This document shows, in pieces, positions 1 through 64,000 of a stretch of DNA of 64,000 nt. Source of the stretch: Devosia sp. RR2S18 (GTDB lineage: Bacteria > Pseudomonadota > Alphaproteobacteria > Rhizobiales > Devosiaceae). Position 1 is the stretch's first letter, and every line of letters begins with the position of its first letter. Made by a program: the position numbers and the translations under genes. A model generated the notes under the pieces. That model saw only the letters and a program-made list of their open reading frames with translations, did not search any database and had not been told where the DNA came from. Location of the stretch: the NCBI RefSeq assembly GCF_030177755.1, contig NZ_CP126539.1, positions 2,752,001 to 2,816,000 of the forward strand, given 5' to 3'.

Positions 1-465
1 TGGGGCGGTCCTCGCCTGGGGGGCTAAACGGTTGTCAGTGAGCTTCTCTGCTCATCCTAGACAGGAGTGGACCCCGCCCTGCAGCAGGACAGTGGATCTC
101 AAAGACGTCGGAAGAATCAGCTAGTCGGAAGGCAGACGTCCTCTGCAACACTCAAGTACGCTCGCTCAACGACGGCTGCGGCTTTTTCTGCAGCATCTCT
201 CCGAGTACCGTCACTTAGATGTGCATAGCGTTGGGTGGTTCGGAGTTGGGTATGCCCCAAGAGATCTTGCACTACATAGATGGACACGCCGGTGTTCACC
301 AGGAAGCTTGCAAACGAGTGCCGCAGATCATGCAGTCGGACATCGGGAAGCCCTGCTCGTTTTCTGATGCGGTGCCACGGTCCATACAGCGATGATGGGG
401 GACGTCCGGTCTCGGGCGATGGGAAGATGTAGGGATTGCCTTTGGTGCGCTTGATTGCCTTCAAC

Positions 466-1891
466 GATCGTGTCCTTCGGCGTGGTGTAACTGAGGCAGG
501 GCCTCCACGCATATCCGGCTTGGCCGGGTTGGTCAGCGTGCGGGGACTGCCGGCAGGCTGACGAGGGGATCATCGCTCAAATGGGCAACGGATTCCAGCG
601 ACATGTATCTGGCGCGCTGCACAGCCCACTCATCGTTTTGCTCGAGCAGGATGGCGCCCACGAGCCGGACGATGGCATCCTCGTTGGGGAAGATGCCCAC
701 CACCTCGGTCCGGCGCTTCACCTCGCCATTGACCCGTTTTATCGGGTTGTTCGAGTGAAGCTTGGCCCGATGCTCCTTGGGGAAGCTCATATAGGCGAGG
801 ACGTCGTGCTCGGCCTCATCCATGATGGTGGCGAGCTTGGGCACGCGAGTGCGGATCTGGTCGGCAACGGCGCGCCATTGGATACTTGCGGCCTCAGGGG
901 TCTCCTGGGCGAAGGCTGTAGCGATAAAGGCGCTGGCCACCCGGCGACCGCTCTTGCCAGCATGAGCAAGGACGTTGCGCATGAAGTGAACCCGGCAGCG
1001 TTGCCAGGTTGCACAAAGGACCTTGGTGACAGCCGCCTTGATGCCTTATCATGAGCATCGGAGATGACCAGCTTCACGCCTCGTAGGCCGCGGCGGGTCA
1101 GCTTGCGCAGGAACTCGGTCCAGATCGCCTCGGCTTCCGAGGTGCCGATCTCCATGCCCAGCACCTCGCGTCTACCATCGGCGTTGACGCCGATAGCCAT
1201 GATGGCAGCCACCGAGACAATGCGGCCACCCCGGCGCACCTTGAGGTAGGTGGCGTCGATCCACAGATAGGGCCAATCGCCCTCGATCGGTCGGTCCAGG
1301 AACGCTTTAACCTTACCGTCGATCTCCTCGCATAGCCGGCTCACCTGGCTTTTGGAGATGCCGCTCATGCCCATGGCCTTGACCAGGTCATCTACCGAGC
1401 GGGTGGAAATGCCTTGGATGTAGGCTTCTTGGATCACTGCCGTCAGCGCCTTCTCCGCCATCCGGCGCGGCTCAAGAAAGCCAGGGAAGTAGCTGCCCTT
1501 GCGCAGCTTGGGGATGCGCAGCTCGACTGTGCCGGCTCGTGTCTCCCAGTCCCGTTCGCGGTAGCCATTGCGCTGGACCCGCCGCTCAGTGCTCTTCTCG
1601 CCATAAGCGGCGCCGGTGGCAGCGCTAACCTCCAGCTCCATCAACCGTTCAGCAGCAAAGCCAATCATCTCGCGCAGAATATCGGCGTCGGGGGTCTTCT
1701 CTACCAGCGTGCGCAGGTTCATCATCGAGTCGGTCATCGGTGGTCCTTCAGGTGCAGGGTTGGGGTAAGCAACCAGACCTTACCGGAAATCCGTCGATGA
1801 CCACCCAGCCGCTCGCTCGCTACGGCGCTCGTAATGGCGCGCTCGCGAGCGGCTTGACCAGCTCAGTTACACCACGTCCCGGGACACGACC
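466..1891 (-). mobile_element. IS256-family insertion sequence, 1426 bp, inside the integrase
   Basis: Both ends are visible. The imperfect terminal inverted repeats read GATCGTGTCC at the left and GGTCGTGTCC (reverse complement) at the right, both leading into GTGGTGTAACTGAG. The element is flanked by an 8-bp direct repeat CCTTCAAC at 458-465 and 1892-1899, which fits the 8-9 bp duplications of the IS256 family. Its single transposase gene is frameshifted, so this copy is probably immobile unless helped in trans. Confidence 0.93.
533..1737 (-). pseudogene. IS256-family transposase (frameshifted)
   Basis: Mutator-type DDE transposase read from 1737 down to 533. The first 230 codons follow the family up to the VISDAHD segment, which carries the second catalytic Asp region. 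Around 1043-1052 the frame is lost, and the C-terminal half ([15 protein letters not shown] to the LHSNNPIKRVNGEVKRR segment) continues in another frame. The complete family length of about 400 residues is recovered if both frames are joined. IS256 transposases are normally single-frame proteins, so this is read as an inactivating indel and not as programmed frameshifting. Confidence 0.88.
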
Positions 1892-2823
1892 CCTTCAACA
1901 GCGTAATCGCCTGCCCGCTTAACGTAATCTTCCGAGGCTTGCCGGACTTCGAGCGAGGGACCAGCAGTGTCCTCTTGCGCCAGTCAATCTGCTTCCACTC
2001 AGCGTGAGTGATCTCATTCCGCCTTGCGCCGGTCAGGAGCAACAGTAGGACCGCATCTGCTGCAACCCTGTTCTCATCCTCGGCCACGGACAGCAGCACT
2101 CGCCTCGTCTCCTCTGCCGACAGGAAACGCTCACGGTGAATGTCAGGGGCAAGCTGCAGGGGCGCTGTAGGATTGTCCACGGCAACGCCGGTAATTTTCC
2201 ATTTTCTCGCCAGGTTGAAGATGTAGCGAAGCAGGATAACAATACGGTTGGTCGTGCCGGCAGCATAGCCTTTGACCCGCATGGTGCGCACCAGGTCACC
2301 AACTTGCTCAGCGGAACCTCATCAAGGTAGAGCCGTCCGAGGGCGGGCAGGATGTGGATGCGAAGAATGGTCTCATCAGTTTTCCAGCTTCGCTTGTATT
2401 CCTTGACGAAGGGGAGGTAGCGGGATTGAACCAACTCAGCTAACGTCAGGCTTGCCCGCAGTTCCTGTCATTGGACCTGGGGGTCAGGACCAAGAAAGGC
2501 TTCGGCTTTGACGGCGCGCCCCTTCCGGCGGGCTTGTTCAAGTGTGACGGCGTCTGCCGTGCCGATCTTGTACTGGCGCTGTGAACCGCGTGCATCGGTG
2601 TAACGCTGGAAAAAGGTCTTGCGACCGGTGTTTCGCACCTCCAAGACAAGCCCGGTCAGGCAGGTATCAAAATACTCAGCCTTGGTGCGCCCCTCGGGAC
2701 ACCTTGCGGAGCGAACGAGGGTGGCAGTGAGATTGACCTTTGGCATAGGTGAGAGCGCTTCGTTAAGATCGTCTTTTAGGACGTATACATCCTGATTATG
2801 AATGTTCAAGCGCGTATTGATAC

Positions 2824-3117
2824 GTGGGCAGCTTCGCCGTGAGCGCGAGCATCAACTCTCACAAGGCGTCACTGGGGGCACGTATTCGGGCAGCTCGTGG
2901 CGTTCTGGGCTGGAGCCAGGCCGACCTTGCTCAGCGCATAGGAAGCACCCAACGATCGGTTAATCGCATTGAACAAGGAGCTGTAGATGCTCGTAGCTCA
3001 ACAGTCTCCGCTATTGATCAAGCGTTCCGAGATGCAGGGATTATTTTCGAGGACCTAGGTGAAGGCGGCTTCAAGCTCACCGCCCCATCCTCATTGTTTC
3101 TGCCGAAGGCTCCGTAA
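2824..3117 (+). CDS. Small XRE-family helix-turn-helix regulator
   Basis: 97 codons from a GTG; an in-frame GTG at 2839 is an alternative start. Residues 16-70 form a typical Cro/cI HTH: RIRAARGVLGWSQADLAQ, then the recognition part IGSTQRSVNRIEQG, followed by an AIDQAFRDAGIIF tail. That tail is common in small phage or island repressors that end just after the HTH. It is divergent from the dead integrase, with about 77 bp between starts, so it probably belonged to the same island as its regulator. No strong ribosome-binding site is seen. The target is unknown. Confidence 0.75.
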   Translation: MGSFAVSASINSHKASLGARIRAARGVLGWSQADLAQRIGSTQRSVNRIEQGAVDARSSTVSAIDQAFRDAGIIFEDLGEGGFKLTAPSSLFLPKAP

Positions 3118-3345
3118 GATGAACCACTGAGGACGACGGTCAAGCTAAGGCTAAAAAGGGTGCTGCCGACAGCATGCCGACAGGGCGGACACGGAAAGCG
3201 CAACTAAGCCTTTCCTCGCCACTCCTGTATTCCCGTTTAAAATGAATGTTCTACGCCGCTCTATGGCAGCTGAAAGCCGCCCACGGCATGCCGACAAGAT
3301 TAGGGGGAAATCGGCCACATAGCGTCAGGTCAAACTATGCTTGCC
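3118..3345. other. Intergenic region without recognisable gene
   Basis: 228 bp between the small XRE regulator and the DUF6447 gene, whose 3' end points here. No convincing coding frame, repeat or terminator with a T-run was seen. It may mark the border between island debris and the surface-protein operon. Confidence 0.4.
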
Positions 3346-3564
3346 CTATTGCTGCACACCTTCATCACCGGGCAGAGCCGCCTGCAAAGCCCGCGCATAA
3401 GCAGCCCGGGCAGTCTGGAGAATGGCAAGGGTCTGCTGCGCTTCGGCGATCTTCTGATCCACCACCTGCAGATTGGTGATCTGGCTCCGCGCCTCTTCAG
3501 ACAGGCTGCTCAGATTGTACTGCTTACCGTCAATGGTGATGTTTCCACCAGTTGCATCGGACAT
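3346..3564 (-). CDS. DUF6447 family protein, 72 aa
   Basis: Short acidic protein starting MSDATGGNITIDGKQYNL, then an Ala/Gln-rich helix (ITNLQVVDQKIAEAQQTLAILQTARAAY split over residues 30-56) that should form an amphipathic or coiled-coil helix. This N-terminal signature and length match DUF6447, a family of unknown function often found beside SapC and secreted repeat proteins. It is the last gene of the minus-strand operon, 16 bp after the 181-aa gene. No signal peptide is seen. A role as chaperone or accessory factor for the secreted DUF4214 protein is only inference from the neighbourhood. Confidence 0.8.
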   Translation of the reverse strand: MSDATGGNITIDGKQYNLSSLSEEARSQITNLQVVDQKIAEAQQTLAILQTARAAYARALQAALPGDEGVQQ

Positions 3565-3580
3565 AAGGTTTCCTTTTCTT

Positions 3581-4126
3581 CTAGTTCAGGGTGAGTTGGC
3601 CGTGGTCATCCCCGAGCCAGTCAGCTTCGATCTGCAGATTCCAGCCCGCCGCCTCTGCCTGCCGCTTCAGCAGTTCAACAAGCCGGTGCAGGTCGAGGCG
3701 GTTCAGGACCACTGCGACGGGGGCCCCTCCTCCACCTTGCACGACCATGTGGAAGTCCTTCGGAGTCACCTTGATGTTCACAGTGGTGACGAGACGGGGC
3801 GTTACTTGGATCGTTTCACCTGCGGACGCGTCAGTTTCGGGCTTGGAGACGCCTGTGTTCCCCTGCCCCACCCCAGCAATAGCACCTTGGTGCTCCATTA
3901 GGACAATGTCGCTGCGCATTGCGTCGGGCGCTTTGCTGGCGGCAGTGTTGGAGCGCTCAATGATGCTCGCGATCCCGTTGATCAACCGAGCTGTAAGTCG
4001 GCGGGTAAGAAGCAGGGCCTGCTGCCCTCCTCCAGCATCTAACGCTAGCACAATGAGCCGATCTTCCGGCTCGTGAAAGAGGATTTTTAGTTGGGTTGCG
4101 GTGAAGGCACTTGAGGATTGAGGCAT
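3581..4126 (-). CDS. Uncharacterised 181-aa protein of the SapC operon
   Basis: No family recognised. The N-terminal 60 residues (QLKILFHEPEDRLIVLAL, then LLLTRRLTARLINGI) and C-terminal 50 residues (VVLNRLDLHRLVELLKRQAEAAGW) look like a compact alpha/beta fold, joined by a low-complexity middle (residues 80-105). The protein ends DDHGQLTLN. There is no signal peptide or membrane helix, so it is likely cytoplasmic. It lies 53 bp after sapC and 16 bp before the DUF6447 gene, on the same strand, so co-transcription is likely and it may help expression or export of the surface protein. Confidence 0.75.
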   Translation of the reverse strand: MPQSSSAFTATQLKILFHEPEDRLIVLALDAGGGQQALLLTRRLTARLINGIASIIERSNTAASKAPDAMRSDIVLMEHQGAIAGVGQGNTGVSKPETDASAGETIQVTPRLVTTVNIKVTPKDFHMVVQGGGGAPVAVVLNRLDLHRLVELLKRQAEAAGWNLQIEADWLGDDHGQLTLN

Positions 4127-4179
4127 GGTAGGTTTTGTCCTGCAGCTGGCAGCATTACTCAGCAGTCGCTAAGCTCACC

Positions 4180-4986
4180 TCAATCCTTGAGGATCGCATC
4201 CCAGTCGATCTTCTCCTCAAGATCATCATCTTGAGGCTTAAAGAAGGATGCTTGATCCTGTTGCCGCTTTTTGTTCTGTTGCCGATGGTTTTTATGAGCC
4301 TGCGCCAATCTAGTCAGCATAGACATGTTTTGCATCGACAGGAGCTGCGCGTACGCTAACGCCAAAGCGCCACCTCGGCGCAGCACCAGAAAACTCTCAT
4401 CGCTCAGCTTGTTTAAACTAGTCTCGCTGACGCGGAGCAGACCCGTCACGTCACGCTGCGCTCCGCCTTCTTGAAGCTTGATCGGCCAGTCCTCCAACAC
4501 GCCATGCTCGTGCAGCAACCCCGCCATCTGCTTGGCTGCTTGCTGACCGTTGCGGCTGGCAACTAGGAAGTTCAGCATCTCTTTCGTCGCCTCGGAGGGT
4601 TGACCATCCTCGTTAAAAAACGGCTCGCCTTCACCGTCATCACTTACCAAGGCGCTGTCCTCATCCAGGCACAGGGTCAACCGATCTTCCGATGCAGCGC
4701 CCAAGAGGAATGGCTGGCTGCGTAAAGCGGCAGGCACGTAGCTGCCCACCCACTGCCCCTGCGGAGCAACGAAGAGGTTTTGCTCAGGCTTGAAGGCTAA
4801 AACTGCCACCGGAGCTATGTCACCGTTCGCAGCTGTGAACGCGATCGGTAAGGCACCGGCTGCGTGGCCAAGCTCGTTTGCCGCTAGAAGCACCACGTGC
4901 GCACGTTCTGCGAACAAGTAGTTTTGATTACGCTTCCAAGTCTTTCGAGCGTGGCGCTCACGCGTAACAGGCGTTATGTTCGTCAT
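4180..4986 (-). CDS. sapC: SapC family protein
   Basis: 268 codons with the SapC family layout: N-terminal HVVLLAANELGHAAGALPIAFT, a central ALRSQPFLLG segment, and an acidic region with CLDEDSALVSDD and PFFNEDGQP, followed by helices ending in a highly charged tail (KNHRQQNKKRQQDQ, then DDDLEEKIDWDAILKD). SapC proteins were first described near surface-array protein genes. Their biochemical role is unresolved, but they often sit beside type I-secreted or S-layer-like proteins, as here. The gene is part of the minus-strand operon below the DUF4214 gene. No signal peptide is seen, so it is probably cytoplasmic. Confidence 0.88.
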   Translation of the reverse strand: MTNITPVTRERHARKTWKRNQNYLFAERAHVVLLAANELGHAAGALPIAFTAANGDIAPVAVLAFKPEQNLFVAPQGQWVGSYVPAALRSQPFLLGAASEDRLTLCLDEDSALVSDDGEGEPFFNEDGQPSEATKEMLNFLVASRNGQQAAKQMAGLLHEHGVLEDWPIKLQEGGAQRDVTGLLRVSETSLNKLSDESFLVLRRGGALALAYAQLLSMQNMSMLTRLAQAHKNHRQQNKKRQQDQASFFKPQDDDLEEKIDWDAILKD

Positions 4987-5079
4987 TCGACCCTCCCATT
5001 CTGGTGCTCAATGCTTCACTCCAGCAGCGCGCGCTATAGAGCGCTTTAAGTGCAGCCCGCGCAGAGCCCCTCCCGCATT

Positions 5080-5286
5080 TTAGGTGTTATCCGGGAAACG
5101 CTCGGTAATAGCAGCAGCCAGCTGCTTGAGACCGGACGCCGCGAACACAAAGTAGTGGTCCCGCTCTGCTGTAACGAGTTTAAGAAGCACCTCCCGACGG
5201 CCCTCCTGCTGAACCACTCGGAACCTCGTAACATGCTGAGCTTGTATCTTCACTTGGTCGTCACTCGTCGCTTCCTCAAAAGACAA
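5080..5286 (-). CDS. Small uncharacterised protein (68 aa)
   Basis: An open frame between the DUF4214 gene and sapC. The product is hydrophilic, with a plausible folded pattern (KIQAQHVTRFRVVQQEG, VLLKLVTAERDHYFVF, LKQLAAAITERFPDN). The only start is TTG at 5286; upstream in the same frame is a stop. That TTG lies in the T-rich tail of the terminator hairpin of the preceding gene, so translation would depend on readthrough transcripts. No family is recognised, and the reading frame could also be fortuitous. Confidence 0.5.
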   Translation of the reverse strand: MSFEEATSDDQVKIQAQHVTRFRVVQQEGRREVLLKLVTAERDHYFVFAASGLKQLAAAITERFPDNT

Positions 5287-5311
5287 AGCGGCGATGATTT
5301 CTCACCGCCGC
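5277..5311 (-). terminator. Rho-independent terminator after the DUF4214 gene
   Basis: Read on the minus strand, GCGGCGGTGA pairs with TCATCGCCGC (10 bp, one G-U pair) around a GAAA tetraloop, and TTTGTCTTTT follows. It begins 22 nt after the DUF4214 stop codon. This strong terminator should limit transcription into the downstream sapC genes to readthrough, giving much surface protein and little of the accessory proteins. Confidence 0.85.
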
Positions 5312-5333
5312 CTCTATGATTAAGCAGACGCTA

Positions 5334-7562
5334 TTAGACGAACACGAAGTCGCTTGTAGACAGGTCAGTCACACCGGTCAGCGAGATCTGGTAGTCGTTG
5401 TTATTCAGCGTGCCATCGTTGTTGATGTCGATCCAGAGCATGTTGCTGCTGGTATCGAGAACAACGTCAACGAAGGTATCAGCAGCCACCGTGGAGCCCT
5501 GAGCAGCACCAAAGCCGTTTGCCTCGCCAACATAGCGGAGCGTAGTACCGGCCGGAAGCGTGAGACCAGACAGGTCAAGCTTGTCAGTGCCAGCGACAAA
5601 GTCGGTGATGGTCACCGAGAAGCCCTGAGCAGCGTCCTCAATCACGAACACGTCTGCACCACCGTTACCAGTAGCCGTATCCGCCGCGCCCAGCGTGATG
5701 ATATCGGCACGCGAGCCGCCGATGAATACATCAGCTTCAGCCGTGCCGGCGGAGATCGTCAGGACACCAGTCAAACCAGAGGCATCAATGGTGACACCCT
5801 GATCATTGCCATCCAGATCGGTCCAAACAGCCGCACCGTTTACAGTAACTGCGCCTGCTCCCGAAGCAACCAACTGAGCATAAGCGCTGGTGTTATCCAG
5901 AACAACCTCGCCAGCACCATTGCTGTCGCCGTCGAGATTGAAAGCCTCCAGATTAACAACACCGCTGCCGGTGAATTGACCAAAGGCGTCAGCGGCGTGC
6001 TCGATTGTAAGGTTGACTGTGCCGCCATCAGCGTCGAAGCCAACCGTGTCGCTGTCCTGAAGGTTGACGAACGAGTTGTTATTCAACGAGATCAGAGTGT
6101 CGATGTTGACACGATTAGCATCGATGTCGGAACCAAGCGCATCTGCGAAAGCAATCTGCTCAACGCCAGCAAGCGCATTGATACGAGCATAGTTTGCATT
6201 GGTCAGAGTAGTTGCACCGGTCGAGAGTACAACCGTGTCACGGCCCGCACCGAGATTGATGCTATCTGCGGAAGTGAGATTGCCGAGGGAGAGACCCACG
6301 ACGTCGGCTCCAGCGCTGCCTTTGAGGGTCAGATCAGCAGTATTGCCGCTGAGATCAATGACAAGACCACCGGTGTTACCCGAAGCGTCAACGCTCGTCA
6401 GATCAGTAAGCTCAGCATCCGCAGAGAGGTCAAGCCTGCCTGCACCAGTGATCACCAGCGAAGTAGCATTGTCGTTGTCTTCATATTCGACGAAGCTGTT
6501 ACCCGCAACGTCGATATTGATTGTACGGACCTCGTCAGCACCATTAGAAATGACTTCGACGTAAGCGCGAGCTGCAGCGGTTCCGAAGCTGTTCAAGTTG
6601 ATCTGAACGGAACCGTCGGCGCCGAATACACCTTCATCGTAATCAACGACTACGCCGCCAGTGCCGTTGCTCGCGTTGATAGCTACGTTCGACCCAACGT
6701 TGTCAAATGTCGTAGAGTTCGAACCGGAGTTTACCTGAGCGACAGATGTAAGCCCGGAAACGCCAGCGAGATTAACAGTCACGCCGGCAACATCGCGAAC
6801 CTGCAGGCGCTCAACGTTGGTGAGTGCAGGAGCTGCGGTTACGTCCGCGTTCAGTGTCAGGGAGAGAGTATCAACACCTGTACCGCCGTTGATGCTGTCA
6901 GCAGCATCAAGCGTCGCATTGTTGCCAATGAACGTGTCATTACCGGCAGTACCGACAAGAGCGTCAATACCAGTAGTGAGCGTGAAAGTGCTACCAGGAT
7001 TGGCAGCACCTGCGAAGTATGCATCTGCATCAGCCTTGGCAGCATCAACCGAAGCCTGCGTCTCGTCCACACCATCCACAACGGCATCGGCCTGCACAGC
7101 AGCCTCAGCGTCGTATTCAAAGCCAGGAGTCGAAGCAGCGTTCTGCGTCCAATAGAGACCAACTTCGGTCTTGTTGTCGAGAACAGCACGGTCAGCAACG
7201 CCCTGGGCGGTTTCGCTGGTGATCGCGTTCTGCTGGATCTGGGTGATCACTTCGCCCGGAGTCTTACGACCCGAGGAGATCTCCGCCATGTAGTAAGCAA
7301 GGCCATCCGCATCAACGTCGCGGTTGAACATGTTCTGGTAGATCGAACGGATGAAGTTTTCCGACGAAGCCAGCTGCGGGAAGGCCAGGAAGGGATAGGT
7401 GGAGATCGCTTCGGGCGAGGCAGCGAACGAGTCAGCGATGTCCTTCAGCGACACGCCAGCGTTCACACGGCCGATCCAGTAGGACAGACCTTCTGGATCT
7501 GGAGCACGGTCATAGTAGCCGATGTAGAGCTGAGTAATCAGCTGTGCGGTGGTATATTCCAT
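5334..7562 (-). CDS. DUF4214 domain surface or S-layer-like protein, type I secretion substrate
   Basis: 742 aa from the ATG at 7562, chosen because an AAGAGGA ribosome-binding site precedes it. Residues 1-130 hold two DUF4214-type units (LYIGYYDRAPDPEGLSYW and MFNRDVDADGLAYY). The rest is a long Asn/Asp/Ala/Gly-rich beta-repeat region with a few RTX-like stretches (LVGTAGNDTFIGNN, GGSRADIITLGAADTATGNG). The C-terminus carries a dockerin-like or calcium-binding IDINNDGTLNNNDY and ends DFVFV. There is no N-terminal signal peptide, which with the C-terminal signature fits export by the type I system at 13.2-16.3 kb. It may form a surface layer or act as an adhesin. A terminator follows directly. 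Confidence 0.88.
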   Translation of the reverse strand: MEYTTAQLITQLYIGYYDRAPDPEGLSYWIGRVNAGVSLKDIADSFAASPEAISTYPFLAFPQLASSENFIRSIYQNMFNRDVDADGLAYYMAEISSGRKTPGEVITQIQQNAITSETAQGVADRAVLDNKTEVGLYWTQNAASTPGFEYDAEAAVQADAVVDGVDETQASVDAAKADADAYFAGAANPGSTFTLTTGIDALVGTAGNDTFIGNNATLDAADSINGGTGVDTLSLTLNADVTAAPALTNVERLQVRDVAGVTVNLAGVSGLTSVAQVNSGSNSTTFDNVGSNVAINASNGTGGVVVDYDEGVFGADGSVQINLNSFGTAAARAYVEVISNGADEVRTINIDVAGNSFVEYEDNDNATSLVITGAGRLDLSADAELTDLTSVDASGNTGGLVIDLSGNTADLTLKGSAGADVVGLSLGNLTSADSINLGAGRDTVVLSTGATTLTNANYARINALAGVEQIAFADALGSDIDANRVNIDTLISLNNNSFVNLQDSDTVGFDADGGTVNLTIEHAADAFGQFTGSGVVNLEAFNLDGDSNGAGEVVLDNTSAYAQLVASGAGAVTVNGAAVWTDLDGNDQGVTIDASGLTGVLTISAGTAEADVFIGGSRADIITLGAADTATGNGGADVFVIEDAAQGFSVTITDFVAGTDKLDLSGLTLPAGTTLRYVGEANGFGAAQGSTVAADTFVDVVLDTSSNMLWIDINNDGTLNNNDYQISLTGVTDLSTSDFVFV

Positions 7563-7986
7563 TGGTGGATATCCTCTTCCAATGACAATCGTACGTATGC
7601 CAGACCTCTGGCACACAGGTTCCCTCGAGCCGCTGCAGAAGAACCCCGAGGAGCGCTTTGCCGCCGACAGCTGCGAAGTCTATTTTGGAAATTGGGGTTC
7701 CCCCCGCATCCTCCAAAACGGCGCCGAGGAGTTTCGCGATTCGCCGCAATTACTCATCAAGCCCGGCATTGGTGTAGCGAAACTCCGATGCGTCAGCAAT
7801 AGGGTGTAGAGTAAATTTCATACCAATGTTTGTTGACCCCCAAAGGCGGCTCTGCGATAGAATGGCCCAAGTTCTCTAGATAGAGCGCTGGCAGCGGGCT
7901 TCGGCCAGCTGACCTCGGGGGCTTAAGACCTATAACAAACCGGGGCGGGTGTTGCTGCCAGACCACACTCAGGGGTATCGAGCGTC
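7563..7986. other. Divergent regulatory region of the surface-protein locus
   Basis: 424 bp between the divergent DUF4214 and XRE genes. It must hold the promoters of both transcription units, but no confident -35/-10 pair or operator was found by eye. Open frames here are weak and lack family features. Confidence 0.4.
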
Positions 7987-8301
7987 ATGTTGGCCAAAAC
8001 ACAAGCACAGGGGAGCGAGACGACCGAACTGCGGCAAGCCGCCGGTCTCTGGCTCAAGGAATGTCGCGAGGCGGCGGGGATCTCCCAGCGCGAACTCGCC
8101 AAAACTCTCCATCTCGACTATTATACGTTTATCTCGCAGCTGGAAAACGGCCGGGGCCGTATTCCGCCCAACCGTTATCGCGACTGGGCCGCGGCGCTGC
8201 AGATCGACGAGAAGAGCTTCGCCAAGCGGCTGCTGATGTATTATGATCCGGTGACCTACGAGATTCTGTTCTCCGACACCGTGACCGACGCGGCTGTTTA
8301 A
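7987..8301 (+). CDS. XRE-family regulator of the surface-protein locus
   Basis: 104 aa. Residues 15-75 form an HTH (GLWLKECREAAGISQREL, then LHLDYYTFISQLENGRGRI). The unusual C-terminal part (PNRYRDWAAALQIDEKSFAKR, then LMYYDPVTYEILF) is not part of the classic XRE fold. It lies 9 bp before the 559-aa gene and is divergent from the DUF4214 gene, so it probably controls one or both. This is inference from position. Confidence 0.82.
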   Translation: MLAKTQAQGSETTELRQAAGLWLKECREAAGISQRELAKTLHLDYYTFISQLENGRGRIPPNRYRDWAAALQIDEKSFAKRLLMYYDPVTYEILFSDTVTDAAV

Positions 8302-8310
8302 AGGGACCCG

Positions 8311-9990
8311 ATGACGCTACTTTCCTTCCCCTCCCCGTTTGGCAAGCCCCGGGCGGCTGCCGCCGTTGCGGCGCCCGCACCTCGGCCCCGCCAGGCGAGC
8401 GACTGGGGACAGCAGGAGCTGGCCGATCTCTATCGGGTCGAGGCGCTGCTGGTGCAGGCCAATATGGGGGTGGAGACCGAGCGCGGCACCACCGACGAAG
8501 GCGAGCCGTGGTTTGTGTTCTGCCGGCCCGATGGCGAGGTGTTTGTCCACCTTTGCCGCATTGACGGGGAATATCTGCTCGATAGCCCCGGTCTCGATGC
8601 GCCGCTGCGGGGCACCGATTTCGCGGGGTTGATCGACCAGTTCGTGCGCAGCGCGGCGGCGCGGGCGGCCACGGGCAATGTGGTGCAGTTCCGCAAGGCG
8701 CGGCATGACAGCGTGGTTCGGCTGCATCCAGGCATCATGATGGCGGCGCTGATCTGGTCGCTTTATCTCGCCAGCGACCATCTGATGGAAGCCGCACACG
8801 CGGCCGAACTCGACCTGGAGGCGGCCGACCTGGGTGGGCTGCTGGGGCTCGAGCCGGGCGCCGACGCCGATGGGCTGGTCGCCGAGCTTGATGCGCAGCT
8901 GGCCGGTAATGATAATGCCGGTGCGCCGCCGGCCGAGGGGCCGCGCAGTGCCGAGGGTCGCGGCTGGACTGGTGGCGCGGCATCAGCGGGTCTGGCGGCA
9001 ACGCTGACGGCCATCGCCGTGACCTATGGGCTGATCGAACAGCGGCAGATCGAACTGGACCTGGCGCATAAGGCCGGTGCGGGCGCGAGCGGTGGCACTG
9101 CCCTGCTCCCAGCCGATGCGCTGGACCTCGTGGTCGCCGATGCCGCCGCCTTTGACGGCGCCACGCCACTGGTGCTGGCGCAGGACCCCGGCCCCATCGT
9201 CTTGGACGGATTGGCGCTGATCGACCTGACACAGATGGTCGCCGATGGACTGGCCACGGTTTTGGGCAAGCTCGCAGCGGCTGAAACCGCGGCCGACCAG
9301 CCCCTGCCTGCAGCCGAGCTGGGGAGCGAGCCCATGCTTTCCGCCGGAGCACGGACGCACGCAGCGCCTGAAACGCAGTGGCAGGCGGCCGCGGTGACCC
9401 CACCCGCCGCGCCCACCATTCCGGCGCCTGCGGGAAGCAAGCCGGTATCGGAGGCCATGTCGCTGGTCGCCATGGCCGAAAAGCAATTGGGCAAGCTCAC
9501 CACCTATACGCTGGACGGCAAGACGATCTCAGCGTCGTTCGACCTGACCGCCTTTAACTTCCAAGGCAGCGCCATGCCGCTACCAGAGGGCGGTGACCTG
9601 GTGATCGCAGACGCGGGCGGATGGATCCCGGGCGTGCGGCCGCTGCTCTTGGGTGAATTCGATTTGGTGCTGACGCCCACCGCCGAGGGCAGCGAAGATG
9701 ATTTTGGCACTCCCTCTTCAGACCACGAAGTACCGGCAGCAGGCGGCGTTGGCATGGGGTTGGGCAATTACGACGCTTTTGCACGCGCCTTTCTCCAGGA
9801 CTTTATGAGCAGGTCCGATAGCATAGAGATGATCAAGGTTGACCATGCGCTGATCCTGGTGGACATGACGGCCATGGACGATCGGTTCGACCGCTATACA
9901 TCGAGGAGCTGGGTTACCGACGATAATATGGTGATCACCGCGGTCGGCCACTATAACGACTTCCTTGAGAGCGGACTGTTGTTCGCCTAA
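8311..9990 (+). CDS. Uncharacterised 559-aa membrane protein of the secretion locus
   Basis: No known family recognised. Residues 1-130 look cytoplasmic and folded (LADLYRVEALLVQANMGVE, PWFVFCRPDGEVFVHLCRID). A hydrophobic segment lies near residue 140 (GIMMAALIWSLYLASDHLM) and a second near 225-240 (GLAATLTAIAVTYGLI). A long Ala/Pro-rich, low-complexity region follows, then a C-terminal domain of about 190 residues from MSLVAMAEKQLGKLTTY to the end. It is tightly coupled to the XRE gene (9 bp). Its role in secretion or surface display is suggested only by location. The early FVFCRPDGEVFVHL motif should help a profile search. Confidence 0.75.
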   Translation: MTLLSFPSPFGKPRAAAAVAAPAPRPRQASDWGQQELADLYRVEALLVQANMGVETERGTTDEGEPWFVFCRPDGEVFVHLCRIDGEYLLDSPGLDAPLRGTDFAGLIDQFVRSAAARAATGNVVQFRKARHDSVVRLHPGIMMAALIWSLYLASDHLMEAAHAAELDLEAADLGGLLGLEPGADADGLVAELDAQLAGNDNAGAPPAEGPRSAEGRGWTGGAASAGLAATLTAIAVTYGLIEQRQIELDLAHKAGAGASGGTALLPADALDLVVADAAAFDGATPLVLAQDPGPIVLDGLALIDLTQMVADGLATVLGKLAAAETAADQPLPAAELGSEPMLSAGARTHAAPETQWQAAAVTPPAAPTIPAPAGSKPVSEAMSLVAMAEKQLGKLTTYTLDGKTISASFDLTAFNFQGSAMPLPEGGDLVIADAGGWIPGVRPLLLGEFDLVLTPTAEGSEDDFGTPSSDHEVPAAGGVGMGLGNYDAFARAFLQDFMSRSDSIEMIKVDHALILVDMTAMDDRFDRYTSRSWVTDDNMVITAVGHYNDFLESGLLFA

Positions 9991-10064
9991 CCGGCGCAGA
10001 CTTGATCAGGGCCGCTCTCGCCAGTAGAGAGCTCCCACTCCCCTTCCCGTTCAGCCGGATCGCA

Positions 10065-11687
10065 ATGCCGCACCGCGTCCTCGCCACGTTGTCTGAGCAC
10101 AAGGTGGACATTATAGGCTTTATTGCCTCCTGCGTGGTGGGTGGCATCTTCCTATGGTTGATCACCCCACCTGGATTCATCCTGGGCGTGTCGAGTTATT
10201 GGGACACCCAACTCGAGGACATCGCGCAGTATATCTCGGGCTACCGCGCCTACATGGCAGCGCCATGGTCGCTGCCACTGCTCCGGATCCCCTCGCTCAA
10301 CTGGCCGCATGGCACGACAGTGACCTTTGTGGACGCCATCCCAGTTTTTGCCTTTGCCATAAAGCTCGTCGATCCCCTGCTACCGATCCCGCATAATCCA
10401 TACGGGGTGTGGGTGCTGTTCTGTTTCGCGCTGCAAGGCGGGTCGGCCTGGTTCCTCTCGCGGCAAGTGGTCGGGCGCAATTATCTACTCGCGGCGCTGG
10501 GCGTCGCGCTGTGTATCATGATGCCGTCCCTAAGTGCCCGGATGGGTCATCTGAGCCTTCAGGCGCATTTCATCCTGCTGATCGCTCTTGGGCTATACTT
10601 CCGTGGTCAACGTCTGGAACGACGGCAGACTGTGCTCTGGACGCTGTTGCTGGTGTTCGCCTTTTACACCAATTTTTATCTCACCGCGATGACAACCGCC
10701 CTGATGCTCGCAAGTGCAGCAGACAGGACGCTGCGCACGCGACGCCTCGTTGACATGAGCTTTTGTGCCATTCCGCTCCTTGCGGTCGTGATCACGGTCC
10801 CACTTACCTTAGGAACCGCCTTCGGCTCAGCCGTACCTGATACGGGCTTTGGCTTCTATTCCATGAACCTCCTCGCACCGGTAGCCGAGGGTCACCTGCT
10901 GGCAATGCCGTTCTACGAACCTGGGACAGCGGGACAGTACGAGGGCTACAACTACCTGGGGTTAGGCCTGATCATACTGACTGTGTTCGCCCTTGTTCAG
11001 GCAAGGACCAAGGTCGCTGGTGAATTCCACCGCTTCGGGCCTTTCCTTGTCGCCATTTTGATTCTGTGCGTCGTTTACGCGCTGTCGAACGAAGTGTACC
11101 TGAGCAATGTCCACCTGTTGCACTGGCAAGTGCCTGGATCACTGGTATCGTTGTTCGAAGCCTTCCGCTCCTCGGGTCGGTTCTTCTGGGTCGTTTCCTA
11201 CGCGCTGGTGGTCTTCGCCTTGTTCGGCCTCAAGCACATGTCGGGGTTGTCGCGGGGGCTGATTGTTTTCGGAGTACTGGTCATCCAGTTGGCGGACCTA
11301 GTGCCCATATATGTGGACATCAAAGACAGCCTAGATCGAGAACCGAATATCCTCGCCGATATTCCGGCATGGAAACTTGCTCTCGATGGAGTCGAAACAA
11401 TCCACGCCTTTCCGAAATTCAAATGCCCGGGCGGCTATGCGCGAGAAGTCCTGCCGCTGCAGATGGTCGCGGCCGAGGGCGGTTACAATCTTACCACCGG
11501 GTTCATTTCCAGGTATGGAGCGGACTGTGATGCTGTAGCGGAGGAAATTGCCGCCTCCGATCCCCTCATCGCCGCCTACGTGTTCGCACACACGCACTAT
11601 ACAGACGATCAAATCCAATCCTTTCTGACCCCGGAAGCTCAATGTCAAAGACTGGAGATCTGGACGGTTTGCCGCATCCAGCCGTGA
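10065..11687 (+). CDS. DUF6311-type polytopic membrane glycosyltransferase, GtrC-like
   Basis: About 540 aa with roughly 12 hydrophobic segments. The first loop contains YWDTQLEDIAQYISGYR and SLNWPHGTTVTFVDAIPVF, a signature of DUF6311 proteins, which resemble GT-C glycosyltransferases using lipid-linked sugars. A non-membrane C-terminal part (from about residue 425) probably faces the periplasm. Its 3' end overlaps the GT2 gene by 46 bp, and GtrA follows, so this is likely the type-specific third member of a GtrA/GtrB/GtrC system. A TTG at 10002 is an alternative start; neither start has a clear ribosome-binding site. The acceptor is unknown. Confidence 0.78.
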   Translation: MPHRVLATLSEHKVDIIGFIASCVVGGIFLWLITPPGFILGVSSYWDTQLEDIAQYISGYRAYMAAPWSLPLLRIPSLNWPHGTTVTFVDAIPVFAFAIKLVDPLLPIPHNPYGVWVLFCFALQGGSAWFLSRQVVGRNYLLAALGVALCIMMPSLSARMGHLSLQAHFILLIALGLYFRGQRLERRQTVLWTLLLVFAFYTNFYLTAMTTALMLASAADRTLRTRRLVDMSFCAIPLLAVVITVPLTLGTAFGSAVPDTGFGFYSMNLLAPVAEGHLLAMPFYEPGTAGQYEGYNYLGLGLIILTVFALVQARTKVAGEFHRFGPFLVAILILCVVYALSNEVYLSNVHLLHWQVPGSLVSLFEAFRSSGRFFWVVSYALVVFALFGLKHMSGLSRGLIVFGVLVIQLADLVPIYVDIKDSLDREPNILADIPAWKLALDGVETIHAFPKFKCPGGYAREVLPLQMVAAEGGYNLTTGFISRYGADCDAVAEEIAASDPLIAAYVFAHTHYTDDQIQSFLTPEAQCQRLEIWTVCRIQP

Positions 11688-12628
11688 CCAATCCCGTGAC
11701 GTTCTCGGTGGTGGTACCCTGCTACAATGAAGCCGACGGCATCTCTGCGTTCTGGGATCGGCTTGTATCCGTGATGGGCGACCTGGGGGCACCATGGGAG
11801 GCCGTTTTCGTCAATGACGGCAGCCGCGACGCGACCTTAGACCGCCTCCTTGCGCTCCGGAGCGTCCATCAGAACATCAAGATCATCGACTTCAGCCGGA
11901 ATTTCGGCAAGGAAGCAGCTATAACAGCGGGCCTCGATCACGCTGTGGGCGAGGCCTGCGTCGTCATCGATGCCGACTTGCAGCATCCGCCAGAGACCAT
12001 CAAGCTCATGGTGTCGCTGTGGCGATCGGGTTCGGAGGTTGTGTTAGGTAAGCGCAAGGACCGTTCCGCGGACTCGAAACTTAGAACTTGGTTTAGCAAT
12101 CGGTTCTACAGTATTGCCACTCGTATTTTTGAGGTGCCTATCCCCAAGGACGTCGGCGACTTCCGGCTCATGGACCGCAAGGTGGTGACCGCAGTGGGGA
12201 ATATGCGCGAGAATCAACGCTTCATGAAGGGTCTATTCGCCTGGGTCGGCTTCAAGACCGTTGTTGTCGAATTCGAGGTGGGTGTACGCGAGCATGGAAC
12301 ATCCAGCTTCAATCTGTGGAAGCTTCTTAACTTCGCGGTCGACGGCATAACCAGCTTCACCACCGTGCCGCTACGCTTGTGGTTCTATATCGGCTCCGCC
12401 ATATCTGCATTCTCATTGATATATGGTGCCGCCATCGCAATTTCGGCACTATTGTTCGGCAATGCAGTGCCAGGCTATCCATCTCTAGCCACGCTGGTTG
12501 CTTTTATAGGCGGAGTTCAGCTCATCGGCATCGGTGTATTGGGTGAGTACATCGGACGTGTCTACCGTGAGGTCAAAATGCGTCCGATTTACATTGTACG
12601 CGATTGCTATGAGAAAAAGGGGCAATGA
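11642..12628 (+). CDS. gtrB: GT2 polyprenyl-phosphate glycosyltransferase, GtrB-like
   Basis: 328 aa. The N-terminal GT-A domain (SVVVPCYNEADGI, VNDGSRD, DFSRNFGKEAA, VIDADLQHPPE) matches the DPM1/GtrB/ArnC-like group, which moves a sugar from a nucleotide donor to undecaprenyl phosphate on the cytoplasmic face. Two C-terminal membrane helices (LWFYIGSAISAFSLIYGAA; LVAFIGGVQLIGIGVLGEYIGR) are typical of GtrB. It overlaps the upstream DUF6311 gene and shares ATGA with gtrA, so translation is coupled. Substrate sugar cannot be read from sequence. Confidence 0.92.
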   Translation: MSKTGDLDGLPHPAVTNPVTFSVVVPCYNEADGISAFWDRLVSVMGDLGAPWEAVFVNDGSRDATLDRLLALRSVHQNIKIIDFSRNFGKEAAITAGLDHAVGEACVVIDADLQHPPETIKLMVSLWRSGSEVVLGKRKDRSADSKLRTWFSNRFYSIATRIFEVPIPKDVGDFRLMDRKVVTAVGNMRENQRFMKGLFAWVGFKTVVVEFEVGVREHGTSSFNLWKLLNFAVDGITSFTTVPLRLWFYIGSAISAFSLIYGAAIAISALLFGNAVPGYPSLATLVAFIGGVQLIGIGVLGEYIGRVYREVKMRPIYIVRDCYEKKGQ

Positions 12629-13029
12629 GGAACATCGCTGCAAAGCTACAAAGCCTGTTGCGAACAGAGTTCGTGCTGTTCTGCTGCGTCGGTGTTGCCA
12701 ACACCATCATCCATGCTTCCATCGTGATTGGACTTGTGGAAGTGGCAGGCTTTAGGTCAACCATTGCCAATACCGCTGCGTTTTTTGCGGCCAATGTCTT
12801 CTCTTACATTTGCAACGCACGGCTCACGTTCAAGACTGCGCTGTCAGCCCGCGGGTACTTGCGTTTCCTAAGCTCGTCTTTGTTCGTGCTGGCAGCGACG
12901 GTGAGCATCGCAGCGGCTGGTGAGTTGGCTGGCGTGCACTATTTGGTGGCCACTGCGTGCCTGATGATCGTCTCGCCTCTTTCGAGCTATTTGCTGGTAA
13001 GGCACTTTGCATTCGGCAAGCGGGCGTGA
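12625..13029 (+). CDS. gtrA: GtrA family membrane protein (putative lipid-sugar flippase)
   Basis: 134 aa with four predicted membrane helices (FVLFCCVGVANTIIHASIVIG, ANTAAFFAANVFSYICNARL, FLSSSLFVLAATVSIAAAG, LVATACLMIVSPLSSYLLV), the normal GtrA size and layout. The family is thought to flip undecaprenyl-phosphate sugars to the periplasm. Its start overlaps the gtrB stop (ATGA). It completes a DUF6311-GtrB-GtrA trio of the kind that glucosylates O-antigens in serotype conversion, here placed directly before the type I secretion genes. Confidence 0.9.
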   Translation: MRNIAAKLQSLLRTEFVLFCCVGVANTIIHASIVIGLVEVAGFRSTIANTAAFFAANVFSYICNARLTFKTALSARGYLRFLSSSLFVLAATVSIAAAGELAGVHYLVATACLMIVSPLSSYLLVRHFAFGKRA

Positions 13030-13186
13030 CGGGAGTGCCTTGGGGCAGCGCGAACAGTGGATTGTGGTGCTAGAATCCTGCATCACTGGTATATGAAGCC
13101 GAAGGTGCTGCTGATCACCGTTGGCGCGCGAACAATTATCTGGGGCTGGACGGCACACCTTATAAAAGGCCGGGTGAAAGCGAATT

Positions 13187-14917
13187 ATGACAACACTTAA
13201 TCCATTCAAAGCGGCCCTTAAGAGCTACCGAACCATCCTCGTGGCAACCATCACGTTCAGTGTGGCTATCAACATGCTGATGTTTGTCTCCCCGCTCTAC
13301 ATGCTGCAGGTCTATGATCGTGTGCTGCAGAGCCGCAGCGAGACCACTCTGGTTATGATCACCTTCATCGCGCTCGCTATGCTGGCGGTGTACGCGATGC
13401 TGGAGTGGGTTCGGTCGCGCGTGCTCGTCCGGGCTGGCTTGCGTTTCGACGAGATGATCGCAAAAGGCCTGTTCAACCGGGTGGTGACCTCAACGATCCG
13501 GCAGCCTGGTGGGAAGTCCGAGTTCGTGCTCGGCGACGTTGACCGGCTGCGTGAATTCCTGACCGGCTCAGGCCTGATCGCCATCTGCGATGTGCCTTGG
13601 GTGCCGGTATTCATTCTCTTCTGCTTCCTGTTCCACCCCATGGTGGGGTATGTGGCGCTTGCCGGTGCAATCATTGTCTTCGCCCTGGCGCTGCTTAACG
13701 AGATTATGACCAAGAAGACGCTGAATGAGGCTTCGGGTCTAGGACAGTCAGCCCAACACTTCGCTACCACGACCCTGCAGAACATCGAGGCCATTCGCGC
13801 ACTCGGTATGGAAAATAGCCTCCGCAGCCGATGGCACGATATGCACCGCGGTATGCTGGAAAAGCAGGCCGTCGCTAGCGACCATGCTGGGGCCATTCAG
13901 TCCTTCTCCAAGTTCATCCGCATGGGTTTGCAGGTGCTCATTCTGGGTGTGGGCGCCTATCTGGTGCTCCAGGGAGAGATTTCGCCCGGTTCGATGATCG
14001 CCTGTTCCATTCTCATGGGACGCGCCTTGCAGCCGGTTGACCAGGTGGTGGGGCAATGGAAGCAGGTGGTGGGCGCCCGCCAGGCCTATGGGCGTCTTTC
14101 CCAACTCTTCACCCAAGTGCCCGGCGAAGAGGAAAAGACCCAACTACCCAATCCGAGCGGCCGCATCTCCATTGCAAACCTGGCGGTGGTGCCACCCGGC
14201 TCGCGCACGCCATTGCTGCAGGGCGTGAGTTTTGAGGCAATTCCCGGCGAGGCCGTTGCGTTGGTGGGCCCCAGTGGTGCCGGCAAATCCAGTTTGATGC
14301 GGGCCCTGGTCGGCATCTGGCCGGCTGCGGCAGGAAGCATTCGATTGGACGGCGCTGAGCTGCAGCACTGGGAGCCAGACATGCTTGGCAAGCATCTCGG
14401 CTACCTGCCGCAATCAGTGGAACTGTTCAATGGGACCGTCGCTGAGAACATTTCGCGCTTTCAGGAAGGTGCTCGGGACCAGGATGTGCTGGTCGCGGCA
14501 CAGCAGGCGCGCGTACACCAGATGATCCAGAACCTGCCTGACGGATACAACACTCAGATCGGCGTCGGTGGACGGTCCTTGTCTGGTGGGCAGAGGCAGC
14601 GCGTTGGCCTTGCCCGGGCGCTCTATGGTGATCCGGCTCTGATCATACTGGATGAGCCCAATGCCAATCTCGACAGCGAGGGCGAGGAGGCGCTGTTCCA
14701 GATCATTCAGGAGCTCAAGGCGCGCGGCAAGACGATCCTTTTTGTCAGCCACAAGATGAGCCTGGTCAGCCTGGCCGAGAAATCCCTGATCTTGGCAGAC
14801 GGGCGCATGCGCTCCTTCGGACCCACTCAGGAATTGTTGAAGATCAAACCTGCGCCAAAGGCGGTACAAGCTCCTGCGGTGCCGGCAGCCGTCCCGCAGA
14901 CCCGCAGCATCGCCTAA
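13187..14917 (+). CDS. Type I secretion ABC permease/ATPase, PrtD family
   Basis: 576 aa. Six-helix exporter domain in residues 20-300, then an ATPase domain with Walker A GPSGAGKS near residue 361, signature LSGGQRQR near 465 and Walker B LIILDEPNANLD near 485. Length and the MLQVYDRVLQSRSETTL segment fit the PrtD/HasD/RsaD group, which lacks an N-terminal peptidase domain and exports proteins with C-terminal signals. It sits 11 bp before the HlyD adaptor gene. The likely cargo is the DUF4214 protein of the same locus and possibly the GH16 protein at 35.7 kb. No TolC gene is in the window. Confidence 0.95.
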   Translation: MTTLNPFKAALKSYRTILVATITFSVAINMLMFVSPLYMLQVYDRVLQSRSETTLVMITFIALAMLAVYAMLEWVRSRVLVRAGLRFDEMIAKGLFNRVVTSTIRQPGGKSEFVLGDVDRLREFLTGSGLIAICDVPWVPVFILFCFLFHPMVGYVALAGAIIVFALALLNEIMTKKTLNEASGLGQSAQHFATTTLQNIEAIRALGMENSLRSRWHDMHRGMLEKQAVASDHAGAIQSFSKFIRMGLQVLILGVGAYLVLQGEISPGSMIACSILMGRALQPVDQVVGQWKQVVGARQAYGRLSQLFTQVPGEEEKTQLPNPSGRISIANLAVVPPGSRTPLLQGVSFEAIPGEAVALVGPSGAGKSSLMRALVGIWPAAAGSIRLDGAELQHWEPDMLGKHLGYLPQSVELFNGTVAENISRFQEGARDQDVLVAAQQARVHQMIQNLPDGYNTQIGVGGRSLSGGQRQRVGLARALYGDPALIILDEPNANLDSEGEEALFQIIQELKARGKTILFVSHKMSLVSLAEKSLILADGRMRSFGPTQELLKIKPAPKAVQAPAVPAAVPQTRSIA

Positions 14918-14928
14918 GGACATAACTC

Positions 14929-16269
14929 ATGTCAGCGACGACTTTCACGAGCGACGAGCCAAACGCACCCCGCGGCAAGGCCAAGGAATTCTCGCCCCGC
15001 CCCTATGTGATGATGGGTTATGCGACGATACTGATGACCTTCGGGGTGTTTGGCGTGTGGGCCGCCACCGCGCCGCTGGCCGCCGGTGTTGTTGCCGGAG
15101 GAACGGTTTCGGTGGAGTCGAGCCGCAAGATCGTGCAGCATCTGGAGGGTGGCATCGTTGAGGCCATTCACGGACGTGAAGGCGAGATCGTGGAGGCGGG
15201 CGAAGTGGTGCTCGAACTCGACGCGACCGAGGCGCAGGGCAACGTAGCCTATCTCGCGGGCCGCATGTACATGCTGCAGGCGCAACAAGCTCGGCTGGAG
15301 GCCGAAAGCACCAATGCTGAGGGCATTGTTTTTCCAGAGGTGCTGCTGAACTCGACCGACAGCCTCGTCACGCGTATCGTGACCCTGCAGCAGACCTTGT
15401 TCAACGATAGAAAAGCCAGCAAAGACGGGCAGATAGCCATCTTCACTTCGCGCATCGATCAACTTGAAGAAGCCATTCGTGGCATGACCGTTCAGAAGGG
15501 TGCGCTCGAAGAGCAGATGACATCTCTGAACGAAGAGGTTGCGCGGCTGACTCAGGGTCAGGAATCGGGCGTTGTCGCAACTAACCAGTTGTCCTCGATG
15601 ACGCGGTCCGTCCTGCAGTTGCAGGGCGAGCTCGGTTCGGTGACTTCCGAGATCGCCAAGCTGCGACAGTCGATTTCCGAAAGTGAACTCCAGATCATCC
15701 AGGTGAGCCAGGAATTCGTGGAGCGCGCGGGAACCGAGCTACGCGACGTGCGCGAGCAGCTCAACGAGACCACCGAACGTTACCACGTCGCGCTTGACGT
15801 TTTGGAGCGAACGACGGTGCGGGCTCCGGTTCGAGGCATGCTGCAGAACATCAAGGTGCACACCATCGGTGGCGTGATCCGCCCTGCCGAGCCGGTGATG
15901 GACATCATTCCCCTAGATGACGACCTGGTCATTGCGGCGCAAATTCGGCCGATCGACATTGATAGCATCTCAATCGGTCAGGAAGCGGAGGTTCGGTTCC
16001 CAGCGTTCTCCACCAAGTCAACGCCAGCCATCTTCGGGCGAATCTCAGTCGTTTCGCAGGACGTTATCGAACCGACGCAATCCAACGAGTTGCCGTACTA
16101 CAGCGCCCGAATCGAGGTTGCCGACACCGACGTCCCGCAGGATATTCGTGAGCGGCTGCTGCCCGGTATGCCGGTAGACGTGATTGTCTCCACAGGCGAG
16201 AGAACGATGTTCGAGTACTTCGTACGCCCGATGACCGACATGTTCCACAAGGGTATGCGTGAACAGTAA
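14929..16269 (+). CDS. HlyD family type I secretion membrane-fusion protein
   Basis: 446 aa, PrtE/RsaE type. One membrane helix near residues 28-50 follows a short cytoplasmic N-terminus. A lipoyl-like half-motif (QHLEGGIVEAIHGREGEIVEAGEVVLELD region, residues 66-95) comes next, then a long coiled coil (about 110-290) and the second lipoyl half plus beta-barrel (TVRAPVRGMLQNIKVHTIGG). It bridges the PrtD-like ATPase and an outer-membrane channel encoded elsewhere. A hairpin follows the gene at 16289-16313. Confidence 0.95.
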   Translation: MSATTFTSDEPNAPRGKAKEFSPRPYVMMGYATILMTFGVFGVWAATAPLAAGVVAGGTVSVESSRKIVQHLEGGIVEAIHGREGEIVEAGEVVLELDATEAQGNVAYLAGRMYMLQAQQARLEAESTNAEGIVFPEVLLNSTDSLVTRIVTLQQTLFNDRKASKDGQIAIFTSRIDQLEEAIRGMTVQKGALEEQMTSLNEEVARLTQGQESGVVATNQLSSMTRSVLQLQGELGSVTSEIAKLRQSISESELQIIQVSQEFVERAGTELRDVREQLNETTERYHVALDVLERTTVRAPVRGMLQNIKVHTIGGVIRPAEPVMDIIPLDDDLVIAAQIRPIDIDSISIGQEAEVRFPAFSTKSTPAIFGRISVVSQDVIEPTQSNELPYYSARIEVADTDVPQDIRERLLPGMPVDVIVSTGERTMFEYFVRPMTDMFHKGMREQ

Positions 16270-16288
16270 TTGGGTCGCGCGGATACGA

Positions 16289-16313
16289 TTGCGGAGGGGC
16301 TACCCCCCCGCAA
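16289..16313 (+). terminator. Hairpin after the type I secretion operon
   Basis: TTGCGGAGGGG pairs with CCCCCCCGCAA (10 of 11 positions) around a CTA loop, 20 nt after the hlyD-like stop. No T-run follows, so it may protect the mRNA 3' end or need Rho. Confidence 0.45.
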
Positions 16314-16428
16314 AGCCAATAGCAGGAACGGGCTCAACGCGAGCACATCCTACTGCTCGCGGACGTGGGTCTCAGGAGTTGCCGTCACCGCGCACCGCCT
16401 GACCTGCGCTAAAGTGCATTCATCCGGG

Positions 16429-17616
16429 TCAGCTCTCGTGAGTGCTCGATGGCGATGAATTCACATCCAAGGCGGCAATCAACGCCAAGACCACGGCATA
16501 TAGTACAGTCTGCGTGAGAATTCCAATCATCGCGTTGGTCAAACCCATGGCGAAGTAGCCGACAGGCATCACCACACCGAGGTACAATGCAGCATTCCTC
16601 CAGCGGCCTCTGGTGGCCAACGCTCCAGCAAGCGGCGCGGCCAGGTACAACACGTAGCTGAGGAGCCCCAAACTGCCACCGATCACCGCGAAATCCGCTA
16701 TGTCATTGTGTAGGTGTTGCGAGGGTTTGTACTGGACGGGACCAGGAGGGGCATACTGCGCCGCGGCATGGGTGTAGTCGATCAAGCCATGGCCAAATAT
16801 TGGCGATGCCTGAAAGGCATTCCACGCGCTGATATACATGTGGAAGCGCTCTCCCACTGAACTGTCACCCGTTGTTCCGCTTGAGAACAAGGTGACGACT
16901 GATCCCAATCGCTCCAGCCGTTGTGCAAATCCCAAGACGTAGGCCAAGTAGCCGCCGCCTATCAGAACCACGAGGGTAGCGGCGGCCGCTGGTAGCACCC
17001 ATCTGCGCGGGAGCAACATGCCCGAGATCATCGCTGCCGCTGCGATGGACACGGGAACGGCTGCAAGAATGGGCCCACGAGAGTTCGCGAGAACAACAGC
17101 GATTAGGCCGAGGACCGGCCCTATGACGAAGATGAATCTGCTTCGTCCCTTGGTGCCGAATACGCCAATCAGCGCGACAAACCCGATGGTCAGAGCCAAG
17201 TCCGCGAAGTGAATGACGTTGTTTACCGAGTAACCACCGCGGGAGAGCCCCCGCACTGCCACGTCATAGACAGCCACCGCGAATGCGCCCGCTGCACCCA
17301 CAAGCGCGAAGATGCCGACGAGAGTTGGTGTTAGCTCCCGGCCCAACTTCTGCAACAGCGATGCAAGAGGTCCAACCAGGAAAAGCGGAGCGAGTACGAG
17401 AACGGCGAGGACATGGTTCGGGGTGGTCGCAGTAAACACCAGGGCAAGTGCCAAGATAGCCCCAGCGGCTAGCGGCAGCAAAACCGCAGGCTGGCGAATG
17501 ACACCCCGGCCGCTCGGTTGCACGAATACCAGAATCAGACCGACGCCCATCAGCGCAAGCACGGTGACGTTCGCCACTTCGGGCAGTACAGTCGGCAGGC
17601 TTAAGCCGGCAACCAA
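16429..17616 (-). CDS. O-antigen ligase/polymerase family membrane protein
   Basis: About 395 aa with some ten to twelve hydrophobic segments and a periplasmic loop (residues 255-310) containing the ERFHMYISAWNAFQASPIFG stretch followed by HGLIDYTHAA. That arrangement, with 'GHG' after the conserved Trp/Phe segment, is typical of the Wzy_C/WaaL superfamily (O-antigen ligases and polymerases). The start is uncertain: TTG at 17616 is given, but the hydrophobic frame continues upstream for about 14 codons without ATG or GTG. It converges on the type I secretion operon. It probably joins or polymerises surface polysaccharide at the periplasmic face. Confidence 0.82.
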   Translation of the reverse strand: MVAGLSLPTVLPEVANVTVLALMGVGLILVFVQPSGRGVIRQPAVLLPLAAGAILALALVFTATTPNHVLAVLVLAPLFLVGPLASLLQKLGRELTPTLVGIFALVGAAGAFAVAVYDVAVRGLSRGGYSVNNVIHFADLALTIGFVALIGVFGTKGRSRFIFVIGPVLGLIAVVLANSRGPILAAVPVSIAAAAMISGMLLPRRWVLPAAAATLVVLIGGGYLAYVLGFAQRLERLGSVVTLFSSGTTGDSSVGERFHMYISAWNAFQASPIFGHGLIDYTHAAAQYAPPGPVQYKPSQHLHNDIADFAVIGGSLGLLSYVLYLAAPLAGALATRGRWRNAALYLGVVMPVGYFAMGLTNAMIGILTQTVLYAVVLALIAALDVNSSPSSTHES

Positions 17617-17758
17617 GGCTATCCAAGAGAGCAGATAAGTTACTTTTCGGGAGAGAGGAATTTAGATGAACCTTTGCACGAGAGTACTTCTAAAGTTGCC
17701 CCTGGGGCGCAATGGGAGCCAACGCTAGGCGAGCTAATGAGCGGCGCGTCAGACACTA

Positions 17759-18964
17759 TCATAGCCAACTTTGCAGCACAGATTTATAGGGAAGCCAGGA
17801 TGGCGCGTTGTCGGCATAGGCGAGCCAGACGCCGAAAGCCGCTGCACTGCATGCGATGATGGCTGCTTGAACGAAGTGAGAGACCGTCCTCCCTGAAATG
17901 CTCGGTAGTGTTGCAAAGGCGTATAGCTGCAAAGGCACAAAAAACAGCGCTGTTCTATCAGCCAGAGTGGAGCGCCAGAAGGCGAGCGCGAACAGGCAGA
18001 CGACAACCAGCGAGGCAATCGTCCAGAGCCATTGCGTTGGTGCCGGGAGCGGGATGCGGCTCAGAATGACGATGAAGCCCGCGGCCGCGACAACAGATTG
18101 GGCAATGCGCGCTAGAGCGCCTGCGGAATAAACCCTTGTGACGTCATCTGCTTGCCCCGGCTCCGCTGTGGAGCCTGGCGTCAGTGGCACTTCCGTCCCA
18201 GGCGCCACCGATTGCACCGGAGAAAGCGCTGATGGTGGCGCTGGGGGAGTTGATGCCTCTCCCGCCGAAGCTGGAAAACCTGCCTCCCCTGCCGTTATGA
18301 TATAGCCTTGGATAAGCGAGGCAGCGTGGCCCCACAAAACGGCAAGAACGAGAACAGCCCCGTAGACTATCACCCCTCCTAGCCGAACGAGTGCAGCACG
18401 GCCCCATTTTCCGGCGAAAAGGGCTGGCGCAAACACCAGGAGGCAAACGGCCGTCTTGTGAAACACGGCGGCAATGGTGACAAAAGCCAAGAACTTCCGC
18501 ACGCCCCGTTCTTGGACCGCCAGCATTGCGAGCATACCGAAGCCCACGGCTACAGATTGACGCGAATATCCCATGAACACGACTGTCACGAGATAGGGAA
18601 AGGCGACCAGCAGCGCCAAAGTTGGATTCGCCTGGCGGCTGCAGAATATAATCAGCGGTATGATCGCCAGGACGGCGCAAGTAAAATTGACCAGGTAAAT
18701 CCCGCCGAACCAGTTGGCACCTATCCAGTTCAGGAGCGCATAGCCGGGGTCGGTGGACTGCAGAACGGTGGCAATGTCTGCGTCTTTGGCCGCATCCACC
18801 CAGGACAGGTAGTTGTCCCAGTCGTCGCCAACTTCGTGGCGTAAGCCCACCCAGATTATCAAGAGACCCGCTGCTGCGGCCGCTCCGGCAAATCCGGTGC
18901 GCGGCCGAAGAAATGAGAGCAGCGCAAGAAGCCCGAACGGAAGGCAGTAGATCAACGTGTGCAA
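17759..18964 (-). CDS. EpsG/Wzy-like polysaccharide polymerase
   Basis: 401 aa, polytopic. The N-terminal half has the EpsG pattern: GLRHEVGDDWDNYLSWVDAA after two helices, GYALLNWI, and YSRQSVAVGFGMLAM with a following FHKTA. A long Pro/Ser/Thr-rich loop (residues 225-275) interrupts the helices and is unusual. EpsG proteins polymerise exopolysaccharide repeat units. The gene lies upstream of the O-antigen ligase-like gene on the same strand with a 142-bp gap. The start is TTG at 18964, with no clear ATG. An IS cluster lies immediately upstream, so the rest of a polysaccharide cluster may have been separated. Confidence 0.78.
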   Translation of the reverse strand: MHTLIYCLPFGLLALLSFLRPRTGFAGAAAAAGLLIIWVGLRHEVGDDWDNYLSWVDAAKDADIATVLQSTDPGYALLNWIGANWFGGIYLVNFTCAVLAIIPLIIFCSRQANPTLALLVAFPYLVTVVFMGYSRQSVAVGFGMLAMLAVQERGVRKFLAFVTIAAVFHKTAVCLLVFAPALFAGKWGRAALVRLGGVIVYGAVLVLAVLWGHAASLIQGYIITAGEAGFPASAGEASTPPAPPSALSPVQSVAPGTEVPLTPGSTAEPGQADDVTRVYSAGALARIAQSVVAAAGFIVILSRIPLPAPTQWLWTIASLVVVCLFALAFWRSTLADRTALFFVPLQLYAFATLPSISGRTVSHFVQAAIIACSAAAFGVWLAYADNAPSWLPYKSVLQSWL

Positions 18965-19223
18965 TGTCGCTCGCTCATCTGTTTGCCTGCGTCACAGGAC
19001 ACATCAGCTGGATGCTGCAGTGCACCTTGTCGCAAAGTCAGCCGCGCCCCAGCGTAATGGAGACGCGAGCCGTGGTGAAGTCCCCGAGCTTGCACCAGAG
19101 GAGATTGTTCCGGATGAGAGCGATCGGGCGGGCCAGAGGCTCCTGATCAACAATGTGCATTATCGGAGCTTGCTCCAGCCTGCAGAGATGTGGGGCCTTC
19201 AGAAGCCGCCCAAACCGAGCTAG
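18965..19223. other. Short intergenic region up to the IS5 element
   Basis: About 260 bp with no convincing gene. It ends in the CTAG duplicate that borders the IS5-family element at 19220-19223. Confidence 0.4.
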
Positions 19224-19927
19224 GGCCTGTTGACAAACTGGATTCCCAAATCGGGCTTACCGTGATTCAAGACTGCTTTTTAGGAGGCGGTTTTGGCACG
19301 TGGGGATTTGTCGGACGCAGAGTGGCGGCTCATCTGGGAGCTATTGCCGGCCGAGCGAGGGCGCAAGTCCCGACCAGCGCAAGATAACCGTCGCTATCTG
19401 AACGGCATGCTCCATGTTCTGCGCGTTGGCTGCCCCTGGCGCGACATGCATGAGCGCTATGGGAAGTGGAATTCAGTCTATGTGCGCTTCCGTCGCTGGG
19501 CCGAGCAAGGGGTCTGGGATGCCTTGCTCGAGACCCTGGTCGAACTCGGGCTCACCGACGACTGGCAACACATGATCGACAGCACCACAGTACGCGGCCA
19601 CAGCCAGGCAGCGGGCGCTAAAGGGGGACTTATAAGGAGGCTTTTGGTCGATCACGCGGCGGCTTTACGTGCAAAATCCACGCCCGCACAGACGGTCAAG
19701 GACGCCCTCTTGGCTTTGTCCTCACGGGCGGAGAAGCATCCGACTATGCAGCCGTTCCTTCCTTGTTGGCCATGCCGGTGGGCAAGCCGCGATTGCTCCT
19801 TGCCGATAAAGGATACGATGGCGACGGCGTGCGCCAGGACTTGCTGCTGAGCGGCATTGTTCCGGTGATCCCACCCAAAGCCAACCGCAAGAATCTGCCC
19901 CCATGCGACTTCAAGGCCTACAAAGAT

Positions 19928-21246
19928 GGGAGTGTCGGGATTTCCGTGTGTAGGCGGCATAATGGGTAAGAAGGAGTCTCCCCTATGTCGCGACGCAAAG
20001 AACCTGCCATACCGAACGAACTTCTCGACCAGCTCCTGGCTGGCGGTGCGGCCATGGCGTTTGAACAAGGCGGTCTGCTGGATTCGCTGAAGAAGGCGCT
20101 GACTGAGCGTGCCCTGAACGCAGAGATGGACCACCACCTCGCCAGTGGTGAGGGCGCTGGCAACATGCGGAACGGCTATGGCCGCAAAACCGTGACGACC
20201 GAGACCGGCAAGTTGGAGATCGATGTGCCGCGCGACCGGCAGTCGAGCTTTGATCCGCAACTGATCGCCAAGTACCAGCGCCGCTTCCCAGGGTTCGACG
20301 ACAAGATCGTGTCGATGTACGCCCGCGGCATGAGCACCAGGGAGATCGCCGGGCACCTGCGCGATCTGTATGGCATCGATGTATCAGCGGACCTGATCAG
20401 CACCGTGACGGACGCTGTGCTTGATGAAGTCGCCACCTGGCAGCAACGGCCGCTTGACCCGGTTTATCCGCTGATCTTCTTCGATGCGATCCGGGTCAAG
20501 ATCCGCGACGAAGGCATGGTGCGTAACAAGGCGATCCATATTGCTCTGGGAGTGCGCGCCGATGGCGCCAAGGAAGTGCTCGGCCTCTGGCTCGAGCAGA
20601 ATGAAGGTGCCAAGTTCTGGCTGCGGGTGATGAACGAGCTCAGGAACCGCGGCACCGAGGACATCCTCTTGGCCGTTGTTGATGGGCTCAAGGGCTTCCC
20701 CGAGGCAATTACCGCCGTATTCCCCGAGACCGTGGTTCAGACCTGCATCGTCCATCTCCTGCGCAACTCGATGGACTTTGTCTCCTGGAAAGACCGCAAG
20801 GGACTGGCAACGGCGCTCAAGGACATCTACCGCGCGACCGATGCCGATGCTGCCGAAAAGGCGCTCGCGGACTTCGATGCCGGCTCTTGGGGGCAGCGCT
20901 ATCCCGCCATCGGCCAGAGCTGGCGGCGCGCCTGGAGCGAGGTCATCCCGTTCTTTGCCTTCCCTGACGAGGTCCGCAGGATCGTCTACACCACCAACGC
21001 CATAGAGGCGCTAAACTCAAAGCTCCGGCGGGCGGTCAGGGCCAGGGGACACTTCCCCAGCGATGATGCCGCCACCAAGCTGCTTTACCTGATCTTGAAC
21101 CGATCAGAGAAAGAGTGGAAAATGCCGCCACGTGAGTGGTCAATGGCCAAGGCGCAGTTTGCTGTCATCTTTGGCGAGCGCTTCATCAGGGCCATGGCGG
21201 CGTAATGTTTAACCGACCGCCCGCACACGAAATTACTGACACTCCC
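19928..21246 (+). mobile_element. IS256-family element nested in the IS5 transposase
   Basis: 1319 bp. Terminal repeats begin GGGAGTGTC at the left and end GACACTCCC at the right, leading into imperfect repeats with TTTCCGTGTG or TTTCGTGTGC. It is flanked by a perfect 9-bp duplication TACAAAGAT at 19919-19927 and 21247-21255. The transposase is intact, so this copy could be active. It belongs to a different subgroup from the element at 466-1891. Confidence 0.94.
19985..21205 (+). CDS. IS256-family transposase, intact
   Basis: 406 aa, full family length, with AAGGAG upstream. Mutator-type DDE features are visible: FFDAIRVKIRD (first Asp), VVDGLKGFPEAI (second Asp), the CIVHLLRNSMDFV stretch, and TTNAIEALNSKLRRAV with the catalytic Glu. 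No frameshift or stop is seen. It catalyses cut-and-paste or copy-out transposition of the surrounding 1319-bp element. Confidence 0.95.
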   Translation: MSRRKEPAIPNELLDQLLAGGAAMAFEQGGLLDSLKKALTERALNAEMDHHLASGEGAGNMRNGYGRKTVTTETGKLEIDVPRDRQSSFDPQLIAKYQRRFPGFDDKIVSMYARGMSTREIAGHLRDLYGIDVSADLISTVTDAVLDEVATWQQRPLDPVYPLIFFDAIRVKIRDEGMVRNKAIHIALGVRADGAKEVLGLWLEQNEGAKFWLRVMNELRNRGTEDILLAVVDGLKGFPEAITAVFPETVVQTCIVHLLRNSMDFVSWKDRKGLATALKDIYRATDADAAEKALADFDAGSWGQRYPAIGQSWRRAWSEVIPFFAFPDEVRRIVYTTNAIEALNSKLRRAVRARGHFPSDDAATKLLYLILNRSEKEWKMPPREWSMAKAQFAVIFGERFIRAMAA

Positions 21247-21402
21247 TACAAAGATCGCAACCGGATCGAGCGCATGTTCAACCGGCTCAAGCAGTTCAGG
21301 CGCATCGCCACACGCTTTGACAAGACTGCGAAATCCTTCTCGGCCTTCCTCGCCCTAGCCGCTGCAAGGATATGGATGCCGTACTTTGTCAACAGGACCT
21401 AG

Positions 21403-21690
21403 CAGGCTCCCGCGACGCCTCCTATGGCCTCCACCTCCCCAGGATTACTCACGCCAGGAGCTACCACCTCTGCGATGACTGTCAATTCAATTCCAACTAA
21501 AGCGAAAGGACCAGCTCAAGATCGACACCCTTGCCGGGGTTTTGGAACGCTCAGGCGGCGGTGACGCTTCCTGGCGCCTGACTTCTCAGGCACCCCCAGG
21601 CGATTTTGCAGGTGGCACCCGCACAGCCAGGCCTCCGAGGAACTGGTTTGTTGTGCGGAGTTTTACGACAGGCCAACTCAGCAGCACTGA
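21403..21690. other. Intergenic remnant between IS5 and the Asp-rich gene fragment
   Basis: 288 bp between the IS5 border and the stop codon of the Pro/Gly/Asp-rich fragment. No gene, terminator or repeat was recognised. Confidence 0.35.
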
Positions 21691-22212
21691 CTAGTCGTCG
21701 TCATCATCGTCTTCATCGTCATCGTCGTCATCGTCATCATCGTCATCATCGTCATCGTCATCGCCGTCATTTTCATCATCGTCGTCTTCGTCTTCGTCTT
21801 CGTCTTCGCCATCGCCGTCGCCGTCATTGTCGTCGTCGCCGTCTTCCTCGTCATTCCCGTTGCCGCCGCTGCCATTGGCGCCACCCGTGCCGCCAGCGTT
21901 CCCGTTTTCGCCACCGTTCCCCGTGCCGCCGCCGTTCCCGTTCCCCCCAGCGTTGCCGTTTTCGCCACCGCTGCCGTTGCCGCCGCCATTGCCGTGGCCA
22001 GATCCGGTTCCGGGTTGATCCTCAGCAGGCGATGTCGGGGCACCAAGGGTTGGGCTGTCGCCATCATCGGAACCATCAGAACCGCTTAGCGAGCCAGAGC
22101 TAGCTTCTGCCGCAAATAGCCCGGTAACACCGGGAACAAAGACCGGTGTTTCGGCAGGCGGAGCCGGCGGCGGTGCAACCGGCGGGGGCGGCGCCGGGAG
22201 TTCGCCGGCAAC
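21691..22212 (-). pseudogene. 3' part of a Pro/Gly/Asp-rich secreted-type protein, cut by IS110
   Basis: A minus-strand frame of about 170 codons, open from the IS110 border to TAG at 21691-21693 but without any start codon. The translation is Pro/Ala-rich at first (ELPAPPPPVAPPPAPPAETP), then has a short hydrophobic VFVPGVTGLFAAEASSG, Ser/Asp and Gly/Asn-rich repeats (GNGGGNGSGGENGNAGG), and ends in a run of about 45 residues that are almost all Asp, Glu, Gly or Asn. Codon use keeps GAC and GAT mixed, so it is coding and not only a simple repeat. The N-terminal part was not found beyond the IS cluster. Function unknown; a calcium-rich surface protein is possible. Confidence 0.6.
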
Positions 22213-22217
22213 TGTAT

Positions 22218-23153
22218 TCAGGTAGCCAGGATTTCCCGGAAGTAGGCGCCGTCCGCAACCATACTGTTCAAGACGCTGAGCAGCTTTCTGGCGGTCGCCG
22301 TCAGTGCGGCTTTCACTGGTTTCCCTGCGTCCTGTAACTTTCGCCGGAAGGCTTTGAACGTTGTCGAATGCCTTGAGGCATGCAAGGCAGCAAGATACAG
22401 GACTGTTCTGACGGTTGCCCTTCCGCCGCCGATGACCCGCTTACCCTGTCGCTGTCCACTGTCACGGGCGATCGGAGCGAGACCGGCTAATGCCGCGATC
22501 TTTCGGCGATCCGTCGTGCCGATTTCCGGCAGCTCGGCCATCAAGGTTGCGGAAACGATCATACCTACGCCAGGCACTGATTGAAGCATGCGGTCCGTTT
22601 CCGCTATTTCGGGCGACGATTGGATGATCTCGGCGATCCTGGCCTCGACCTTTGCAATTCGCCGTTCCAGAACCAGGATCAGGCTTTTCATATCGGATCT
22701 GGAATCGCTGTCTGTCGTTTGCTGGAGACGGGTCGCCTCCTGCTTTCGCATTTCAACTAATTGACGGCGCCGGATGATCTGCGCGAGCAGCACTTGCCTG
22801 GTAGCCGAGATCGGGGGCGTCTGTGCCGGCTGCAGCTTCTGTCCAAAGGTCGCGAGCATCCTGGCATCAACGCGGTCGGTCTTGCCGATCACTCCCATGG
22901 CTCTGGCGAAGTCACGCGCTTGGCGAGGATTGACTCGACTGAAGCTGGATTTACCCGCCTCAAGCCCGTCGCGCAGCGCTCGATCGTAACCGCCGCTAGC
23001 CTCAAAGATGACCCATGCTCCCTCGCGCGCAACAGCACTGGCAAAGCTCCGGATTCCGGCTGGAGTGTTCTCGATACGCCGGGCACCATGAGCTGGATGA
23101 TAGATGTCGAGCCAAGCCTTGGCGACATCAACGCCGATGTAAATCTGGTCCAT
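22218..23153 (-). CDS. IS110-family DEDD transposase (bridge-RNA-guided recombinase)
   Basis: 311 aa from the ATG at 23153, preceded by CAGGAGA; a longer frame from 23198 has no good ribosome-binding site. The N-terminal RuvC-like domain shows YIGVDVAKAWLD, FEASGGYDRAL and GKTDRVDARMLA, supplying the D-E-D-D residues. The C-terminal Tnp domain shows SVPGVGMIVSATLMAELPEI and ALAGLAPIARDSGQRQGKR, with the probable nucleophilic Ser in RDSGQ. Family members are now known to recombine DNA under guidance of an RNA from the element's own leader. The gene appears intact. Confidence 0.93.
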   Translation of the reverse strand: MDQIYIGVDVAKAWLDIYHPAHGARRIENTPAGIRSFASAVAREGAWVIFEASGGYDRALRDGLEAGKSSFSRVNPRQARDFARAMGVIGKTDRVDARMLATFGQKLQPAQTPPISATRQVLLAQIIRRRQLVEMRKQEATRLQQTTDSDSRSDMKSLILVLERRIAKVEARIAEIIQSSPEIAETDRMLQSVPGVGMIVSATLMAELPEIGTTDRRKIAALAGLAPIARDSGQRQGKRVIGGGRATVRTVLYLAALHASRHSTTFKAFRRKLQDAGKPVKAALTATARKLLSVLNSMVADGAYFREILAT

Positions 23154-23164
23154 TATGTCTCCTG

Positions 23165-23310
23165 TTCCTGTACTGCGGGGTCTGCGCAACAGCCCCAATC
23201 AACTGTTCAGGATGAACGCGAAAATCGGGTGGCTCCCTTGCCGGCAAACGGGCTTGATCAATGGCCCCGGAGGCTCGCGGGATGCCACCCGCACCATCCA
23301 TAATAACCGA
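23165..23310 (-). ncRNA. Candidate bridge RNA of the IS110 element
   Basis: On the minus strand, CGGGTGGC plus TCCC pairs with GGGA plus GCCACCCG (23279-23291 with 23226-23237, one bulge), enclosing an internal loop closed by a GGGC/GCCC hairpin. The loop's 5' side holds GAGCCTCC (23276-23269), identical to the flank just outside the element (23331-23324). Its 3' side holds GCCGGCAA (minus strand), able to pair with TTGCCGGC of the other flank (22211-22204). A second domain has CCTGAACAGTTG (23211-23200), close to the element's right end, and GGGG/CCCC pairing. This is the two-loop target/donor design of bridge RNAs. Exact RNA ends are not known. Confidence 0.7.
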
Positions 23311-23353
23311 TCTCGCAAAGACAGGAGGCTCCAACTCCTGAGTAGGATGGAGC

Positions 23354-23683
23354 ATGACAAGCAAGACCACGAACAAGTTTTCAGTTGAGGTTCGCGCCCG
23401 AGCAGTGCGCATGGTGCAGGAGCATGGCGAGGATTACCCATCCCGCTGGGCGGCGGTCGTATCGATCGCCGAGAAGATCGGCTGCTCGGCCCAAACCCTC
23501 AATGAGTGGCTGAAGAAGGCCGAGATCGACAGCGGCCGGCGCGCTGGTGTGACCACGGATATGGCCGAGCGGTTGAAGTCTCTGGAGCGGGAGAACCGGG
23601 AGCTGCGGCAGGCCAATGAGATCCTGCGCAAAGCCTCCGCATATTTCGCCCAGGCGGAGCTCGACCGCCCGTTCAAGCGATGA
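23354..23683 (+). CDS. IS3-family transposase OrfA
   Basis: 109 aa HTH protein with the IS3 OrfA pattern: [16 protein letters not shown], a helix-turn-helix around [23 protein letters not shown], then a leucine-zipper region [17 protein letters not shown] and [16 protein letters not shown]. It recognises the terminal repeats and joins OrfB through frameshifting. Its stop overlaps the OrfB start region by 4 bp. Confidence 0.94.
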
Positions 23684-24585
23684 TTGCCTTCATTGATGAG
23701 CACCGGGATGCTTATGGGGTCGAGCCGATCTGCAGAGTTCTGCCGATCGCCCCATCGAGCTACCACGAACGCGTTGCCCAGCGTTGTGATCCTTGCCGGC
23801 GGTCTTCCCGATCCAAGCGCGATGAGGTGCTCAAGCCTGAGATCATGCGTGTGTTTGCCGAGAACTTCGGCGTCTACGGCGTGCGCAAGGTCTGGCGCCA
23901 GATGCAGCGGGAAGGCTTTGATATTGCGCGGTGCAGTGTCGCGCGCCTGATGCGCGATCTGGGACTGCAGGGCGTGATACGGGGCAAGCCGGTGCGCACC
24001 ACGATCAGCGACAAGGCGGCGCCTTGCCCACTCGATCACGTCAATCGCCAGTTCCATGCCCCTGCGCCCAACAGGCTCTGGGTCTCAGATTTTACCTATG
24101 TGGCGACCTGGGCCGGGTTCGCCTATGTGGCTTTCGTGATCGACGTCTATGCCCGCTATATCGTGGGCTGGCGGGTCAGCCGCACCGCCCATGCCAGCTT
24201 CGTTCTAGACGCTCTCGAGCAAGCGATCCACGACCGCCGCCCCATGCATCGCGGGGGTCTGGTTCATCATTCGGATCGCGGGTCGCAATACGTCAGTATT
24301 CGCTACACCGAGCGCCTGGCCGAAGCCGGCATCGAACCGTCTGTGGGCAGCGTTGGCGACAGTTACGACAATGCCTTAGCCGAGAGCATCAACGGTCTTT
24401 ACAAGGCCGAGGTAATTCATCGGAGCGGGCCCTGGCGGAACATCGAAGCCGTCGAGTTCGCCACCCTCGAATGGGTCGACTGGTTCAATCACCGACGACT
24501 GCTGGAGCCCATAGGCAACATCCCGCCAGCCGAAGCTGAGGCAAACTTCTACGGCGCACTGGAACAACCGGCCATGGCCGCATAA
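23680..24585 (+). CDS. IS3-family transposase OrfB (integrase core)
   Basis: 301 aa with the DDE integrase domain: [17 protein letters not shown] (first Asp), [16 protein letters not shown] (second Asp) and [18 protein letters not shown] (Glu), preceded by an HTH_21 part ([16 protein letters not shown]). Intact. In this family it is normally made as an OrfAB fusion by -1 frameshifting in the overlap. Confidence 0.95.
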
Positions 24586-24630
24586 CTCAAACCAAACAGC
24601 CTCCGGATTTCCCGGTGCGGTTCAACTCGC

Positions 24631-25980
24631 CTACTGCACCACTCGTACGTCGGCCAGCATCTCAGCTATTTTTTTGAATGCCAGTTTCAGTGCGTCGGCA
24701 TTGGCCGCGTCGTGGTAGTGATTTGTACTTGTTGCACAATCTTCTAGCATGTCGTCTGCCTCCTCATCGAGGTCTCCGAATGCGACCGTAAAGACTTCGA
24801 TGTTTCTCCCTTTGGCGTATTCGCATAGCCGTTCAGTATCGGCGTTTGTTTCACGCAATTGGCTTTCTTGTTCAGAAGCCCTTCCGCTAGGGTGGACGTG
24901 GGTACCGTCCTTTTCGTTATACCTCAGCGTGTTCTCGCCATCGGTCATAAGTACCATGACCTTTCGAGGGTCAATGTTCTCGGGATCATATGTGTGCCCC
25001 TGATCGAAGGGAACCGTGGGGGAAAGCACGTTGATCCCCCAAAGCAAGCCGGATGGAATATATGTGTAAAGGGTGGACCCGCCCCAACTTATTTCCATGC
25101 CGTTGACAGCAGCACGAAGTGTATGTTCTTGATCGGTAAGAGGAACAATCGGCGTGTTGCATCTCTGGCTAGTACCCATGTGCCCTATGTAGTCTGTGTA
25201 CGACTGCTCATCGGACAGACGTAATGCGCCTATTCGAGATAGAGCGCATCCATACCATTTGTAGTATACATACCGACATGACCACCAGTAGTCACAAACT
25301 CTTATCCGATAGTCGTCTTCGACATCCATCCAGGGTTGGCTGCGGTTTACCAGGCCAACATTGACGTACTCAGAGTACGGTACGACAGATACCATCACTT
25401 CAGCGCGTGAATCTGCCAGAACCTCATCCAAGAGCTGATTGGTTGCGTCCTTGAGCGCCTCGATCTTGGTAGAACCAGAGCCAGCGCTGCCAGACATAGA
25501 CCCGGTGTTGTCGAGTACTAGTGCCAGTTCGAGACGCCCACCTTGCGCGCGTTCCGCCACAGATCTGGCTTGAACGGCGAGAGTGTCGATCCCGACCAGA
25601 CGGATAAAGTAGGTCTCCACCGAGCCGGTGACCGTTGTCTCTACTTGTTCGGTAGCCGGAGTGTAGGTTACGCTTTCCAGTGCGATCCCGGGCCAACGTT
25701 CGAGTGCAGGATTGGCGAAGCCTGCCACCACTAGCCTAAGCTTGGCGCTGTCTCTCTCGCGAGACGTGGCACCCGCGAGTGCTCCAGCATCTGCGGCGTG
25801 TTGGGCTGCGCTTCTAGCGGTCATCCAGAAGGTGTAGTCAACCGCCGCACCTGCCACGGCGAATAAGACAATAGCCATGACGCCAAAGATGGTCGCGAAG
25901 GCGCCTGACGTGTCCTTGCCGAAGCGCCGGACCGTGTCGCAGAAGCGATTCCATCTGCCGATCTTGGGGGTAGTGTTCAT
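24631..25980 (-). CDS. TadE/TadG-like pilus-assembly protein with VWA domain
   Basis: 449 aa from the ATG at 25980, chosen because MNTTPKIGRW starts right before the TadE-like segment; a longer frame to 26190 has atypical sequence. Residues 17-60 hold the TadG_N signature (DTSGAFATIFGVMAIVLFAVAGAAVDYTFW with AAQHAADAGALAGA), a single membrane anchor. From about residue 150 a von Willebrand A domain shows the MIDAS motif DNTGSMSGS and later MTDGENT. TadG-like proteins work with Flp-type pili or are anchored surface proteins; no other tad genes are here. An IS3 element sits just past its stop. Confidence 0.88.
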   Translation of the reverse strand: MNTTPKIGRWNRFCDTVRRFGKDTSGAFATIFGVMAIVLFAVAGAAVDYTFWMTARSAAQHAADAGALAGATSRERDSAKLRLVVAGFANPALERWPGIALESVTYTPATEQVETTVTGSVETYFIRLVGIDTLAVQARSVAERAQGGRLELALVLDNTGSMSGSAGSGSTKIEALKDATNQLLDEVLADSRAEVMVSVVPYSEYVNVGLVNRSQPWMDVEDDYRIRVCDYWWSCRYVYYKWYGCALSRIGALRLSDEQSYTDYIGHMGTSQRCNTPIVPLTDQEHTLRAAVNGMEISWGGSTLYTYIPSGLLWGINVLSPTVPFDQGHTYDPENIDPRKVMVLMTDGENTLRYNEKDGTHVHPSGRASEQESQLRETNADTERLCEYAKGRNIEVFTVAFGDLDEEADDMLEDCATSTNHYHDAANADALKLAFKKIAEMLADVRVVQ

Positions 25981-26450
25981 CTGCCGGTCCCTCACCACCG
26001 CAAGTCTTGCATCCACATGGATAAACAAGCGGTGAAAGTACCAAAGAGCGCACCAGATTTCGTAGGTCTGCGATGCAGCTGACCACCAAGGCCAGAGAGG
26101 CTCAAAGTTTCGGAGAACTGGCCATCGATCCTGTTCCGTCGTCCTAGTGCAGCCGGGCCATAAGTGGGATTGTGGCTGACGTGCTGACAATCAGGGATCT
26201 AGAAAATTCCTCAAGTCCAACCGGTCCGAGGCCGAACCCTTCGGAATCCGGGTTCACCTTGATCGGCCTTGATGAAGCCGGTATTGCGCTATACTCGTCA
26301 CTTGGGGCGTGCACCTCCTCGTAAACGGCCGGGGCGGCACTATTTACCGCCCACTCTCGGTTTCGTGCGCGCAGCACCAGGAGGTGCGGCATCCGCTCCG
26401 ATTTGCCCATAGCTTGACGCGGACGAGGGCGCTGTACCGAGGGAACAAGA
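25981..26450. other. Divergent intergenic region, VWA gene / M16 gene
   Basis: 470 bp. Only weak frames are present. A ribosome-binding site GAGGGA lies 7 nt before the M16 start. No clear promoter or repeat was recognised. Confidence 0.4.
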
Positions 26451-27803
26451 ATGCATCGATCCGCACTGGGACTATTGACCGGCTTTGCTTTTGTCGTCTC
26501 TGCGGTGGCCCAGGAGACCGTTCCAGCGCCGGCGATCAGCCAGTTCACGCTGGACAACGGTTTGGAGGTGGTAGTCATTCCCGATCCTCGTGCACCGATC
26601 GTCACCCATATGGTGTGGTACCGCGTCGGCGCTGCCGACGAGCCGCCCGGCCAGTCCGGCGTCGCCCATTTCCTCGAGCACCTGATGTTCCGGGGCACCG
26701 AGGCTTATCCCGCCGGCGTTCTGGCCCGCATGGTGAGCGAACTGGGTGGCAACATGAACGCGTTCACCAGCGCGGACGTGACCACCTATTTTCAGACCGT
26801 GCCGCCCGATGCTCTAGGTGAGATGATGGCCATCGAGGCCGACCGCATGCGCAATGTGGCGTTACCGCCCGAGGTGATCGATGCGGAGCGTTCGGTGGTC
26901 ATGGAGGAACGCCGACAGGTCATAGAATCCAGGCCCGAGGGCGTGCTGGCCGAGGCGTTCGCGGCAACCCAGTTCCAGAACCATCCCTATGGCTCTCCGG
27001 TGATCGGCTGGGCCCATGAGATCGCCGCGTTGAGCCGTGAAGATGCCTTAAGCTTTTACAATCAGTACTATGCGCCCAACAACGCGTTGGTAGTGATTGC
27101 CGGCGATGTCGAGCTCGACACCGTGCGCGAGCTGGCCGAAAGTACCTATGGCGCGGTTCCCCCAGTACCCGATCTGCCGGAGCGCGTTCGTCCCGAAGAA
27201 CCGCCCCAGGAGACGAGCCGCACCGTCACCCTGAGCGATCCACGCGTGGCGCTTCCCGGTTTCACGCGCGGCTGGGTGGTGCCGAGCTACCGGACAGCCG
27301 AGACGGGCGAAGCCGAGGCGCTCGACGTCCTGGCGGCGCTCTTGAGCGATGGCACCCGCAGCCGGCTCTATCAGGAATTGGTGGTGGAACAGGGTATCGC
27401 GGTGCGCGCCGGCGCCAGTTATGGCGGCTCTGCCTATGATGTGGCCACCTTCACTCTCTCGGGGGCGCCACGGCCAGGCACGAGCCTCGATGACCTTGAA
27501 GCGGCCATCTATGCCGAGATCGAGGACATCATCGCCAATGGTGTCACCCAGGAGGAACTGGATCGGGTGACAACCCGGTTTATCCGCGACACCGTGTTCC
27601 TGCGCGACGACCCCGCCAACATGGCGCGAAGCTATGGGCTTTGGCTGGCAAACGGCCGTACCATCGAAGAGTTGGCCAACTGGCCCCAAACCATCGCCGC
27701 CGTCACTCCGGAGGCGGTCCAGGACGTTGCCGCCCGCTATCTGCGTCCCGAGAACGCCGTCACCGGCTACCTCCTGCCCGAAGCCCAGGAACAAGCACAA
27801 TGA
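26451..27803 (+). CDS. M16 family zinc metallopeptidase, catalytic subunit
   Basis: 450 aa with a signal peptide (LGLLTGFAFVVSAVAQ). The inverted zinc motif HFLEH is at residues 73-77, and the distal Glu lies in the EERRQVIESRPEG stretch; the inactive second half (M16C-type, RSRLYQELVVEQG) follows. Periplasmic pitrilysin-type peptidases degrade short peptides or process exported proteins. Its stop overlaps the start of the next gene (ATGA), so the two M16 proteins form one translationally coupled pair, probably a heterodimer. Confidence 0.95.
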   Translation: MHRSALGLLTGFAFVVSAVAQETVPAPAISQFTLDNGLEVVVIPDPRAPIVTHMVWYRVGAADEPPGQSGVAHFLEHLMFRGTEAYPAGVLARMVSELGGNMNAFTSADVTTYFQTVPPDALGEMMAIEADRMRNVALPPEVIDAERSVVMEERRQVIESRPEGVLAEAFAATQFQNHPYGSPVIGWAHEIAALSREDALSFYNQYYAPNNALVVIAGDVELDTVRELAESTYGAVPPVPDLPERVRPEEPPQETSRTVTLSDPRVALPGFTRGWVVPSYRTAETGEAEALDVLAALLSDGTRSRLYQELVVEQGIAVRAGASYGGSAYDVATFTLSGAPRPGTSLDDLEAAIYAEIEDIIANGVTQEELDRVTTRFIRDTVFLRDDPANMARSYGLWLANGRTIEELANWPQTIAAVTPEAVQDVAARYLRPENAVTGYLLPEAQEQAQ

Positions 27804-29140
27804 TCGCCTTGCCCCGACCTCTTCGCCAGGCACTAACGCTGCTCCTGGTCCCCTTGGCCGTTGCCGCCCTGGTCCTGCCCGCGCAGGCGCAGATCAAGTT
27901 CCGCGAGATCACCTCGCCTAAGGGGATCACCGCCTGGATGGTGGAGGATTATACGGTTCCCATCATCACCCTGGCTTTCGCGTTCGAGGGCGGCGCAGCG
28001 CAGGACCCTGACGACCAGCTGGGCCGAGCCAATCTGATGTCGTCGCTGCTTGACGAGGGCGCCGGCGATCTTGGCAGCGAGGCCTTCCAGATCCGGCTCG
28101 ACGAGGTTGGGCTCGAACTGGGGTTCTCGGCGGACCAGGACACGTTTTCCGGCTCGGCTCGCATGCTGGCGGATCAGCGTGGAGAAGCGGCACCTCTCCT
28201 GGCGCTGGCAGTCAACGCGCCGCGCTTCGATCAACCGGCGGTCGATCGCATGCGCGCCCAGATCATGGCAGGCCTGGTGGCGCGATCGGAGGACCCCGGC
28301 TATGCGGCAAGACTGATGTGGAACAAGGCATTGTTTGGCGATCATCCCTATGGTCGCCCCGAGGAGGGCACGCTGGAAACGCTGCCCAACATCTCCCTTC
28401 AAGATTTGAAGGCCTATCACCATGCGGTTTTCGCCCGCGACACTCTCAAGGTGGGGATCGTGGGCGCGATTAGTCCTGATGCGGCAGGCGCGCTGATCGA
28501 CCAGGTGTTCGGTGGTTTGGCAGAGACGCCCGAGCTGAAGCCGGTTCTGCAAGCAGAGCTGAGCTTTGGGCAGGAATTGGCGGTCGACTACCCGCTGCCC
28601 CAGACGAGCATCAACATGGCGTTTCCTGGCGTGGCTGAAGACCATCCCGACTTCTTCCCCGCCCGTGTGCTGACCGAACTGGTGGCCGGCAGAGGCCTCT
28701 TGTCAACGCTCAATGTGGAGGTGCGGGAAAAGCGCGGCCTCAGCTATGGCGTCTCTGGATCCATGGTCAACCTTGAGCATGCCGAAGCCATTACCATCGG
28801 CACATCCACCAGTCCCGCCCAGGCGGACGAGGCGGTCGAGGTCATCCGGGCGACGTTGTCGGGGGTAGCCGAGAACGGTCCACAGCAAGACGAACTGGAG
28901 CGCATCAAGCGCTATCTGATCGGTGCCTTTCCGATCAATCAGCTTCGCTCGTCAATCTCGATCGCGCGGGCCATGGTGGGCCAGCAATTGCGCGATCTGC
29001 CGATCGACTACATCGAGGAACGCACCGAACGGATCGAAGCGGTTTCCGCCGCAGAGGTGCAAGCCGTGGCCCAGGAGATTTTCACCGCCGAACCCAGCCT
29101 GATGCTTGTCGGTCCCGATCCAGATCCGGAACAAGAGTAA
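27800..29140 (+). CDS. M16 family protein, non-catalytic partner subunit
   Basis: 446 aa with a signal peptide ending at AQA near residue 31. It keeps the M16 fold (LLDEGAGDLGSEAFQIRL; NLEVREKRGLSYGVSGSMV-like region near 310) but has no HxxEH motif; the equivalent place reads LGRANLMSSLLDEG. Paired active/inactive M16 genes are common in Proteobacteria and form heterodimers. The start at 27800 is fixed by the overlap with the upstream stop. Confidence 0.93.
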   Translation: MIALPRPLRQALTLLLVPLAVAALVLPAQAQIKFREITSPKGITAWMVEDYTVPIITLAFAFEGGAAQDPDDQLGRANLMSSLLDEGAGDLGSEAFQIRLDEVGLELGFSADQDTFSGSARMLADQRGEAAPLLALAVNAPRFDQPAVDRMRAQIMAGLVARSEDPGYAARLMWNKALFGDHPYGRPEEGTLETLPNISLQDLKAYHHAVFARDTLKVGIVGAISPDAAGALIDQVFGGLAETPELKPVLQAELSFGQELAVDYPLPQTSINMAFPGVAEDHPDFFPARVLTELVAGRGLLSTLNVEVREKRGLSYGVSGSMVNLEHAEAITIGTSTSPAQADEAVEVIRATLSGVAENGPQQDELERIKRYLIGAFPINQLRSSISIARAMVGQQLRDLPIDYIEERTERIEAVSAAEVQAVAQEIFTAEPSLMLVGPDPDPEQE

Positions 29141-29918
29141 CGTCCTTCTCCTGATTGGGACGACCAGGTCACCCTTTGATCCCTTTGGCGAATAGAGGCA
29201 TCGGGTGAACCGACAGGACAAGCGTTCCCGACTGTTGAGGACAGCTTTGGCAGAGCCAGGTTGAACCCGAGCAGAAAGGGCACACCCGTGAACACGTCAC
29301 TGCTGGACAATATCCCCGATCGGCTCTTGGAGACGTTGCAGCAGCAGGGAACTCCCGCGCATTGTTCCCTGGATCTGGGGGGACGTGCAGCGTTTGGCGA
29401 GGACCGGCTGGGGCTGACCATAAGCCAAACGGGCGCAGAGCCAGGTGGAACGCATGGGATGCAGACCTTTGGGTTGGCCCTGTTTCGCTGTCGGCCGAGC
29501 GCCTGATCTGCGAGCCCCCCGTGACACGCCAGTGGGCGCGATCATGGGCACCTGGCCCGGCTCTGGCTGCGGGGCACGCCAGTTCGTCGAGAACCCTGCC
29601 CGGTCTGCCGCCAAATGCGCGATAACGCTGATTGCCAGACTTCTGGCGCTCGGGGGCGGACTGCCCAACAATTTGGACGGTTGAGTAGCGGCAATGGGCA
29701 CGATGCCGAACATGGCCATGTGTGCGGCCATGAACCACTCCATCCCACGCAGGTGTGGTCCTGCGACAGCTGGCGACCGACAGGGGGCGGAAGATAGCGC
29801 AGCGACAGCCCGATTGCGTCGAGCAGTCTGTTAGCAGACTGCGAAACGGGCCTACCCTGACGCATTGACACTTGGAGCTGCCCCTAAAAGGTAAATTCGT
29901 CAGTTCGGGGTGGTTGGA
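29141..29918. other. Decayed region with transposon-like debris
   Basis: About 780 bp without an intact gene. The stretch near 29480-29510, with CGGCCGAGCGCCTGATCT, is shared with 37215-37235. The last part (29840-29918) resembles the upstream region of the intact lipoprotein gene, including GCATTGACACTT at 29863-29874, so the duplication described for that gene starts before its ATG. Confidence 0.5.
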
Positions 29919-30405
29919 ATGATACGACAGGCGATCGCTGCCGCATTTCATGCTGCCCTGGTGGGCTCAGGGTGCTCGTTTCAGCCCGTCTATCAACCCC
30001 ATGCCGCAGGCTTGGACGCCACGGGCGTTGTGTTCGACATGGCCGAGCCAAATTCTCGGCTCGAGCAGCGAACGCGATGTAGGCCTTGCCGCCCCACCCC
30101 AGACCCGGCGCGGCGGCGTGGCGGTCGGCAGCGCTGAAATTCTCGAAGTGACGGTCACAGCTACGGCCGTGGTCAACCGCCCGGGTATGGAAGCTTTCAC
30201 CGTGACCCGCTTCGCCACGGCGCTTCACAACTCGAGCAAGTCCGGCTCAGTGTTGGCCACGAACCTTGCTCAGGAGAAGGCACACGAGGTTGCGGCAAAC
30301 GCCGTCGCCGAAAGGGGGCCAGTTCACCCTCACTTGGCAGGGCTGCTTCATTGCTTCCGGAGATCCAAGCGTGCCCTGCCTCGCCTGCCCTTCTTACCAT
30401 TGTAA
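29919..30405 (+). pseudogene. Broken duplicate of the LptE-like lipoprotein gene
   Basis: The start MIRQAIAAAFHAALVGSGC and SFQPVYQPHAAGLDA correspond closely to the intact gene at 34460. About 90 bp are missing after NSRLEQ, which removes the first beta region and shifts frame. The remaining part (TRRGGVAVGSAEILEVTVTATA, FTVTRFATALHNSS, VLATNLAQEKA) is in another frame, and the original end is replaced. It cannot give a working protein. Similarity extends on both sides, so a segment of roughly 600-700 bp was duplicated and one copy decayed. Confidence 0.85.
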
Positions 30406-31179
30406 ACGAGTAAAGGGTGCACGCTCGTAAAGGCTGAAAGGCGCCGCCAAGGAGCAATGGGGAGTGCCCGGCGCTGCCAAGAGCGATAAGGCCATTTGCC
30501 GAGCAGCGGCCTCTTCTCAGGGGACGTTCGACAACATCGAGCGTTGAACCCGATGGACGCCGCTGTGCAGGATCTGGCTATGCCCCTAATCGGCCAGCCA
30601 TTTCACCGCCTGGCGCGCGGCAAATTAGTTCTGCGGCGAGATAGTGTTGATGGTCACCTCGGCATCCTCGCCATCAACCAGCACAATTGGCGACGCTCTT
30701 TGAAGAAAACTTGCCAAGCCTGCCAACAGGTCAGGGCAGTCGTCATGCATAAGCATGAGTACGTCGGCATCTCCCGCAACGCCGCAGCTGGAACAGCGCG
30801 AAGATCAGGAGAGAGACGCCCATGACGACAGACGCCGCGGAGGCCAGTCCATAGAGCTTGAGATCGCTGGCAAGGGCGGTCTGCTAGATGAACTGAACAA
30901 CCAAAGTGTTTGCCGTTCCGGGCCAGCCACCATCGGTCAAGCAGCACCGGTACGACGACGAGGTAGCATGCAGATACAGGAGGCTTGACGCGAAGGCACT
31001 GCCGGTTCGTGGCGGCAAACGCCAGCTACTGCGATAACGTCGGTAGATCGCGTCTTTGCGACTGATCCATGCCATCGCACATTCAACCTGCCCTAGCACG
31101 GCCAAGGCCGTCAGAGCGCCTCATGCAGATCTATCGTCGACGCCTCGCCGCATTACTCACCACTCCTGTTGCAAATTGC
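30406..31179 (-). pseudogene. Decayed remnants of a sugar ABC permease and a LacI-type regulator
   Basis: No intact gene in about 770 bp. On the minus strand near 30960-30800 a broken frame reads GTANTLVVQFI, stop, QTALASDLKLYGLASAASVV and LLIFALFQLRR, which resembles the last helix of MalF-type sugar permeases. Near 30760-30630 another frame reads LLAGLASFLQRASPIVLVDG and EDAEVTINTISPQN, resembling the effector domain of LacI-type regulators. Both are short and interrupted. The assignment is from remembered family patterns and is tentative. Confidence 0.4.
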
Positions 31180-32859
31180 CTACCGCATTGCGTCGAGCGC
31201 TTTACCCAGCATTTTGTCGACGGTTGAAGCCACCTGAGTGTTGGCTGAGTAGGCCTGCTGAGTCAGGATCAGGGCTTCGAACTCACGAGGAATATCGGTA
31301 TTGGAGCCTTCGACGGCGCCGCTGATCAGCTGAACATTTTCTATTGCGATGGGGTCCCCCGACGCCGCGGAAGCGAAGAACCCCCCATTGTCGCCCGGCG
31401 TCAGACCTTCCGGTGCTTTGAAACGGACGAGCCGCACCGTGCCCGCTTCTTCTCTGAGCCCGTTATCGAAAACTTTGTAAAGCTGACCGTTCTCGGAGAC
31501 CTCCACACTAACAAACTTGCCCTTAGCGTTTCCGTTCTGTTGGAGCTCAGTGGTGCGGACCTGTCCACTAGCGCTGAAGAACTGAGTGACCTCACCTGCT
31601 GCATGTTTGAGCGTCAGATCACCGAACGCCTTGCCATTGATCACAACATCTCTGAGCTGCAGTCCAGCCGTGCCTACCGGCTCGCCTGCCGCGTTCCGAA
31701 TCTCGGTGAGCTCGGTACCGTTAAACTGATACTCACCGGCCTTGACCCATTTGGGTTGTCCCTCCGTCGCGGCCGCATCTCCAAGGTAGTACAAGGCCCA
31801 GGTCTCGTTGCCGGGTTGCGAGCTGATCTTGGCCCAGCGCATGTCCAGATTGGCGTTCTGCCCGGCATCGTCATAGAGGGTGGCCGCTCCACCAGGAATA
31901 GAACCGTCGAGAAAGGTGCGTTCGTCGGGTGCGGCAATGTTGCCAACCAATCCCGGGCTGAAAGTGCCGCTCGCTGTGGCAGTCATTCCCGCAAAAGTAG
32001 TTGTAACCTCGAGTTTCTCGGAGTAATCCCCCTCGAGCTCGACGACCAGGTAGTTCTCGTCATCGATATAGACTGTGGCGCCGCTTGCCTCCGGATAGCG
32101 CGATTTCACGGCAGCTTCAATCGCCTCCATCATGTCATCGTGGGTACCCGTCGCATCCACCTCGATGTCGTCCGGACCTAGAGGCGGCATTGTGCCCTCG
32201 CCGGTGTTGAAAACGAAACGCTGGGTGCGGTCCCCATAGGTCAAGACGACTTCCTCGCCCGTATTGAGATCGTCCGAGCTAACCAGGTCTCCGGCGGGAT
32301 AGGGGTATTCTACCCTAATCGTGGTTCGGGGAGTCGTTGCCAAGTTGCCGCTGCCGGGCACCTTTGGATCATAAGATGGGGGCATCGGGAGGCTGGGAAG
32401 ATTGAAGTTATAGTCGATGGACGTGGAGGGCTTCTGAGCCAGCTCGCCTTCCTGGTCGATGAAGTTGGTTTCTCCAGCAGCTCCGAGCCGCAGCCCCGAC
32501 CCATTGGTAAGGTTCCCAAGAGCATCGAGGCGGAAATCACCGCGCCGAGTATAGACTGTTTGGCCGTCCGCGGTCTGGCTGACGAAGAATTGGTTACCCG
32601 TGAGCGCCATGTTGGTGCCGATCGATGAAGCCACAATGTCGCCACTGGCGGTGTTGTTTGCCTTGGAGCTAAACGTGATGCTGCTCCCCCCCATCGCCCG
32701 GCCCGTTGCGTCGGGCCCCAGTAACTCGGAGAAACTGCTGTCGATCCGCTTGTAGCCAGCTGTCCTCGAGTTTGCGATGTTGCCGGAGATATTCTGCAGG
32801 GCAAAACTCTGGGCCTGCATTCCTGCGACCGCGTTGTACATCGCATTGAAGGCTACCAT
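31180..32859 (-). CDS. flgE: Flagellar hook protein FlgE
   Basis: 559 aa from the ATG at 32859 (GGAG six bases upstream; the preceding TTG at 32871 overlaps that site). The N-terminus FNAMYNAVAGMQAQSFALQ followed by NISGNIANSRTAGYKR is the conserved rod/hook D0 region. The C-terminus, with LISGAVEGSNTDIPREFEAL then ILTQQAYSANTQVASTVDKM, is the matching C-terminal D0 helix. The middle carries the variable hook domains (FlgE_D2-like). The protein forms the extracellular hook after export by the flagellar apparatus. It stands alone here, between IS debris, with no other flagellar gene. Confidence 0.88.
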   Translation of the reverse strand: MVAFNAMYNAVAGMQAQSFALQNISGNIANSRTAGYKRIDSSFSELLGPDATGRAMGGSSITFSSKANNTASGDIVASSIGTNMALTGNQFFVSQTADGQTVYTRRGDFRLDALGNLTNGSGLRLGAAGETNFIDQEGELAQKPSTSIDYNFNLPSLPMPPSYDPKVPGSGNLATTPRTTIRVEYPYPAGDLVSSDDLNTGEEVVLTYGDRTQRFVFNTGEGTMPPLGPDDIEVDATGTHDDMMEAIEAAVKSRYPEASGATVYIDDENYLVVELEGDYSEKLEVTTTFAGMTATASGTFSPGLVGNIAAPDERTFLDGSIPGGAATLYDDAGQNANLDMRWAKISSQPGNETWALYYLGDAAATEGQPKWVKAGEYQFNGTELTEIRNAAGEPVGTAGLQLRDVVINGKAFGDLTLKHAAGEVTQFFSASGQVRTTELQQNGNAKGKFVSVEVSENGQLYKVFDNGLREEAGTVRLVRFKAPEGLTPGDNGGFFASAASGDPIAIENVQLISGAVEGSNTDIPREFEALILTQQAYSANTQVASTVDKMLGKALDAMR

Positions 32860-33267
32860 TCTGTTCTCCAAACACGCTTGTCGATGGGGCTTCGCTATCG
32901 ATCATGCAAGGGCCGTGCCAAAAAAGAATAGCCCGATCAGCGGCAACCACGTAGGTTGCATGCGGTCGTTTTTGCCGCGTCCTGATCGCGACCCGGTCAT
33001 TGTTGCCCACCTAAGGTCGCCGCCGGTGCAGCAGACCACACGCATATGATGCAGTGGCTCCGCCTTCAAAAGTACAGCCAGCACTGAGCTAAAGTGCATC
33101 AACACAGCGATCGACCTGCAAGCCTGGAATCGGGCGCTCGGCAAAAGTCCGGCGAAGGCACAAAGGTGCAAAGACCAGAGCGTAACCCGAGCTGAGTGAA
33201 TCGGGCAGGTTTCCAAATCAGTGGTGATCTGATTCACAGTGTTCGCCGGTGAGGGAGGCCGGTGGAC
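32860..33267. other. Intergenic region between flgE and the IS630 remnant
   Basis: About 400 bp with no recognised gene. It should contain the flgE promoter (minus strand) and the left end of the IS630 element, but neither was located with confidence. Confidence 0.4.
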
Positions 33268-34227
33268 ATGTCGAGAGCTCTTTCCCTCGGTCTTCGTACA
33301 CGTGTTCTTGCCGCCGTAGCTGACAGTTTGAGCCACCGCCAAGCTGGTGAGCGCTTTGGCATCAGCGCAGCTAGCGTGAGCCGCCGGAGAGCGCGAGCAG
33401 GGCGAGCCTCTTCCTGAGGCGCTAGGCGGCGACCGGCGGTCCGGCCGTGTCGACGCCTGCAAGGCCCTGATCCTGTCTCTGCTCGAGGAGTCACCCGACA
33501 TCACCCTTAAAGAGATGCGTCAGGCGCTCGCCAAACGCGGCCACCCCTTCGGCTTCGGGACCATCCACCGCTTTTTCGCGCGCCACGCCATCACTTGAAA
33601 AAAAAGACGCTCCAAGCGACCGAGCAGGACCGGCCAGACATTCTGAAGCAGCGGCAGGACTGGTTCGAGGGGCAGCTTGATCTCGATCCGACCAAGCTTG
33701 TCTTCATCGATGAGACCTGGGCGAAGACCAACATGGTTCGCACCCACGGTCGGGCACCTCGAGGTGAACGGCTGCGGGCCGGTGCACCTCATGGCCATTG
33801 GCGCACTACCACCTCTGTTGGGGCGGTAGTGCTGCGCGGCATGATTGCGCCATTCGTGCTCAACGCGCCGATCAACCGCACGGCGTTCGAGGCCTATGTC
33901 GAGCAAGTTCTGATGCCGGAATTGCGGCCCGGCGACATCGTCATCATGGATAATCTCTCCAGCCACAAGGGAACCCAGACCCGGGAGCTGATCGAGGCAG
34001 CTGGCGCCTTGCTGATGTTCCTGCCGCCATACAGCCCTAACTTCAACCCGATTGAAGACGCCTTCGCCAAACTTAAGGCGATGCTACGAAAAGCTGCCGA
34101 GCGAACAGTCGATGCGCTCTGGAACAGGATTGGCAGATTGATCGAAACCTTCACGCCTACCGAATGCGCCAACTACTTCGTCGCCGCTGGATACTATGCA
34201 GACTATCGGTGGGCTGCACGAGGATAA
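33268..34227 (+). pseudogene. IS630-family transposase, frameshifted
   Basis: The N-terminal HTH starts at ATG 33268 (SLGLRTRVLAAVADSLSHRQ, then RFGISAASVSRRR). The frame breaks near 33385, and family sequence continues in a second frame (GEPLPEALGGDRRSGRVDAC to [14 protein letters not shown]). It changes again at an A8 run (33597-33604) into the DDE domain ([45 protein letters not shown]). The A-run could be a natural frameshift site, as some IS630 elements use one, but the earlier break near 33385 looks like a real deletion. Confidence 0.87.
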
Positions 34228-34405
34228 TTTCCAGTCCATTCCTCGAGCTAGCTGCACCGCCGCCAGCAGCTGGACCTGGTCCGGCGTCAGCACCAGTTCC
34301 ATGCGATTGCCTCGGCGGTGTTGGCTCACCCACCAGGGAGCCGCCTTGCCGCTCCAGAATTCAGCAGATCGACAGCAGACCGCCAAGCGGGTCCACCCTC
34401 ACGCA

Positions 34406-34433
34406 TTGACACTTAGCGCCTGCCCCCTACAAG
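34406..34433 (+). promoter_or_regulatory. Possible sigma-70 promoter of the LptE-like gene
   Basis: TTGACA at 34406-34411, a 16-bp spacer and TACAAG at 34428-34433, 27 bp before the ATG. The TTGACA is kept in the decayed duplicate (29865-29870) but the -10 is not. Tentative. Confidence 0.4.
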
Positions 34434-34459
34434 CTACGTCGTCAGTTCGGGTGATAGTG

Positions 34460-34990
34460 ATGATACGACAGACGCTTGCTGCCGCAGTTCTTGTTGCCCT
34501 GGTAGGGTCCGGGTGTTCGTTTCAGCCCGTCTATCAGACCAATGCCGCAGGTTTGGACGCCGCGAGCCTTGCGTTCAACATGGCCGAACCGAATTCCCGG
34601 CTCGAGCAGATGGTCTATCAGGAGCTATCGCTGCGCTTTACCAGCTCCGGGCATCCCAACACGCCGCACTTGCGGGTGGTCGCCTCTAGCAGCGAGCGCG
34701 TTGCGTCCCTTTCCGCCACACCCCAGACCCGGCGCGGCGGCGTGACCATCGGCAGCGCTGAAGCTGTTGAAGTAACGGTCACCGCTACGGCCGTGGTCAC
34801 ACACGTGGGTATGGAAGCTTTCACCGTGAGCCGCGTCGCCACGGCGCTTTACAACTCCAACATACCCAACTCGGTTTTGGCCACGAGCGTTGCTCAGGAG
34901 AAGGCACAGGAGGATGCGGCAAAGGCCGCCGCCGAGTCCTTGCGGCTGGCGCTGCTGGCGCGCTTCTCGATAAGCAGCGGAGCGTTGTAG
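34460..34990 (+). CDS. LptE-like LPS-assembly lipoprotein
   Basis: 176 aa. An N-terminal lipoprotein signal (AVLVALVGSGC, lipidated Cys near residue 20) is followed by SFQPVYQ, resembling the CxFxPxY start of alphaproteobacterial LptE. Then come NSRLEQMVYQELSLRF and alternating beta segments (RRGGVTIGSAEAVEVTVTAT, TFTV-like AFTVSRVATALYNS) and an Ala-rich helix at the end. LptE plugs the LptD barrel that delivers LPS to the outer leaflet. The gene is isolated in a decayed region and has a dead duplicate at 29.9 kb, so it may be an accessory copy and not the housekeeping lptE. Confidence 0.72.
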   Translation: MIRQTLAAAVLVALVGSGCSFQPVYQTNAAGLDAASLAFNMAEPNSRLEQMVYQELSLRFTSSGHPNTPHLRVVASSSERVASLSATPQTRRGGVTIGSAEAVEVTVTATAVVTHVGMEAFTVSRVATALYNSNIPNSVLATSVAQEKAQEDAAKAAAESLRLALLARFSISSGAL

Positions 34991-35693
34991 GGGCTATTTC
35001 ACCTCCACCCGCAGAGCTGCCATCGCTGCAGCTATTCTTCCGGTAAGCCGAGCGCCTCGCCCCGTCTGCCGTTCTGGCCATGTAAACGAATGAAGCTAGC
35101 CTGACCCCCGACGCCGGCGGGCGCCTCCAGGGAGCGATGCTGCGGGCGCAATCCTGAACACGCGTTGGTTCCGTAGCCTTGACGATGCCCGGGCAAAGAT
35201 GGAGGAGTGGCGTAGGGATTACAACGAGGTCCGTCCCCACAGCGCAACCGGAAATAAGCCCCCGATATCGCTCTTGCACCGATCGGCGGCATCCGGCCCC
35301 TCCTGATCGCTTCATCCCCCAAAACACCCCGTTGGGTGGTCCAAACTCGGGAGCAGCTCAGCCCATCTATGCACCAACAATAACCCTGGACCGCCAGCAA
35401 GGGGGCAGACCTATCGAACCCTGGACGAAGCCGCCCAGGAGGTATTCGACTACATCGAGATGTCTACAACCCAGGCTGAAAGCACGCCCGCAACGGCATG
35501 CTATCGCCGGTGGAGTTCGAGCGACGGTACCAGACCTAACCCAGAAGATGTCTACAGAACCTGGGGCTATTCATCCCCACAATACCGACCCGATGAACCT
35601 CTAGGGGCTTGATCAATCCCTTGCAGAACCTTCCGAATACAGGTTGTTGGTCGTTGCCCCCGGCCCATGGCCAGTGACTTGCGTCGATCAGAT
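34991..35693. other. IS3-family transposase relics
   Basis: No intact gene. On the plus strand 35155-35300 reads as the 3' end of an IS3 OrfB (WFRSLDDARAKMEEWRRDYN, EVRPHSATGNKPPISLLH). On the same strand 35405-35560 resembles the end of a different IS3 OrfB (TLDEAAQEVFDYIEM, then a frameshifted ARNGMLSPVEFERRYQT). The second piece recurs at 37050-37170. The LptE-like gene's downstream sequence (35000-35120) resembles that of the dead duplicate near 30330-30480. Confidence 0.7.
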
Positions 35694-36932
35694 TCAGATG
35701 AAAGCGAAGTCATCATAGCTGAGGTTCGCTTTCAGCACGCCATCGAACGTCAGAGTGCTGCCATCCGCAAACTTCAAAACTGCATCTCCCTCTACGTCAC
35801 TGATGTTGCGGTAGAGCTGCGAGAAGCCCTTCACGCCAGCCAGAGCTTTCGAGACAACCACCACATCGTGGTCGTCACCAGCATTGGGATTGAAGTCCAA
35901 GATGATGTCGTTCTCGGCAGTGCCTCCACGCGTCTTGGTGGTGCCAGTAGGAACAAAGTAGAAGATGTCTTGACCACCAGCGCCTTCAAAGACGTCCGAG
36001 CTTTGAAAGAAGTCGTACAAGTGGTTAGCTTCAGCAGTTCCTTGGATGGTCACCGAAGGTTGCGGTATCAGCGTTGTTGCACTGTCGCCGATAAGGGCCA
36101 TCTCTCCATCGAGCGGGGCATAACCCACCCCAGCAACTTTTCCCACCAGTGCAGTGCCGGAATCGACCCACTTGCCTGCCCACGCTTCCATCTCAGGGTT
36201 CGTGTCAACACACCAGAGGTTCACAAAGCACTTCATGTCACCAGTGGTCCAGATGTCCCCTGGCATATGCGATGCGTCAAAAGTGCCTACAGTTATCCCG
36301 TCGATTGTGAAGGTGGCGTTGGTCCCGGTGACGGTGACCGCATAGGTGTGGAAGCCTTCGGTGGCGTCAAAGCCAAGGTCAATGATCAGTGACCCTTGTT
36401 GCTCCTCCAAGGTGACGTGCTCGCCGGTTACCGTCTCCATGTGGATGTTAAGACGCACGACGTTGATGTCGATATCACCGTCACCGTCGAAGTCTGCGCC
36501 GTCCTTCCCTAGAAACTCAAAATCGAACTCGATCCAAGGATCATTGAAGTGATCGGCTTTGTAGGTGAACAGGCCAAAGACGGAACCGCTTGTCAGTTCC
36601 GGAGCTTGTGCTGTCCACGACCAAGTTCCGGTGGAGGCAACGTCGTAGGACTGAACCTCGCCGCTCTCATAAGGCAGGCGAGCGCGCTTGGGAGCGTTAT
36701 CAAGAATAAAGTCGAGGGTGTCCGTTTCTTCGTTCCAAACGACGTTTTTGGGCGACCATTTCAGGATACTCGATTGTCCAGCGTTCCAGTCAGACACCTG
36801 CCAAGCGTCGCTCAGCAGAGGATTGGTTTCATATCTTGGGTACGCCATGGCGCCGCAGCTTTCAGGTTGATCTCCCTTCGGCGGCATCAGACCGCTTAAG
36901 GCAGAAATGTGTTCTGCAAGGGAGATTGCCAT
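35694..36932 (-). CDS. GH16-type glycoside hydrolase with type I secretion C-terminus
   Basis: 412 aa, no N-terminal signal peptide. The laminarinase/lichenase-like domain covers about residues 30-265, with the catalytic signature WIEFDFEFLGKDG (Glu-x-Asp-x-x-Glu type, near residues 133-140). The C-terminal 130 residues are an RTX-like beta region (GTAEANHLYDFFQSSDVFEG, GGQDIFYFVPTG, DIILDFNPNAGDDHDVVVV) ending SYDDFAFI. This plan matches Rhizobiales glycanases such as ExsH/PlyA types exported by PrsDE-like systems and acting on exopolysaccharide. The likely exporter is the type I system at 13.2-16.3 kb. Confidence 0.83.
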   Translation of the reverse strand: MAISLAEHISALSGLMPPKGDQPESCGAMAYPRYETNPLLSDAWQVSDWNAGQSSILKWSPKNVVWNEETDTLDFILDNAPKRARLPYESGEVQSYDVASTGTWSWTAQAPELTSGSVFGLFTYKADHFNDPWIEFDFEFLGKDGADFDGDGDIDINVVRLNIHMETVTGEHVTLEEQQGSLIIDLGFDATEGFHTYAVTVTGTNATFTIDGITVGTFDASHMPGDIWTTGDMKCFVNLWCVDTNPEMEAWAGKWVDSGTALVGKVAGVGYAPLDGEMALIGDSATTLIPQPSVTIQGTAEANHLYDFFQSSDVFEGAGGQDIFYFVPTGTTKTRGGTAENDIILDFNPNAGDDHDVVVVSKALAGVKGFSQLYRNISDVEGDAVLKFADGSTLTFDGVLKANLSYDDFAFI

Positions 36933-37873
36933 TGCTGCTTAGAAGGCGCGCTCACAAGTTAGTGATCAACAACATAGCTTGGCGTTTGTGACAGAAATGT
37001 CGCGTCGATTTACCGACATCAGTAGGCTGGATGCTGCTCAGGCACGAGAGGATCAGGCGCCGGACCTATCGAACCCGGATCGAAGCCCGCCCAGGATCTG
37101 TTCGACCAGATCGAGATGTTCCACAACCCGAACCGCAAGCCCGCCCGCAACGGCATGCTATCGCCGTTGGAGTTCGCGGCCAGCGCCCGCCGCCGCGTTC
37201 GCCCCGTCTCGCTCTCGGCCGAGCGCCTGATCTCTGATCCGGTCCTCTGTACGCCACCCCGGCTCATGTACGCCTGAGGCACCATGGTAAGCCGGTCTGG
37301 CGCCATCGATAGCAAAGAACCAGCCAGGTGTGGGCAAATGTCGGGCACCGGGCGGTAGCGGACAGGGCCTGGACAACGGGCAGATGTTGCTCACGCCCAA
37401 CTCCGGACAACGGCCGGTTCGCCGGGCGAATGTTCGATAACGCCCAACTCCGAACAACGGCCGGTTTGCCGGGGAATGTTCGATAACGCCCATTGTTGTA
37501 CCCCCGCGGATCTGCCGTGAACCGTGTCCGAAGCCTAGTCGAACTGGTCGCAGCTGCGGCTCGCCCAGCCCGATCTTTCCTTGGCAGTCTGGCGCGTGGT
37601 ATGCACCCGAGACATCCAGATGAACGGCAGGCTCCATCCCGTTCCGGGCGAGGGACGAGGATCCCGAGACAAACGCGTCGACGAGGAACGACACGTTCAC
37701 CCTTGCAGCCGTGCCAATATCGGTTATCTTGCGCACACACGTTTGCAGCCGAAGTCGGCTGCCGCTGCCGAATGATACTCGGCTACTGGGCTCCACTACT
37801 TGCGAACGTCACCCCCGCCTGCATGTCGCACGCAGGGAAACCGCTCGTATGAGAGCACATAAGGACCACTTCC
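36933..37873. other. Region with IS3 relic and a 47-bp tandem repeat
   Basis: No intact gene in about 940 bp. At 37040-37180 (plus) a relic reads like an IS3 OrfB end (FDQIEMFHNPNRKPARNGML then SPLEFA), related to the relic at 35.4 kb. At 37394-37440 and 37441-37486 there are two near-identical 46-47 bp units starting CGCCCAACTCCG and ending GTTCGATAA. The last part should contain the cspA promoter and a long 5' leader. Confidence 0.6.
37394..37486. repeat. Two-copy 47-bp tandem repeat
   Basis: Units 37394-37440 and 37441-37486 differ at only a few positions, and each contains CAACGGCCGGTT and ATGTTCGATAA. A third copy begins at 37487 (CGCCCA) but stops at once. A more diverged partial copy precedes the first. 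Not a CRISPR, as there are no spacers. Confidence 0.75.
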
Positions 37874-38086
37874 ATGGCTATCAAAGGCACCGTAAAGTTC
37901 TTCAACACCACCAAGGGCTTTGGCTTCATCTCCCCCGAAAACGGCGGCAAGGACGCCTTTGTCCATATCTCCGCTGTTCAGCGTTCGGGCCTCGAAAGCC
38001 TCTACGAGAACGACAAGGTGGAGTATGAGCTCGAGACCGGCCGCGACGGCAAGGAGTCGGCGACCAACCTCAAGCTGCTCGACTAA
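37874..38086 (+). CDS. cspA: Cold-shock protein, CspA family
   Basis: 70 aa single cold-shock domain with RNP1 KGFGFI and RNP2 DAFVHI. It binds single-stranded RNA or DNA and acts as an RNA chaperone. An AAGGA site lies 8 nt before the ATG, and a strong terminator follows 8 nt after the stop, so it is monocistronic. The upstream region without genes could hold a long cold-responsive leader, but this cannot be judged by eye. Confidence 0.97.
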   Translation: MAIKGTVKFFNTTKGFGFISPENGGKDAFVHISAVQRSGLESLYENDKVEYELETGRDGKESATNLKLLD

Positions 38087-38093
38087 AATTTTT

Positions 38094-38122
38094 GGGGGCG
38101 CCTCTAGGGGCGCCCTCTTTCT
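38094..38122 (+). terminator. Rho-independent terminator of cspA
   Basis: GGGCGCC pairs with GGCGCCC around a six-base loop, extended by G-rich bases, and TCTTTCTATTT follows. It lies directly after the cspA stop. Confidence 0.88.
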
Positions 38123-38158
38123 ATTTATGTCGAGGATCCGCCGCTTTCCGAGTTACGC

Positions 38159-38854
38159 ATGAAGCCCTGGATCCATCTCGACACCGCTGACGTTCCTGGC
38201 GGATCAACCCAACTGCGCCTCATGCAAAGAGATGACGAGTTCTCCATCATGCTCGGCACCAACGAGCTGATGAACTCTCGCCTTAGTGGCTCGGAGCACG
38301 CGCTGGCGGAACTCGCCTCCAAACGGATCGGGACGCGAGGCAAACCAAAAATCCTAATCGGCGGGCTGGGGATGGGTTTTACCCTCCGAGCGGCACTTTC
38401 AAGCTTCCCGGCCGATGCCGAGATCGTGGTGGCCGAACTCGTTCCCCAGGTGATCGACTGGGCGCACGGGCTTCTGGCACCTGTTTTCGGAAGCTGCCTC
38501 GCAGATCCGAGGGTGAGCGTCATCAACTCCGACGTCGGTCTCCTAATCTCCAGCGCCAGGCTTGATTACGATGCCATTCTGCTGGACGTCGACAATGGGC
38601 CGGACGGGGTAAGCCGCGCACAGAACGATCAACTCTATGGCGCCCCAGGGTTGAATGCTGCTTGGGCGGCCTTGCGGGCAGACGGTCTACTTGCCGTCTG
38701 GTCTTCGGGTCCCAGCCCATCATTCTCTCGGCGCCTCCTAACGGGGAACTTCTCCGTCGAGGAGGCCAAGGTACGGGCAAGGACTGGCGGGCGTGGAGCG
38801 CGTCACGTCATCTGGCTAGCGACTAAGCGTGAGGGACCCAAAGGTAGAGGATAG
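38159..38854 (+). CDS. Spermidine-synthase-like methyltransferase-fold protein
   Basis: 231 aa with a Rossmann fold of the SpeE type: ILIGGLGMGFTLRAAL (glycine-rich nucleotide site), IVVAELVPQVIDWA (acidic end of beta 2), DPRVSVINSDV, and YDAILLDVDNGPDG. The N-terminal beta domain of true spermidine synthases is shortened and family members of this size are usually uncharacterised. It probably binds S-adenosylmethionine or its decarboxylated form; the substrate is unknown. It follows cspA after the terminator. Confidence 0.82.
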   Translation: MKPWIHLDTADVPGGSTQLRLMQRDDEFSIMLGTNELMNSRLSGSEHALAELASKRIGTRGKPKILIGGLGMGFTLRAALSSFPADAEIVVAELVPQVIDWAHGLLAPVFGSCLADPRVSVINSDVGLLISSARLDYDAILLDVDNGPDGVSRAQNDQLYGAPGLNAAWAALRADGLLAVWSSGPSPSFSRRLLTGNFSVEEAKVRARTGGRGARHVIWLATKREGPKGRG

Positions 38855-38950
38855 CAGATCGGTGTTTTGGGCGCAGTTCTCCACCAACGTCTCCCAGCGC
38901 CATTCGGGTCGTGCTTACCCGTAGTATTGCAAGACGAATGGAGGGACGAG

Positions 38951-40024
38951 ATGCAGGGCATCGAGCTTTCGCGCCGCTTCTATTTCGACGTGGTCCGTCC
39001 GTGGTTGAGCACCATTGCGCCCGGCCTTCCCCACGCCGCTGCGTTGATTGGCTCTGGGTCGGAGCTGCTTGGGTTCGATGACAAAACCTCAAAAGACCAC
39101 AACTGGGGTCCCAGAGTTCAGTTGTTCGTCTCTCCAGAAGGGTTCAACGAACATGCTGAGGATATTGTGGAGACGTTTCTCCGCGACGCGCCCGCGTCAT
39201 TTCTTGGCGAGCCGATCGGCTGGCGATGCCGCCCGAACTCTCCTCCCGAGGGTGAGGCGGCAGTTGGGCGTCTTGCGCATGGTGTGGAAGTCTTCACTCT
39301 TGCCGGCGGCCTCCGAACTATCCTGGGGCTGGAGTCGGTGACGGACATTACCCCACTGCGCTGGCTTGCCTTGCCTGAACAGCGCCTGCTCGCCTTTACC
39401 GCGGGCGCGGTCTTCCACGACGATGGGATTGGCCTGGAGGACGCCCGTAGCGCCCTGGCGTACTTCCCAAGAGATGTTTGGTTGTACAAAATCGCCTGCC
39501 AGTGGGGGCGTATCGCCGAGGAACAGGCATTTGTTGGTCGGGCTGGACAGGTAGGTGATGATCTGGGATCGCGGGTTATCGCCGGCCGGCTGGTTCGGGA
39601 CATTATGCGATTGAGTTTTCTCCTGGAGCGCCGATACGCGCCCTATCCGAAGTGGTTCGGACGGGCGTTCTCCCAGCTCCCGATCGCTGTGACCCTGGCT
39701 CCGCTCCTCGACGAGGTATTGCTTGCAGCCAACTGGCAGGAGCGCGGAAACGCTCTCGCGGCGGCTTATCTCGTGTTGGCAAAACGGCAGCAGGAGGATG
39801 GCACCGGCGGTGACTTCGAGCCGGTCATCGGCCCCTATCATAATCGGCCATTTCCGACGATCAACACTGACGACCTGATTGCCGCCAGCGCGAGTGGCAT
39901 CGGGGACCCGCAGCTCAGGCAGCTGCCGTTATTGGGCTCACTGGATCAGGTCACCGACCTCACTCCGCTTATCGAGAACCCCTCGAGGTCAGCACGAATG
40001 ATAAAAAGTCTCTTTGACGTGTGA
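38951..40024 (+). CDS. DUF4037 domain protein
   Basis: 357 aa from the ATG at 38951, which has GGAGGG eight bases upstream. N-terminal AALIGSGSELLGFDDKTSKDH then NWGPRVQLFV is the DUF4037 nucleotidyltransferase-like start (GS motif, with D-D and the DHNWGPR signature). The central part, HDDGIGLEDARSALAYFPRD followed by VWLYKIACQWGRIAEEQAFVGR, is also conserved in the family. Members are thought to be minimal-nucleotidyltransferase-fold proteins; no activity is established. It stands alone between the SpeE-like and LacI genes. Confidence 0.85.
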   Translation: MQGIELSRRFYFDVVRPWLSTIAPGLPHAAALIGSGSELLGFDDKTSKDHNWGPRVQLFVSPEGFNEHAEDIVETFLRDAPASFLGEPIGWRCRPNSPPEGEAAVGRLAHGVEVFTLAGGLRTILGLESVTDITPLRWLALPEQRLLAFTAGAVFHDDGIGLEDARSALAYFPRDVWLYKIACQWGRIAEEQAFVGRAGQVGDDLGSRVIAGRLVRDIMRLSFLLERRYAPYPKWFGRAFSQLPIAVTLAPLLDEVLLAANWQERGNALAAAYLVLAKRQQEDGTGGDFEPVIGPYHNRPFPTINTDDLIAASASGIGDPQLRQLPLLGSLDQVTDLTPLIENPSRSARMIKSLFDV

Positions 40025-40126
40025 ACGTCTGCAAAGAATTGCAGCTGCTGCGGACGGGGTCGTGCCAGTTGTTGAAACACATGGTGCTCACCGAGCTCAC
40101 TAGACCTAACTCACTGTATCGGCATA

Positions 40127-40154
40127 TGCTAATGTGAGCTGAACAGTATTAGCA
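40127..40154 (+). promoter_or_regulatory. Inverted repeat upstream of the first LacI gene
   Basis: TGCTAAT and ATTAGCA, perfect 7-bp arms 14 bp apart, ending 21 bp before the ATG at 40176. The size suits a dimeric regulator; autoregulation is possible. Inference only. Confidence 0.4.
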
Positions 40155-40175
40155 AAACGCCAAGCCGAAGTGGCC

Positions 40176-41282
40176 ATGTCCAAAAAGATCGCCCAGACGG
40201 AAGTGACACATGAACTCGGCCGGCAAAGGCGCGGAGCGCGCCGGGTGACGATGACGGATGTGGCGCGGGAGGCTGGGTGCTCCCAGGCGACGGTATCATT
40301 CGTTCTGAACAATGCGCCGGGGATCCGGCTGTCGGCAGAAACTCGGGCGCGGGTGGTCAGTGCGGCGCGGAAATTGGGCTATGCGGTTGCCGGCGTGCCA
40401 CACACAGGCGCCGGCTCGGCCAATCGGGTGATTGGGTTCGTCGTAGACCAGTTGGCAACCAGCCCCGAAGCCATGGTGGCGATCGAAGGCGTCAGCCAGG
40501 CCGCCCGGGCGGATGGCAGTTTTGTGCTGGTGTCCCAGACATTCAATGACGTCGCGGTCGAAAAGGATGTGGTGCGCCAACTGGTTGGCAGTGGTGCGGC
40601 CGCCATCGTCTACATGACGATCTTCACGCGCGAGGTGGAACTGCCAGACGACCTGGCAGAGCTCGAGCTCCCCATATACCTGCTCAATTGCTACACTGCC
40701 GACCAGGCCTTCCCAGCTGTCATTCCGAGCGAAGTGGCCGGGGGGCAGCGCTGCACGCGCTACCTTATCGAACATGGGCATAGCCGTATCGCCACCATTA
40801 CCGGGGAGTTGTGGATGGAGGCAGCGCAGGATCGGCTCAAGGGCTACCGGCGGGCGCTGGCGACGGCGGACATCCCCTTTGATCCCGACCTGGTGGTGGA
40901 AGGGGACTGGTCGGCGAGTTCCGGGTTCGAGGGGACATGTAAGCTGCTGAGCCTCGATGAGCCACCTACTGCCATTTTCTGCCAGAACGATCGGACGGCG
41001 ATCGGTTGCTACGAGGCGCTGAAGGAGGCGGGCCTCGTCATTCCCACCGATATGTCTGTGGTGGGCTACGACGACGAGGAAATTGCTCGGCATCTGCACC
41101 CGCAACTCACCACCTCGGTGCTGCCGCACCGGGCAATGGGGCAATGGGTGATCGAGCAGATGCAGGAGACAAATGGAGTCCGGCTCTCGCGCTATCCTCT
41201 GGTAAAGCTTGAATGTCCGCTGGTCGAACGGGCTTCGGTGAGCACTCCCCCGGTGCAGGTCAGGCCCGTGGCGGCGCAATAG
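40176..41282 (+). CDS. LacI-family transcriptional regulator (first of pair)
   Basis: 368 aa from the ATG at 40176; a GTG at 40170 is also possible. The DNA-binding domain is preceded by an unusual 24-residue basic extension (ELGRQRRGARRV), then MTDVAREAGCSQATVSFVLN and the hinge helix SAARKLGYAV. The effector domain is of the periplasmic-binding type (GFVVDQLATSPEA, IYLLNCYTADQAFP, FCQNDRTAIGCYEAL, VVGYDDEEIARHLHPQLTT). Its 3' end overlaps that of the opposing LacI gene by 23 bp. It most likely controls the nearby GH2/sugar ABC operon. Confidence 0.93.
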   Translation: MSKKIAQTEVTHELGRQRRGARRVTMTDVAREAGCSQATVSFVLNNAPGIRLSAETRARVVSAARKLGYAVAGVPHTGAGSANRVIGFVVDQLATSPEAMVAIEGVSQAARADGSFVLVSQTFNDVAVEKDVVRQLVGSGAAAIVYMTIFTREVELPDDLAELELPIYLLNCYTADQAFPAVIPSEVAGGQRCTRYLIEHGHSRIATITGELWMEAAQDRLKGYRRALATADIPFDPDLVVEGDWSASSGFEGTCKLLSLDEPPTAIFCQNDRTAIGCYEALKEAGLVIPTDMSVVGYDDEEIARHLHPQLTTSVLPHRAMGQWVIEQMQETNGVRLSRYPLVKLECPLVERASVSTPPVQVRPVAAQ

Positions 41283-42282
41283 AGGCGCGCGCGACCAGCT
41301 CGCACTCGATCTTGATCTTCTGCATGCGCTGATCCTGGTCCGCGGCTTCGAAGCCGTCGAGCAACTGCCCGACAGCCCAGCGCGCCATCTCGTCGTGCGG
41401 CAGGATCACGGTCGAAAGCGGCGGCTGCATGTTGGCAGCCAGATCCTCGTCATCGAAGCCGACAATGGAGATGTCCTCGGGAACCCGAAGGCCTAGTTCG
41501 CGGGCCGCCTCGTAGCAGCCGATGGCCATTCGGTCATTGAAACAAAAAATGGCGGTCGGCGGGTTGGGGTCCAAGAGCAAGGCCCTGGCCCGCTCCCGAC
41601 CAGCGCGAATGCTCCATCCGCCCGAGGTTACCAACTGGTCATGGCTCGAGACTTGCCACTTGGTCATGGCCTGGCGGAAGCCCTTCTCCCGATCGACTGA
41701 CGCTTCGAGCACGGGTTCACCGGCAAGGTGGGCAATGCGGCGATGGCCGGCCTGCAACAGAGCTTCGGTCGCTGCATAGCCGCCGACCAAATCGCCAGGC
41801 ACAACGGAGGGATAGCGAAGCTTTTTCTCGTAACAATTAAGTAGGACAAGCGGCAACTCGTCGAAGCTTGGCGGTACGCTGACCTGCCGGGTAATGAGCG
41901 TCGTATAGATGGCGCCGATGGCCTGCTGGGCGACCAGCAGTTCCATGGCAGCCTGTTCCAGCGCTGCATTGGAACCCGTGCAGAAGGTCGCGACGGTCAC
42001 GTCCTGCAGCGCCGCTTCATCCCGAGCGCCCTCAAGGAATGGGGCGGCGAAAGGGGTAGTTGAGACCTCATCGATAAAGAGGCCGATGATGCGCTTGCGC
42101 CCCTCGGGCACCGGATGACCCTGGCCACGGCGGTAGCCCAGCTCCTCGGCGGCTTCGAGCACGCGGCGGCGCGTAGCTTTCGAGATTCGCGCGTTGGGAA
42201 CGCCGTTGAGAACCAGTGAGACGGTGGCCTGGGATACGCCGGCGCGGTCGGCCACGTCATGCATGGTTGCGCGCTTGTCCAT
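41260..42282 (-). CDS. LacI-family transcriptional regulator (second of pair)
   Basis: 340 aa. HTH ATMHDVADRAGVSQATVSLV and hinge AAEELGYR, then an effector domain clearly paralogous to the first LacI protein (LVLLNCYEKKLRYPSVVPGD, FCFNDRMAIGCYEAAREL, IVGFDDEDLAANMQPPLST). It is divergent from the GH2 operon with 179 bp between the starts, the classic position of a local repressor. The tail-to-tail, overlapping pair suggests an ancient inverted duplication. Confidence 0.94.
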   Translation of the reverse strand: MDKRATMHDVADRAGVSQATVSLVLNGVPNARISKATRRRVLEAAEELGYRRGQGHPVPEGRKRIIGLFIDEVSTTPFAAPFLEGARDEAALQDVTVATFCTGSNAALEQAAMELLVAQQAIGAIYTTLITRQVSVPPSFDELPLVLLNCYEKKLRYPSVVPGDLVGGYAATEALLQAGHRRIAHLAGEPVLEASVDREKGFRQAMTKWQVSSHDQLVTSGGWSIRAGRERARALLLDPNPPTAIFCFNDRMAIGCYEAARELGLRVPEDISIVGFDDEDLAANMQPPLSTVILPHDEMARWAVGQLLDGFEAADQDQRMQKIKIECELVARASIAPPRA

Positions 42283-42398
42283 CAGGTCCCTCCCCCTCTC
42301 ACACCTCAGTCTGATGCCGCATATACCCCCAAATGGCCAGCGGACTGTTCACCTTATCTGCCGCATTAGCGCTCCTATTGCTGCCCAACTGCACCCTC

Positions 42399-42427
42399 TT
42401 GCCAGAGCTCTGGGACCGGCCTATGGT
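42399..42427 (+). promoter_or_regulatory. Predicted sigma-70 promoter of the GH2 operon with operator palindrome
   Basis: TTGCCA (42399-42404), 17-bp spacer, TATGGT (42422-42427). The spacer is overlapped by a perfect 12-bp palindrome CCAGAGCTCTGG (42402-42413), a good LacI-family operator candidate because it would block the polymerase. Confidence 0.55.
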
Positions 42428-42430
42428 GAT

Positions 42431-42448
42431 AATATTATAACTAATATT
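42431..42448 (+). promoter_or_regulatory. AT-rich palindrome just downstream of the promoter
   Basis: AATATTA and TAATATT, perfect 7-bp arms around TAAC, near the expected transcription start and 13 bp before the GH2 ATG. It could be a second operator. Confidence 0.5.
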
Positions 42449-42461
42449 GCTTGAGGGTAAG

Positions 42462-45233
42462 ATGAGCGGCACTGCGGAGGCACGGGCACTCGGGACGGAA
42501 TCGGCAGCCCGACAGAGTCTCTCGCTGGATGGGGTTTGGCAGTTCCGGCACGAGGATGGTCCCTGGCGTGACGCCCACGTTCCCGGACCCTGGCAGGCCG
42601 AATTCTCCGACCTGGTCGATACGAGCGGTCGAGCTGTCTACAAGCGCAGCTTTGCCGTACCCGCTGGTTGGGAGCAGCGTGAACTGGCGCTCAAGTTTGG
42701 AGCGGTGAGCTATTTCTGCGAAGTACTGCTCAACGGTGAAAAGATCGGCGAGCACGAGGGCGCTTACCTGCCGTTCGAGCTCATCGTCCCGGCGCGGCTG
42801 ATCCGAACCAGCAACGAAGTTGAGGTGCGGGTCACCATGCCTTCGGCAGATCACCGCCTCTATCCTGACTTCCCCTTTAGCGAGATCCCGCACGGCAAGA
42901 TCAGCTGGTACGGTCGCATCGGCGGGCTATGGCAGTCGGTATCGCTCGAGGCGCGGGACGCGCGCCGGATTACCGATGTGGTGATCACTGCGGGCATGGA
43001 CCGCCAGGTGCGGGTCAATCTCGATTTTAGCGAACCCGCCCTGGGGCTCCCAGCGCAGCTTAGTGTTTGTGACAGCGATGGCGCTGTGGTCGCCCAGGCC
43101 CAGGTCACGGCAGCTGCCGAAGCCGAGGCGCTACTAAGCGTACCCGACGCCAAGCTCTGGTCCGTCGACACCCCGAACCTCTACTCCCTGACGGTAGACC
43201 TCGCTGATGCCGACACTGTCACCCACAGTTTCGGTTTCCGGACGATCGAGACGGCTGAGGGAAAAATCCTCCTTAACGGCGAACCTATCTATATGCGGGG
43301 CGCGCTGGACCAGGACTACTATCCGGACGGCATCTACACGCCGCCCTCACTGGAGTTCCTCGAGGATCAGGCGCGCAAGGCCAAGGAGCTGGGGCTCAAC
43401 ACCCTGCGCTGCCACATCAAGGTGCCTGACCCGCGCTATTACGAGGTTGCCGACCGGCTTGGCTTGCTCGTCTGGACCGAAGTGCCCAATGTGGCGACCT
43501 TTACGCAGGCCTCGGCGCGGCGCATGCGCGAAACCATGGAGGGTATCCTCCAGCGCGACCGCAACCATCCCTCGATCATCGCCTGGACATTAATCAATGA
43601 GGATTGGGGCACGCGGCTGGTCGAGAACGCCGAGCACCGGCAATGGCTCAAGGACAGCTATGACTGGCTCAAGGCCAAGGACCCCACCCGGCTCGTGGTG
43701 GACAACTCGGCCTGTTTCCCCAACTTCCACGTCAAGACCGACCTCAATGACTATCACTATTACCGTTCCGTCCCCGAGCGACGCCAGGAATGGGACGACA
43801 TCACCGCCCAGTTCGCGGCAGGTGCGGACTGGACGTTCTCGCCGCTAGGCGATGCGGAACGGCGGGGCGACGAGCCATTGATTGTTTCAGAATTTGGGGT
43901 ATGGGGCCTGCCCGACCCGAAGCTGCTGCGCGGCGCGAACGGCAAGGAGCCCGATTGGTTTGAAACCGGTTCGCTTTGGGGTGATGGGGTTGCCCTGCCC
44001 CACGGCATCGAGGCGCGTTTTGCAGCGCTCGACCTGCATCGCACCTTTGGCTCGTTCGATCAGTTCATCGAGCAGGTGCAGTGGTACCAATTCATGAACC
44101 TCCGCTACCAGATCGAGCAGATGCGGCTGCATCCCTCGATCGTGGGTTATGTGATCACCGAACTGACGGATGTGCACTGGGAGGCCAATGGCCTCCTGGA
44201 CATGGAACGCAACCCGCGCGTGTTCCACGACGTATTCGGGACCATCAACGCCGACATCGTCATCGTGCCCAGGCCCGAGCGCTATTCGGCCTATGCCGGC
44301 GCGGACCTGCCCATCGAGCTCACGGTTGCGACGGGCGGCCACACCATTCCCGCCGGCGCGGTGCTGCGGTGGAGCGGCGATGTGTCGGGTCATATCGAGG
44401 TGCCAGCGACCGGCCCTGTGTCCACCGCTTCCTTGGGCACGCACGCCTTTTCCATGCCTGCCAGTCCCGACAACCGCATGCTCCGCATCGATTTTACGCT
44501 CGAGGCGGACGGCGCGGTGCTGGCGCGCAATAGCTGCGAGATCGCGCTCTTTGCCGAGCGCAGCACGGCGAGACAAACCTCCATTGCCGCTGTGGATCCG
44601 AAACTCGCGGCTTACGCTGCCGGCCTCGGTTACCAAATCCTCCCGGCTGCCGAGGCCGACATCGTCCTCTGCCATGCGGTGGACGGCAAGGACGTCGAAG
44701 CCATCAAGGCGGGTGCCCGTTACCTGATCCTGGCCGATGGCAGCGTCGAAACAAATCGCAACCTGCGCACCGACATGCCGGACGGGGAATTGCCACACCG
44801 CAGCATCGTGGCAGATGGCAAGAAGTTCCGACCCAGTCTCGACCAGCATCTGCCCGGCATCAGCCTGGTCGAGCGGGACGGCACGATCTGGCGCGGCGAC
44901 TGGATCGCCGGCTTCAGCTGGGTCCGTCGCGACGGCCCGTATGCCGCCATTCCCGGTGGACCGATCCTGGACCTCGCCTTTTCCGATGTGGTGCCGCACC
45001 ACCTGCTGACCGGCTTCCGGCCCTGGGAGATTGGCAACAATGTTCACGCCGGCATGGTGGTCGGCTGGGTGCACAAGCCCGCCGCCATCATTGGCGAGAA
45101 ACGAGTCGGGCGTGGCGGCGTCGTGGCGACCACGTTCCGCCTGACGCAAGCGGCGCCGGGCAGCGACGCGATGGCCGCAGCGCTCTTCGATGCCCTCGTG
45201 CAAACGACCAAGGAGTTGCCGGTGGACCGCTAG
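42462..45233 (+). CDS. Glycoside hydrolase family 2 protein (beta-galactosidase/glucuronidase-like)
   Basis: 923 aa from the ATG at 42462 (GAGGG just upstream). N-terminal jelly roll (SLDGVWQFRHEDGPWRDAHV, GRAVYKRSFAVP), an Ig-like sandwich (LYSLTVDLADADTVTHSFGF), then a TIM barrel from about residue 280. The general acid/base is Glu380 in INEDWG and the nucleophile is Glu477 in VSEFGVWG. The last 230 residues form extra domains (from LAAYAAGLGYQILPAAEADI) of unclear function. There is no signal peptide, so it is cytoplasmic and probably hydrolyses the oligosaccharide imported by the following ABC transporter. Confidence 0.93.
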   Translation: MSGTAEARALGTESAARQSLSLDGVWQFRHEDGPWRDAHVPGPWQAEFSDLVDTSGRAVYKRSFAVPAGWEQRELALKFGAVSYFCEVLLNGEKIGEHEGAYLPFELIVPARLIRTSNEVEVRVTMPSADHRLYPDFPFSEIPHGKISWYGRIGGLWQSVSLEARDARRITDVVITAGMDRQVRVNLDFSEPALGLPAQLSVCDSDGAVVAQAQVTAAAEAEALLSVPDAKLWSVDTPNLYSLTVDLADADTVTHSFGFRTIETAEGKILLNGEPIYMRGALDQDYYPDGIYTPPSLEFLEDQARKAKELGLNTLRCHIKVPDPRYYEVADRLGLLVWTEVPNVATFTQASARRMRETMEGILQRDRNHPSIIAWTLINEDWGTRLVENAEHRQWLKDSYDWLKAKDPTRLVVDNSACFPNFHVKTDLNDYHYYRSVPERRQEWDDITAQFAAGADWTFSPLGDAERRGDEPLIVSEFGVWGLPDPKLLRGANGKEPDWFETGSLWGDGVALPHGIEARFAALDLHRTFGSFDQFIEQVQWYQFMNLRYQIEQMRLHPSIVGYVITELTDVHWEANGLLDMERNPRVFHDVFGTINADIVIVPRPERYSAYAGADLPIELTVATGGHTIPAGAVLRWSGDVSGHIEVPATGPVSTASLGTHAFSMPASPDNRMLRIDFTLEADGAVLARNSCEIALFAERSTARQTSIAAVDPKLAAYAAGLGYQILPAAEADIVLCHAVDGKDVEAIKAGARYLILADGSVETNRNLRTDMPDGELPHRSIVADGKKFRPSLDQHLPGISLVERDGTIWRGDWIAGFSWVRRDGPYAAIPGGPILDLAFSDVVPHHLLTGFRPWEIGNNVHAGMVVGWVHKPAAIIGEKRVGRGGVVATTFRLTQAAPGSDAMAAALFDALVQTTKELPVDR

Positions 45234-45324
45234 CGCGGCCCGCTCACATCAGGCGCGGAGGACTAAACGAGACGCAAAGACGGCAAAAGCCGCAGCGGAT
45301 CGGCAGACCCAAGAGGAGGAAGCC

Positions 45325-46407
45325 ATGGCCGACATCGTACTCAACGACGTCAGCAAGTCTTATGGACAGGTGAGCGTGCTCGAGCACGTCTCGATGCACA
45401 TTCAATCGGGCGAGTTCATCGTCTTCCTGGGGCCATCGGGCTGTGGCAAGTCCACGCTGCTGCGGATGATCGCTGGATTGGAAGCGATCAATGGCGGCGA
45501 GATCCGCATCGGTGATCGCAGGGTGGACCAGCTACCGCCCAACCAGCGCGGCGTGGCCATGGTGTTCCAGAACTACGCGCTCTATCCGCACATGACCGTG
45601 CGGGAGAATATGAGCTTCGGGCTGCAAAATGTCGGCACCAGCAAGACCGAGGTTTCGCGGCGAGTGGACGAGGCGGCACGCATGCTGGAGATCATGCCGC
45701 TGCTGGACCGCCGCCCTGCGCAACTTTCTGGAGGTCAGCGCCAGCGCGTCGCCATCGGACGTGCCATCGTGCGCGAGCCTCAAGCATTTCTTCTCGATGA
45801 GCCCCTCTCCAACCTCGATGCGGGATTGCGGGTGCGCACTCGGGTGGAACTGGCGCAATTGCACCAGCGGATCGGCACCACGATGGTCTTCGTCACGCAC
45901 GACCAGACCGAGGCCATGACCCTGGCCAGCCGCATCGTGGTCATGAACAACCGCAAGGTTGAGCAGATTGGCACGCCTATGGAGGTCTATTCCCGGCCCG
46001 CCAGCCGCTTTGTCGCCGCCTTTGTCGGCTCGCCTGCCATGAACTTCCTGCCGGCCACGGTTGCGGAGCAAGGGGGCGGTCATGCGGTGGTCGCTGCAGG
46101 CGGCGCAAGGATCGCGACGAGCATTCCGGTGGCGGGCCTTCCCACCGGAGGGGAGCTGACACTGGGTATCCGCCCGGACGCTTTGCGCGTGGTGCCATCA
46201 GGCGGCACGCTCACCGGCAGTGCCGAGCTCGTGGAGCGCCTTGGCGATCGCACATTCGTGCATGTGCGCCTGGCCGGCGGCGATCTGGTGGTGGCGGAGG
46301 ACAGCGGCAAGAGCACGCTTCGCACAGGGCAGCCGGTTGTCCTGGAGGTGGATCCGGCAGCGACGCACCTGTTTGACGAAGGAGGCGCTGCCTACCACGC
46401 GAACTAG
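45325..46407 (+). CDS. Sugar ABC transporter ATPase, MalK/UgpC family
   Basis: 360 aa from ATG 45325 with AGGAGG upstream. Walker A GPSGCGKST, Q-loop FQNYALYPHMTV, signature LSGGQRQR, Walker B FLLDEPLSNLD and switch His FVTHDQTEAMTL, then a TOBE/MalK regulatory domain from about residue 240. It energises uptake with the two permeases and binding protein downstream. It lies 91 bp after the GH2 gene, the same operon. Confidence 0.95.
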   Translation: MADIVLNDVSKSYGQVSVLEHVSMHIQSGEFIVFLGPSGCGKSTLLRMIAGLEAINGGEIRIGDRRVDQLPPNQRGVAMVFQNYALYPHMTVRENMSFGLQNVGTSKTEVSRRVDEAARMLEIMPLLDRRPAQLSGGQRQRVAIGRAIVREPQAFLLDEPLSNLDAGLRVRTRVELAQLHQRIGTTMVFVTHDQTEAMTLASRIVVMNNRKVEQIGTPMEVYSRPASRFVAAFVGSPAMNFLPATVAEQGGGHAVVAAGGARIATSIPVAGLPTGGELTLGIRPDALRVVPSGGTLTGSAELVERLGDRTFVHVRLAGGDLVVAEDSGKSTLRTGQPVVLEVDPAATHLFDEGGAAYHAN

Positions 46408-46503
46408 GCAAAACAAGTTTCCGGGGCGCGGCCCTACCCGCTCAATGCGACGCGCAACCGGACAGGCAATACGCATAGAGCATTTTTCATTGGGAGGAAC
46501 CAA

Positions 46504-47778
46504 ATGAACAAGAGCTTGAAACGACTGGCCTTGGCTTCGACGGCTTTCCTGGCCTTGGCCAGCGGCGCTGTGGCGCAGCAGACCGTTGTCTGGTGGGATT
46601 TTCTAGGCGGCGGCGACGGGGTTCGCATGAAGTCGCTCATCGACCAGTTCAACCAGGAGCACCAGGGCGAGATCCAGATCGAGGCCACCACCCTTGAGTG
46701 GGGTTCGCCCTACTACACCAAGCTGCAGACATCGGCGGCGATCGGGGAAGGCCCCGACATCGCTACCTATCACCTGTCACGCATGCCTCTTGCGGTCGAT
46801 AGCGGCACCCTGGCCGAGATCAGCGATGAAGACATGGAGTCGGTGGGCCTATCCGACGCGTCCTACACTGAAGCGGCCGCCAACGCTGCCAAGGTGGACG
46901 ACACGCGCTATGGCGTTCCGTTCGACCAGCATGGCCTCATCCTCTTCTACAACAAGGACATGCTGGAAGAAGCCGGCATGTTGGACGAGAACGGCTTGCC
47001 AACCGGGCTCGACGGCATGGAGAATTTCGAGGCGGCGCTCGAGCAGTTCACTACGGACGGGATGTATGGGCTGTCGATGCCGACCGGAGACCGCTATCGC
47101 ATGGTCTATAGCCTCTTTGGCCAGCAGGGCGGCACCATGTATGACGAGGCTGCCGGTGGCTTCTTCCCCACCGACGAGGATCTGGAGAAGCTGTCCACGG
47201 CAACCGAAACGATGGCGCGCTGGGTGGAGAATGGCTGGACACCGCAGCAGATCGAGTCACCGGCAGCCCTGGCGCTCTTTACCTCGGGGCAATCGCCATT
47301 CTTCCTGATGGGCAACTGGGAGGTGCCAACCTTCACTGACCTCGCCGAAAGGGGCGAGATGTTCGAGTGGGGCGCGGTGGAAGTTCCGGTGCTCTTCGAC
47401 CAGCCGGCAGCATGGTCCGACAGCCACGCCTTCGTCATTCCCGCCAATGCCGGCGCCGAAGCCGATCCCGAAAAGCGGGCGGCGGTGATGGAAGTCATCA
47501 AGTGGATGAACGAAAACTCCCTCGATTGGGCGGGCGCGGGCCATCTCCCAGCCTATAACGAAGTGCGCCAGAGTGCCGAGTTCCAGGAGATGAAGCCCCA
47601 ATCGGTCTATGCCGGCTTTGCCGATACGGCCGTGTTCGATCCGCGCACGACGCTTGCCGGCCCGGCCGCCCCCCTGGGCGACGCCTGGAACAACTACATC
47701 GTGCCCGCCACCTCCGGCGAGATGGAGCCTGCCGACGCCGCCGCGCAGATGCGCGACGACCTCAACAGCCAGCTCTAG
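46504..47778 (+). CDS. Sugar ABC transporter substrate-binding protein (family 1, UgpB/MalE type)
   Basis: 424 aa with a signal peptide (ALASTAFLALASGAVAQ). Periplasmic-binding fold of the CUT1 type: TVVWWDFLGGGDGVRMKSL, then IDQFNQEHQGEIQIEATTLE, YGVPFDQHGLILFYNKDML and LFTSGQSPFFLMGNWEVP. GGGAGG precedes the ATG. A strong hairpin follows the stop, probably leaving more binding-protein mRNA than permease mRNA. The ligand is not readable; the GH2 neighbour suggests a plant or algal oligosaccharide. Confidence 0.94.
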   Translation: MNKSLKRLALASTAFLALASGAVAQQTVVWWDFLGGGDGVRMKSLIDQFNQEHQGEIQIEATTLEWGSPYYTKLQTSAAIGEGPDIATYHLSRMPLAVDSGTLAEISDEDMESVGLSDASYTEAAANAAKVDDTRYGVPFDQHGLILFYNKDMLEEAGMLDENGLPTGLDGMENFEAALEQFTTDGMYGLSMPTGDRYRMVYSLFGQQGGTMYDEAAGGFFPTDEDLEKLSTATETMARWVENGWTPQQIESPAALALFTSGQSPFFLMGNWEVPTFTDLAERGEMFEWGAVEVPVLFDQPAAWSDSHAFVIPANAGAEADPEKRAAVMEVIKWMNENSLDWAGAGHLPAYNEVRQSAEFQEMKPQSVYAGFADTAVFDPRTTLAGPAAPLGDAWNNYIVPATSGEMEPADAAAQMRDDLNSQL

Positions 47779-47789
47779 GCGAAGCGACC

Positions 47790-47813
47790 GGCCGGCGCCC
47801 CAGGGTGCCGGCC
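47790..47813 (+). terminator. Intercistronic hairpin after the sugar-binding protein gene
   Basis: GGCCGGCGCC pairs with GGTGCCGGCC (10 bp, one G-U) around CCAG, followed by TTCTCTGTT. Located between the binding protein and permease genes, it is likely an attenuator or 3' stabiliser and not a full stop. Confidence 0.75.
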
Positions 47814-47838
47814 TTCTCTGTTCCGTGGAGGTTCGGCG

Positions 47839-48720
47839 ATGCTGCGAGACAAACGCCAGGAATATCTCACCGCGCTGGTGCTGGTGGGTCCATTCATCAT
47901 CATCTATGGCGCCCTGTTCGTCTGGCCCACCATCCAGATGGTGATGCTGAGCTTCACGGACGCACCGCTGATCGGCCCGGGCGAGTGGGTGGGCCTCGAG
48001 AACTACTTCAAGATTTTGAGCCACCGGCTGTTTCATGCCGCCTTTTGGAACACCGCGTATTTCGTGGTTCTGACGGTGGTGCCCAACACGCTGGTGTCGC
48101 TAGCCATTGCCATGGCGGTGAACCGGCTCAAGGGCTGGCAGCAGAGCCTGGTGCTCGCGGCTTTCTTCCTGCCCTACATCCTGCCGGTGTCGGTGGTGTT
48201 CCTCACCTGGAACTGGATCATCGATGTGCAATATGGGCTGATCCAGTGGCTGGTGCGGCCCTTCAATGGCGGCGAGCCCATCTCGCTGACCCGCACCATT
48301 CCCCTATTCATGCCTACGGTTGCCTTTGTCACCATCTGGTGGACGCTGGGGTTCAACGTGCTGCTGTTCATCGCGGGGTTGCGCAATATCTCACCTGAGA
48401 TCTATGAAGCGGCGGCGCTGGACAGCGCCGGTCGCTGGCGCCAATTTGCCCGCATCACCTGGCCGCTGATCTGGCCGGTGACGGCGCTGGTGCTGACCAT
48501 CCAGCTCATCGCGCAGCTCAAAATCTTCGATCAGGTCTACCTATTCTCGATCGGCGGGCGGCAGGACGCGACCATCGTCCTGGTGCAGTACATCTACAAG
48601 CTCGCCTTCCAGCAAAACCGGGGTGGCGAGGGGGCGACGGCGGCGGTGCTGCTGTTTGCCATGATTATCGTCCTGTCAGTGCTGCAATATCAATTGCTCC
48701 GCGCGCGAGGTGAAAAATGA
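47839..48720 (+). CDS. Sugar ABC transporter permease, MalF-like
   Basis: 293 aa with six membrane helices. The EAA loop is YEAAALDSAGRWRQFARITWP, the ATPase contact. The N-terminal half has ALVLVGPFIIIYGALFVWPT, typical of CUT1 permeases. Its TGA overlaps the ATG of the next permease (ATGA), indicating coupled translation of the heterodimer. Confidence 0.94.
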   Translation: MLRDKRQEYLTALVLVGPFIIIYGALFVWPTIQMVMLSFTDAPLIGPGEWVGLENYFKILSHRLFHAAFWNTAYFVVLTVVPNTLVSLAIAMAVNRLKGWQQSLVLAAFFLPYILPVSVVFLTWNWIIDVQYGLIQWLVRPFNGGEPISLTRTIPLFMPTVAFVTIWWTLGFNVLLFIAGLRNISPEIYEAAALDSAGRWRQFARITWPLIWPVTALVLTIQLIAQLKIFDQVYLFSIGGRQDATIVLVQYIYKLAFQQNRGGEGATAAVLLFAMIIVLSVLQYQLLRARGEK

Positions 48721-49598
48721 CCGCCGAAGCCATTCCGCATGTTGCCGTCAAGACTGAGCGCACGCACCGCGATCCGATGCTCGATTTGGGTGGGCTGGTG
48801 CTATCGGCGGTCACCATCGCCTTTGCCCTCTTGGCGTTCTTTCCACTCTACTGGGCGATCATCACCTCGTTCAAATCCGATACGGAGGTGATTGCCAGCG
48901 GGCTCTCCCTGTGGCCGCAGCGCCCAACGCTGGACAGCTATATCCACATCTGGGAGCGGACCAACATCACGCAGTGGTACATCAATTCCATGGTGACCTC
49001 GGTGCTGATTACCGCAGGGGTGGTGATCAGTTCGGCCGGCTGCGCCTATGCGCTGAGCCAGCTCGACTTCCCCGGCCGGCGGCTCATTTATGTGCTGATC
49101 CTGGCGTGCTTCATGGTGCCGATGCAGGCGCTGATCGTGAACCATTTCGTGTTGATGGCGCAGTTCAAACTGCTCAACACCTGGGCCGGCATCATCCTGC
49201 CGCAACTGATCGTTCCGGTGGTGATCATCGTCTACAAGCAGTTCTTCGACTCCGTCCCCAAGGAGTTCCGCGAGGCAGCGATGATGGACAGCGCGGGGCA
49301 TTTCAAGATCCTGTTCCGCATCTACCTGCCGATGAACTGGGGGGTCACGGCTGCCCTTTCGATCATCACCTTTATCGGGGCCTGGAACGCGTTTCTGTGG
49401 CCGTTTCTCGCGGCAACGGGGGAAGCAACGATGACGGTGCCGGTGGGCATCACGCAGGTAAAAGATGCCTATGGGATCGTGTACGCCAAGCTGATGGCTT
49501 CGGCCGTGCTCGCGGGCTTGCCCGTGGCAGTGCTGTACCTGATCTTTCAGCGACGGGTGACGCAGGCGGTGATGCTCTCGGCCGGGGTAAAGGGCTGA
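48717..49598 (+). CDS. Sugar ABC transporter permease, MalG-like
   Basis: 293 aa with six helices and the EAA loop FREAAMMDSAGHFKILFRIY. The region FPLYWAIITSFKSDTEV near residue 40 is the usual CUT1 MalG start. It is the last gene of the GH2-sugar ABC operon. It pairs with the MalF-like permease. Confidence 0.94.
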   Translation: MTAEAIPHVAVKTERTHRDPMLDLGGLVLSAVTIAFALLAFFPLYWAIITSFKSDTEVIASGLSLWPQRPTLDSYIHIWERTNITQWYINSMVTSVLITAGVVISSAGCAYALSQLDFPGRRLIYVLILACFMVPMQALIVNHFVLMAQFKLLNTWAGIILPQLIVPVVIIVYKQFFDSVPKEFREAAMMDSAGHFKILFRIYLPMNWGVTAALSIITFIGAWNAFLWPFLAATGEATMTVPVGITQVKDAYGIVYAKLMASAVLAGLPVAVLYLIFQRRVTQAVMLSAGVKG

Positions 49599-49725
49599 GA
49601 TCGCCGACGCCGGGAGACGCTACCCTTCGCGGTGTCACCGGCTCAAACCACCTCTCTCCGCTGTGCGAAGTGGCAAGTGATCAATAAGGAAAGGCGCAAG
49701 GAGAGTTGCACACCCTCCGATAATT

Positions 49726-49734
49726 TGTCAGACA
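49726..49734 (+). promoter_or_regulatory. Possible FCD/GntR operator upstream of the peptide ABC operon
   Basis: TGTCAGACA, a perfect odd palindrome inside TTGTCAGACAT, close to the TNGTNNNACNA pattern of FadR-subfamily regulators. A regulator of that class ends this operon. Inference only. Confidence 0.4.
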
Positions 49735-49744
49735 TATGGCATTT

Positions 49745-49766
49745 AAAGGTCGAGGGGTCGACCTTT
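49745..49766 (+). promoter_or_regulatory. Perfect 9-bp inverted repeat in the leader of the peptide ABC operon
   Basis: AAAGGTCGA and TCGACCTTT around GGGG, 81 bp before the binding-protein ATG. It could form an RNA hairpin or be a protein site. Confidence 0.55.
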
Positions 49767-49846
49767 CGAAGAGCAAGAAATGGTTCTCGGCATTGTTGCG
49801 GGGACCGGCACAGGGAAAGTCCAAGCTCGTTACAAGGAGGGAGCAC

Positions 49847-51448
49847 ATGAACTTCTTACATAGAACGGTCGGCTTGTTGGTTGCGGCCACCAGCCTCACT
49901 CTTCCGGTCGTGGCACAAACCACAATCGTGGCGCCGACAGGGTCCACTGCCGGCACCTATATGGACTATATGAAGACGGTCTATGACCGTGGCACCGGGT
50001 CGGAACTGCTGCAGATCCCGCTGGCGACCTTCGACAAGGAGTTCGAGCTGACGCCGATGGCGGCCGAAAGCTGGAGCCAATCCGAGGATGGGCTGACATG
50101 GACCTTCAAGCTGCGGGACGGGCTGGTGTGGTCCGATGGCGAGCCGCTCACCGCGGAAGACTATGTGTTCGCCCTCCAGCGGGCGGCCACCAGCGGCTAT
50201 GATTTTGCCTGGTACTGGGACTTCGCCGGGGGCATCCAAGGCTGGAAGGAAGTGACCGAGGGCACGGCCGAGGCCTCTACGCTTGGTGTCCGGGCAGTGG
50301 ACGATCAGACCATCGAGGTCACTACCAACGCGCCAAAGCCCTATTTTCCCTCGGTGACCAGCCTCTGGTACCCCGTGCCCAAGCACAAGGTGGACGAGCT
50401 AGGTGACGACTGGGCACTCAATGTCGACAGCATCGTCTCCTCCGGCCCGTTCTCGATCGAGAGCTGGGAGAAGTCGAACAACTCCGTCGTATTCGTCAAA
50501 TCCGACACCTATACCGGCCCATGGCAGGCACAGGTCGACCGGCTGGAGCTCGACCCGACTCTCGCTGCCCCGGAAGTCGGACTTCCGGCCTTCCTTGCTG
50601 GCGATGCGGACTATTCCTTCCTCAACACTGGACAAGTGCCGGTCGCGACGCAGCGGTTTCCGGACGGCATTCGCCAGAACGCGGTCTTCGCCACCTCCTA
50701 CATCGCCTATGATCTGGAGGCGGAGCCCTTCAATGACGTCGATGTGCGCCGGGCGCTCTACCATGCAGTGGACCGCGAGGAACTGACCTCCACGGTCCTC
50801 AAGGACATCGCCATCCCAGCCGGCTCGATCCTGCCGCCCGGCTATCCCGGCTACAGCGAAGACGTGGTGGCGCAGGCCACGTTTGATCCTGAACTCGCTC
50901 AACAATATCTGGCTGAAGCGGGTTATCCCGACGGCGAGGGTTTCCCGCCCATCGAAATCTGGATCCGCGAGGAAGGCGGCTACAACTCGGCAATCGTTCC
51001 GGCCATGGCCCAGTACCTGCAGGCTGAATTCGAGGAGATTCTGGGGATCGATGTTTCCATCCGCAGCCTTCCCGGGCCGGAATGGATGGATGGCATGCGT
51101 GGCAAGCGCAACAACATCTTCATCGCGCCGTACGAGTACGACTATCTCGATCCGTCCAACTTCTACGGCATCTTTTACAATGGCGGGCGCCACAACTACT
51201 TCGTCCCCGAATATGATGCGCTGGTGGCGGAGGCTGACGCCGAGGCCGATTGGGAAACCCGCGTCGAGCTCTATGAACAGGCCGAGCAGGTGATGATCGA
51301 TCAAGGTCTGATCGTCCCCCTGGTTCACCCGATCACCACGGCAGTGATCTCCGAAGAGCTGGGTGGCGAGGCGTCCGAACCCAACTCCTTGGGCTTCACG
51401 CCCCTCGACCGGCTCGGGCACTACTTCTTCACCCATCTGACGAAGTAA
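49847..51448 (+). CDS. Oligopeptide ABC transporter substrate-binding protein, OppA/DppA family
   Basis: 533 aa from ATG 49847, preceded by AAGGAGGG; a signal peptide follows (VGLLVAATSLTLPVVAQ). SBP_bac_5 features: FELTPMAAESWSQSEDGLTW followed by TFKLRDGLVWSDGEPLTAED, then DVRRALYHAVDREEL and PPGYPGYSEDV. It delivers peptides or similar compounds to the permeases encoded downstream. It begins a new operon, 248 bp after the sugar permease gene. A hairpin follows the stop. Confidence 0.94.
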   Translation: MNFLHRTVGLLVAATSLTLPVVAQTTIVAPTGSTAGTYMDYMKTVYDRGTGSELLQIPLATFDKEFELTPMAAESWSQSEDGLTWTFKLRDGLVWSDGEPLTAEDYVFALQRAATSGYDFAWYWDFAGGIQGWKEVTEGTAEASTLGVRAVDDQTIEVTTNAPKPYFPSVTSLWYPVPKHKVDELGDDWALNVDSIVSSGPFSIESWEKSNNSVVFVKSDTYTGPWQAQVDRLELDPTLAAPEVGLPAFLAGDADYSFLNTGQVPVATQRFPDGIRQNAVFATSYIAYDLEAEPFNDVDVRRALYHAVDREELTSTVLKDIAIPAGSILPPGYPGYSEDVVAQATFDPELAQQYLAEAGYPDGEGFPPIEIWIREEGGYNSAIVPAMAQYLQAEFEEILGIDVSIRSLPGPEWMDGMRGKRNNIFIAPYEYDYLDPSNFYGIFYNGGRHNYFVPEYDALVAEADAEADWETRVELYEQAEQVMIDQGLIVPLVHPITTAVISEELGGEASEPNSLGFTPLDRLGHYFFTHLTK

Positions 51449-51461
51449 GCGCCTGCACTCT

Positions 51462-51487
51462 GCACCTTCCGGCACGCCGGAGGGTGC
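51462..51487 (+). terminator. Intercistronic hairpin after the peptide-binding protein gene
   Basis: GCACCTTCCGG pairs with CCGGAGGGTGC (11 bp, one G-U) around CACG. No T-run follows, and the operon continues 15 bp later, so it is likely a stabiliser or attenuator. Confidence 0.65.
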
Positions 51488-51501
51488 TTCGGGGACCAAC
51501 T

Positions 51502-53256
51502 ATGCCGCTTGTTGAAATCGAAGACCTTCGCGTGAGTTTCCGCCAGTATGGCGGCCGCGTGGATGCCGTGCGGGGCATCAGCTTCAGCCTGGAACAGGGC
51601 GAAAGCCTCGGCATCGTGGGGGAATCGGGATCGGGCAAATCCGTTAGTTGCAGTGCGCTCTTGCGGCTGCTTCCAGCGACCGCGGAGATCAGCGCCACCA
51701 AGCTCCGGCTCGACGGCACCGATGTGCAAAAAGCGAACAAGGAGGATTTGGCCCGATTGCGCGGACGCACGGCCGCAATGATCTTCCAGGATCCGATGAC
51801 GGCGTTCGACCCCGTCTTTACGGTCGGGCACCAGATCAGCGAGACCATCCAGGCGCATCGCCCGGTGAGCACGAAAGCGGCCCGGCAAGAGGCCGAAGCG
51901 ATGCTGCGCCGGGTCGAGATCATCAATGCGCGCGACGTGCTTGATTATTATCCACACCAGCTCTCGGGCGGCATGTTGCAGCGCGCCATGATCGCCATGG
52001 CGCTCTCCTGCCAGCCCAAGCTGCTGATTGCGGACGAGCCGACTACGGCACTGGACGTCACCATTCAGGCGCAGATCCTGCAGCTGATCAAGAAGGTGCA
52101 GGCCGAATTTGGCATGGCGCTGATCATGATTACCCATGATCTGGGGGTGATTGCCGAAACGGTGGACCGTGTCCTCGTCATGTATGCCGGCGAGGTGATG
52201 GAACAAGGCGCCGTGCAACAAATCTTCGACGCACCGCAGCACGCCTATACCAAGCAATTGCTGGCGAGCCTGCAAACGCGCTTCGAACCATCGCGCGGGG
52301 ACGAGGATGCAGCGCCCGCCCTTGAACTGCGCGGCGTGGCCAAGACGTATCGTACCCGGCGCCGGCGTGGGCTGTTCAGCCAGTATGGCGACTTCCACGC
52401 GGTGCGGGAGGTCAACCTCACCCTGCCCCGCAACCGTATTGTGGCCGTTGTTGGCGAAAGCGGTTCGGGCAAGACGACCACCGGCATGATGGCCTTGCGT
52501 TTGACCGATGTGAGCCGGGGGCAGATTCTGGTCCACGGGACGGATATCTCCAGCCTCTCCACCGAGGCGCTCAAGCCGTGGCGACGCCAGCTGCAGGTGG
52601 TGTTCCAGGACAGCTATTCAGCGCTCGACCCCATGATGACGCTGACGCAGATCATCGCCGAACCCCTGCATATTCACAAAGTGGGCTCCGCGCGCGAGCA
52701 GCGGGAGAAGGCGCTGGACTGGCTGGAGCGGGTGAGTCTCGACCGTGCCTTCGCCGACCGCTATCCGCATGAACTGTCCGGGGGGCAGCGGCAGCGCGTC
52801 GCCATCGCCCGGGCGCTAGTGCTGGAGCCAAGTGTGCTCGTGGCCGATGAGCCAACTTCGGCGCTGGACGTCACGGTCAAGGCGCAGATCATCGGGCTGC
52901 TCAAGCGCCTCCAGGCCGAGATGGGCCTCTCCATCCTCTTTATCAGCCACGATCTTTCCACCGTGAGATCATTGGCCGACAGCGTGGTCGTTATGTATCG
53001 CGGGCGGGTGGTGGAAGAAGCGCCGACCCATCGCATCTTCGCCGAACCGCAGCACCCCTACACAAGGGCCCTGCTCGACGCCGTGCCGGCGGCCAACCCT
53101 CGCGACAAGCGCGAGCGCCGCTTTCTTTCGGCTGAAGAGATCGACGCCCAGACGCCACGCTTCACGGTGGTGCAGACCGGCACAGCGCCACGAGCGGAGC
53201 CGCAATTGGTCACGCTTGCGGGCGGACACCGCGTCGAAGCACTCGTCACGTCATAG
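51502..53256 (+). CDS. Peptide ABC transporter ATPase, DppD-DppF fusion
   Basis: 584 aa from ATG 51502 (a GTG at 51484 lies inside the preceding hairpin). Two full ATPase domains are fused. The first has [22 protein letters not shown] and [12 protein letters not shown]. The second, from about residue 275, has [23 protein letters not shown] and [12 protein letters not shown], with an oligopeptide-type C-terminal extension. Fused ATPases of this kind replace separate DppD and DppF. It powers the two permeases encoded next. Confidence 0.95.
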
Positions 53257-53265
53257 GGGCAAGTG

Positions 53266-54195
53266 ATGATCGGTTACATCCTTCGTCGTCTCCTGTCGGT
53301 CGCCGTAACGTTTGTTGCGGTTTCGATCATCATCTTCTTGATGATGCACGCCATTCCGGGTGGGCCCTTCGACGCCAACGAGATGCCGGTGTCGGCCGCG
53401 GTGCGGGAGCGCATGATGGCGCAACTGGGCCTCGATCAGCCGCTCCATGTCCAATATTTGAACTATATGGCCGGCGTGCTCCGGTTCGACTTCGGCGTGC
53501 CTTACCAGAGCCCCGGTGAGAGCGTCATCCAACTCCTGTCGCGCGCCTGGGTGCCGAGCCTGGTCTTGGGCGGACTGGGCGTGCTCATCGGGGCGCCGCT
53601 GGGTATTCTCCTCGGCATGGCCGCGGCGCTCAACCGCAACACCTGGGTCGACTATATTGCCTCGGTGTTCGCCACGCTGGGCCTGACCATCCCGGTTTTT
53701 GTGACGGCCATGCTGTTGATCCTGATCTTTGCAGTTTGGCTGAACTGGTTGCCCGCCAGCGGCTGGCCCCACCCGGAGCGGTGGATCCTGCCGGTCGCGT
53801 GTTACGCCACCATTCCGCTGGCAACCTATGCCCGCTACACCCGCTCGGCGATGCTCGACACGATGAGCCGACCCTTTGTCACCGTATTGCGGGCAAAGGG
53901 GCTGTCGGAGCGGCGGATCGTCTTCCAGCATGTCCTGCGCAACTCGGCCATTCCGCTGGTGACGGTCTTCCTGCCCATGTTTATCGGCACAGCAACCGGG
54001 TCCATCTTTGTGGAAGCCATGTTCCGGGTGCCGGGGCTGGGCGCCTATTTCGTCTCCTCTATCCAGCAGCGGGACTATCCACTCGAGATGGCGCTGATGC
54101 TGATGATCACCTTCATGTATTGCATCGCCTATCTCCTGTCGGACCTGGTCTATGCCCTGATCAACCCGCGTATTCGGGTGGGAGGCACCTCATGA
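53266..54195 (+). CDS. Peptide ABC transporter permease, DppB-like
   Basis: 309 aa, six helices. The N-terminus MIGYILRRLLSVAVTFVAVS is the usual DppB start, with MHAIPGGPFDANEMP and the EAA-like loop FVTVLRAKGLSERRIVFQHVLRN split around residues 205-228. ATG 53266 follows AGGGG; GTG 53263 is the alternative. Its stop overlaps the next start (ATGA). Confidence 0.94.
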   Translation: MIGYILRRLLSVAVTFVAVSIIIFLMMHAIPGGPFDANEMPVSAAVRERMMAQLGLDQPLHVQYLNYMAGVLRFDFGVPYQSPGESVIQLLSRAWVPSLVLGGLGVLIGAPLGILLGMAAALNRNTWVDYIASVFATLGLTIPVFVTAMLLILIFAVWLNWLPASGWPHPERWILPVACYATIPLATYARYTRSAMLDTMSRPFVTVLRAKGLSERRIVFQHVLRNSAIPLVTVFLPMFIGTATGSIFVEAMFRVPGLGAYFVSSIQQRDYPLEMALMLMITFMYCIAYLLSDLVYALINPRIRVGGTS

Positions 54196-55076
54196 GCGAG
54201 TTCACAGCAGAGGCTCCCCCGGCCCGGCAACGCGGTCCGCTCTGGTTTGCCTGGCGCCGCTTCCTGGGCAACAAGGCGGCGGTGGTGGGTGGCGCCGTGC
54301 TCCTGGTTCTGGTGCTGATGGCGGTGTTCGCCCCGCTCATCACGCCATACCCGCCTGAAGGGCAACTCTTTCTTACCGAAGCACTGGCGTTTCCCTCGGC
54401 AAGCCATTGGTTTGGAGTCGATAATCTGGGGCGGGACTTCTATAGCCGCATCGTCTACGGCGCCCGAGTATCGCTCTCGATCGGTTTCATCGCGGCGGGT
54501 TTTTCGGTGCTCATCGGTATCCCGCTGGGTGCGCTTGCGGGGTATTTCGGTGGCAAGGTCGACTGGATCATCATGCGCATCATCGAGCTTTTTTCGGTGG
54601 TCCCGCCGCTGCTCGGTGCCCTGTTGCTGGGGTCGCTGACGCGGGGTGGCTATGGCATGATTGTCTTCATCGCCGCGCTGTTCGGCTGGGTGCAGGTGTG
54701 CCTGTTGGTTCGGGCGCAGGTGAAGTCTTTCCGCGAGAAGGAATTCGTTCGTGCGGCGCAAGCCCTGGGCGCGTCACCCGCCTACATCATCCGTCGACAC
54801 CTTATTCCCAATTCCATCAGCCCCATCATCGTCGGGTTCGTCCTGGCGATCCCCCTGGCAATGATGCTCGAGGCGAGCCTGAGCTTTCTCGGGGTCGGGG
54901 TGCCGCCGCCAACGCCCACCTGGGGACAGATGATCAATGAGGGCATCGACTACATGTTCTTCTACTGGCACCTCGCAGTGTTTCCCACCGCTGCGCTCGC
55001 CATCAGCGTGCTGGCGACCTCGCTTTTCGGCGACGGCCTGCGCGACGCCCTCGATCCGACCCTGAAAGGCCGTTGA
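54192..55076 (+). CDS. Peptide ABC transporter permease, DppC-like
   Basis: 294 aa. OppC N-terminal region (WFAWRRFLGNKAAVVGGAVL), PASHWFGVDNLGRDFYSRIV-type DxxGRD motif, and EAA loop FVRAAQALGASPAYIIRRHL. Translationally coupled to the DppB-like gene. Its stop is followed after 1 bp by the GTG start of the PLP-enzyme gene, so all are one operon. Confidence 0.94.
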   Translation: MSEFTAEAPPARQRGPLWFAWRRFLGNKAAVVGGAVLLVLVLMAVFAPLITPYPPEGQLFLTEALAFPSASHWFGVDNLGRDFYSRIVYGARVSLSIGFIAAGFSVLIGIPLGALAGYFGGKVDWIIMRIIELFSVVPPLLGALLLGSLTRGGYGMIVFIAALFGWVQVCLLVRAQVKSFREKEFVRAAQALGASPAYIIRRHLIPNSISPIIVGFVLAIPLAMMLEASLSFLGVGVPPPTPTWGQMINEGIDYMFFYWHLAVFPTAALAISVLATSLFGDGLRDALDPTLKGR

Positions 55077-55077
55077 A

Positions 55078-56274
55078 GTGTCCGCCAATCTTGCCCGACA
55101 GTTTTTGCTGCGCGAAGACGTCGTCTTCCTCAATCATGGCTCGTTCGGCGCCTGCCCCCGGCCGGTGTTCGAAGCCTATCAGCGGTTCCAGTTGGAGCTG
55201 GAAAGTGAGCCGGTGGAGTTTCTGGGCCGGCGCCTCACCGAACTCATGCGCACGCCGCGCGAGGTGCTTGCGGCCGAACTCGGGGCGGCGCCAGCAAATA
55301 TCGCAGCGGTGACGAACGCCACGAGCGGCCTCAACATCGTCGCCCGCTCGCTGCAGCTGCGGCCCGGCGACCAGATTCTAACCACCGACCACGAGTACTC
55401 GGCGCTGGAAAAGACCTGGGCTTTTGTTTGCCGCCAGACCGGCGCGGAAGTGGTCGTGGTGAAGGTGCCACTGCCGCTGGTTTCCGAAGCCAATTTTACC
55501 GATGCGATCATCGCCGGAATGACTGAGCGCACCCGAGTACTCTTTCTCAGCCACATTACCTCGCCGACCGCCCTGCTCTTCCCCATCGCCGAAGTGGTGG
55601 CCGAAGCACGCCGCCGGGCGATCTGGTCGGTCATCGATGGCGCTCATACGCCGGGGCACATTCCGCTCGAGCTTGATAGCTTGGGCGCGGATTTCTACGC
55701 GGGCAATTGCCACAAATGGATGATGACACCCAAGGGGTCCGCCTTTCTCTATGCGCGTCCGGAGGTGCAGGGCCTGCTTGATCCACTGGTTATCAGCCAC
55801 GGCTGGACGGCGCAGAGCAAGGAACCGGGGGCCAAAGGGGCCTTCGGCAACTCGCCCTTTATCGACGAAATCGAGGTGCAGGGAACACGCGACCCGTCGG
55901 CGTGGCTCGCCATGCCAGAAGCAATCCGCTTCCGGCAGGACAATGACTGGACCGGCGTCGCTGCACATTGCACCGCTCTGGCCCAAGACACTGCGCGGCG
56001 ACTGCAGGGACTGACCGGCCTCGCGCCATTGTCGGCCCCCGAATTTTCGGCGCCGCAAATGGTGGCGATGCCTATTCCCGAATGCGACACCGCCGAGGTC
56101 CACAAGACCTTGTTCGATCGGTACAAAATCGAAATGCCAGTCTTCCGGTGGCAGGACACCTACATCGCCCGGCTTTCGGTGCAGGGTTATAATTCTCGAC
56201 CGCAGATGGACGTTCTGCTGGAGGCGCTCGGCGAACTGCTCGATCTTGGTGAGCCTCGGCGCGCGCATGGCTGA
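55078..56274 (+). CDS. Class V aminotransferase / isopenicillin-N-epimerase-like PLP enzyme
   Basis: 398 aa starting at GTG, 1 bp after dppC-like. Fold-type I PLP protein with VFLNHGSFGACPRPV at the start, AVTNATSGLNIVARS, TDHEYSALEKTW, VIDGAHTPGHIPLELDSLGA (Asp binding the pyridine N) and NCHKWMMTPKGSAFLY, with the Schiff-base Lys. The LNHGSFG start and HKW motif fit the CefD-like subgroup, which includes epimerases and desulfurases. In this operon it may process an imported amino-acid or peptide derivative. Confidence 0.92.
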   Translation: MSANLARQFLLREDVVFLNHGSFGACPRPVFEAYQRFQLELESEPVEFLGRRLTELMRTPREVLAAELGAAPANIAAVTNATSGLNIVARSLQLRPGDQILTTDHEYSALEKTWAFVCRQTGAEVVVVKVPLPLVSEANFTDAIIAGMTERTRVLFLSHITSPTALLFPIAEVVAEARRRAIWSVIDGAHTPGHIPLELDSLGADFYAGNCHKWMMTPKGSAFLYARPEVQGLLDPLVISHGWTAQSKEPGAKGAFGNSPFIDEIEVQGTRDPSAWLAMPEAIRFRQDNDWTGVAAHCTALAQDTARRLQGLTGLAPLSAPEFSAPQMVAMPIPECDTAEVHKTLFDRYKIEMPVFRWQDTYIARLSVQGYNSRPQMDVLLEALGELLDLGEPRRAHG

Positions 56275-56331
56275 CAACGGCGCCAAGATGTGGTGTTTGG
56301 CGCCAGCGAAGATGCCTCAAGGACTGGGCTC

Positions 56332-57054
56332 ATGAGTCGGCAAGCACCGCTGCACTTTCTCGAACCGCTGGAGAACCGATCCCGCAACGTGGCGGTGTTG
56401 GATGCCCTTGCCGAGATGGTGGAGCGTGCCGGTTTGCAGATCGGTGATCGGCTGCCGCCGGAAACCTCACTGGCGACGAGCCTAGGTGTTGGACGATCGA
56501 CCATACGGGAAGCGCTTAACCGCTGGGAGGGACTGGGAATCATCCGGCGCCGGCGCGGTGATGGCACCTATTTGTCAGCTCGGGTGCAGACCTCGCGGGG
56601 CATTGTCCCGACCATGGTCAGGCTGGAAGGCGAAGCGCTCCTGCGGCTTATGGAAATCCGCCGGACGCTCGAAAATGACGTCGTTCGTAAGGCGACGTTG
56701 AAGGCCACGCGCGCGCAACGTGAAGAGATTTCCCGCTTGTGCGAGATCTTGCTCGTCGAAGTTGATGCCGGTCGCCCCTGGCGCAAGGCCGACCACGCCT
56801 TTCACGGCGCTATCTATGACGCGTCGGGTAACCCGATGTATGGGCAGTTGCTGATGAACCTCGACCGCGCCCTTGAGCGAGGCGGTTCGTCGCCCTTTTC
56901 GGCCGACGCCTTTGGGCTTGGCTCCTTCCCCATGCACCGGGATCTCGCCGATGCCATTTTGGTCGAGAATGTGGATCGAGCGACAGCGGCGATCAACGCG
57001 ATCCTCGATTCGGTTGAGACCGAGGTGCGCGCTATCATTGCCTTGGGGAAGTAG
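56332..57054 (+). CDS. FadR-subfamily GntR regulator (FCD domain)
   Basis: 240 aa from ATG 56332; a GTG at 56290 would add 14 residues. Winged HTH in residues 15-80 (GLQIGDRLPPETSLATSLGV, GRSTIREALNRWEGLGIIRR). FCD effector domain with the metal-binding pattern (FHGAIYDASGNPMYGQLL, FPMHRDLADAILVENVDRA). It ends the peptide ABC operon and probably controls it; a palindrome resembling FadR-type operators lies upstream of the first gene. Confidence 0.92.
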   Translation: MSRQAPLHFLEPLENRSRNVAVLDALAEMVERAGLQIGDRLPPETSLATSLGVGRSTIREALNRWEGLGIIRRRRGDGTYLSARVQTSRGIVPTMVRLEGEALLRLMEIRRTLENDVVRKATLKATRAQREEISRLCEILLVEVDAGRPWRKADHAFHGAIYDASGNPMYGQLLMNLDRALERGGSSPFSADAFGLGSFPMHRDLADAILVENVDRATAAINAILDSVETEVRAIIALGK

Positions 57055-57143
57055 CGGACGGCAGTACCGCCCGCCTCTATGGTCTCGCTTACCGATGAGG
57101 TGCCAAGCGAGGCAATTGTTAGCGTCTGACGCTGAGTGTCAGG

Positions 57144-57344
57144 TCAGTTTGCGATGACGGCACCGGTAGCAGCGCCAGCACCAGCGCCTACGACTGCACC
57201 AGGGGTACCGGCGACCGCTCCACCAACTGCAGCACCTGCGACGCCACCAACGGCTGCGCCAGTGACGGTCCGCTGCGTGGACGTGCAGCCGGTGATCGAG
57301 AGAGCCGCGACGGCGACGACGGCGATTGGGGCGAACTTCTTCAT
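57144..57344 (-). CDS. Small glycine-zipper lipoprotein
   Basis: 66 aa from the ATG at 57344 (AAGGAG eight bases upstream). Lipoprotein signal MKKFAPIAVVAVAALSITGC with lipidation at Cys20, then a glycine-zipper hairpin (GAAVGGVAGAAVGGAVAG and GAVVGAGAGAATGAVIA), as in YMGG or SlyB-like outer-membrane lipoproteins. These are often stress-linked and bind or span membranes. Convergent with the GntR gene. Confidence 0.85.
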   Translation of the reverse strand: MKKFAPIAVVAVAALSITGCTSTQRTVTGAAVGGVAGAAVGGAVAGTPGAVVGAGAGAATGAVIAN

Positions 57345-57814
57345 CGGGATGCTCCTTTGTGCGTGATGCCAATTGAACAAACCTATGGGCATGCAGTTCC
57401 GACGTTGGTTGCAGTTTGTCTTAGGCAAAGAATGCTGAGCTGTCGTTTCAATCGGCATTGATGTTGGTGGAAGGTTGCTATCGGGCAGAGATTGGGGCAA
57501 TAACGGGCTTGTCGTCGGACCCGCTTGGCGGGTGGCTTCTCCGGGCGCCTATCCCCCGGTCAACTCAAGCACAGTATTTGACAGATCTGCGTTCGCGCAT
57601 TGTATCCAGCACCACTGTTCTTCGACCCCTTCTGAATAGCTCTTTTATCCACGGCTTGCCGCATTTGGTGGGCCGATCGCGATAGCAGGATTGTTCCCGC
57701 TACTGAAAGAGCCGGAAGCCACTGGATCACTGCAGCGACGCACCGAGCCGAATGCGGGGCATCTACTCTGCTGCGCATTCCCACGCTGAAGCCCTACTCT
57801 TTACGGAAGAATAA
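57345..57814. other. Divergent intergenic region, lipoprotein / SulP gene
   Basis: 470 bp with no gene or clear repeat. It must hold promoters for both flanking genes. Confidence 0.4.
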
Positions 57815-59302
57815 ATGATCGAAACCTTGCACCGAATGCGCGCCGAATGGTTCGGCAACATTCGTGGAGACATACTCGCCGGCCTTGTGGTCGCACTTGC
57901 CCTGATCCCGGAAGCCATCGCCTTTTCGATCATTGCAGGCGTCGACCCCAAAATCGGCCTTTACGCTTCCTTCTCCATCGCCGTCCTGATCGCTTTTGTG
58001 GGTGGGCGCCCGGGCATGATCTCGGCGGCAACGGCCGCCACGGCGGTGCTGATGATTACCCTGGTGCGGGATTATGGGCTAGAATATCTGCTGGCCGCGA
58101 CCGTTCTTGCGGGCCTGCTCCAGATCGCGGCCGGGTTCCTGAAGCTGGGCTATGTCATGCGGTTCGTATCGAAGTCGGTCATGACCGGCTTCGTCAACGC
58201 GCTGGCCATCCTGATCTTCATGGCGCAATTGCCCGAGTTGACCAACGTGACCTGGCTCACCTACGCAATGGTGGCTGGCGGTCTCGCGATCATCTATCTC
58301 TTCCCGCGCATCACCAAGGCGATCCCTTCGCCGCTGGTGTGCATCGTGGTGCTGACGGCTATTTCGATCGTCCTCGGCATGGACCTGCGTACCGTGGGCG
58401 ACATGGGCGCATTGCCCGACACCTTGCCGGTGTTCCTCATTCCGCAGATCCCGCTCACGCTTGAAACGCTCCTCATCATCCTGCCCTACTCAGCCGCCGT
58501 TGCGGTGGTGGGGCTGCTGGAATCGTTGATGACGGCACAGATCGTAGATGACCTGACCGACACCAAGAGCGACAAGAACCAGGAGTGCATCGGCCAGGGC
58601 ATTGCCAATACGGCCACTGGCTTCATTGGCGGCATGGCAGGTTGCGCGATGATCGGGCAGTCCATCATCAACATCAAATCGGGCGGGCGTGGCCGCTTGT
58701 CGACCTTCATGGCCGGGGTGTTCCTGCTGTTCATGATCCTGGTGCTGGGCGATCTGGTCAGCATCATCCCCATGGCGGCTCTGGTCGCGATCATGATCAT
58801 GGTTTCGATCGGTACCTTTTCCTGGGTGTCGCTGAAGAACCTGGTCGTGCATCCCCGCAGCTCCTCGATCGTCATGCTCGCGACCGTGGTCACGGTGGTC
58901 TACACACATAACCTCGCAATCGGCGTGCTGATCGGCGTCCTACTGTCCGGCATCTTCTTTGCGTGGAAGATATCGCAGATCTTCCGCGTCACTTCAGTTG
59001 CGTCCGATGACGGCCGGGAACGCACCTATACGGTGGAAGGGCAGATCTTCTTTGCGTCGGCCGAGGACTTCACGGCCGCGTTCGACTTCAAAGAGGCGCT
59101 CGACAAGGTCACCATCGATGTCAGCCGCGCCCACATCTGGGATATCTCAAGCGTCCAGGCGCTGGACATGATTATCCTCAAGTTCCGCCGCGAAGGCGCG
59201 GAGGTGCAACTGGTTGGCATGAACAACGCCAGCGAGACCATCGTCGACCGACTGGCTATCCATGACAAACCAGGGGCGCTCGAACGCCTCATGGGACACT
59301 AA
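57815..59302 (+). CDS. SulP family anion transporter with STAS domain
   Basis: 495 aa. Signature region [20 protein letters not shown] near residue 20, then about 12-14 membrane spans, with [20 protein letters not shown] and [19 protein letters not shown] conserved in SulP proteins. A C-terminal STAS domain starts near residue 405 ([35 protein letters not shown]). It probably imports sulfate, bicarbonate or another anion across the inner membrane. It is followed after 13 bp by a universal stress protein gene, a coupling seen in several bacteria. Confidence 0.93.
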
Positions 59303-59315
59303 GGGAGGATCACCA

Positions 59316-60170
59316 ATGCCTAAGCTCATCGCCTTCGTAGACGGTTCGGTCTACTCTGAAAGCGTGCTGGACCATGCCGCCTGGGTCGCAACGACCATCG
59401 GAGCCTCCGTGGACGTCGTTCATGTAATCGGGCGCCGTGATGTATCCAGCGCACCAGTCGATCTCAGCGGCAATCTGGAAGCAGGCGCGCATAGCGCCCT
59501 GCTGAACGATCTGGCTGCCCATGACGAGCAACGCGCCAAGCTCGCGCGGGACCGGGGCCGTCTCATCGTCGACACCGCCCGATCCAGGCTGCTCACTGCC
59601 GGGGTCGGAGAGGTGCACGCTAAGCTGCGCATGGGCGACATTGTGGATGCGGTCCATGAGCTCGAAGCAGACGCCGATCTCGTCCTTATCGGCAAGCGGG
59701 GGGAAGCAGCCGACTTTGCCAAGCTGCACCTCGGCTCTAATCTGGAGCGTGTCGCCCGCACTAGTCGTAAGCCGGTTCTTGTTGCATCGCGCGCCTTCAA
59801 GCCCGTCAACCGGTTCTTGATCGCGTTCGATGGCGGCGAGAGCATCATGAAGGCCGTGAACCACATTGCTGCGGGCACGCTGTTCCCCGGTCTTGCCTGT
59901 ACCATGATCATGGTGGGCAAGGAGACCCCAGAGAACCGCGGCAAGCTGGAGAGTTCGGCGGGGACCCTGCGCAACGCAGGCTACGCCGTCGATGCGCTGA
60001 TCGAACCGGGCGAACCGGACAAGGTGATCGCAGCCCATGCCGAAGCCGACCACATCGACCTCCTGGTTATGGGCGCCTATGGCCATTCGCGGGTACGCAG
60101 CTTCATCATCGGCAGCACCACGACCGAAATGATCCGCTCGGTCCGGATCCCCGTGATGCTGTTCCGCTAG
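59316..60170 (+). CDS. Universal stress protein, two UspA domains
   Basis: 284 aa from ATG 59316 with GGGAGG upstream. Tandem UspA folds: residues 1-145 (LIAFVDGSVYSESVLDHAA; DLVLIGKRGEAADF) and 150-284 (FLIAFDGGESIMKAVNHIA; LLVMGAYGHSRVRSFIIGST, with the G-x2-G-x9-G(S/T) ATP-binding pattern). The first domain lacks a full ATP motif. It sits between SulP and DksA-like genes, which suggests stress-linked control of anion uptake. Confidence 0.93.
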   Translation: MPKLIAFVDGSVYSESVLDHAAWVATTIGASVDVVHVIGRRDVSSAPVDLSGNLEAGAHSALLNDLAAHDEQRAKLARDRGRLIVDTARSRLLTAGVGEVHAKLRMGDIVDAVHELEADADLVLIGKRGEAADFAKLHLGSNLERVARTSRKPVLVASRAFKPVNRFLIAFDGGESIMKAVNHIAAGTLFPGLACTMIMVGKETPENRGKLESSAGTLRNAGYAVDALIEPGEPDKVIAAHAEADHIDLLVMGAYGHSRVRSFIIGSTTTEMIRSVRIPVMLFR

Positions 60171-60189
60171 GAAGCGAGCGCCCGGATTC

Positions 60190-60540
60190 ATGCCAGATTC
60201 CGATCTCTCCACCGAGATGCTCCCCCGGCTCCAGCAGGAGCTGGAGGAGCTGATCCGGCTTTCGGAAGCTACCGAACAGGACCGCGCGCCCGTGGCCCTC
60301 GACCAGCAGAGCGTCGGGCGGCTATCCAGGATGGACGCCATGCAGGGGCAAGCTCTGGCGCAAGCCTCGGACGTCCGGCGGCGTGCCCGCAAGGTTGCCG
60401 TAGAGGCGGCCCTGCGCCGCATCGAACTGGGCGAATATGGCTATTGCGAAGACTGCGGTGAGCCTATCGCTGCCGGGCGGCTCAGGGTCGATCCAGCGAC
60501 CCGGTTCTGCATCTCCTGCGCGCAGTCCTCCGAACGCTAG
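60190..60540 (+). CDS. TraR/DksA family zinc-finger protein
   Basis: 116 aa. A helical coiled-coil N-terminal part is followed by a C4 zinc finger CEDCGEP and CISCA (four Cys, residues 84-107). DksA-like proteins bind the RNA polymerase secondary channel; this short form lacks the standard DxxDxA tip motif, so it may be a DksA paralogue with altered activity. 19 bp after the universal stress gene, same strand. Confidence 0.9.
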   Translation: MPDSDLSTEMLPRLQQELEELIRLSEATEQDRAPVALDQQSVGRLSRMDAMQGQALAQASDVRRRARKVAVEAALRRIELGEYGYCEDCGEPIAAGRLRVDPATRFCISCAQSSER

Positions 60541-60719
60541 GCGACCATGCCGCGAGGGTTTACGATCGGCCGACACTTGGGCTAGTTTGACCCAGCTTCA
60601 TCCGAGCCGCAGTCTGCTCGGTTTCCTTTTCCACCCACCACGGTCCGAGGCTTCGCGAATGCCAGCGGACAATTCAGCAGGCGCTTCTGCGCCTGTTAGC
60701 TCCGGATATCGCCTCCAGC

Positions 60720-61997
60720 ATGACGGCCCAGACCAAATCTCCGCCCCTATCCGAACTCACAGCGCGTCAGGTCCAATGGATCGCGGGGGGCTACGCCATG
60801 GCGTTTGCGACGATACCGGGGCAGACCATCTTCATCGCGCAGTTCAATACGGCCATTCGAACCCAGTTCGAACTCAGTCACGGGGCGTTTGGCGGCATCT
60901 ACACCATTGCAACGCTTGCCAGCGCCGTCTGTCTGGTTTGGGCCGGTGGGCTGGCGGACCGGATCGGCGCCCGGGCTTTGGCCATTGCCTCGGCTGTCGG
61001 GCTGGGACTGGTTGCGCTCGCCATGTCGGTACAGAACCACATTGTAACCCTCGTGCTGACCTTGGCGGCGCTGCGGTTCTTTGGCCAGGGCATGCTGAGC
61101 CACATTGCGATGACGACCATGTCGCGCTGGTTCAACCGCTTCCGCGGCCGGGCGATCTCGCTGGCGGGACTTGGCACCGCCACTGGCGACGCCTTGACCC
61201 CGTTTATGATCACCCTGGCTATCCTGACATTTGGCTGGCGCGAGGTTTGGTTCGGCACCGCCCTGACGCTGTTCCTGGTGATCTGCCCCATTATCTGGTT
61301 CCTGCTGCGCGACCCACCGGATGGAAAGCGCGCAGTGGCGCGGGGACAGGTCAACCCGGATGGGGAGACCGGTGGCAGCTTGACTGGGTCGCAGTGGAAT
61401 CGTGGCCGGGTATTACGCGATCCGCTGTTCTTCATGATCATCCCCGGCATCATGGCACCACCAGCGATTGGCACGCTCTACATGTTTCACCAGGCGCATC
61501 TGGTGGAGCTCAAGGGGTGGGACCTGACCTTTTTCACAGCCTCCTACCCGCTCCTGGCGCTCACCGTCGTCGTGACGTCGCTCTTGGCGGGAGCGCTCGT
61601 CGACCGCTTTGGCGCATGGCGCCTGATGCCAGTTTTCCTTTTGCCCGAAGGGATCGGGTGCCTGGTTTTGGGCCTCATTGAACCCCAATGGTCGAACCCG
61701 CTGTTCTTCATCTTGTTCGGTTTGACTGCCGGGATGATGTCACCAGTGGTGGGTGCGCTCTGGGCCGAGGTGTACGGCACAAGGCATATCGGAGCCATTC
61801 GCGCATTGGCTACGGCGGCGCTGGTCGCCGCATCGGCCTTGGGACCGGGCATTGCCGGCTATCTGATCGACATCGGTATCGATCTCGACCTGCAGAGCTT
61901 CGGCTATGCCGCCTATTGCTTTGGCGGTGCTGCCCTGTTCTTCGCGCTACGGGTGCCGTTCAAGCGGCGCATCGCCGAAACGGCGCGCGGCGAATAA
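60720..61997 (+). CDS. Major facilitator superfamily transporter
   Basis: 425 aa, about 12 membrane helices. The MFS loop 2-3 motif reads GGLADRIGARALAIAS, and a similar one after helix 8 reads LAGALVDRFGAWRLMPV. The sequence GIYTIATLASAVCLVWAGGL and RWFNRFRGRAISLAGLG fit the OFA/monocarboxylate-type group, but the substrate is not readable. It lies 179 bp after the DksA-like gene and is probably transcribed alone. Confidence 0.9.
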   Translation: MTAQTKSPPLSELTARQVQWIAGGYAMAFATIPGQTIFIAQFNTAIRTQFELSHGAFGGIYTIATLASAVCLVWAGGLADRIGARALAIASAVGLGLVALAMSVQNHIVTLVLTLAALRFFGQGMLSHIAMTTMSRWFNRFRGRAISLAGLGTATGDALTPFMITLAILTFGWREVWFGTALTLFLVICPIIWFLLRDPPDGKRAVARGQVNPDGETGGSLTGSQWNRGRVLRDPLFFMIIPGIMAPPAIGTLYMFHQAHLVELKGWDLTFFTASYPLLALTVVVTSLLAGALVDRFGAWRLMPVFLLPEGIGCLVLGLIEPQWSNPLFFILFGLTAGMMSPVVGALWAEVYGTRHIGAIRALATAALVAASALGPGIAGYLIDIGIDLDLQSFGYAAYCFGGAALFFALRVPFKRRIAETARGE

Positions 61998-62077
61998 ACG
62001 AGAGAGCCGGCTGAGGATGCGAGGGAACTGCCCGGTCCGCGACCGGTTGATCTCCCATACTTAACGGGAGATTGCTT

Positions 62078-62539
62078 GTGCTTGCTTCATTTCTGATGGG
62101 CCTCGTGGCCGGACAACGTGCGATGACACCGCTCGCCACCGTTTCTGTAGCCGCTGCCTATGATTTACTGCCCCAAGATAATGGCGCGCCGCGCCTCTTG
62201 AGTCATCCGATGGTCGTCACCGGGGCGGTGACCTTGGCCTTGGCCGAGATTGCCGGGGACAAGCAGAAATCGGCGCCGGACCGAATCGTACCGATTGGTT
62301 TGACCGCTCGGTTCATCACCTCGGCCATTGCGGGGGCGGCGCTCTCGCCCCGTCGCGACCGGTGGCTGGGTGCGGCGGTGGGTGGCACGACGGCCGTATT
62401 GGCCTCCTACCCCGGTTGGAAGGCCCGGCTGAAGGCGATGGAACAGCACGGCCAGACGACGACTGGCCTGGTCGAGGATGCCGCTGTGGTCGCGGGTGCC
62501 GCTGCAATTGTCGGCGGGCAGCGCATGATGCGGGGTTAG
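62078..62539 (+). CDS. DUF4126-type membrane protein
   Basis: About 153 aa; the GTG at 62078 is preferred, as GGGAG lies at good distance; TTG 62072 is too close. GLVAGQRAMTPLATVSVAAA at the N-terminus and ITSAIAGAALSPRRDRWLGA in the middle match DUF4126 proteins, which have four or so short helices. Function unknown. Confidence 0.8.
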   Translation: MLASFLMGLVAGQRAMTPLATVSVAAAYDLLPQDNGAPRLLSHPMVVTGAVTLALAEIAGDKQKSAPDRIVPIGLTARFITSAIAGAALSPRRDRWLGAAVGGTTAVLASYPGWKARLKAMEQHGQTTTGLVEDAAVVAGAAAIVGGQRMMRG

Positions 62540-62542
62540 TTT

Positions 62543-62576
62543 GAAAACGAGAAGGTGGGCCAAGCGGCCCACCTTC
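62543..62576 (-). terminator. Terminator between convergent DUF4126 and EF-hand genes
   Basis: GAAGGTGGGCC and GGCCCACCTTC form a perfect 11-bp stem around a four-base loop (62551-62576). On the minus strand TCGTTTTC follows, so it terminates the EF-hand gene; it may also work for the plus-strand gene. Confidence 0.85.
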
Positions 62577-62589
62577 GACTTGCGGATCT

Positions 62590-63150
62590 TTAGAAGTCGA
62601 ACCAGCCCTCTTCACCGAGATCACCTGGCTGCGCACCGAACTCGTCGGGGGTCAAGACCTGATCGTCATCGCGGTCAAAGGAGGTGTAGACGCCTTGGTT
62701 GAACTCATCCTCGGTCAGCTGGGCGTCGCCATCGGCGTCCCACTCGTTGTAGCGGGCGGTCGTATCCCAGCCAGCCCGGAATTCGGGCTCTTCGATGAAG
62801 CCGCTCTCGTCGGTGTCCCAGTCGCCGTAGTCATTGTCGAAAAGCCCGCCACGAGCATATTCATCTTCGGAGATGCCGCCGCTGGCGTCACGGTCATAGG
62901 CGCCGTAAAGGCCGGTGCCGATCTCATTGTTGTCCAGATAGCCGCTCGTGTCGGCATCCCAGTTGCGATACATGCCGGTGCCGGTGAAGCCAGTCGAGAA
63001 TTCGTTCTGATCGATCTGGTTGTCGGTATTGAGGTCCCAACCAGCGTCCTGCGCCAGTACCGGGGTTGCAACCAGCGCGGTGGAAAGCCCAAGGGCTAGA
63101 ATGAACTTGTTGCATTTCTGCTCTGTGTCCGAACGACTCAAGCCGCTCAC
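62590..63150 (-). CDS. Secreted EF-hand protein with six calcium-binding repeats
   Basis: Up to 186 aa; starts are GTG at 63150 or an internal TTG, none with a strong ribosome-binding site. A signal peptide (FILALGLSTALVATPVLAQ) leads into six EF-hand-like loops: DLNTDNQIDQNEF, DADTSGYLDNNEI, DRDASGGISEDEY, DTDESGFIEEPEF, DADGDAQLTEDEF and DRDDDQVLTPDEF. Each is separated by short aromatic/Gly linkers, so the mature protein is almost only EF-hands. It is probably periplasmic or secreted and binds Ca2+. Confidence 0.88.
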   Translation of the reverse strand: MSGLSRSDTEQKCNKFILALGLSTALVATPVLAQDAGWDLNTDNQIDQNEFSTGFTGTGMYRNWDADTSGYLDNNEIGTGLYGAYDRDASGGISEDEYARGGLFDNDYGDWDTDESGFIEEPEFRAGWDTTARYNEWDADGDAQLTEDEFNQGVYTSFDRDDDQVLTPDEFGAQPGDLGEEGWFDF

Positions 63151-63411
63151 CGAACCAATGAGTGGAGGAGCGGCTGCGTTCCTCCACCTGCTGCGCTCGG
63201 CTACTGATCTCTGCTGTGATGACCATCAACCCTAGGGTTACGAAGAGATCACGAGTTAGTGGTGAGGTGGAGGAGACGATGCAGCTTACTTGTTGTTAAC
63301 CCTGGATAACCTGAGTATTGCTTGGTTCAAAGGAGTCTTTCCTGCGAGCGCCTCAGCTCTCGTCGCGTGAGAACCCGCACCAACTCGCAACCTCTTACTG
63401 AAGTAGTTCGC

Positions 63412-64000
63412 ATGACCATCGCCTATCTTGTGACCCATTCGGGCGGATTTCATGCGGATGAGCTGCTCTCCAGCGTTGTCCTTACCCGGCTCCATCCGGA
63501 CGCCGCGATCGTGCGCAGCCGGGCACCTGAATGGATTACGCCGAGCACTGATCGCATCATCTATGATGTGGGCGGCGCCTATGATCCGCAGCACGCCATC
63601 TTCGATCATCATCAACGGGGCGCCCCACTGCGCGAGGATGGGCAGCCCTATAGCTCGTTCGGGCTGGTCTGGAGACATCACGGTCGGGACTATCTCGCAG
63701 CGAGCGGCATTCCCGCAGAGCATGTCGAAGAGGTCTATGCGGCCTTCGACGCCGATTTCGTGCTCCCGATAGATCTCACGGACAATGGCGCGCTAAGCCC
63801 CACGGGCCCCTTGGCGGACCTCACGCTACCGGTACTGCTCGAAACGTTGAAACCAGTGTTCGACGACAAGACGCCAGAAGCCGATGACCGGGCGTTCCAT
63901 GGGGCGCTGGCAATTGCCCGCAGTTTCGTGGAAGCCCGGGTGGCGCGCTACGCCGCCAAGCTGCGGGCAGAGAGCATTGTTAGCCAGGCCATCGAGGCTG
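63412..64000 (+). CDS. MYG1 family protein, partial
   Basis: Runs off the window end; 196 codons visible of a usual 300-350. Starts MTIAYLVTHSGGFHADELLS, with the THSGxFHADExxA-type metal-binding motif, then IIYDVGGAYDPQHAIFDHHQ, the DHH-like motif, and PYSSFGLVWRHHG. MYG1 proteins are DHH-like predicted hydrolases, and the eukaryotic member is a 3'-5' RNA exonuclease. Not coupled to its neighbours. Confidence 0.9.
   Translation, partial: MTIAYLVTHSGGFHADELLSSVVLTRLHPDAAIVRSRAPEWITPSTDRIIYDVGGAYDPQHAIFDHHQRGAPLREDGQPYSSFGLVWRHHGRDYLAASGIPAEHVEEVYAAFDADFVLPIDLTDNGALSPTGPLADLTLPVLLETLKPVFDDKTPEADDRAFHGALAIARSFVEARVARYAAKLRAESIVSQAIEA

Follow-up and report, generated by a model that had tools for sequence, protein, structure and literature searches.

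The window, which is the whole 64,000-nucleotide stretch of Devosia sp. RR2S18 DNA analyzed here, contains a single IS110-group element, located on the minus strand, that is an insertion sequence with a leader predicted to encode a two-loop bridge RNA. Its exchanged dinucleotide, as read from DNA sequence comparisons, is CC and not GT. It is very probable that this element is mobile and moves by bridge-RNA-guided recombination at a CC core, with a programme for the tips of IS3-family elements; the predicted target of its clade is the subterminal part of the IS3-family terminal inverted repeat. Direct support comes from the boundaries of the element, its CC core, the covarying structure of the leader, the matches of the guides to flanks and ends, and repeated insertion into IS3 tips. 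The features are listed in Table 1.

Table 1. Coordinates of the IS110-group element, its predicted bridge RNA and the adjoining IS3-family element in the window
Feature	Position	Strand	Basis or remarks
IS110-group insertion sequence, without core	22209..23323	-	Flanks of own copies (n = 4) and empty IS3 tips
DEDD transposase/recombinase, 311 aa	22218..23153	-	Pfam, NCBIfam and PDB matches
Non-coding left end predicted to encode the bridge RNA, 170 nt	23154..23323	-	Covarying structure; conserved in relatives
Predicted target-binding domain	23226..23291	-	Stem arms 23279-23291 and 23226-23237; apical hairpin 23250-23268
Predicted donor-binding domain	23161..23211	-	Basal stem CCUG/CAGG and inner hairpin; helices 3 and 4
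Left target guide GAGCCU-CC (final two bases pair core)	23269..23276	-	Fixed-register test
Right target guide GUUUGCC-GG (GG pairs core)	23241..23249	-	Guide-flank tests
Left donor guide ACAGUUG, same as right end ACAGTTG (22209-22215)	23200..23206	-	Changes jointly in relatives
Right donor guide GUACA-GG-A	23166..23173	-	ACA-GG pairs CC-TGT; A pairs target T before core
Left target GAGCCT and core CC (23324-23325)	23324..23331	-	Inside IS3 left inverted repeat
Right target, core CC (22207-22208) and GGCGAAC	22200..22208	-	No recognizable IS3 tip in window copy
IS3-family element	23324..24624	+	OrfA 23354-23683, OrfB 23680-24585; right tip present, left tip lost or replaced

The element is 1,115 bp long without the core and 1,117 bp with one CC core, and its left end is at 23323. 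Its 311-aa protein contains the Pfam domains DEDD_Tnp_IS110 and Transposase_20, matches the NCBIfam model "IS110 family RNA-guided transposase", and matches ISCro4 (E = 2e-34) and IS621 (E = 8.7e-34) in the PDB, in agreement with the first-pass annotation, which had named it an IS110 transposase. Residues D9, E51, D93, D96, and S232 align with ISCro4; the roles of the catalytic residues in IS621 are described in PMC11208158. The protein has the DEDD RuvC-like and Tnp domains and the catalytic serine that characterize the IS110 group, and the element has the long non-coding left end 5' of the gene and the short right end of that group (170 nt versus 9 nt), whereas IS1111-group elements carry a long RNA-bearing right end and long subterminal inverted repeats. 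The 170-nt left end is kept in relatives of 79 to 87% DNA identity.

Besides the window copy (L001), the genome carries three further copies: L002 and L003 have one base difference each from L001, at a shared position, and L004 is approximately 99% identical. Insertions of the element and its near relatives number 11, comprising these four, two on plasmids of Rhodobacter sp. CZR27 (L141 and L142), and L143, L144, L145, L146, and L152. The relatives show protein identities of 86 to 92%, excepting L141 and L142, in which the transposase gene is in pieces of 70% and 85%, and L152, with 70% over a contig end. In L141 and L142, the gene is split in two, annotated as a hypothetical protein and a transposase, and the leader and guides are intact. 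Among the best two candidates per genome, a DNA search of 385 genomes of the class gave one match, which was the own genome, and a search of 201 relatives gave 10 matched genomes including the own genome, with G030 being the only other one matched along the entire element. In viral contigs, 42 stretches fitted a pattern, and none of them encodes a relative. A second IS110 element in the genome, L089 (C1:825305-826210), is 39% identical and has a CT core and other guides.

Nine of the 11 insertions lie in an IS3-family terminal inverted repeat, that of the left tip in six cases and that of the right tip in the other three (L002, L145, and L152), a target that the first-pass annotation had missed. 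L152 is readable on one side only, and the IS3 remnants are merely 48 bp at L002 and 60 bp at L141. In the tenth insertion, the window copy, the inner half is in a left IS3 tip, with other DNA outside, and L003 is inserted in unrelated DNA, where the site departs from the left guide at 2 of 8 positions and from the right guide at 1 of 7. The guides GAGCCUCC and GUUUGCCGG are identical across L141 to L146, and the right guide of L152 is one base off. The full 15-base target is present in 5 of the 12 empty left tips, with the other left tips matching at 12 to 14 bases and the right tips matching at 11 to 14. The IS3-family element next to the window copy has an ALIL pseudoknot and one additional full copy in the genome, and its OrfB scores above and its OrfA below the cutoff of the NCBIfam model transpos_IS3.

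Free sites were also sought. For GAGCCTCCGGCAAAC, the own genome offers no free site at up to one mismatch and six sites at two mismatches, versus seven for a reversed control. For the joined site with the core proposed in the first-pass annotation, the own genome has no exact or one-mismatch site, and at two mismatches it has 24 sites, versus 32 in the reversed control. A search of 75 genomes of the genus for the pre-insertion sites of the outer flank of the window copy and of L003 gave low-similarity or partial stretches only. The outer flank of the window copy (22200-22208 and below) is non-IS3 although the inner flank is IS3; recombination between copies may have made it a chimera, or it may be a tip that has decayed.

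Insertion at IS3 tips could also be a matter of descent, with the IS110 element inherited inside IS3 as a composite and its location reflecting hitchhiking rather than guide-directed insertion. The divergences of the IS110 and IS3 parts are correlated (r = 0.82 for 15 pairs of six copies), L001, L004, and L143 could form one composite lineage, and in L144, a 4-bp repeat, GAAC, brackets the IS3 and the IS110 that it contains; the 4-bp flanks of L004, GACT and GATT, differ. However, in a comparison of six occupied and 12 empty IS3 elements over 480 bases, from which L141 with its 60-bp remnant and the right-tip copies were excluded, the occupied elements do not form one clade among the 18 but require four changes, at least two of which are forced by well-supported branches. 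L142 and L144 are discordant, being 91% alike in IS110 and 76% alike in IS3, left and right tips are both used, and relatives with other guides occupy other, matching sites. Composite inheritance is thus an improbable account of the tip location, and guide-directed insertion is the preferred one.

The boundaries of the element are misleading when only occupied sites are compared. The first-pass annotation had proposed a bridge RNA with a GT core, element limits of 22213-23322, and a target of GAGCCTCCT-GT-TGCCGGC. In all four own copies, one junction reads CCT|GT and the opposite one GT|TGCCGGC, which by themselves suggest a GT core common to both junctions, and these copies alone cannot exclude it; the right guide is complementary to TTGCCGGC as well. 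Three of the four own flanks are wholly or partly IS3-family sequence, so empty sites are available for comparison, and the tips of 12 related plasmid IS3 elements, of 93 matched records, were used for this purpose. The element was removed under a CC or a GT core, and the joined flanks were matched ungapped to the best empty IS3 tip. The CC joins of L004, L141, L142, L143, L144, and L146 match at 30, 30, 30, 28, 29, and 30 of 30 bases, respectively, those of the right-tip insertions L002 and L145 match at 27/30 and 26/30, and those of the window copy and L003 match at 25/30 and 20/30, whereas GT joins drop to 18 to 20/30 throughout. The better fit of the CC joins indicates a CC core and an element running from 23323 to 22209, and it was an unoccupied site showing other boundaries that the first-pass annotation itself had named as evidence against its limits. 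The uninterrupted sites read GAGCCT-CC-GGCAAAC or close variants, without GTTGCC and without an extra T, and the T, GT, and TTG that had been assigned to target or core are element sequence. A GT core is therefore highly unlikely.

Across element types, the core and the guides vary together. By reading of the ends, 8 of 17 element types have CC and 9 have CT, L030 among the latter being read from its left end alone. Of the 16 elements with both ends read, 15 have a right target guide that terminates in GG where the core is CC and in AG where it is CT. Repeats near other elements agree in part with the CC boundaries: of 28 copies in six groups, 11 have a second CC or CT join in the flank with at least 21/30 matching bases, and the best GT join among the same 28 copies does not exceed 22/33; the five G238 copies are uninformative in this comparison. 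Mapping the core label on an 18-row protein tree needs three changes, and the tree is still compatible with a single origin of the core type.

A consensus structure from 15 leaders has 29 pairs in four helices, with 95.8% of cells paired and 15 pairs changed on both sides. Two-sided changes fall in 9 of the 13 pairs of helix 1, in 3 of the 4 pairs of helix 2, and in none of helix 3. Cells with two-sided changes number 51, compared with a shuffled mean of 16.8, and the covariation score is 0.367, compared with 0.158 for shuffled leaders; none of 500 shuffles reaches either value. Four of five structure measures were reached by 0/500 shuffles and the fifth by 8/500, although kinship among sequences can beat shuffles without structure; slid controls paired 35 to 52% of cells. 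A single-sequence fold of the leader shows no unusual stability (z = -1.21, with 24/200 shuffles as good), and an Rfam search of the leader gave no family at the gathering score. Homologous leaders, which the first-pass annotation had proposed as a check of its two-loop RNA, thus covary in structure, and their loops covary with their flanks. The 12-bp stem that it had described is present but carries a bulged A.

In the target loop, GAGCCUCC lies 5' and GUUUGCCGG lies 3', each ending in bases that would pair with CC, and in the CC register there is one G-U wobble in the guide pairing at the window's own flank. The matches noticed earlier are present in the sequence: GAGCCTCC occurs in the loop (23269-23276, minus strand) and at the flank (23324-23331), GCCGGCAA occurs in the loop, and TTGCCGGC lies at 22204-22211. 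TTGCCGGCAA equals its own reverse complement and so by itself leaves the strand ambiguous; the strand is established by relatives whose guides are not palindromic. The right target guide is followed by a putative handshake base, C at 23240, which is complementary to the last donor base, G. With places assigned by eye, 15 of 16 elements show this complementarity for the target-loop handshake base, the pair being T-A rather than C-G in one of them; the donor-loop handshake is Watson-Crick in 14 of 17 counting either candidate copy, mostly G-C and hence weakly informative. Handshake bases pairing the other DNA beside the core are a character of the IS110 group, and those of IS621 pair the partner DNA after strand exchange (PMC11208158).

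The donor loop contains ACAGUUG, with ACAGG located on the 3' side. The sequence CCTGAACAGTTG, which the first-pass annotation had likened to the right end, is found at 23200-23211, and the left donor guide and the right end vary together in relatives (TTG, TCG, ATG, and GGATA). This guide is followed by AU, not CC; the predicted RNA would otherwise pair both strands of target and donor including the core, as is typical of the IS110 group. The earlier assignment of AGAC as the right donor guide is not supported: this tetramer lies in the donor hairpin, and the stretch that varies with the left end among relatives is ACA-GG, located 3' in the donor loop. On the basis of the basal stem, the right donor guide is probably the copy given in Table 1 rather than a second possible copy at 23160-23165.

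Guide-flank matching was tested by permutation in 16 elements with both ends readable, with ends read by eye for single-copy elements and set by comparison of copies at different places for G080, G238, G347, G234, G320, and G159. The left flank with core has a mean match of 7.44 to the own leader and 5.05 to other leaders, and the right flank has means of 6.88 and 4.97, respectively; the own-flank matching (left, right, and sum) was reached by 0/100,000 permutations, which upholds the earlier claim that the target loop matches both flanks. The own leader is best or tied in 11/16 cases on the left, 9/16 on the right, and 14/16 for the sum, and two of the best matches, the left one of L025 and the right one of L027, are misplaced. 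In a fixed register in nine elements, the left guide matches its own flank at 7.44 of 9 bases and others at 3.94 (0/200,000 permutations), and the right guide has values of 6.89 and 3.64 (1/200,000 permutations). A cruder test without chosen ends used 30 leaders (34 loci, minus two skipped and two duplicates), 14 of which were excluded from the 16-element test as reading both ends by eye failed or was not attempted. Its mean was reached by 0 (left) and 3 (right) of 20,000 permutations, with only 4/30 leaders on the left and 3/30 on the right above the 95th percentile of mismatched pairs. In a fresh set of six elements, drawn from nine new element types (17 loci) of which two had no right end by pattern and one had no usable leader, the right-guide signal is weak, with 39/720 permutations reaching the observed mean.

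Some relatives have inserted into leaders of their own kind. L027, which fails the fixed register too, is located within the guide gene of a sibling. L069 (G182, same order; left end at approximately 830 of the locus) is an IS110 relative inside the left target guide of another copy's bridge-RNA gene, and its joined flanks match its own leader with 88% identity over 166 nt. As a guide is a copy of its target, a guide gene can be struck by its own system. L062 (G238) has tandem left ends 52 bp apart, at 768 and 820 (0-based, oriented with the transposase); the second begins at the left target guide of the first, and the right flank does not continue that leader.

The AGGAG ribosome-binding site of the transposase gene is overlapped by the 3' end of the donor domain (window 23160-23172, by reading of the sequence), so that RNA folding could compete with transposase translation. 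That the leader is merely a structured 5' untranslated region controlling the transposase, as the overlap of its 3' basal stem with this site might suggest, is extremely improbable given the covariation of guides with flanks and ends, which is unexpected for pure translation control.

For a bridge RNA, transcription, recombinase binding, and strand exchange may be envisaged by analogy with IS621; cleavage and an effect on the IS3 element are inferred as well. On circularization, the right end (TTG), the CC core, and the left end would form a promoter, TTGCCT-N17-TATTAT, that would transcribe the leader; under a CC core, the circle junction would read ACAGTTG-CC-TGTCTTTG. The first RNA loop would pair both strands of GAGCCT-CC-GGCAAAC and the second would pair the joined ends ACAGTTG-CC-TGT, and the recombinase would exchange strands at CC. 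Insertion leaves the outer 20 bases of the IS3 tip and the core GG in place, and the IS3 may be either disabled or able to carry the IS110 element along. The junction promoter has 9/12 consensus bases with 17-base spacing, compared with 6/12 at the integrated left end, and a score of at least 9/12 occurs in 0.9% of random 60-mers from the window. In relatives (n = 15), the promoter score is 9 in two cases, one of which lies away from the junction, and 6 to 8 in 12 others; the last relative yielded no promoter.

The element resembles IS621 and ISCro4 in its protein family, long left end upstream of the gene, two-loop RNA, core-including guides, handshake bases, and junction promoter (PMC11208160 and PMC11208158), the ISCro4 comparison being based on the PDB entry. 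It differs from the IS621-like subgroup, which has a CT core, in its CC core, and the right guides show a corresponding G. According to PMC11208158, the second core base, T, is almost invariant in IS621 and related orthologues. The chances appear about even that some IS110 elements naturally use a CC core for recombination, with their guides changed to match, and that the window clade thereby specializes on the terminal repeats of IS3-family elements, where it spares the outer 20 bp of the tip and the core GG and so immobilizes IS3 or travels with it. If true, such core use would show that the near-invariant T of the IS621 core can be dispensed with. Bridge recombinases are under development for large DNA edits, in which core preference limits the usable sites, and natural CC-core enzymes related to solved ones would be direct starting material for testing this limit.

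RNA-guided insertion is already known, and IS110-family elements that target other transposons have been described (ISEc21 and IS4321). ISEc21, according to PMC11187229, is an IS110-type element whose RNA (seekRNA) directs it into IS3-family elements, but its target is the transposase coding region around the second D of the DDE motif, whereas that of the window element is the terminal inverted repeat. IS4321 and IS5075 likewise insert in terminal inverted repeats of another transposon family (same source, in part), but they belong to the IS1111 group and target the Tn21 family, in contrast to the IS110 group and IS3 target of the window element. Targeting of REP sequences is described for ISPpu9, ISPpu10, ISPa11, and others (PMC1525189, in part), and relatives G080, G347, and G234, with CC or CT cores, are similarly located in REP-like repeated palindromes as judged by eye, whereas the window clade targets IS3 tips. 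In the open-access main texts searched, no IS110 element targeting IS3-family terminal repeats and no CC core was found. The IS3-tip target is an unusually tidy example, and with identical guides in six fully read relatives, it offers a clean case of one transposon living on the ends of another. In addition, section 13 of PMC11187229 notes that a number of listed element ends are possibly incorrect and that deciding them requires uninterrupted target sites. The ends of the present element, corrected by empty sites, are such a case: they were unreadable from occupied sites alone, and the shared GT resembled a core until the empty sites were found.

Elsewhere in the window, a Mutator-type transposase gene (Pfam Transposase_mut) occupies 19985-21402, and a short open frame adjoining it resembles, by eye, part of another transposase, which suggests that the area is an insertion sequence cluster. 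Positions 57514-57565 match the Rfam sul1 RNA family with 55.2 bits.
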